From a virus, in IMG/VR virus record IMGVR_UViG_3300030333_002851, positions 1 to 23,569 of that record: a DNA stretch of 23,569 bases; one strand, 5' to 3'. How positions within the stretch are numbered: the stretch's first letter is position 1; every line of letters begins with the position of its first letter. A program made the position numbers and the translations under genes. Shown piece by piece: positions 1 to 23,569 of this stretch. The notes under the pieces are model-generated. The model was given only the letters and a program-made list of their open reading frames with translations, was not told the origin of the DNA and ran no database searches.

Positions 1-1661
1 TCCTCGGTGGAGGAACAGGTGCTGCAGCTGGTGGAACCGTTGCTGGTGCTTTAGGAGCAGTAGGATTAGGTTTAGGAGCAGTCGGCGTAGGTTTAGGTTT
101 AATTACTGGTGCATTATATCTTGGTGCAGCTGCAACTGTTAAATTCGGAGAGGGAATGGAATCAGTTGCAGACGGTATGGAAGAACTGCAAAATGTCGAT
201 ATAGAAGTAGAACAATTTAATAAATTAGGCGCAGCACTCGGAGCATTAATTAAAGATGTAGGAATCCGTGGTGGTATGGGTCTACTATTATTAGCTAAAT
301 CAGATTTCCAAGGATTAGCTGATGGTATCGAAAGACTTGATCAAGTAACATTCGATCCTACTAATTTAGAAGAAGCAGGAAAAGGAATTGGTTTATTCCT
401 AGCTGGCTTTGAAGGTAAGTTCATGGAAGGATTTACCGCTCAAATGGTTGATGATAACCTTATTCCATTAGCTCAAGGTTTAGAAAGTCTCAGTGCATCA
501 TCTAAGACATTAGATGAAGGCTTCGTAGGAAGAATGACTATGGGTGGTTTGGGAGTTGGTCAATTCCTTAAAGGATTTGAAGGTAAATTTGGAGCTAGTT
601 TTAATGCCCAAATGATAGATGATAACCTTGTTCCATTAGCTGAAGGTTTAGCTTCTTTAAGTGAATCCGCACAAAGAATTGATAACTCATTTGTATCTAA
701 GATGCGAATTGGTGGTATGGGTGTATCTGAACTTTTAGATGGAGTTGGTGGAGAAGGCTTTGGAGAGATACTCGGTAACTTCTTTGGTGGATTTAATGTC
801 CAAATGGTTGATGATAATTTAATACCATTAGCAGATGGTATTGCAGCATTATCTAAGCTTGAAGATGTGGATAAGTTCGCGGAGAATATGAAACATGTCG
901 GTCCTGGATTCCAAGCTTTAATGGATGGCACAGACGATGTCTTTGGTGCAATGGGTCTTCAAGGTATAGATGATAACCTTATTCCATTAGCGGCAGGTAT
1001 TAGAGAACTTACTACATTAGAAGAAACAGAAAAGTTCGAACAAAAAATGATAGATGTTGGTAAAGGATTCCAAGCTCTATTAGATGGTACTGATGATTTA
1101 TTCGGTGCTACTGGAATACAAATGATTGATGATAATCTTATTCCATTACGTGAAGGTATGGATGCTATTGCTGGTGTCGATGCAGAATTGTTTAATGCTA
1201 AAGCTAAATTAATTAGAACTGGATTTGAAGATCTATTTGATACCTTCAGAGAAGGTGGTGGCACAGACTTTAATATGGAACACTTCACTAAAAATATGAA
1301 AGACGCTATTCCTAATTTAGAGAAAGCTATTGCGGGTGATGATGGTGGTTGGTTTGGAACTGAGATTAAAGGTTTAGCATCTCCAGAAATAGATTATGAA
1401 ACAGCAATTGAACGTATTAATATGATCCGTGAAGCATTTACTGGTATGCAAAGTGAAGTTGGATCAATGGAAATTAGTGGTGTTGGTGCTGGTACCGCAG
1501 CAAAATTAGATCAAGAAACAGCTACCAATATGAATATGAATGTTACTAATAATAACAACTCACAAATGAATACAATTCAAAACAATACTCCGGTCAATAG
1601 AGTTAATCTAACTCAAGCGGGGTTTGCACCTGTTCCTACAGCTCGTAGGGTAACCATATAA
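1..1661 (+). CDS. Repetitive phage structural protein, C-terminal part (tape-measure-like?)
   Basis: The reading frame is open from the window edge (first full codon at base 3) to TAA at 1659-1661, so the gene starts outside. The visible N-terminal part (bases 3-150) is extremely Gly/Ala/Leu/Val-rich and could span or insert into a membrane. It is followed by at least five copies of a DDNLIPLA-type repeat, spaced 53-64 residues apart, each with amphipathic helix-like sequence (GxxxL, GF, LDG). The tail is rich in Asn, Met and Thr and ends in a basic stretch (ARRVTI). Long helical repeats plus a hydrophobic Gly/Ala block are compatible with a tail tape-measure or another virion protein, but no family-specific motif is visible. 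It is the only clear plus-strand gene and converges on gene 32. Confidence 0.7.
   Translation, partial: LGGGTGAAAGGTVAGALGAVGLGLGAVGVGLGLITGALYLGAAATVKFGEGMESVADGMEELQNVDIEVEQFNKLGAALGALIKDVGIRGGMGLLLLAKSDFQGLADGIERLDQVTFDPTNLEEAGKGIGLFLAGFEGKFMEGFTAQMVDDNLIPLAQGLESLSASSKTLDEGFVGRMTMGGLGVGQFLKGFEGKFGASFNAQMIDDNLVPLAEGLASLSESAQRIDNSFVSKMRIGGMGVSELLDGVGGEGFGEILGNFFGGFNVQMVDDNLIPLADGIAALSKLEDVDKFAENMKHVGPGFQALMDGTDDVFGAMGLQGIDDNLIPLAAGIRELTTLEETEKFEQKMIDVGKGFQALLDGTDDLFGATGIQMIDDNLIPLREGMDAIAGVDAELFNAKAKLIRTGFEDLFDTFREGGGTDFNMEHFTKNMKDAIPNLEKAIAGDDGGWFGTEIKGLASPEIDYETAIERINMIREAFTGMQSEVGSMEISGVGAGTAAKLDQETATNMNMNVTNNNNSQMNTIQNNTPVNRVNLTQAGFAPVPTARRVTI
450..1190 (+). repeat. In-gene tandem repeats coding DDNLIPLA units
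   Basis: The coding motif GATGATAA(C/T)-Leu-(Ile/Val)-Pro-Leu starts at 450, 618, 810, 969 and 1128. The spacings are 168, 192, 159 and 159 bp, all multiples of three. Each core is followed by a helix of the type A-x-G-(I/L/M)-x-x-(I/L). The last two units (810-1128) also share FQAL(M/L)DGTDD(V/L)FGA. A degenerate earlier copy (FQGLADGIERL) lies near 310-345. This looks like internal duplication of one structural module. Confidence 0.8.
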
Positions 1662-1668
1662 AATAAGA

Positions 1669-1707
1669 AAGCCCAGGCAGGAGAGATCAACCTCGCTCGC
1701 TGGGCTT
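1669..1707 (-). terminator. Hairpin terminator between convergent genes
   Basis: An 8-bp perfect inverted repeat (AAGCCCAG at 1669-1676, CTGGGCTT at 1700-1707) encloses a 23-nt loop. On the minus strand the stem is followed by TTTCTTATTTT, so it should terminate the gene 32 transcript about 115 nt after its stop codon. On the plus strand the following sequence is less T-rich (TTAATGG), so stopping the plus-strand gene is possible but weaker. The loop is unusually long for an intrinsic terminator. Confidence 0.6.
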
Positions 1708-1822
1708 AATGGCAATTTACTCTGTCAGTTATATGTGAAAATTTTCCTGACTTTATCCGAGCGGAAGGACGCCAATCGACTCTAACTATGTCCCTACGAT
1801 TTCACCGGGTCGTTTAATTAAC
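1708..1822. other. Structured non-coding intergenic sequence (3' region of gene 32)
   Basis: No plausible ORF lies here. The stretch is more GC-rich than its surroundings between about 1755 and 1812. It contains a GTCAG/CTGAC inverted repeat (1724-1728 with 1747-1751) around the palindrome GAAAATTTTC (1736-1745), and further short pairings such as CGAC (1777-1780) with GTCG (1809-1812) and GGAC (1767-1770) with GTCC (1790-1793). It would form the long 3' untranslated part of the gene 32 mRNA or an independent small RNA. I checked for a tRNA or tmRNA T-loop (GTTCGA) and found none; no RNA family is recognised. Confidence 0.4.
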
Positions 1823-2722
1823 TTACTGGTCAGCAGCTAATTTTTTAAAGAAGGATAATGTTTCATCATCCTGGCTATCATCTACCTCAGTAGTGGGTGC
1901 TGATACTTCAGCTGCACTTGGGATAGAAGGAGCCTCAGCCGTTGTCTGATTAAACGTAGGCGTTTCTGTAACCTCACTATCTAGAGCCAAGACTCTATAC
2001 AATTTGGTTTTCAACTCATCATATGATTTGAAGTTCTCTGGATCAGTAAACTCTGAGAGTTTATACTGACTATTCCAAATAGCTTCTAATTTCGCATCAT
2101 CATCATTGATTGCCTTCGGAGTATCAAATTCCGACTTATCATAATTCCTGAAACCTTCAACGTTTCTGATTTTCAACTTAAAGTTGGCACCAGTCCATAG
2201 ATCAAATGGGTTTACAGGAGTTTCATCCTCAAACGATGGATTCATTAGATCATTTAATTTCTCAAAGATCTTTTTACCATATTTGAAGAGGAACACTTTA
2301 CCTTCGTTCTGTGGATTATTAGAATCCGACACAACCAAGATATTACTATAAAAGCTTAATCGCCTCTTATATTTTCTTACTAGGTCTTTGTTAGACTCAA
2401 TACCTGAGTTCCATAACATATTGTTATACTCTGATACTGGATCCTTATTACCTAAAGTGGTTAGCGACTTTTCGATATACCATTGTCCAGTAGGACCTTG
2501 GAATCCATGATCCCAAACTCTTACAAATGGTACGTCTTCACCTTCGGATGCAGGCAAGAATCTAATAACGGCATAACCATTACCAGCTTTGTCTACTTCG
2601 GGTTTCCAAAAACGCTCATCAGGACCGTTTTTGAACTGTTTTGGAGAGTTGAGTTTCTCCATTGCGGATGTGAGTTTATTAAGCTCATCACTAGAGCTCT
2701 TCTTCATACTTGCGAACGACAT
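1823..2722 (-). CDS. 32: Single-stranded DNA-binding protein gp32 (T4-like)
   Basis: This 299-residue protein has the T4 gp32 plan. A basic N-terminal segment (about residues 1-25, KKSSSDELNKL) serves cooperative self-interaction in the family. An OB-fold core follows, including the RFWKPEVDKAGNGYAVIRFLP-like block around residues 41-62 and YSNILVVSD around 125-133. The C-terminal tail is very acidic (DDSQDDETLSFF), which in T4 contacts replication and recombination partners. T4 gp32 carries a His/Cys zinc site, but this protein has no cysteine at all, so the zinc element is missing. The ATG at 2722 has a strong AAGGAG site upstream. It coats single-stranded DNA during replication, recombination and repair. 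It follows gene 59 by 46 bp, as in T4. Confidence 0.93.
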   Translation of the reverse strand: MSFASMKKSSSDELNKLTSAMEKLNSPKQFKNGPDERFWKPEVDKAGNGYAVIRFLPASEGEDVPFVRVWDHGFQGPTGQWYIEKSLTTLGNKDPVSEYNNMLWNSGIESNKDLVRKYKRRLSFYSNILVVSDSNNPQNEGKVFLFKYGKKIFEKLNDLMNPSFEDETPVNPFDLWTGANFKLKIRNVEGFRNYDKSEFDTPKAINDDDAKLEAIWNSQYKLSEFTDPENFKSYDELKTKLYRVLALDSEVTETPTFNQTTAEAPSIPSAAEVSAPTTEVDDSQDDETLSFFKKLAADQ

Positions 2723-2768
2723 ATTTTTCTCCTTACGTATTGCGATGTATTACTTACTTATTAACGAT

Positions 2769-3341
2769 TTATTCAAAATATTCAATAACTATAGACTTAT
2801 ATTTATCAGTATCTATACTGAGAAACGACCTATATTTATTAATTATACCATATTTTTCTTCCCATATCACGTCCCCAACTAACTTTTTATTCCATAATTT
2901 AGTATAGTCAGTTAACATGTCTAGGATTATCATTGTTTCCATACAAATATCTTTGCGTAAAAACAATCTTAATAAAAGTGGATGACCGTATTTGTCCACT
3001 TTAAAATTGGAATCAAAGTCTTCATCCATCTTACTTAAATCTTCTTTAAAAGTATAAGCAAGACTTTCTTGTCTCTTCTTCCATTTTAAATATACATCAT
3101 CAGGTGACTGATTCCGTATATTACCAACATAGAAATCACCATTAGCTTCTACAAAATTAGCTAACAAATATTTTTCTACATCCTTGCGCTTTGATAGCTT
3201 CATAAAAAAATACTTATCTCTACGAGTCTCATAAGAAGACTCATTCACTTTTACCTTACCATTATACTTATGATAGTCGTAAGATGTATTAAAGTGATTC
3301 TTAAGAGCTATGTATTTTTGATATGCTTCAAAGGGTGTCAT
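2769..3341 (-). CDS. 59: gp59 helicase loader (T4-like)
   Basis: The protein has the T4 gp59 signature near its N-terminus: YDYHKYNGK followed by YETRRDKYFFMKLS, matching T4 gp59 YDVIKYNW and YQKRRDKYFFQKLS (recalled from memory). T4 gp59 loads the gp41 replicative helicase onto gp32-coated forks. Helical composition continues to the C-terminus, ending in LSIDTDKYKSIVIEYFE, which resembles T4 LNIDSQKAKNVFIE. The frame opens at 3386, but I chose the ATG at 3341: the first 15 codons match nothing in gp59 and run over the end of the upstream oxygenase gene. From 3341 it is 190 residues (T4 about 217) and overlaps the upstream gene by 14 bp, suggesting translational coupling. It lies between gene 33 and gene 32 as in T4. 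Confidence 0.9.
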   Translation of the reverse strand: MTPFEAYQKYIALKNHFNTSYDYHKYNGKVKVNESSYETRRDKYFFMKLSKRKDVEKYLLANFVEANGDFYVGNIRNQSPDDVYLKWKKRQESLAYTFKEDLSKMDEDFDSNFKVDKYGHPLLLRLFLRKDICMETMIILDMLTDYTKLWNKKLVGDVIWEEKYGIINKYRSFLSIDTDKYKSIVIEYFE

Positions 3342-3990
3342 ATAATTCAGTGATCCCCGTAGGGATAAGTTTTGTGCAATTTGCATCTTTCACTTCCTCT
3401 AACCATTCTATAGTTTTGTCTTTATGAGTTAACCAAATAATTAATGCATTGCGCATGCCTTTTGTTACTGGTTCTACTCCATGTAATGTATCAGAATCAA
3501 ATACTACCATATCGCCAAAGTCTAAATCAACTGCTGATCTTTTTCCATCGCCGATATCTAATATAAATTGACCACCTTCATATTCGGATCTATCATTAAG
3601 AGCAATTGATATTGATGCTTCTCTTTGTGGCATTAATGTTCTTAAATAATTTTCTTCAGCAGTATTTTCTTCTCTAAATGCTAAATTAAAATTAGTTTCT
3701 ATTCTATCCACATGCCAATCAAATTTACCTAATTCATAATCATAATACTTTTGTACTGACCATGATTCTATAAAACAATATCCATTATCATAAGGCAGTG
3801 CCTCTTGAACTTTGTTTATTATTTTACCTTTTAAATCTGATGATACTGTTGATGGACAGAATGGTACAAACTTAGCTATACGAGCATCTGTAGCTTTATA
3901 GCCAGTTGTCATAGAAATGAATTCTTTCTTTGGTCTAAGAAAGTCTATTAATTCAATTTCATCAAAAACATTACGAAAAATTTTATGCAT
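3328..3990 (-). CDS. 2OG-Fe(II) oxygenase (prolyl 4-hydroxylase-like/PKHD type)
   Basis: This 220-residue protein shows the double-stranded beta-helix metal site of 2-oxoglutarate/Fe(II) dioxygenases: H93-x-D95 (DWHVDR), distal H170 (DTLHGVEPV) and R180 (GMRNALIIW) at the usual distance to bind 2-oxoglutarate. A glycine-rich strand (EYEGGQF, about 137-143) and GDMVVFDSDTLHGVEPV are typical of PKHD-type hydroxylases. The substrate is not predictable; protein, nucleobase or small-molecule hydroxylation are all possible. Its ATG overlaps the stop of gene 33 (TAATG) and its end overlaps gene 59, so it is embedded in the conserved 33-59-32 block and co-expressed with replication genes. T4 has no equivalent here. 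Confidence 0.88.
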   Translation of the reverse strand: MHKIFRNVFDEIELIDFLRPKKEFISMTTGYKATDARIAKFVPFCPSTVSSDLKGKIINKVQEALPYDNGYCFIESWSVQKYYDYELGKFDWHVDRIETNFNLAFREENTAEENYLRTLMPQREASISIALNDRSEYEGGQFILDIGDGKRSAVDLDFGDMVVFDSDTLHGVEPVTKGMRNALIIWLTHKDKTIEWLEEVKDANCTKLIPTGITELYDTL

Positions 3991-4253
3991 TAAATAGGTA
4001 GCTTCCTGGTGCTGTTAGGTTTGAGCAGTAAATCTGCTTCAGCTTCTGCGGCGAGCTTTGCTTTTAATGTATGTGAATTTTTAACCAATGATCCAATTGT
4101 TTCTAATTCTACACCATTCTTATCAGCATATATCATTAGAGCCTCTAATATAGAACATCTAAGTTCTGATACCATTTTCTCTATTATAACCGAAAATTCC
4201 TTTACGGTCAAGATCTTTTCTGAAAATTCTGGTTCTGGTTTAGCTGAGGGCAC
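3990..4253 (-). CDS. 33: gp33-like late transcription coactivator
   Basis: This small (87 residues) helical protein contains VKEFSVIIEKMVSEL, EALMIYADKNGVELETIGSLV and a following Lys/Ala helix. This pattern fits gp33-like proteins of marine T4-like phages as I remember them. In T4, gp33 bridges RNA polymerase (beta flap) to the gp45 sliding clamp to activate late promoters read by gp55. Position supports the call: it lies directly upstream of gene 59, as in T4, apart from the inserted oxygenase gene. Two TATAAATA late promoters in the window agree with a phage using this system. Its start overlaps the lysozyme gene by 14 bp and its stop overlaps the next ATG. A profile match would be needed to be certain, since gp33 is short and divergent. 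Confidence 0.75.
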   Translation of the reverse strand: MPSAKPEPEFSEKILTVKEFSVIIEKMVSELRCSILEALMIYADKNGVELETIGSLVKNSHTLKAKLAAEAEADLLLKPNSTRKLPI

Positions 4254-4686
4254 GTATTCTTTCCTCTAATCTCTTTGATCGATTTCCGACCTGGTTATAC
4301 CAGCGACTATCAACCATTTGATTAGCGGCTTCATCATAATCTTTACTATCTATAGCAGCAATAAATTTTCTGAACTTAGAAAGTCTGGTTCTACCCATAT
4401 TAAACATCATATTGATTAATACTTCTTGGACTTCATCATGATACTCATAAAAGTTTGCGAATAGTAATTCACACTCATGAATATGATGAGCAAAGTCTTC
4501 ATCAAATACTTCATCAACTCTCTCTGCAGGTATTTTAGCACCTTCTGGAAATCCATATTCAGGATCTCCTGTTTTAATTAAGTGTCCAATACCAAATGTT
4601 GGTAATCCTAAAGAGTCTAAGTAAACTTCTTCAACTCTTCCTTCATCAATTTCTATTTGTTTACGAACTCTATCTTTGTCGTACAT
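4240..4686 (-). CDS. T4-type lysozyme (endolysin, GH24)
   Basis: This 148-residue enzyme cuts the glycan backbone of peptidoglycan. The catalytic triad of T4 lysozyme (E11, D20, T26) is visible with identical spacing as E15 (DEGRVEEVYLD), D24 and T30 (GLPTFGIGH). The C-terminal lobe shows the family helices: NMMFNMGRTRLSKFRKF, then W-Y-x-Q-x-x-x-R-x-x-R in the last 25 residues (RWYNQVGNRSKRLEERI). T4 lysozyme is 164 residues, so this is slightly short. No signal peptide is present, so access to the wall would require a holin, or it could act from the virion. The ATG at 4686 has a good AGGAG site and is the first gene after the promoter at 4712-4740, which is unusual because endolysins are normally late genes. 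Confidence 0.92.
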   Translation of the reverse strand: MYDKDRVRKQIEIDEGRVEEVYLDSLGLPTFGIGHLIKTGDPEYGFPEGAKIPAERVDEVFDEDFAHHIHECELLFANFYEYHDEVQEVLINMMFNMGRTRLSKFRKFIAAIDSKDYDEAANQMVDSRWYNQVGNRSKRLEERIRALS

Positions 4687-4711
4687 ATTATTCTCCTGAC
4701 GAACATATATT

Positions 4712-4740
4712 ATTATATAGAATTGTTTTTAAGATGGCAA
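4712..4740 (-). promoter_or_regulatory. Sigma70-like early promoter (copy A)
   Basis: On the minus strand, TTGCCA (4740-4735) is followed by 17 bp and TATAAT (4717-4712). Downstream comes AATA, then the ribosome-binding site and ATG of the lysozyme gene, leaving a leader of about 20 nt. It has the same design as the promoters at 17216, 18944, 20683 and 22870. It should drive lysozyme, gene 33, the oxygenase, gene 59 and gene 32 early in infection. Confidence 0.75.
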
Positions 4741-4741
4741 C

Positions 4742-5038
4742 CTATATAACGTCATATTTGTTCATTACTATTAAATTATTAATAACAGCCAACGTTAAAG
4801 CAGCATTTACAAAGGTCATTTGGTATTGATTCATATTTTGAGCTACCACTGGACCTACAATCAGCTTATGTGATATAAGTTGTCTGTTACTGGGTTTTAA
4901 ACCTAATAATGGATTGCTTTCGTATATGTTAGGATGATCTAATGCATATATTGTCATTGCTAGATCTATCGCGTTTAGAATCCAAAAGGTTTTTAGTTGT
5001 TCTCCGGTCGGGGATGGTTCAGATTGTGTAAACCTCAA
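4742..5038 (-). CDS. DUF5658-like small membrane protein, non-ATG start
   Basis: The core FWILNAIDLAMTIYALDH followed by ESNPLLG resembles the DUF5658 pattern (a membrane helix with Asn/Asp and Thr, then E-x-NP-LL). A second hydrophobic helix (FVNAALTLAVINNLIVM) ends the protein, so two membrane segments are expected. The frame runs far back into the cyclase gene, but the codons upstream are only the shadow of that gene. No ATG lies between the cyclase stop (5019-5021) and the first helix. I chose TTG at 5038, with AAAGGA about 13 nt upstream, giving 98 residues and a 20-bp overlap with the cyclase; ATT inside the helix or a frameshift from the cyclase are alternatives. Function unknown; it ends the late cluster. 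Confidence 0.6.
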   Translation of the reverse strand: MRFTQSEPSPTGEQLKTFWILNAIDLAMTIYALDHPNIYESNPLLGLKPSNRQLISHKLIVGPVVAQNMNQYQMTFVNAALTLAVINNLIVMNKYDVI

Positions 5039-6830
5039 TCTTTTCGGTTTTTCCTTTAACTTTAATGCTATCGACTTTTGTGTATAATCCTTCTTTACTT
5101 GATCCAGCAGTTCTTGCCGATAGCAACACTCGTACCCCATCATAATTTCTTGTTTGTCCTTCAAGTCTAGACGCCAAGTTAACGGCATCTCCGATGACGG
5201 AATAGTCAAATCTAGATTTGCTTCCCATGTTTCCGACGATACAGTCGCCAGTGTTGATCCCGATACCAACATCAATACGAGGAAGGCCTTTGTCTTCAAG
5301 TTCTGTAATAAGTTCATCAGCTGCCTCTGAGATTTGTCTTGCGGTAGCTACTGCTTTACCTGCATGATCTTCAGTAGGAAGAGGTGCGTTCCAGAAAGCC
5401 ATGATACAGTCACCCATATACTTGTCAATTGTACCGCCGTTGTTTAGTATTATCTGGGTCATTCTATCTAGGTACATATTTATAAGTTCTACTAAACCTT
5501 CAGGATCATCTTTATCTTTATAATACTCTGATACAGGTGTGAAGCCGCAAATGTCCATAAAGAGGAAAGTCATTTCTTTTCTTTCTCCACCTAACTTTAA
5601 TAATGATGGATCTTTTTGTAATAACATAACCTGTCTTGGATCCAAATAAGTCTCGAACTGTTTCTTAATTTGTTGTCTTAATTTAAAGTTAGTATAGAAT
5701 TGTGCAAATGCTCCGTGGCTAAATACTAATATAAGTGATATAATAATCCAAGTAGGATTAAAAAGCAAATATGAAGAGTAGAAAAGTTGCCAAGAAGTTA
5801 CAGCGACGCCGCCGATCAGCAAGACGGATCCAATTCCCGCAAACACGACGTTCGACCATCTCAATAGAGCGAGAACAAGAAGACCGAGAATTAGAAGACT
5901 GGTTATCTCAGCAAGATAAAAATAATCAGGACGCTTAATAGTAATTCCGTCTATCATCGTTTTAATTAGATTCGCCTGTACCTCATGAGGATACATTTTG
6001 CCAACTGGAGTAGATATTTGCTGTGATCCTTGAAAGGTCGTTCCAATAACCACAATAGCACCGTTAAACAGCTCGTTATTCGCGATATCCTGCGCTCTAA
6101 CGCGATTAAATTTGTTCCAGTAGGCATTATATACAGAACCATCAAAGTTTGTCTCTATGAGCTTGTATTGCGGTATACGGACCCATTCTATACCATAGTC
6201 ATTAGTCTTTATTTGATAGGATATATCTCCAGCAGCTACTCTTAATGTTTCTAGCGCTAATGAAGGATATAGTTTATTGTTTGTTGATACAACTAAAGGC
6301 ATTTGTCTATTAATGCCATCTACATCTATTACATCTGATACAGTTCCTACACCAACCGATGCTTGTTGTAAATCTGGTATAGGTAATATTAGTCCGGGAT
6401 AATTAGCAGTAAAGTTTTCTGCTCCTATTGGACCTAGTGTTGCAGAACCTACATGATGTTCACGTGTAGTCTTTATTTGTGTCGTAGGCGCTGCAGCTAG
6501 GATAACATTTTTTTGCATCATAGATTTAAATAGAACTTCGTCTTGATTAAATCTATCATCTTCACCATATACAACATTTAATACAATTATATTATTAGGT
6601 GGTATTTGATCAATATACTTAGCCATGATATCTCTAGGCCATGGCCATTGACCTTCATTTAATATATCACCTTCATCAATATCTACTAATACAATCTGTT
6701 CTGATTCAGCTGGCTCATGTGATCTTTGTAAAAAATCAAAATAGTTTAGCTTTAATGACTCTACTAAAAATGGATTCATTGCTCCAATAAGTAGAGTGAT
6801 AGCCAGAGTTATAAAAGTATATCGAAACAT
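5019..6830 (-). CDS. CHASE2-domain class III adenylate/guanylate cyclase
   Basis: This 603-residue membrane sensor makes a cyclic nucleotide. A hydrophobic helix near residues 4-20 is followed by a large extracytoplasmic CHASE2 domain (about 20-300; VLVDIDE and WPWPRD are typical), three membrane helices (about 303-325, 329-347, 354-375), a linker (FETYLDPRQV) and a class III catalytic domain (about 418-603). Metal-binding Asp lies at D426 (FMDICGFT) and D474 (DKYMGDCIMAFW). Base recognition is suggested by K470 and S544, with N551 and R555 (VNLASRLEG) for turnover. Lys with Ser in place of Thr favours ATP, so cAMP, but this is inference. The catalytic site looks intact. I chose ATG 6830, overlapping the stop of the upstream curlin gene (TAATG), over the frame's first codon at 6875. 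A membrane cyclase in a phage late operon is highly unusual. Confidence 0.92.
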   Translation of the reverse strand: MFRYTFITLAITLLIGAMNPFLVESLKLNYFDFLQRSHEPAESEQIVLVDIDEGDILNEGQWPWPRDIMAKYIDQIPPNNIIVLNVVYGEDDRFNQDEVLFKSMMQKNVILAAAPTTQIKTTREHHVGSATLGPIGAENFTANYPGLILPIPDLQQASVGVGTVSDVIDVDGINRQMPLVVSTNNKLYPSLALETLRVAAGDISYQIKTNDYGIEWVRIPQYKLIETNFDGSVYNAYWNKFNRVRAQDIANNELFNGAIVVIGTTFQGSQQISTPVGKMYPHEVQANLIKTMIDGITIKRPDYFYLAEITSLLILGLLVLALLRWSNVVFAGIGSVLLIGGVAVTSWQLFYSSYLLFNPTWIIISLILVFSHGAFAQFYTNFKLRQQIKKQFETYLDPRQVMLLQKDPSLLKLGGERKEMTFLFMDICGFTPVSEYYKDKDDPEGLVELINMYLDRMTQIILNNGGTIDKYMGDCIMAFWNAPLPTEDHAGKAVATARQISEAADELITELEDKGLPRIDVGIGINTGDCIVGNMGSKSRFDYSVIGDAVNLASRLEGQTRNYDGVRVLLSARTAGSSKEGLYTKVDSIKVKGKTEKIEVYTI

Positions 6831-7528
6831 TATTGTTGAGTGACTGAGATTGAGCAACCGCCAGGAGTGTAACAAAAATTAGTTATGCTATAGGATCTGT
6901 TATTCCAAGCATTTTGTGTTACGCTAATGTCAGTTGGTTCTGTTCCTCTTAATATGACGCTCATATAATGGTCGCCATTATTTTTTTGAATGAGATCGAC
7001 ATCATTACCATCGGTGTAGATATCTAAATTGATATATTGGCTGCCGCCTTCTCTTTGCACTGTGTAGATGTCATTATCATCTCCTTCAACATGCAACCAA
7101 TATTCATGACCAGACGAAGAACTGTTTGTTCTTTGTGTCATCAAAACTTCATTATTATCGCCTGTGATGTTTATGTGAGCAAAGGTATTACCATACTCTG
7201 CATTATCTATTGTAAAGTTACCATTAGTTCCTATTTGATAACCTTGAGCAAGCTTTAAAGTATTATTATCTCCCCATACTCTACGAATTTCTATTTCATT
7301 TGGTTGGGTGCTTGAACCTCTATCTCTTGCTTGTTTAATAATAATATTATTATCGACACCATCAATTCCTTCTGATGCTGTCCACTGTGAAACTATATTA
7401 TTAAATCCTATTTGAGTTATGTCAAGATTAAAATCATTACCGTCTTGTTTAATAGTAATTTCATTATCATCTGCATATACATTACAGGATATTAATATTA
7501 AAAATAAAAATGCTTTTATATAATCCAT
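6830..7528 (-). CDS. Curlin-like secreted repeat protein
   Basis: The first about 19 residues are a signal peptide (FLFLILISCNVYA, cleavage before DDN). The rest is a 210-residue Asn/Asp/Gln/Gly-rich beta-repeat protein with curlin-like units: EITIKQDGND, LDITQIGFNN, ITGDNNEVLMTQ, VEGDDNDIYTVQ, TDGNDVDLIQKNNG and ISVTQ. Major curlins (CsgA) use Q-x-G-x-N strand-loop-strand repeats that form extracellular amyloid; these copies are degenerate but regular. Two cysteines near the C-terminus (NFCYTPGGCSI) could form a disulphide. It is a paralogue of the protein at 8866-9594, with matching first block and a shared Q-x-x-GG-x-Q-x-INL motif. The CsgG/CsgF pair nearby provides a likely export route across the outer membrane. 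Its start overlaps a 48-residue membrane protein gene by 13 bp. Confidence 0.75.
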   Translation of the reverse strand: MDYIKAFLFLILISCNVYADDNEITIKQDGNDFNLDITQIGFNNIVSQWTASEGIDGVDNNIIIKQARDRGSSTQPNEIEIRRVWGDNNTLKLAQGYQIGTNGNFTIDNAEYGNTFAHINITGDNNEVLMTQRTNSSSSGHEYWLHVEGDDNDIYTVQREGGSQYINLDIYTDGNDVDLIQKNNGDHYMSVILRGTEPTDISVTQNAWNNRSYSITNFCYTPGGCSISVTQQ

Positions 7529-7662
7529 GCTATTAATGTTGCTAATACCAAGCCCTTTGCAAAACTAATCCAGTATAACCAATAATCATCTATACGCATT
7601 GAGTCCTGAACTCTGAATACTAGATTTCTATGCCAATCAATAATTTGATTTAAATATTTCAT
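7516..7662 (-). CDS. Small single-pass membrane protein (48 aa)
   Basis: This short ORF reads MKYLNQIIDWHRN at the start and ends with a membrane helix (YWISFAKGLVLATLIAWII). The ATG at 7662 has a CGGAGA ribosome-binding site 6 nt upstream, which argues it is real. It overlaps the start of the following curlin-like gene by 13 bp, so the two are probably translationally coupled. No family recognised. A holin or a membrane anchor for the curli-like assembly are both conceivable. Confidence 0.65.
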   Translation of the reverse strand: MKYLNQIIDWHRNLVFRVQDSMRIDDYWLYWISFAKGLVLATLIAWII

Positions 7663-7731
7663 CTATTTCTCCGTTAGGGGCTTGAAAGCTTTACCTTTGG
7701 AATCGGTCTGTCTCGCTACATGTCGTCTCAT
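7663..7731 (-). CDS. Possible 22-aa basic peptide
   Basis: The short frame starts MRRHVARQTDSK and ends LTEK, filling exactly the gap between the late promoter/hairpin and the 48-residue membrane protein; its stop abuts the next ATG. No good ribosome-binding site is seen, so it may be just a leader sequence. Low confidence. Confidence 0.25.
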   Translation of the reverse strand: MRRHVARQTDSKGKAFKPLTEK

Positions 7732-7733
7732 AT

Positions 7734-7762
7734 AAAAAACTGACTGCTTCCAAGCTTGTTAG
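7734..7762 (-). terminator. Imperfect hairpin plus T-run after the FecR gene
   Basis: On the minus strand, CTAAC-AA-GCTT-GG-AAGC-A-GTCAG is an imperfect inverted repeat followed directly by TTTTTT (bases 7739-7734). It lies just after the FecR gene stop (7773-7775) and could end or attenuate transcription of the first half of the curli cluster. The stem has mismatches and a very tight loop, so it is only a candidate. Confidence 0.35.
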
Positions 7763-7764
7763 TA

Positions 7765-7772
7765 TATTTATA
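7765..7772 (-). promoter_or_regulatory. T4-type late promoter (TATAAATA)
   Basis: A perfect TATAAATA lies on the minus strand immediately after the FecR stop codon. In T4-like phages this octamer at -10 is sufficient for gp55/gp33-dependent late transcription. It would drive the 48-residue membrane protein, curlin-like protein, cyclase and DUF5658-like genes, although RNA starting here (about 7758) would meet the candidate hairpin at 7740-7762. Confidence 0.6.
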
Positions 7773-8912
7773 TCAATTAGATTGGTTAATTACAATAATT
7801 ATGTCTCCACCTGAGTTTAAATCTATTGTTCCTTCGTAACCTTCTACTCTCGCAGTTAATGATACACTTGAATCTTGCAAGACAGAAATCCTGATGGACC
7901 CATTGACATCTCTATAGAAAATAAGTCTATCATCCTGTTCAAATATATTAAATTGTGAGTCTTTATTAAATCCAATTGTTGCTCCTTTTAAATTGAATTT
8001 ACCGCCAGCACCAGCTGCTTGAGCGTCAGCTAATGAGACAGTGGTTCTTTCTAACTCTTCTACTATGTCAAGTAAGTCGGTAAGAAAGTCTACATCAAGG
8101 AAGTCTATATCAAGCTCTGAAAATTCTAGCTCTTCTGACTCCGCAAGGTAGTCTGTTTCGAGTTCATTGAACTCTAGAAAGTCTACATCTAATACTCCCT
8201 GATCTACATTTGTCTCTGCAGAATCTTCTATCTGTTCTCTTATTTCAGTTGGTGGGTTAACAATAAACATATTGTTAATTTGATTGACAGTTATATTTTG
8301 TATAGCTACAGGTTTAGTAGGTGTTGAATTAATTGTAGATACCATTGTTGCTTGATAAGCTTCATTTAATACTACAGTACCTGCTTCATTAGTTACAGTA
8401 ATTTCTCCTGATGCATCGCCATATTCATCTGGCAATAATATAACTAATGATCTACCTAACTCATCGACGGTAGTTGTGAAGTCTGTTCCTCTTATTGCAA
8501 TTGTTGATACTGGTGTTCGAATGTCAATATTACTTTTATTGACCATTGCTAATTTTCCTGAAGCGAAACGAGCAGTGCCCATTGCAAACCTAATATTCAT
8601 TTTTGATTTATTAGGATCAGGATCATATATGACTTCGTCTATATAAACTTTTGTATTTTCGGTAAGAGCCAATTCGGCTTCGTCTAAGAATTCAATAAGC
8701 ATACGACCATTTGCAGTCTCTGCTACATCATATAATAAAACTTCGGGAATACTTGATGGAGAAACAATAAAGGTCTCATTGTTTCTTTCGAGCTTACTTG
8801 CGCCAGTAAACTCTTCGATAGTACCGATGGGGTTAGCATTAACCAACCCCAATGGTGCTATAATGCTAACTATCGTTAGCGCTATCTTTTTGATTGATTT
8901 GAATTGTAGCAT
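7773..8912 (-). CDS. Secreted FecR-domain protein
   Basis: This 379-residue protein has a Sec signal peptide (basic IKKI, hydrophobic core, cleavage near VNA at residue 26). A FecR-type beta domain follows at about 60-160, with the signature FAMGTARFASGKL and NIDIRTPVSTIAIRGTDF. A very acidic segment (about 230-290) repeats DVDFLEF, ELDIDFLDVDFL and similar, and the C-terminus is beta-rich (about 310-379). FecR domains in surface/periplasmic proteins are often encoded beside CHASE2 cyclases in bacteria (from memory), and here such a cyclase lies downstream, suggesting a sensor-ligand pair. No membrane helix other than the signal is seen, so it is periplasmic or exported. The start overlaps the preceding curlin-like gene by 47 bp; ATG 8912 is kept because it gives the complete signal peptide. 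Confidence 0.85.
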   Translation of the reverse strand: MLQFKSIKKIALTIVSIIAPLGLVNANPIGTIEEFTGASKLERNNETFIVSPSSIPEVLLYDVAETANGRMLIEFLDEAELALTENTKVYIDEVIYDPDPNKSKMNIRFAMGTARFASGKLAMVNKSNIDIRTPVSTIAIRGTDFTTTVDELGRSLVILLPDEYGDASGEITVTNEAGTVVLNEAYQATMVSTINSTPTKPVAIQNITVNQINNMFIVNPPTEIREQIEDSAETNVDQGVLDVDFLEFNELETDYLAESEELEFSELDIDFLDVDFLTDLLDIVEELERTTVSLADAQAAGAGGKFNLKGATIGFNKDSQFNIFEQDDRLIFYRDVNGSIRISVLQDSSVSLTARVEGYEGTIDLNSGGDIIIVINQSN

Positions 8913-9594
8913 TTTCAGAATCGATATCCAGTGTTATAATTCCATTACAAGTACTTACACCTTGTGGACAAGTTCCAGACAACTGATTTATATCTACGTC
9001 AGCTGAATCTCCAACTAAGGTTAAATTAATTTCTTGCTCTCCACCATCTTTCTGTAGAGTGTTAATGTTATTACTGTCACCAGTTATATCAAAATTCCAG
9101 ACTACGTCGTCTGAATCAATATCAACATCAAAGACATTTAAATCGCCTACCACAGTTAAATCGAAATCCAACCTTTCAGCTGATGCATTAAAACCTTGAT
9201 CGAGATCCATTGTATTAGAATCACCAGTAATATCTACTAGGAAGTTAGAGTCATCTGAACTACCTGTTTTACCAATGTTCCAATCCCATGAGTTGCTGTC
9301 ACCATTCCACTCTAATGTGTAAGATGATGAGTCCGCATCTAATTCTCCGAACAATAAGTTTTCATTACCAATCTGATCGATATTGAAAGTTAGTGACGTA
9401 CCAGTTATAGGCATTGCAGAAGAACCACTTGAAAAATTGTTAAGTCCTATCTTGTTACCATAACCGATTTGGTCAATGTATAAAACAAGAGTATCACCTA
9501 CTTGTTCTATATTAATTTCGTTATCATCAGTGGCTTGTGCATAGCCGATAATTGGAAGTAATAAAATGCTAAGGCCTAAAATAAATTTATTCAT
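8866..9594 (-). CDS. Curlin-like secreted repeat protein (paralogue of 6830-7528)
   Basis: A signal peptide (FILGLSILLLPIIGYAQA) precedes about 220 residues rich in Asp, Asn, Ser and Gly. Repeat units include EINIEQVGD, LYIDQIGYGN, FNIDQIGNEN, ITGDSNTMDLDQ, ITGDSNNINTLQ and INQLSG, recalling the Q-x-G-x-N strands of curlins. Two cysteines near the end (GTCPQGVSTCNG) parallel those of the downstream paralogue. I chose ATG 9594 rather than 9609 because GGAAGAG sits just upstream of it. The gene overlaps the csgG stop by 8 bp, so export channel and probable substrate are translationally coupled. It is more acidic than enterobacterial CsgA and has longer non-repeat spacing, so amyloid formation is a prediction, not shown. 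Confidence 0.75.
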   Translation of the reverse strand: MNKFILGLSILLLPIIGYAQATDDNEINIEQVGDTLVLYIDQIGYGNKIGLNNFSSGSSAMPITGTSLTFNIDQIGNENLLFGELDADSSSYTLEWNGDSNSWDWNIGKTGSSDDSNFLVDITGDSNTMDLDQGFNASAERLDFDLTVVGDLNVFDVDIDSDDVVWNFDITGDSNNINTLQKDGGEQEINLTLVGDSADVDINQLSGTCPQGVSTCNGIITLDIDSENATIQINQKDSANDS

Positions 9595-10492
9595 TTTCTC
9601 TTCCTTCATATCCTTCTATGACCCAAAACCCTCTATCGTGGCCTTGGTATATTAATTCCAACACAGCTGCTTCTATAGCAGTACGTGTTGCGTAAGTCAC
9701 TGATTCATTATTTCCCACTCCGTCCTCGATCTCTACTAGCTGAGTTCCTTGTTCTATAAATCGGAAAACGTCTCCTCCAGATCCATAGCTCAATATAGTT
9801 TTTCGAGCCTGGACGTTTAATAATACTTCACCTGTCAATACAGATATAGCACGAACTGAAACTGTTACCATATCTTGCCTGTATCGTTTACTCATCCCAA
9901 TACCTAGCGTACGAGCTCCTCGTCCACCAGTTTTTATATTGCTGTCATAACCAATAATTCCACCTTCTATAATCATACCTGCGAATAGAAGTGGATCCAA
10001 ACCTTTCTCTTCTTCACCCGTAGCGGCAGCAAACTCCTTACGGGCTGATCTAATAAGTTGTCTTTCTCTTACTAAATGATCTAGTCCTTGTCTTTCAACA
10101 ACTCTAAACCATGTTCCATCACCAGCAGTTTTTAAAGCGTCTATTAACATTTCAGTTCCACCTTGAGTTACTGCTGTAGAGAAAGATGCAATGTTATCTA
10201 TTTCTTTTCTCTGTCCTGTTTTATCTAAAAAATTATAAATGGCCACGATTGGCTTTTCTTTTGCTGGAGGTAATTCCAACAATTGTATATAAGAAGGTAA
10301 AGTTACTACTTCAGGATTTTCAACACAAATATACTTTCGTGATAATTGTTTTTTTACACCTGAATATAAATCCTTCTTAAACCCTTCATCCCATCGACTA
10401 CAATCTTGAGGTGATTCACTCCATTGTGGAAATGAAGCACATCCTGAAAGTATTGCGATTGATAATAGCGCAGACCAAAACTTAACCGTCAT
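9587..10492 (-). CDS. csgG: CsgG-like curli secretion channel lipoprotein
   Basis: In bacteria CsgG forms the nonameric outer-membrane channel that exports curli subunits. This 301-residue protein has a lipoprotein signal with lipobox LSGC (Cys18) and the conserved CsgG core: IVAIYNFLDKTGQ, FSTAVTQGGTEMLIDAL, FRVVERQGLDHLVRERQLIR, MIIEGGIIGYDSN, TGGRGARTLGIG, TGEVLLNVQARKTILSY, VFRFIE and DRGFWVI near the end, in the same order as E. coli CsgG (277-residue precursor). An extra segment of about 30-35 residues with two Cys lies between the lipid anchor and the core. The constriction loop differs: Phe of E. coli F56 is kept, but Y51 and N55 are not, and the loop is one residue longer. I chose ATG 10492 because it places the lipobox properly. 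It overlaps csgF by 11 bp. Confidence 0.95.
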   Translation of the reverse strand: MTVKFWSALLSIAILSGCASFPQWSESPQDCSRWDEGFKKDLYSGVKKQLSRKYICVENPEVVTLPSYIQLLELPPAKEKPIVAIYNFLDKTGQRKEIDNIASFSTAVTQGGTEMLIDALKTAGDGTWFRVVERQGLDHLVRERQLIRSARKEFAAATGEEEKGLDPLLFAGMIIEGGIIGYDSNIKTGGRGARTLGIGMSKRYRQDMVTVSVRAISVLTGEVLLNVQARKTILSYGSGGDVFRFIEQGTQLVEIEDGVGNNESVTYATRTAIEAAVLELIYQGHDRGFWVIEGYEGRENE

Positions 10493-10988
10493 CGCCCCCA
10501 CCATTATCTGGATCCTGACCGAAGTTACCTGCTCCAATTGGAATTTCGATAATAGTCTCATTACCATCACTATCAAGGATGGTCATTTTAATATATTCAG
10601 TACCGTCTTCACTTGTAATAACTTCATATGTTATTGTAGATCCTTCTAAAACAAATGATCCAAATCTAACTGGATTATCGTTTGAGAACATTGATTCGAC
10701 TAATTGTTTAGCCATTTGTGCGTAGATTCTGCTTTCTAAATTTCTAATGAATTTAGCCAAGGTCGTGTTATCAGCCTCACGCTCAGCTGCTTTCCTAGCT
10801 GCCTCTAAAGCATCTTCTATTTGTTTCTTTCTTGAATGCTCCTGGTTCTCTATCGTAAGATAGTGAGCACCAGTGCCTACCCCGCTGAATGAGGGGTTCT
10901 TGAACTTATGAACTATATCTGATGCTGCTGCATCGGTAGCCAATATAGCACATAGAATAATACATAATTTAATCTTTTCCTTTCCCAT
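10482..10988 (-). CDS. csgF: CsgF-like curli assembly/pore partner
   Basis: CsgF binds the CsgG pore, its N-terminus forming a second constriction, and links it to curlin nucleation. This 168-residue protein has a signal peptide (IKLCIILCAILATDAAA) and a mature start DIVHKFKNPSFSG followed by GAHYLTIENQEHSR, matching the E. coli CsgF pore-plug region with F-x-F-x-NPNFGG and AFLLNSAQAQNS (from memory). A charged helix (about residues 55-75, KKQIEDALEAARKAAERE) is longer than in E. coli CsgF (138 residues). A beta-type C-terminal half contains ITYEVITSEDG and IKMTILDSDGNETIIEIP. The tail is Gly/Asp-rich. ATG 10988 has GAGG 6 nt upstream and is preferred to a TTG one codon earlier. Confidence 0.88.
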   Translation of the reverse strand: MGKEKIKLCIILCAILATDAAASDIVHKFKNPSFSGVGTGAHYLTIENQEHSRKKQIEDALEAARKAAEREADNTTLAKFIRNLESRIYAQMAKQLVESMFSNDNPVRFGSFVLEGSTITYEVITSEDGTEYIKMTILDSDGNETIIEIPIGAGNFGQDPDNGGGDDG

Positions 10989-11241
10989 CAAAAACCTCGT
11001 CGATAAAATGTTTCTCCTTGTATTGGTTTACTACATTTATCTTCTGTTGTAAGCGTATCATATCTTGATCCAACATCCTTGTCTGGTCTATAACACGGAT
11101 AAGAGCTATGTGTTGTTTTTCAAGAGCGGGTTCTAACTCGTTACTTACCCACTGCCAAGTGTAGTAAATAAAATAAGCCATACCCATAGCTAAAGTTACC
11201 GTGAACCCAAATTCTGAAAGTATTAATAATAGTTCTTCCAT
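10969..11241 (-). CDS. Small membrane/coiled-coil protein 2 of curli cluster
   Basis: A 90-residue protein with one N-terminal membrane helix (FTVTLAMGMAYFIYYTWQWV, about 13-32) followed by a charged helix that could form a coiled coil (ALIRVIDQTRMLDQDMIRLQ). It resembles its upstream neighbour in plan and sequence (short N-terminus, GMA(Y/F)F in the membrane helix, then helix with D-Q/N-DMI), so the two probably arose by duplication. The topology also fits small phage holins, but no diagnostic motif is visible. Its ATG overlaps the upstream stop (TAATG) and its end overlaps csgF by 20 bp. Confidence 0.75.
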   Translation of the reverse strand: MEELLLILSEFGFTVTLAMGMAYFIYYTWQWVSNELEPALEKQHIALIRVIDQTRMLDQDMIRLQQKINVVNQYKEKHFIDEVFDGKGKD

Positions 11242-11537
11242 TAGTCCCTTCTAACATCAAGCTTACCATCCTCTATGAAATTTTCAGCTCTAGCAATTCT
11301 GTCCGTATCTGGACGTAACTTTAGCATGTCGCTAACCATGCAATCTATTTTTATCATATCATTAGACATTGTTCTAGCTCTATTTTCTAATGATTCACAA
11401 AACATTGTTAAGGTTTCAATTTCGTCTATCTGACTTTGAAGAATTTGACGTAGAACGAGCCACAAAAAGAAGGCCATTCCTAGACCGCCACCGATCGGAA
11501 TGCCCACCGCGCTCATAAAGTCTATAAATTCTTGCAA
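11241..11537 (-). CDS. Small membrane/coiled-coil protein 1 of curli cluster (TTG start)
   Basis: This 98-residue protein begins the late cluster. It has a membrane helix (VGIPIGGGLGMAFFLWLVL, about 11-29) and a charged helical tail (IDEIETLTMFCESLENRA). It is a likely paralogue of the downstream 90-residue protein. The chosen start is TTG at 11537, because GAGG lies 7 nt upstream; the in-frame ATG seven codons later has no good site. The GAGG lies in the 3' arm of a long hairpin (11540-11579) that also contains a late promoter, so translation is probably possible only from RNA begun at that promoter. Function unknown: holin, pore partner or signalling adaptor. Confidence 0.72.
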   Translation of the reverse strand: MQEFIDFMSAVGIPIGGGLGMAFFLWLVLRQILQSQIDEIETLTMFCESLENRARTMSNDMIKIDCMVSDMLKLRPDTDRIARAENFIEDGKLDVRRD

Positions 11538-11539
11538 AA

Positions 11540-11579
11540 CTGATCCTCAATAATATTTGCTATTATTTATAAGGATCAG
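11540..11579 (-). promoter_or_regulatory. RBS-sequestering hairpin upstream of the curli cluster
   Basis: On the minus strand, CTGATCCT (11579-11572) pairs perfectly with AGGATCAG (11547-11540), and inside it AATAATA (11567-11561) pairs with TATTATT (11555-11549) around a 5-nt loop. The 3' arm contains the GAGG ribosome-binding site of the next gene and is followed by TTTT, so the element could also act as a terminator for the carbamoyltransferase gene. RNA started at the late promoter inside the element lacks the 5' arm and would leave the site free. Confidence 0.75.
11564..11571 (-). promoter_or_regulatory. T4-type late promoter (TATAAATA) of curli cluster
   Basis: A perfect TATAAATA octamer on the minus strand lies inside the hairpin at 11540-11579, about 27 bp before the TTG start at 11537. 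Transcription would begin near 11557, within the hairpin loop. It is the main candidate promoter for the csgF-csgG-curlin-FecR unit. Confidence 0.8.
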
Positions 11580-11597
11580 CCTGTGAAATATGGATAT

Positions 11598-13040
11598 TTA
11601 GGAGAATACTTTTATCTTGTACTTCTTTTCGAAACGAACTGCGTCGTTTGGTGAGTTAACCATAGGCTCACCTCTGATATTAAGCGAAGTATTTAATAAG
11701 ACAGGACATTTGGTTTTCTTATACCACAATTCCAATACCTTTCTTAATATTGTATCCTCTTTTTTACCTACTGTTTGAACTCTACATGAATTATCTACAT
11801 GTAAAATAGCAGGAAGTTTTTTATGCCATCTTGGTTTTGCTTGAGATACAAATTGCATGTACTCACCATATGGACCTTCGAAATACTTTTCAGCATGTTC
11901 TTCTAATACACAAGGAGCAAAAGGTCTAAACTTCTGTCTCTTCTTAACCGTATTAACTAAGTCTTTAATATCGTTACCTCTAGGATCCGCTAAAAGCGAT
12001 CTGTTACCTAAAGCTCTAGGACCAAACTCAGCTGGACCATTTGCTACACCACATATTTTATGTTTCATGAGATGATTAACGATATCATTTACCATTTCTT
12101 TTTCATCATATCCATTGATACGATATCCAAGATATGGATCTGTCCAATTCAATGGACCACCATAAGCTAATGCAGCTGCACCTAATGATCCTCCAGCATC
12201 ACCTGGATTAGGCATAATCCAAAATTTACCTGGAACCATTCTATGCAATTTACTATTAGCAACACAATTTAAAGCAACGCCACCACCATAAACTATATTA
12301 TCAGAATACATTTTAGCTTTAAAAAATATTTTACTTAGCTTTTCTTCTAATACAACTTGTGCTGCAGCTGCTATATCTTCATGTTTATAATCATACAACC
12401 AATAGTTGTCTGCAAAGTCTCTAGGTATACCTCTATGTAAATTAAATTTAAATAATTCTCTTAATGCACTTTGTAAAGATTTATTCTCTTCACCGAATGC
12501 TGCCATTCCCATAAAGATATATTCTTCATCTAAAGGTCTTAGACCACACCATTGTGTTAATGCTGTATACCATAATCCAATTGATTGTGGATAATTAACA
12601 TTATGCTTTTGTTCATATACAGCTTTACCATTTTTATAATAACACTTCCAAATAGAAGTTGTTGTCCATTCACCAATACTATCTACTACAACAGCTGATG
12701 CTTCAGATAAATCCGAAGTTTGAAATGCTGCTGCTGCATGTGATTTGTGATGATGAAATGTTGAGGTAGGTTTCCAAGCCAATTGTCTAGGTGTGAATAC
12801 AGTCTTATATTGACCTGCATACAATTGTCTGGATTTCTTTAATAAAGGTTTTTCAAAGAAAGCATATTGATCGATCTCTTCACCAAACCTTGCATCGACG
12901 TAATCTCGTAATTGATTACTTATATATTTCTCATGCTTGTTGCCTGAGAACCTCTCGCTGTGAGAGGCAAATACTATATCGGGACCATCTAATACAGCGA
13001 CTGCTGCATCGTGAAATCCTTCACTCCATCCTAAAATCAT
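11598..13040 (-). CDS. NodU/TobZ-family carbamoyltransferase
   Basis: This family transfers a carbamoyl group from carbamoyl phosphate, via a carbamoyl-adenylate, onto sugars or antibiotics. The N-terminal Kae1-like domain shows GFHDAAVAVL (H10, D11), SERFSGNKHEK and the His cluster HHHKSHAA (H96-H101), then VVDSIGEW. The glycine-rich motif YGGGVALNCVANSKLH and DAGGSLGAAALA follow. The C-terminal domain contains GPAEFGPRALGNRSLLADPR and LLNTSLNIRGEPMV, which are hallmark NodU motifs. At 480 residues it is shorter than many members (about 550-600), but all recognisable blocks are there. ATG 13040 has GGAG 8 nt upstream. The acceptor is unknown; a surface glycan or a modified nucleoside are possibilities given the GT2 and oxygenase genes in the window. 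It ends the unit before the curli cluster. Confidence 0.93.
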   Translation of the reverse strand: MILGWSEGFHDAAVAVLDGPDIVFASHSERFSGNKHEKYISNQLRDYVDARFGEEIDQYAFFEKPLLKKSRQLYAGQYKTVFTPRQLAWKPTSTFHHHKSHAAAAFQTSDLSEASAVVVDSIGEWTTTSIWKCYYKNGKAVYEQKHNVNYPQSIGLWYTALTQWCGLRPLDEEYIFMGMAAFGEENKSLQSALRELFKFNLHRGIPRDFADNYWLYDYKHEDIAAAAQVVLEEKLSKIFFKAKMYSDNIVYGGGVALNCVANSKLHRMVPGKFWIMPNPGDAGGSLGAAALAYGGPLNWTDPYLGYRINGYDEKEMVNDIVNHLMKHKICGVANGPAEFGPRALGNRSLLADPRGNDIKDLVNTVKKRQKFRPFAPCVLEEHAEKYFEGPYGEYMQFVSQAKPRWHKKLPAILHVDNSCRVQTVGKKEDTILRKVLELWYKKTKCPVLLNTSLNIRGEPMVNSPNDAVRFEKKYKIKVFS

Positions 13041-13063
13041 TATATATCTCCTGCAGAGACTAT

Positions 13064-13297
13064 TTAACCTTTGTAAGTCTTCCCTGCTGCTTTAGCTTTA
13101 GCTGCTGCTTTTCTACCTGCTGCAGCCTTCGCGTTAAATTTTGCCGCGCCCATTCGTTTTCTTCCGGCCGCTGCTGCAATCGCCCCAGCTGCCTTATAAG
13201 AGACGCCTTTCGATTGCGCAATCTTCTTAACGAACTTTGATTTTCCTTGAGCATCCTTTGGACCCTCCGTTATTTCTTTAAAACTTTTCAATTTCAT
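13064..13297 (-). CDS. Small basic Ala/Lys-rich protein
   Basis: This 77-residue, very basic protein has KFVKKIAQSKGVSYKAAGAI, then AAAAGRKRMGAAKFNAKAAAGRK and a histone H1-like Ala/Lys tail. Proteins with the same G-R-K-(R/K)-x-G-x-x-(K/A)F-x-x-x-AAAGRK pattern are common in tailed phages; their role is uncertain, with nucleic-acid binding suggested only by charge. Its ATG overlaps the iscU stop (ATGA), so it is translationally coupled to iscU. A 64-residue Gln/Arg-rich frame overlapping it is most likely a shadow. Confidence 0.75.
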   Translation of the reverse strand: MKLKSFKEITEGPKDAQGKSKFVKKIAQSKGVSYKAAGAIAAAAGRKRMGAAKFNAKAAAGRKAAAKAKAAGKTYKG

Positions 13298-13734
13298 TCC
13301 TTTGTCATCTTATCTAGCCAAGAAGAGTTACGGCCAGCTCTTTTTTCTTCCCAATCCTGTATTGCTCTTTTAATACTGTCTTCAGCTAATACAGAACAAT
13401 GTATTTTAATAGGTGGTAATTCTAACGCTTCAGCAATCTCTTTATCTTTGATAAGTTTTGCTTGCTCAATAGTTTTACCTTTAAGCATATCCACAAAAAG
13501 ACTGCTAGACGCAATAGCAGATCCGCAACCATAAGTTTTAAATTTGACATCGATGATTTCGTCAGTCTCTGGGTTAAGTTTAATATCCAGTTTCATGACA
13601 TCACCGCATGCTGGAGCTCCTGTTAATCCAGTTGCTACATTAGGATCGTTAGGATCAAACCTTCCGACTCCATGTTTGCCTGGATTGTTTGTTACTGCTT
13701 CAAATCGGTCTACTACCTTCTGTGAGTATGCCAT
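13294..13734 (-). CDS. iscU: IscU-like Fe-S cluster scaffold protein
   Basis: IscU assembles iron-sulphur clusters with cysteine desulphurase IscS and hands them to apoproteins with help from HscA/HscB. This 146-residue protein keeps every key element: C43 (GAPACGDVM), D45, C70 (TYGCGSAIASSS), H112 and C113 (IHCSVLAED), and the HscA-binding motif LPPIK (106-110). The N-terminus YSQKVVDRFE also matches bacterial IscU (Y-S-x-K-V-x-D-H-x-x-x-P), with an insertion of about 7-8 residues (FDPNDPN) before the first Cys. It is thus probably functional and would work with host IscS. No other isc gene is present here, so it acts as an accessory gene boosting Fe-S assembly. It lies between an SGNH hydrolase-like gene and the basic protein. 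No clear ribosome-binding site is seen. Confidence 0.93.
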   Translation of the reverse strand: MAYSQKVVDRFEAVTNNPGKHGVGRFDPNDPNVATGLTGAPACGDVMKLDIKLNPETDEIIDVKFKTYGCGSAIASSSLFVDMLKGKTIEQAKLIKDKEIAEALELPPIKIHCSVLAEDSIKRAIQDWEEKRAGRNSSWLDKMTKE

Positions 13735-13738
13735 ATTA

Positions 13739-14539
13739 TTATTTATCTAACCTTGCGGCTAAGTATAACCCATATTCCTTATGTGCTCTTGCATTAGGAT
13801 GACCTTGATCGTCACACGAACCAAACTCTTCTACAAATTGATCTATATACATTTGGTCGTCATTTATATCTATAGGTTTTTCCATATTTTGTTTAATTGT
13901 ATTCCATTCTTTCTGTACCATAAACTGACCTTCTGAAGTAGCATTCAATAACATATGTTGTAATTGTGATAACATTTTTCTACTAAACAATGTATGATGA
14001 AATTTAATGTTATGTGTTTTACAATAGTCTTGTAACATTAATGTATAGAATCCAGTCTTTAATACACCTGTTGATGTTTGCCAAATAGAACCATAAAAAC
14101 CTTCCCACGCATCTACCCAATAATGAAAACGCCAAGGTGATTGTCTTAATCTAGCAGGAGAAGATTGCATCCATATCCAAGTGTCTCGTTCTTTACCTGG
14201 AACAGTTCCTTTTGGAACTTCTTTAAGAAGACCTTTATTCCATAGATTAGCTCTTTGATATGAATATGAACCTTGACCTACATCTGTATTAATAAATTCT
14301 ACTCTATTCCAATCAGACCACATAACAACAAGATCGGTAAGGTCTTTATGCTGCCAAAGATTAATCATTGTTGTTCTAAAGATATAATCATTACTAGCAC
14401 CAGGCATACCTACATTTACCCAATCTGCATCTAGATCTTTACCTACCCAATATGGATAAGCACCTTCGTCTTCTTTTAATCCATGACCGTAAGTAAAACT
14501 ACAGCCGTTAAATAATATTTTTCTTTTTGAGTTCGACAT
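13739..14539 (-). CDS. SGNH/GDSL hydrolase-like protein 1
   Basis: The N-terminus NGCSFTYGHG carries the nucleophile Ser14 of SGNH hydrolases, block III is suggested by GMPGASNDYIFR (Gly, Asn), and D244-x-x-H247 (DDQGHPNARAH) near the C-terminus completes the triad, so the enzyme may be active as an esterase/acyl hydrolase. Long Trp-rich segments in the middle (WIWMQ, WRFHYWVDAWEGFYG) are unusual. Proteins of this kind are found in marine T4-like phages (from memory), with no known substrate. It overlaps its paralogue at 14508 by 32 bp. Deacetylation of glycans is a reasonable guess given the neighbouring carbamoyltransferase. Confidence 0.78.
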   Translation of the reverse strand: MSNSKRKILFNGCSFTYGHGLKEDEGAYPYWVGKDLDADWVNVGMPGASNDYIFRTTMINLWQHKDLTDLVVMWSDWNRVEFINTDVGQGSYSYQRANLWNKGLLKEVPKGTVPGKERDTWIWMQSSPARLRQSPWRFHYWVDAWEGFYGSIWQTSTGVLKTGFYTLMLQDYCKTHNIKFHHTLFSRKMLSQLQHMLLNATSEGQFMVQKEWNTIKQNMEKPIDINDDQMYIDQFVEEFGSCDDQGHPNARAHKEYGLYLAARLDK

Positions 14540-15272
14540 AAAACCAATCCGCCATTAACAAATGACCTTCCCTATCAGGATGGCCGCCACTCCATTTAGA
14601 ATCTGGATCACCCCATTCATGTCTTAAAGATCCAAAACTAGTTTTATCTTTAATACCATATATGTGTGGTTTGTTCAATAGATCAACTCTCTCTTGAAGT
14701 TCTTTTACAAGATTTTTTACTGCTATGGAACCTGCTACTTCTTTAGTTCTATCTTCCATAACATTCATAAACATTTTATAGAAGTTCCATTTATAATGAA
14801 ATTGTATACAAGGTATTCCCATTGCTTCTGATAGTGCATCTATTGTAAGCATATGAGATAGAGTTCTTAATACTGCTCGTTCTTTAGATTCAATAAATGT
14901 AAAATAGTTCTCCATAGCTTCACGATGATAGAACGAATTAATATTACCAACACCTTGTGGAGTAATCTGAACCATGCTTTGAAATTTTTGATGTTCTGTT
15001 TCTTGTGGTCTAAATATCTCGGTGCGAAATGGGTCGCTCCACATAATAATAGCTAGATCTGGTTTTTCTGTTATAAAAGATTTAACGGTTGATCTTAATA
15101 TTCTATCATTACAAGAACCAGGTTGTGCATCATTTAATATATCATATTTTAATTTACCAGCTAACTGAGCACCCCAACAATGTTTAAATGGAGCATCTAA
15201 ATTATCTACTTCTGGTTCTGTACCTATACCAAACGTATAGCTACAGCCATTCACATACAACTTATTCTTCAT
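14508..15272 (-). CDS. SGNH/GDSL hydrolase-like protein 2
   Basis: This paralogue of the next gene has the same opening (VNGCSYTFGIG, Ser11), the same second block (AQPGSCNDRILRST) and I(I/V)MWSDPFR matching VVMWSDWNR. The C-terminal His is present (SGGHPDREGH, H231), but the Asp three residues before it in the SGNH plan is replaced by Ser, so the triad is altered or another Asp serves. Length 254 residues, cytosolic by sequence. It is followed by protein 1 with a 32-bp overlap, so both are made together; substrate unknown. Confidence 0.75.
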   Translation of the reverse strand: MKNKLYVNGCSYTFGIGTEPEVDNLDAPFKHCWGAQLAGKLKYDILNDAQPGSCNDRILRSTVKSFITEKPDLAIIMWSDPFRTEIFRPQETEHQKFQSMVQITPQGVGNINSFYHREAMENYFTFIESKERAVLRTLSHMLTIDALSEAMGIPCIQFHYKWNFYKMFMNVMEDRTKEVAGSIAVKNLVKELQERVDLLNKPHIYGIKDKTSFGSLRHEWGDPDSKWSGGHPDREGHLLMADWFYVELKKKNII

Positions 15273-15292
15273 ATATAAAAGGATCCGCTTTT

Positions 15293-16063
15293 TTAAGTTC
15301 TCTCATCTTTTTCCAGATCATATATTTTCGCACGATCCTTCTGTAAAGATTCTTTATATTCATAAACATCCGTTGCACTAAGTTCAATTGCTTCGGGGAG
15401 TCTTCTTGTTTTTTTTCCTTCTTCATAACTTACCTGTTTTATAACTTTCTGAGATTCAGATTTTCTAAGCAATGATGGATCCATTACTGGAGCATTATCA
15501 TTTGCATCTTGATATGCCATACTGAATCTACCATATCCTTCATGGATTTTAGTAGGAGCAATACCACAATGATTTATATTACCTGGAAATATAACTACTC
15601 TACCTGGTTTAGGCAATGCTACCCAATCAGCATCTTCACTGCCCCAACCAAAAGCAGTATAGCCTCCCCAGTTAAGATCCCAGACCTTATTTGGATAGAC
15701 CATCATTGTTAAAGCTTTTTTATTTGTTGGAGAGTCTTTATGCCACATTGGCGAGTCACCAAATTTAAAATTATTAATAAGACATCTTTGAAAGTATGGA
15801 ATATCTATATCAAAATATTCTTTTAATCTTTTACGTAAGACTAATCTTGTGTCTTCTATTAATTGGTGTTTCCAGATCCACATATCCCATTGAAGGGATC
15901 TACATAAGGTAGCGCTCTTAGCACCATACTCTTGCATGTCATATCCTAAGCCCCAAGAAAGATAAGTGCCAAACCAATCATCTAACTCTTCAATTTCGCC
16001 AGCGTGTAGTATATTATCAACTATCGTTAGCGGACCATTCTGTTTTAGCTTTGGATCTATCAT
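15293..16063 (-). CDS. 2OG-Fe(II) oxygenase
   Basis: A 256-residue protein with the dioxygenase metal triad H108-x-D110 (PMWHKDSP), H165 (NINHCGIAPT) and R179 (GYGRFSMAYQ) for 2-oxoglutarate. The strands between (ALTMMVYPN, VWDLNWGGYTAF, GRVVIFPGNINH) fit the double-stranded beta-helix of 2OG oxygenases. A C-terminal helical tail of about 60 charged residues is extra. The substrate is unknown. The 5' end overlaps the preceding 63-residue gene by 47 bp, in another frame. Confidence 0.85.
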   Translation of the reverse strand: MIDPKLKQNGPLTIVDNILHAGEIEELDDWFGTYLSWGLGYDMQEYGAKSATLCRSLQWDMWIWKHQLIEDTRLVLRKRLKEYFDIDIPYFQRCLINNFKFGDSPMWHKDSPTNKKALTMMVYPNKVWDLNWGGYTAFGWGSEDADWVALPKPGRVVIFPGNINHCGIAPTKIHEGYGRFSMAYQDANDNAPVMDPSLLRKSESQKVIKQVSYEEGKKTRRLPEAIELSATDVYEYKESLQKDRAKIYDLEKDERT

Positions 16064-16208
16064 ACTTTGTCTTGTCTCTATGGACTTTACTCACTCCATG
16101 CTTTGGAGTTTTCTTTCTCGCCTTTACACTACCAAAAATAGCGTCCCAATTATTTTCAAATTGTTTGACGCTAATTTTGCGTGGGCGCTGTTTGCTACCC
16201 TTACTCAT
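16017..16208 (-). CDS. Small conserved-type phage protein (63 aa)
   Basis: The protein begins MSKGSKQRPRKISVKQFENNWDAIFG and ends in a basic region with HRDKTKYDRSKAK. This combination (SKGSKQRP, then NxWDAIFG, then RDKTKYDR) recalls a short protein frequent in T4-like marine phages; I know no function. Highly basic, so nucleic-acid or virion association is possible. Its last 47 bp overlap the start of the downstream oxygenase in another frame. Confidence 0.7.
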   Translation of the reverse strand: MSKGSKQRPRKISVKQFENNWDAIFGSVKARKKTPKHGVSKVHRDKTKYDRSKAKTEWSANDS

Positions 16209-16213
16209 AATAT

Positions 16214-16504
16214 TTATCTGCTTGCTAAAGCGGTGGATCCTGAATGGCGTTCATATTCATATAACAAAGCATCACCAGAAAGTCTTTTGCCAAAGTAAAT
16301 CTTTTTACCATCAGCTAAGGTTCTTTCTATTAGACCATTATTATACATGACATCCATTACAGAACCTTTATCGGTATCTTGTGGTCTATCATCATACCAC
16401 ATAGACTTTAATCTATGAGCATGAATCCACGCAATGCCTTTTGCCCATTCTTCTGCTTCTAACATTAGAGCTTGCCTCTGCACTTTATCTATATACTCAG
16501 TCAT
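16214..16504 (-). CDS. Hypothetical protein (96 aa)
   Basis: No family recognised. The sequence is helical in its first half (VQRQALMLEAEEWAKGIAW) with an aromatic/acidic middle (MWYDDRPQDTDK) and ends with LLYEYERHSG. I chose ATG 16504, which overlaps the preceding stop by 8 bp (ATGACTGA), rather than the upstream ATG at 16513. It belongs to the same tightly packed unit led by the promoter at 17216. Confidence 0.65.
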   Translation of the reverse strand: MTEYIDKVQRQALMLEAEEWAKGIAWIHAHRLKSMWYDDRPQDTDKGSVMDVMYNNGLIERTLADGKKIYFGKRLSGDALLYEYERHSGSTALASR

Positions 16505-16913
16505 CAATTCCATCTAGCGCATGCCATTGAGCATGAACTAAGGATCCCTCGTTTCCTTGCTTCTCGAAAAGCTTCTGTGCTATCATAGGCACATAACCAT
16601 CGTTGAAACAACCTCCACCGATATTCCATTCAATAACTTTATAATCGTCATTGAAGTCTCTACCGTATCTCCAATCATAGAGGGTAAAATTACCCATCTC
16701 ATAATCATCATCGTTATCATACCACTTATAGTCGATAACAAATTCAGTTGTGATCTTATCACCCTTGCCTTCGAAAGCAGGTTCACCGAACATTTCTTTT
16801 AGGTCAGCGAAAGAAGCCATGATGGATCCTCTAAGGGATCCACCAGAGTAACTCTCAGTACAAGGAATGAATTGAATTTCATTTCTTATATCTTCAGGGT
16901 TAACTTCTCTCAT
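16497..16913 (-). CDS. Hypothetical phage protein (138 aa)
   Basis: The protein contains MASFADLKEMFGEPAFEGKGDK, then ITTEFVIDYKW, FTLYDWRYG and VIEWNIGG. A phage protein type with this order (DL-x-x-x-FG-P, strand, YDW, EW-x-IGG) is familiar from marine T4-like phages, but no role is established to my knowledge. The overall look is a small alpha/beta domain. Its start overlaps the stop of the 86-residue gene by one base (TAATG). Two BamHI-type GGATCC sites lie 12 bp apart in it (about 16815 and 16826). Confidence 0.7.
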   Translation of the reverse strand: MREVNPEDIRNEIQFIPCTESYSGGSLRGSIMASFADLKEMFGEPAFEGKGDKITTEFVIDYKWYDNDDDYEMGNFTLYDWRYGRDFNDDYKVIEWNIGGGCFNDGYVPMIAQKLFEKQGNEGSLVHAQWHALDGIDD

Positions 16914-17173
16914 TACGCTACCTCCAACATTGCTAGAGGAACGTTGTAACGACCTTTGCCGTCGATATCAACGATCGCTTTCTTGACGTTGACTTTCTCA
17001 ACAGTACCAAGAGTTCTTTTTGTCTTTTGAACAACAAAGACTCTAGAGCCAACTGAGATAGAAGCTTTAGCACCTAATACTTTAGCTTCACTTACTACAC
17101 TAGCGATATCGCTAAGTTGATCCAATGAGAATCCGCCTTGGATAATAGCTGTTTTTATTTCACTTAGATTCAT
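16913..17173 (-). CDS. Small SH3-like/KOW-like phage protein (86 aa)
   Basis: An N-terminal helix (LSEIKTAIIQGGFSLDQLSDI) is followed by a small beta-barrel-like stretch: SVGSRVFVVQKTKRTLGTVE, then VNVKKAIVDIDGKGRYNVPLAML. The G-S-x-V and (K/R)-G-x-V-x-K-V pattern is typical of KOW/SH3-like domains that bind RNA or proteins. It is the first gene after the promoter at 17216-17244, with AGGAG and ATG at 17173, so it is probably expressed early and strongly. Function not known. Confidence 0.72.
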   Translation of the reverse strand: MNLSEIKTAIIQGGFSLDQLSDIASVVSEAKVLGAKASISVGSRVFVVQKTKRTLGTVEKVNVKKAIVDIDGKGRYNVPLAMLEVA

Positions 17174-17215
17174 AATATATTTCTCCTAATCTCTAATTTA
17201 TTAATCTATTCTATT

Positions 17216-17244
17216 ATTATATGACAAAACCGCGTAAATGGCAA
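17216..17244 (-). promoter_or_regulatory. Sigma70-like early promoter (copy B)
   Basis: Minus strand TTGCCA (17244-17239), 17 bp, TATAAT (17221-17216), then AATAGAATAGA. The stretch from the spacer (GTTTTGTCA) through the -10 and its downstream bases is almost identical to copy C at 18944. It leads the long unit from the 86-residue protein to the carbamoyltransferase. Confidence 0.85.
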
Positions 17245-17247
17245 CCC

Positions 17248-17430
17248 CTATTCTTCAGAAATTTCAATACTTCTGTGTCTAGGTTTACCAGGTACTGGTG
17301 TTCCTTTTGCCCACATTTGTTCAAACATACCTTCTGCGCCTTTTAATACTCCATCCTTTTGTCCAACAAACCATCCATGGATGAATGCGCATGGTAATAA
17401 CATTATTAAAAAAATTGTAAAACTATCCAT
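17248..17430 (-). CDS. Small membrane protein (60 aa)
   Basis: A single membrane helix (FTIFLIMLLPCAFIHGWFVG, about 4-23) is followed by a soluble tail with KDGVLKGAEGMFEQMW and a basic/acidic end. The topology fits many small marine-phage membrane proteins of unknown role. It overlaps the preceding cupin gene by 8 bp and ends three bases before promoter B. Confidence 0.65.
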   Translation of the reverse strand: MDSFTIFLIMLLPCAFIHGWFVGQKDGVLKGAEGMFEQMWAKGTPVPGKPRHRSIEISEE

Positions 17431-17920
17431 CTGCTTCTATTCCTATACTGATTCCTATCCTAGGACCCATTGGTTGAGTATCATGATCTATTCCTCGTGG
17501 AATATAAATCAAGTCTCCAGGTCCGACCCTATAACTTTTATACATCTCTCTGCCTTCACCATAAACCTTAAATTGTGTATGACCGATGAGACCTATAAAG
17601 AATACATTTGCTGTATCACGATGTTTACCATTAGTCCTTTGATCTTTAGTAAAAGAAAAATACAAATGAGCTGTTACTGTTCGATCTGGATTTATTTTCT
17701 TTACTGTGTCAACTAAAGACATTAAATATGGGTGAGGTTTATATTCTTCACAAACTCCACCTAGTGTATCAAGCATATTTATATTAGCTCGGTTAGCATC
17801 TAATAAATCTAACATAGAAGTCCAATTAACATTGTAACCGGATTCTGCATTAGACAAGAAAAAGTGAGAGCGGCTTTGCACCGCTCTCTGTAGATCCTCT
17901 TGATGGATCCAATCTCGCAT
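17423..17920 (-). CDS. Cupin/JmjC-like Fe(II) oxygenase
   Basis: A 165-residue protein with a cupin-type double-stranded beta-helix. The probable iron ligands are H100-x-D102 (GKHRDTANVFF) and H146 (RGIDHDTQP). GPGDLIYIPRGIDH (about 133-146) is the classic second cupin motif of JmjC-like 2-oxoglutarate oxygenases that hydroxylate proteins or RNA. The length is short for the family. The N-terminal half is helical and unassigned. The start overlaps the DUF932 stop by one base. Substrate not predictable. Confidence 0.8.
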   Translation of the reverse strand: MRDWIHQEDLQRAVQSRSHFFLSNAESGYNVNWTSMLDLLDANRANINMLDTLGGVCEEYKPHPYLMSLVDTVKKINPDRTVTAHLYFSFTKDQRTNGKHRDTANVFFIGLIGHTQFKVYGEGREMYKSYRVGPGDLIYIPRGIDHDTQPMGPRIGISIGIEADG

Positions 17921-18891
17921 TAAGCTGCCTCAGCGTACTCGATTGCGTTCTCGAGTGCTTTCAACTTAAGGTTCTTATTTTGACCGTACCAAGCGGAAGC
18001 GAGACGATTGTCCGCGTTTGTTCCACGCTCATGGTCAATGAAGTAAGTAGCAGCATTGAAAGCTGACCACCAAGAACCCTTAGCGAAGTTAGCACCAGGT
18101 TGTGTCTCAAGAAGTTCGACACATCTCTGTGCAGGTTGTGATAGCTCATGAAGCTGAACTACATTGCTAAGCTCTCTTTCTTTCTTAGAAAGCGTTGGAA
18201 AGAGATTGTCAAAGTAATCATTGACATTATCGGCTTTAAACTTCTTCTTACCAAGAGCTTCAGCCATCTCTTTATATTGACCTAACTTAAAGTTAGCTAA
18301 TCCTAACATAGATTTTACATACTCAGGATCAAAAGCAGTCTTGTGATTTAATTTCACAGCTGATTGTGATTGAGATTGTAAAGACAATGTTAAAGTATTG
18401 TTACAAACAACTCTGATAGGTGTGAACCTAACGTCAATTGCTTGACCAAACTTATGAGGATTACTGAAAAGAAGATAAGACTCAACCTTATCTCCACCGA
18501 ACAACTCGAATGAGTCGTTGACTTTCGCCAATGCCCATACAACTTGACCACCTTTTAATGATCCTGCAGTATGCATTGACATGCCTCCTGTAGCACAGAA
18601 GTCATTGAAGAAGTTAAAAGCTTCTTCGTTCTGAACTGGATTCCAGTTCTTACCAACAATGTCTAGGACTTTGTTGTCGGAAGTTCTTACTAGAGCTTCC
18701 TTTTCCGTTACAGCAGCGCCCTCTGCTGTTACTAAAGCCTGCTTTTCAACAGACCAATCCAGACCAGCTGCTTCCATCATCTGATAGGGAGCTACTTCAT
18801 CTGGTAGTCTAACACCAAGACCATGCCAAGGAGTTTCCCCGACATACGCCATTGAAGCTTGACCGTTCACGATTTCAATTTCATGCGACAT
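17920..18891 (-). CDS. DUF932 phage/plasmid-like protein
   Basis: A 323-residue protein with the DUF932 (phage/plasmid-like protein) signature: AYVGETPWHGLGV near the N-terminus, AGLDWSVEK, VGKNWNPVQNEEAFNFF, FSNPHKFGQAIDVRFTPIRVVCNNTLTLSL in the centre, and a helical C-terminal half with SWWSAFNAATYFIDHERG. Members occur in phages and plasmids near DNA-metabolism genes, but the molecular function is not known. It is the first gene after promoter C, with GAGG and ATG at 18891, so it is probably an early protein. Confidence 0.9.
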   Translation of the reverse strand: MSHEIEIVNGQASMAYVGETPWHGLGVRLPDEVAPYQMMEAAGLDWSVEKQALVTAEGAAVTEKEALVRTSDNKVLDIVGKNWNPVQNEEAFNFFNDFCATGGMSMHTAGSLKGGQVVWALAKVNDSFELFGGDKVESYLLFSNPHKFGQAIDVRFTPIRVVCNNTLTLSLQSQSQSAVKLNHKTAFDPEYVKSMLGLANFKLGQYKEMAEALGKKKFKADNVNDYFDNLFPTLSKKERELSNVVQLHELSQPAQRCVELLETQPGANFAKGSWWSAFNAATYFIDHERGTNADNRLASAWYGQNKNLKLKALENAIEYAEAA

Positions 18892-18943
18892 AATATACCT
18901 CGTTTATTAATGAGAACCACCCTATGCAATTCTCTATTCTATT

Positions 18944-18972
18944 ATTATATGACAAAACTGCGTTTAAGGCAA
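18944..18972 (-). promoter_or_regulatory. Sigma70-like early promoter (copy C)
   Basis: Minus strand TTGCCT (18972-18967), 17 bp, TATAAT (18949-18944), then AATAGAATAGAG. It is nearly the same as copy B. It drives DUF932, the cupin oxygenase and the 60-residue membrane protein. Just upstream (18973-18995) lies an A/T-rich inverted repeat, GTTTTT-TGA-AAAAAC, which may terminate the previous unit. Confidence 0.85.
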
Positions 18973-18997
18973 CAGGTTTTTTCAAAAAACTTGAAAT

Positions 18998-19372
18998 TTA
19001 TTCGTAAATACTGGTTTTTGGATAGTGCCAATCTCCTTTTATGAGAGCTTTGATCAATTTTTCTGCCTGGTATACCACCAAAGTCAGTTTCGGATCCAAA
19101 TTTTCGCCATACTCTGTCAGCCGATCACAAAAAACATCAGCTTGTTTCATCTCTTTGAAGGTTTCTTTCTTAATAAGCTTGTTAACTTTTCCTCTTTTGT
19201 AAACTTCAACCCGAAAATTTTCAAGGTGCTTGAGTGCTTCCATGTGTTCTTGCTCGTCCGACAAGAATTTATTGATCTCATCAAGCGTGTAATCGCGGAT
19301 GTTGCCTAGATTTTCGCGTATGTACGTGCGATGTGCCTGCGAAATCTGCGATCTGGTCTCATAATTTATCAT
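18998..19372 (-). CDS. Hypothetical helical protein (124 aa)
   Basis: The protein is almost wholly charged helix, for example YTLDEINKFLSDEQEHMEAL, HLENFRVEVYKRGKV and a final LVVYQAEKLIKALIKGDW. Coiled-coil formation is likely. No family recognised. Seven bases separate it from the upstream oxygenase, and it is the last gene of the unit led by promoter D. Confidence 0.65.
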   Translation of the reverse strand: MINYETRSQISQAHRTYIRENLGNIRDYTLDEINKFLSDEQEHMEALKHLENFRVEVYKRGKVNKLIKKETFKEMKQADVFCDRLTEYGENLDPKLTLVVYQAEKLIKALIKGDWHYPKTSIYE

Positions 19373-19379
19373 ATTTTCC

Positions 19380-20006
19380 TCATTTTATTAGTGGGAGATC
19401 AAAATTTAGAAGGATAGACTCCCATTCACCCTTAAAATCCATGTGGTCGCCGCCAGATTTTAAATATTCAGCTATGTAACTGCCTGCTTCTGTGTTTATA
19501 TCCACATAATGGAAGTATAATTGATACATATAGTCCGAATATATATTTTTCTCGCGCCAATGCGGTACTGTTGTGCCTTTATATACTAAAATATCGCCTA
19601 CATCTAAAGAAATGTCTCTTTTTCCCTTAGAAGTGTCGACAGATATCGGCCAAACCGCATCAGAATACGCAATTGGCATAGTTATACTCAGTTGACATGG
19701 TTCTCTATCAGTATGTTTGCGCATTTGTTGACCTTTTGTATTGATTCTACCCATAACATAAGTAAAAAATAGGTCTTTATGTCCAATCACACCGCCAATT
19801 ATGCCCTTTAACCTCTCTGCCAGCTCATTCATCTCGCCGGTTGTGTCATAATACACATAATTTTCGCCAACATCAAAAGGCATATCCATAGAATACAGTC
19901 TCTCATTCATATTAGCATTCATTGATTGCCAAGCTTTATTAATTAAGTCTGGCTCAATGATGTTCTCTAATCTGAGGTAACCGTATTCCTCGAAGTGTTC
20001 ATTCAT
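19380..20006 (-). CDS. 2OG-Fe(II) oxygenase
   Basis: This 208-residue protein shows H98-x-D100 (MRKHTDREPCQLSITMPIAY) and distal H149 (TTVPHWREKN), with GDILVYKG before it, in the usual order of 2OG-Fe(II) dioxygenases; the binding residue for 2-oxoglutarate is less clear (R151 is too close, so perhaps Tyr or another residue). The N-terminus (FEEYGYLRLENIIEPDLI) resembles PhyH/prolyl-hydroxylase openings. Substrate unknown. Its ATG overlaps the upstream membrane-protein stop (ATGA). Confidence 0.82.
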   Translation of the reverse strand: MNEHFEEYGYLRLENIIEPDLINKAWQSMNANMNERLYSMDMPFDVGENYVYYDTTGEMNELAERLKGIIGGVIGHKDLFFTYVMGRINTKGQQMRKHTDREPCQLSITMPIAYSDAVWPISVDTSKGKRDISLDVGDILVYKGTTVPHWREKNIYSDYMYQLYFHYVDINTEAGSYIAEYLKSGGDHMDFKGEWESILLNFDLPLIK

Positions 20007-20164
20007 AAAAATAAATCAATACCCTTTGTAAATATAAATGCAAATAATGTAATCAGGTACAATCCGAATATTAATCTTTCTAATCTATCAAAGCTCTTAT
20101 CTCTTTCATCAAAGCGCTTATTGATTTCATAGTTTATTCTTTGTAAAATATCTTGATCGTTCAT
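20003..20164 (-). CDS. Small membrane protein (53 aa)
   Basis: The ORF starts MNDQDILQRINYEINKRFDE, continues with a charged coiled-coil-like helix and ends with a C-terminal membrane helix (LIFGLYLITLFAFIFTKG). The start ATG (20164) overlaps the preceding stop (ATGA) and has AGGAAG upstream. Topology is that of a tail-anchored protein. No family recognised. Confidence 0.65.
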   Translation of the reverse strand: MNDQDILQRINYEINKRFDERDKSFDRLERLIFGLYLITLFAFIFTKGIDLFL

Positions 20165-20517
20165 CTTCCTATATCCTTGATATTAGATTTACCAATAACT
20201 TGATACGCACCTTTATTATAAGCAGGAGCTACAGTATAACCTTTACTGATCTCTTTCTTATAATCATCCGTTCTACCTGTGCTACCACCTGTAGAATTAA
20301 AAGTACCATTCTTAATCATCTCTTCCATCATAGAAGGATACTTTTCTTTATGCGCTTTAGCTTCTTCATATCTACGCTGAGCATGAAAGTCAGGCTTCAA
20401 TCTCTTCGTAGTATAATTAGCTACTCTTTTTTTCTTAACAGGATTCGCTGCGTGCTTCTTACGCTTACGACCAGACATATCATATCGCAAGCTACTTCCT
20501 AAATTAAACATACCCAT
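20161..20517 (-). CDS. Basic hypothetical phage protein (118 aa)
   Basis: A basic protein with the segment GRKRKKHAANPVKKKRVANY near its start and a C-terminus GYTVAPAYNKGAYQVIGKSN that resembles a recurrent phage protein ending (YTVAPAYNKGAYQ). Likely nucleic-acid or capsid associated by charge only. The frame opens at 20577, but the codons before 20517 belong to the overlapping 45-residue gene. I chose ATG 20517, two bases after that stop; ATG 20478 (MSGRKRKK) is an alternative. Confidence 0.65.
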   Translation of the reverse strand: MGMFNLGSSLRYDMSGRKRKKHAANPVKKKRVANYTTKRLKPDFHAQRRYEEAKAHKEKYPSMMEEMIKNGTFNSTGGSTGRTDDYKKEISKGYTVAPAYNKGAYQVIGKSNIKDIGR

Positions 20518-20519
20518 AA

Positions 20520-20657
20520 TTAATGCCCATGCCCTATATGCATACCAATCAATACTCCTACTGCTAGTACTATCCAATCAAAAACAAAATGCCATGCAAA
20601 AGAAAGCGTCAATATTTCTTTCCAATGCAACTTGCATGTCTCTACATACTTATTCAT
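20520..20657 (-). CDS. Small membrane protein (45 aa)
   Basis: The first gene after promoter D, with AAGGAG 4-5 nt before ATG 20657. It reads MNKYVETCKLHWKEILTL, then a hydrophobic helix (WIVLAVGVLIGMHIG) ending in GHGH. The His-rich end could bind metal, but it is only two residues. Unknown function; probably an inner-membrane peptide made early. Confidence 0.6.
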   Translation of the reverse strand: MNKYVETCKLHWKEILTLSFAWHFVFDWIVLAVGVLIGMHIGHGH

Positions 20658-20682
20658 ATCACTCCTTTCATAATAAACCTAT

Positions 20683-20711
20683 ATTATAACACAAAAACGA
20701 AATTAACGCAA
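20683..20711 (-). promoter_or_regulatory. Sigma70-like early promoter (copy D)
   Basis: Minus strand TTGCGT (20711-20706), 17 bp (containing TTTTTGTG), TATAAT (20688-20683). The -35 lies in the last codons of the glycosyltransferase gene. It is the most divergent copy and starts the unit 20657-18998. Confidence 0.75.
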
Positions 20712-21524
20712 CCGTTTATATTCAGGCCAATCTATACATTCTTGTATATGCTCCATAGGATCCAACCATCGCCAAGCATTGAGTTTGTTATCTAACTTGA
20801 ATTTTCTATAGCTTCTATATTTCTTAAACAAATATTTGTGACGCTCTCTAAATTCAATATACTCTGCTTCATCATTAATAGAATGATTGGGTGATGCTTG
20901 CAAAGCTATCTTCTTTAATTTAAAACCTTCGAGTTGTGGTTCAGTATCAAATTGCCAAGCCAAGGTAGCATCGTTACCGTAAGCATATCCATATGCCATG
21001 TCATATCCGTAAGTGCATTTACGCCAGATGTAAGTTGAGACAATAAAAGAATTGATAGGAGCTTCTATAATCGCTTTAGGATTGTCATGCTCTGTTACTA
21101 CCTTCTCATGTGCCCAAATACCTTCTAAGGAATTATACGCTGTGCGTTTACCATACTGCGCTTGCCATATATTCCTGCAACGCCAAAGATCGTGCATCTT
21201 TAAAGTTTCGGTCATAGCTTTAAAACAATCTGGATCCTCTAGATCTATAATATAATCTAGATCCAATAAAGCTACCCATTCGGTATCGACCTCTCGCATC
21301 ATTATATTGCGACAGACTTCATTGCCCCAACCATCATCGGTTTCTTTTCTTAGTATCGTCCAATACTCTGGTAAGTCATCTAGCTCTATCGGTTCTTCTT
21401 GAGAGCCATCATCCATAACCATGAACTTAAAATGTTCATAAGCTTTGATCTTATCATAATACTCAGCTACCTCTTTTAGTAACTTCTTATTATTATAATA
21501 AGTATAACTAACGGTCAGATGCAT
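20703..21524 (-). CDS. GT2-like glycosyltransferase
   Basis: This 273-residue protein has the GT-A plan of family 2 glycosyltransferases. A first strand and helix (HLTVSYTYYNNKKLLKEV) precede MVMDDGSQE (D38, D39 binding the nucleotide-sugar), then DDGWGNEVCRNIMM and the metal-binding DxD as D88-L-D90 (VALLDLDYI). The C-terminal part (from about 190) is Trp- and Tyr-rich and less conserved. It would transfer a sugar from a nucleotide-sugar onto an unknown acceptor, possibly phage DNA bases, a virion protein or a host surface glycan. It lacks membrane helices. Its start overlaps the upstream 65-residue gene by 17 bp. Confidence 0.83.
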   Translation of the reverse strand: MHLTVSYTYYNNKKLLKEVAEYYDKIKAYEHFKFMVMDDGSQEEPIELDDLPEYWTILRKETDDGWGNEVCRNIMMREVDTEWVALLDLDYIIDLEDPDCFKAMTETLKMHDLWRCRNIWQAQYGKRTAYNSLEGIWAHEKVVTEHDNPKAIIEAPINSFIVSTYIWRKCTYGYDMAYGYAYGNDATLAWQFDTEPQLEGFKLKKIALQASPNHSINDEAEYIEFRERHKYLFKKYRSYRKFKLDNKLNAWRWLDPMEHIQECIDWPEYKRLR

Positions 21525-21705
21525 TGGCTAACTTCCACATTTCTTTATATAAACAAAAACGTCTATCGCCTTTGCTAGTCTCATAAACAAATTGAGCTGC
21601 TAAGAGTTCCACGACCTTACCTTCATTATATCTGTCGAAGGCAGGTTCGCTATGTCCGATCCAATCGCCCAGTTGCGGTTTATTTTCTTTACGCTTCTTC
21701 ACCAT
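21508..21705 (-). CDS. Hypothetical small protein (65 aa)
   Basis: The protein reads MVKKRKENKPQLGDWIGHSE, then YNEGKVVELLAAQFVYET and FCLYKEMWKL. The G-D-W and G-x-V-V-E-L-L-x-x-Q-F pattern looks like a small SH3-like barrel, but no family is assigned. The chosen ATG 21705 overlaps the end of the oxygenase gene by 17 bp; the longer frame to 21762 is not preferred because it would run through that gene. Confidence 0.6.
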   Translation of the reverse strand: MVKKRKENKPQLGDWIGHSEPAFDRYNEGKVVELLAAQFVYETSKGDRRFCLYKEMWKLANASDR

Positions 21706-22237
21706 AAAATATTTGCATAGTTCGTCGACGCAAGTCATGACTCCATACAGCTGTAGTAGCATGCATGAGTGGAGTATAATAAAATACGCCGAGGTTATAA
21801 GTAGGTGGCGTACATATAGTATCGCCGTTGTTATCGATTATAAGGTTCCAGCCTCCCTCTTCAGCTTCCCAATCGTGATTAAGGAATATAGTTAGAGCGG
21901 CTTTGTGTTTAATGTCTGCATGCAATGGAATCTGATCGTTAGGAAAAGCTCCTTTCAATTCATGCAATCCTGGATTCTGATGGTTAGTCCAAGACTCTTC
22001 TATTAATCCACATTCTATAAGTCGCTCATTAATGCCTCTATAGATCTTTCTAAAATCTTCATCAGCACAACTATATTGTCTTAACCTATACGCAGTATGC
22101 GGTTCCGGAAAATCAAAGTAATTCATTTGCTCCGGTTGAAACCACTGATGGGGATCAAGATCCGGAAGTTCAGGAATAATGTTAGGTATTCTAACCCAAC
22201 CTCTTTGTTTTACTTCTTCTACATTTATATCGTACAT
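21689..22237 (-). CDS. 2OG-Fe(II) oxygenase
   Basis: This 182-residue protein has H106-x-D108 (IPLHADIKHKAALTIFL), a GGWNLI loop, distal H159 (PLMHATTAV) and a basic R170-R171 (DLRRRTMQIFY) at about the right distance for 2-oxoglutarate. The substrate is unknown. The ATG (22237) shares its A with the last base of the upstream tRNA CCA end, so the mRNA leader is the tRNA itself; AGGCG inside the tRNA acceptor stem is the only possible ribosome-binding site. It is followed by a small protein and a glycosyltransferase. Confidence 0.85.
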   Translation of the reverse strand: MYDINVEEVKQRGWVRIPNIIPELPDLDPHQWFQPEQMNYFDFPEPHTAYRLRQYSCADEDFRKIYRGINERLIECGLIEESWTNHQNPGLHELKGAFPNDQIPLHADIKHKAALTIFLNHDWEAEEGGWNLIIDNNGDTICTPPTYNLGVFYYTPLMHATTAVWSHDLRRRTMQIFYGEEA

Positions 22238-22313
22238 GGCACGCCTGGTAGGACTCGAACCTACAACCTATAGCTTAGAAGGCTATTGCTCTATCCAGTT
22301 GAGCTACAGGCGC
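22237..22313 (-). tRNA. tRNA-Arg (anticodon UCU)
   Basis: Full cloverleaf on the minus strand: acceptor GCGCCTG with CAGGCGT, D arm GCTC/GAGC, anticodon stem ATAGC/GCTAT with loop CTTCTAA (anticodon TCT), T arm GTAGG/CCTAC with loop TTCGAGT, discriminator G and encoded CCA. It reads AGA, a frequent Arg codon in AT-rich phage genes. The 5' end directly follows the stop codon of the HAD gene and the CCA end overlaps the next ATG by one base. Confidence 0.95.
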
Positions 22314-22778
22314 TTATTTAAAGTCTGATCTTACGTCACCGTATGGAGTGATATCTCCATCTAGCTGAAAACACGTAAGACCTCTTTTGCGCCACATAGC
22401 ACATACTGAAGGTCTATCATCGAAAGCCATCTCCGGAGAGAAGCCATCTTCGATTAGCCCATCTAAGATTATTTCTTTTACCACGTAGTCAGGTTCGTAA
22501 TCGCCATCGGGACGCATACGTAAAGTATCGTATTGTATACCTAAAGCATTCAATTGCTTTTCGGTAATATCCCTTTGAGCTTCATTACGTCCTGAGACTA
22601 CAATGATAGTATGTTGATCCTGCATACCTAATGCAAGATGCACTACTGGCCATATGGGGGTATCTAAATGAATTGCCTCGACAAAAGCTTTCCAATCTTT
22701 CTTCTGCGAGCCGTCCACAAACTTACGTCGGTGATCGACATTCATTAAAGTACCATCTACATCAAATATAATATCCAT
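22314..22778 (-). CDS. HAD-superfamily phosphatase (PNK 3'-phosphatase-like)
   Basis: A 154-residue HAD hydrolase with catalytic D6-x-D8-G-T (IIFDVDGTLMN), motif II in IVVSGRNE, and motif IV FDDRPS, resembling the 3'-phosphatase half of T4 polynucleotide kinase (MSGR...MWRR arrangement, with Q-REQGD/RPDGD-like, from memory); MWRKRGLTCFQ also matches. It could remove 3' phosphates from cleaved RNA or DNA, perhaps linked to the adjacent tRNA, but no kinase domain is fused here. I chose ATG 22778, directly before the DxD motif, rather than ATGs at 22787 or 22805. It follows the stop of a 27-residue gene by 1 bp. Confidence 0.82.
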   Translation of the reverse strand: MDIIFDVDGTLMNVDHRRKFVDGSQKKDWKAFVEAIHLDTPIWPVVHLALGMQDQHTIIVVSGRNEAQRDITEKQLNALGIQYDTLRMRPDGDYEPDYVVKEIILDGLIEDGFSPEMAFDDRPSVCAMWRKRGLTCFQLDGDITPYGDVRSDFK

Positions 22779-22779
22779 C

Positions 22780-22863
22780 TCAATACCCATCCGGCCAGTC
22801 ATCAAACCAATTATACATTATTACTAACGTTACAATAACCAGCAAATAAAATATAATATCCAT
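22780..22863 (-). CDS. Possible 27-aa membrane peptide
   Basis: A short frame starting MDIIFYLLVIVTLVIMYNW, one membrane helix, with a short acidic end. Its ATG lies about 7 bp after the -10 of promoter E, at the expected transcription start, so the mRNA would be leaderless. Its first 15 bases are identical to those of the downstream HAD gene. It may be real or just the leader of that gene. Confidence 0.45.
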   Translation of the reverse strand: MDIIFYLLVIVTLVIMYNWFDDWPDGY

Positions 22864-22869
22864 TCTATA

Positions 22870-22898
22870 ATTATACTACAAAGTGCAGTTTAAGGCAA
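22870..22898 (-). promoter_or_regulatory. Sigma70-like early promoter (copy E)
   Basis: Minus strand TTGCCT (22898-22893), 17 bp, TATAAT (22875-22870), then TATAGAAT. The -35 lies inside the last codons of the 70-residue gene. It leads the 27-residue peptide, HAD phosphatase, tRNA-Arg, 2OG oxygenase and glycosyltransferase unit. Confidence 0.8.
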
Positions 22899-23102
22899 CA
22901 AGTTTTTTTCTGGCACTAGTTGCTTACGATGATTCAATCGTACGCCAGTCTCGATATCCAACCCGCCAGTAGTATGCAGCAGCTCTTTAGTCAAAGATTT
23001 AGTATCGACGCCCACCCACATCTCGGGCAGTAGATCGTTAAGTACTTTAACTTCTATGCTACGGCTTTTTTTGACTTGTCGGAGCAAAGCTCTTAGCTTC
23101 AT
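22890..23102 (-). CDS. Hypothetical protein (70 aa)
   Basis: A basic/helical protein starting MKLRALLRQVKKSRSIEVKV with LLPEMWVGVDTKSLTKELL after it. No family recognised. I chose ATG 23102, which has GGAG 8 nt upstream; the frame's first ATG at 23165 would run deep into the preceding gene. It overlaps that gene by 44 bp and is the last of its unit. Confidence 0.6.
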   Translation of the reverse strand: MKLRALLRQVKKSRSIEVKVLNDLLPEMWVGVDTKSLTKELLHTTGGLDIETGVRLNHRKQLVPEKNLLP

Positions 23103-23400
23103 GAGAGAGTCTCCTTTTCCGAACGCGACCTTCATAGAATATCGGTACGTAGTACCACGGAGCAAGCAAAAGTTTTTTACGTTGCTGTCGTGTCATATCA
23201 TACGAATACTCTACCCCATTATGGATCCAGGTGCAATGATAACCAAACCAAAAATCGTCTTCGTACCATTTCACCGAACCACCATATCGAATTAAATGCT
23301 CCAATGTATAAAAATAACAGTTGTTGTGTTTAGCGAAAAGGCGTAACGGCCACAACCAGAAGAATACTATCATTACTCCTGCTGTGAAGATATATCTCAC
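23059..23400 (-). CDS. Hypothetical membrane-anchored protein (113 aa, GTG start)
   Basis: An N-terminal hydrophobic helix (IFTAGVMIVFFWLWPLRLFA) anchors a soluble, Tyr/Trp-rich domain (FYTLEHLIRYGGSVKWYEDD, FWFGYHCTWIHNGVEYSYD) and a basic end. The GTG at 23400 overlaps the preceding stop (GTGA). No family recognised. Confidence 0.6.
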   Translation of the reverse strand: MRYIFTAGVMIVFFWLWPLRLFAKHNNCYFYTLEHLIRYGGSVKWYEDDFWFGYHCTWIHNGVEYSYDMTRQQRKKLLLAPWYYVPIFYEGRVRKRRLSHEAKSFAPTSQKKP

Positions 23401-23564
23401 GCCGCCAACCTTTCTATTAGATTGCGAAGCAAGAAAAGCAGTCCGAAGCTATTTAGAATAATCAAAGCTCGATCTTTCCATAGAATAGATACAATCAACC
23501 AACCGAAGATGCCGACTACACTTAATATTAAGTCGTAGACTTGTAACTCGGGTACGCCGCGCAT
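23397..23564 (-). CDS. Small membrane protein (55 aa)
   Basis: The frame from ATG 23564 reads MRGVPELQVYDLILSVVG and has two hydrophobic helices (LILSVVGIFGWLIVSIL and ALIILNSFGLLFLL). It ends with TGA overlapping the next gene's GTG. The start is within five bases of the window edge, so upstream context is lost and the real start could lie beyond. No family recognised. Confidence 0.6.
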   Translation of the reverse strand: MRGVPELQVYDLILSVVGIFGWLIVSILWKDRALIILNSFGLLFLLRNLIERLAA

Positions 23565-23569
23565 CGACA

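Follow-up and report, generated by a model that had tools for sequence, protein, structure and literature searches.

A late promoter inside a hairpin at the head of the curli-like cluster

How might translation of a curli-like gene cluster in a marine phage with T4-like genes be confined to late infection? The question arises from the window (the whole stretch of DNA analysed here, 23,569 nucleotides), a 23.6-kb virus record with T4-like genes, in which a late promoter lies within a hairpin that also holds the ribosome site of the first gene of such a cluster. The genes concerned, in the order in which they are read, are:

11598-13040, minus strand: carbamoyltransferase, upstream of the cluster and co-directional with it; possible source of read-through RNA
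11241-11537, minus strand: 98-aa protein with a hydrophobic N-terminal segment, phrog_18771; first gene of the curli-like cluster
10969-11241, minus strand: tandem paralogue, phrog_18771; stop/start overlap TAATG with the first gene
10482-10991, minus strand: CsgF (PF10614, E 4e-16)
9587-10576, minus strand: CsgG (PF03783, E 6e-53); the true start is probably nearer 10480
8866-9609, minus strand: curlin-repeat-like protein; overlaps the FecR-domain gene; position as in HTVC008M and Melnitz
7773-8912, minus strand: FecR-domain protein; overlaps the curlin-repeat-like gene; position as in HTVC008M and Melnitz

The full order of the cluster is phrog_18771, tandem paralogue, CsgF, CsgG, curlin-like, FecR-domain, second curlin-like and CHASE2 adenylate cyclase, and the annotation of Pelagibacter phage HTVC008M and Methylophilales phage Melnitz gives a closely similar one; the cluster itself has been described (PMC7029224, PMC9004378). 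Both of these phages are annotated with gp55 (late sigma factor), gp33 (late coactivator) and gp45 (sliding clamp), which, the window being a fragment, were seen only in the relatives. Judging by their TAATG stop/start overlap, the first two phrog_18771 genes are probably translationally coupled. Since the next genes also overlap in a chain, control exerted at the first start could pass down the cluster by translational coupling. Elsewhere in the cluster, a second TATAAATA directly follows the FecR stop codon (window 7515-7772, minus strand); after it comes an unlisted 48-aa ORF from 7662 (MKYLNQIIDWHRN...), with GGAG before its ATG and a hydrophobic C-terminal half, which overlaps the start of the second curlin-like gene.

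Between the end of the carbamoyltransferase gene and the hairpin lie 18 nt, and the hairpin comprises the following features:

11540-11579, minus strand: hairpin enclosing the late promoter, the predicted late start site and the ribosome site (MFE pairing of 11582-11561 with 11555-11537)
11564-11571, minus strand: TATAAATA, T4-type late (gp55) promoter box, in the 5' half of the hairpin
11558, minus strand: predicted late transcription start (+1) by T4 numbering, in the hairpin loop; -1 is C and +1 is A
11545-11548, minus strand: Shine-Dalgarno GAGG, 7 nt 5' of the start codon; paired in the predicted read-through RNA
11535-11537, minus strand: TTG start codon; residue 1 aligns with the ATG of orthologues

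Read 5' to 3' on the minus strand, the order is CTGATCCT-TATAAATA-ATAGC-AAATATTATT-GAGG-ATCAGTT-TTG. The outer arms, CTGATCCT and AGGATCAG, form a perfect 8 bp, and AATAATA and TATTATT lie inside the hairpin. The preliminary description had drawn an 8+7-bp hairpin around the late promoter, with the GAGG of the TTG-initiated gene in its 3' arm; the MFE fold recovers the same object in slightly different form, as 13 bp, a 3-nt bulge, 6 bp and a 5-nt loop, at -18.5 kcal/mol (a value equalled by 2 of 200 shuffles). In this fold GAGG (11548-11545) pairs with 11571-11574; the box (11571-11564) has its first two bases paired to the strand that carries the ribosome site, and the pair that closes the stem includes the first base of the TTG codon. 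That TTG is the start is supported by the alignment of residue 1 with the orthologues' ATG. T4 numbering places the late box at -13 to -6 (PMC2988020), which puts the predicted +1 of the window at 11558. Rfam, run on the 23.6-kb window, matched a tRNA and nothing else, and when viral contigs were searched for exact copies of the hairpin sequence, a single match came up, unrelated and in surroundings dissimilar to the window.

On the combined evidence of this anatomy and of the analyses below, we consider it likely, with good confidence, that the element works like that of T4 gene e, a switch in which promoter position limits translation to late infection. RNA read through from the carbamoyltransferase region would carry both arms, fold, and so make GAGG and the margin of the TTG codon inaccessible; when late (gp55-type) polymerase initiates at TATAAATA, the RNA would begin in the loop (predicted at 11558), have no 5' arm and carry an open 21-nt leader with GAGG. 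The position of initiation would thereby decide whether the 5' arm is present in the RNA. We infer the existence of the read-through RNA, the start at 11558 and the difference in translation. The parallel with T4 gene e and other genes, already drawn in the preliminary description, concerns a published mode of control (PMC3014915, PMC2988022), and our scan (below) recovers T4 cases. As in the gene e leader, and in those of soc, 49, 26, I-TevI, I-TevII, segB and Aeh1 mobE, the late box lies in or beside the 5' arm, the ribosome site lies in the 3' arm, and the late RNA is without the 5' arm (in the window, by prediction). Unlike those cases, the window element would control a curli-like (csgF/csgG) cluster at its first gene, with a TTG start, in a relative of the pelagimyophages, and its sequence is unrelated. 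If our reading is right, a control device of T4 also operates in abundant marine phages of SAR11-like hosts, at their puzzling curli cluster, the timing of which bears on whether that cluster has a role in lysis or does something else.

Energetic cost of opening the start region

As a measure of burial we took the cost of opening the start region on the read-through RNA minus that on the late RNA (ddG), and compared it with the values obtained when box and leader were held fixed and the upstream sequence was shuffled. Thermodynamics were computed for 37 C; the sea is colder, and the stems would be tighter there. Freeing the start region of the window was computed to cost 15.3 kcal/mol on the read-through RNA versus 1.8 on the late RNA, and opening GAGG alone 10.1 versus 1.5 kcal/mol. 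The fold and these opening energies bear out the earlier claim that the late box is nested in a hairpin burying the ribosome site, and the claim that late RNA starts in the loop and stays open agrees with the prediction from T4 numbering and the 1.8 kcal/mol opening cost. The resulting ddG amounts to 15.2 kcal/mol, or 13.6 when less downstream sequence is included, and none of 4000 upstream shuffles buried the start region as deeply: the placement of the hairpin around box and leader is not chance.

This test bears directly on the view that a late promoter and Shine-Dalgarno leader of the ordinary sort simply happen to be surrounded by a chance fold. That view draws on the frequency of 8-bp stems in the A+T-rich window, where four perfect ones were seen and 2.1 are expected in shuffles. 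Such stems being ordinary, the stem alone proves little, which is why a position-tied test was used; its outcome (0/4000) speaks against a chance fold, as does the specificity of the scan when applied to T4, and we regard this explanation as quite unlikely. Likewise, TATAAATA is not over-represented in the window (four seen versus 4.4 expected), and over-representation was therefore not used as evidence. A cruder test, in which contiguous stems were permuted across the whole set of long-leader genes, showed no more than a modest excess, due in part to A/T-only stems, and for this reason it was replaced by the opening-energy test.

For the scan, the cut was set at ddG >= 8 kcal/mol and p <= 0.05. 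Among 31 box-gene pairs of T4, five passed: e, I-TevII, 49, I-TevI and 26. Since all five are published as hairpin-controlled (PMC3014915, PMC2988022), the scan is specific, and since it returned only such genes from T4, the window hairpin most likely belongs to the same known kind. With the same scan T4 gene e has a ddG of 13.4 and the window 13.6-15.2 kcal/mol; the window thus scores as high as the best T4 case.

Hairpins and terminators in related phages

We gathered 235 distinct upstreams of the phrog_18771 first gene. The box-to-ATG spacing is 5 nt in 94 of them, 4 nt in none and 6 nt in eight; 43 of the 235, the window included, have the box 10-40 nt from the start, and in 71 the 50 nt before the start contain no exact box. 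The window's nearest orthologues (66-69% identity) are without such a stem, and almost all of them fall into the 5-nt class; the stem is therefore not conserved in sequence, a point in favour of a chance fold. Against this, the T4-calibrated cut is passed by 11 of the 43 long-leader upstreams (the window, L232-L234, L319/L326, L392, L393, L102 and L120/L150), in at least five sequence-unrelated forms. The hairpin of L232-L234 has an 11-bp stem, CTCTCCAGTTATAAATAGTTGTATAACTGGAG, and that of L319/L326 reads CTCTCCT...AGGAGAG, while in L392 and L393 the 5' arm overlaps the late box itself. Because hairpins of one topology but unrelated sequence turn up in other lineages, the comparison points to a solution reached repeatedly and not to a fortuitous fold. 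On the protein tree, which is itself poorly resolved, at least eight changes are required for the hairpin state.

The preliminary description had looked to related phages for covariation of the stem, and had named its non-conservation there as grounds for refutation. Taken literally, that refuting outcome is what the nearest orthologues show, although the topology recurs elsewhere. As to covariation, the two stem differences among L232, L233 and L234 (C-G to U-G and G-C to G-U) both conserve pairing, but no double compensatory change occurs within an unambiguous alignment. Stems are weak (ddG 2-6) in half of the L312 group, so that turnover is evident and the stem is not tightly kept there. 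Some T4 relatives, too, retain gene e without the hairpin (PMC3014915), and conservation is not a strict defining feature. The lack of any conserved sequence among the hairpin-bearing relatives also bears on a further explanation, in which the stem, as DNA or RNA, would be bound by a protein (a repressor, say, or an RNA-binding regulator of the phage), burial of the ribosome site being secondary. A near-palindrome over a promoter is the classical layout of an operator, and T4 I-TevI binds its own late promoter (PMC2988022); a protein site would, however, require a shared sequence, and we think this explanation very improbable.

Could the main role of the hairpin instead be to end the carbamoyltransferase transcript as an intrinsic terminator, one that late RNA avoids because its promoter lies in the loop? 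A stem of 8-13 bp between two co-directional genes, followed by TTTT, would suit such a role, and a clear terminator just before the late box is found in 64 of 120 leaderless-type upstreams (spacing 5-9, within 100 nt), indicating that insulation of the curli cluster is common. The window hairpin, however, lacks what we required of an intrinsic terminator, namely a G+C-rich stem followed by at least five T in eight: it has only four T, too short a run for the terminator scan, which gave no call, the inner half of its stem is A/T only, and the start codon itself lies within the stem and T-run. The earlier suggestion that the hairpin may also terminate upstream transcripts thus found no support, and we judge that it is unlikely to be mainly a terminator. 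Among long leaders, an upstream terminator is present in none of 15 hairpin-bearing cases versus 9 of 28 others (Fisher 0.017, uncorrected for kinship), a contrast that speaks for the proposed switch. In some upstreams of the 5-nt class, L281, L306 and L044 among them, strong intrinsic terminators run straight into the late box, e.g. CCCCTTTTTTTATATAAATAG, their T-run and the promoter abutting or overlapping.

A hairpin otherwise similar to that of the window, followed by a T6 run and hence a further point for termination, occurs in Melnitz (MZ577097) near 76363 (L178 26333-26363), where the late box lies in the loop of a 9-bp hairpin. It shares with the window its general plan (AATCCCTTG, TATAAATA in the loop, CAAGGGATT and a T run) and a ribosome site, AAGGG, in the 3' arm, with a ddG of 15.8; it differs in preceding another gene, that of the gp5 OB-domain protein, and in its longer T run, on account of which it could be both a terminator and a lock on the ribosome site.

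Late boxes five nucleotides before the start codon

Most relatives appear to reach the same end as the putative switch of the window by a late message that starts exactly at the start codon. This other arrangement, in which exactly 5 nt separate the late box from ATG, was overlooked in the preliminary description, and as a family-wide feature it is a more novel lead than the hairpin device. Among all genes in the collected pelagimyophage-type DNA, the spacing is 5 nt in 86 of 320 box-ORF pairs (many of the 86 being the curli gene itself), 4 nt in two and 6 nt in seven. HTVC008M has nine genes with the 5-nt spacing versus 0.2 expected from permuted motifs, and all nine match annotated starts, including gp2-like, gp25-like and tape-measure genes and csgF. 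Members of this class in HTVC008M include the genes with starts at 6280, 7562, 19456, 31132 and 49760 and, on the minus strand, at 16007 and 18916. Consensus boxes with a nearby ORF are never at this spacing in T4 (0/24), syn9 (0/5) or P-SSM2 (0/15); P-SSM2 has a single variant box at 5 nt.

Given T4 numbering, a 5-nt spacing puts +1 on the A of AUG, and the late mRNAs of this class are accordingly predicted, from sequence, to be leaderless. In the 5-nt class of the curli gene a pyrimidine precedes the A of ATG in 98%, which fits the expectation for -1/+1 of a transcription start. Shine-Dalgarno motifs occur in 1 of these 94 upstreams versus 23 of 43 in the long-leader class. The box occupies the Shine-Dalgarno slot (-13 to -6), so that read-through RNA would be without a ribosome site. 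Compared with the window, then, these promoters (in HTVC008M and many contigs) have the same gene and the same T4-type box, and translation would likewise depend on late initiation; they differ in having no hairpin, no Shine-Dalgarno sequence and a predicted leaderless mRNA.

We find it reasonably likely that T4-type late promoters in pelagimyophages give leaderless late mRNAs, with only the late RNA translatable, and that at the curli cluster the leaderless and the Shine-Dalgarno-plus-hairpin layouts interchange in evolution, both serving late-only control; phage bS21 might favour such messages. This protein is annotated in HTVC008M and in Melnitz, and that of HTVC008M is reported, in work cited in PMC9723584, to enter E. 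coli ribosomes. We found no earlier report of leaderless late transcripts in pelagimyophages in the open-access literature. Late promoter prediction had failed in these phages (PMC7029224); the fixed box-to-ATG spacing locates many of their late promoters and predicts leaderless late translation.

Two smaller observations concern the same spacing and the same boxes. Within the window, GATAAATA (13734-13747, minus strand) has the 5-nt spacing to the ATG of a gene for a 146-aa NifU/IscU-like protein (named by inspection only), making this a candidate leaderless late gene. In four upstreams (L011, L013, L017 and L060), the ATG is preceded by repeats, made of A and T only, of the late box and its complement (TTTATTATAAATA...AATAATAAATT); some of these upstreams have two boxes.
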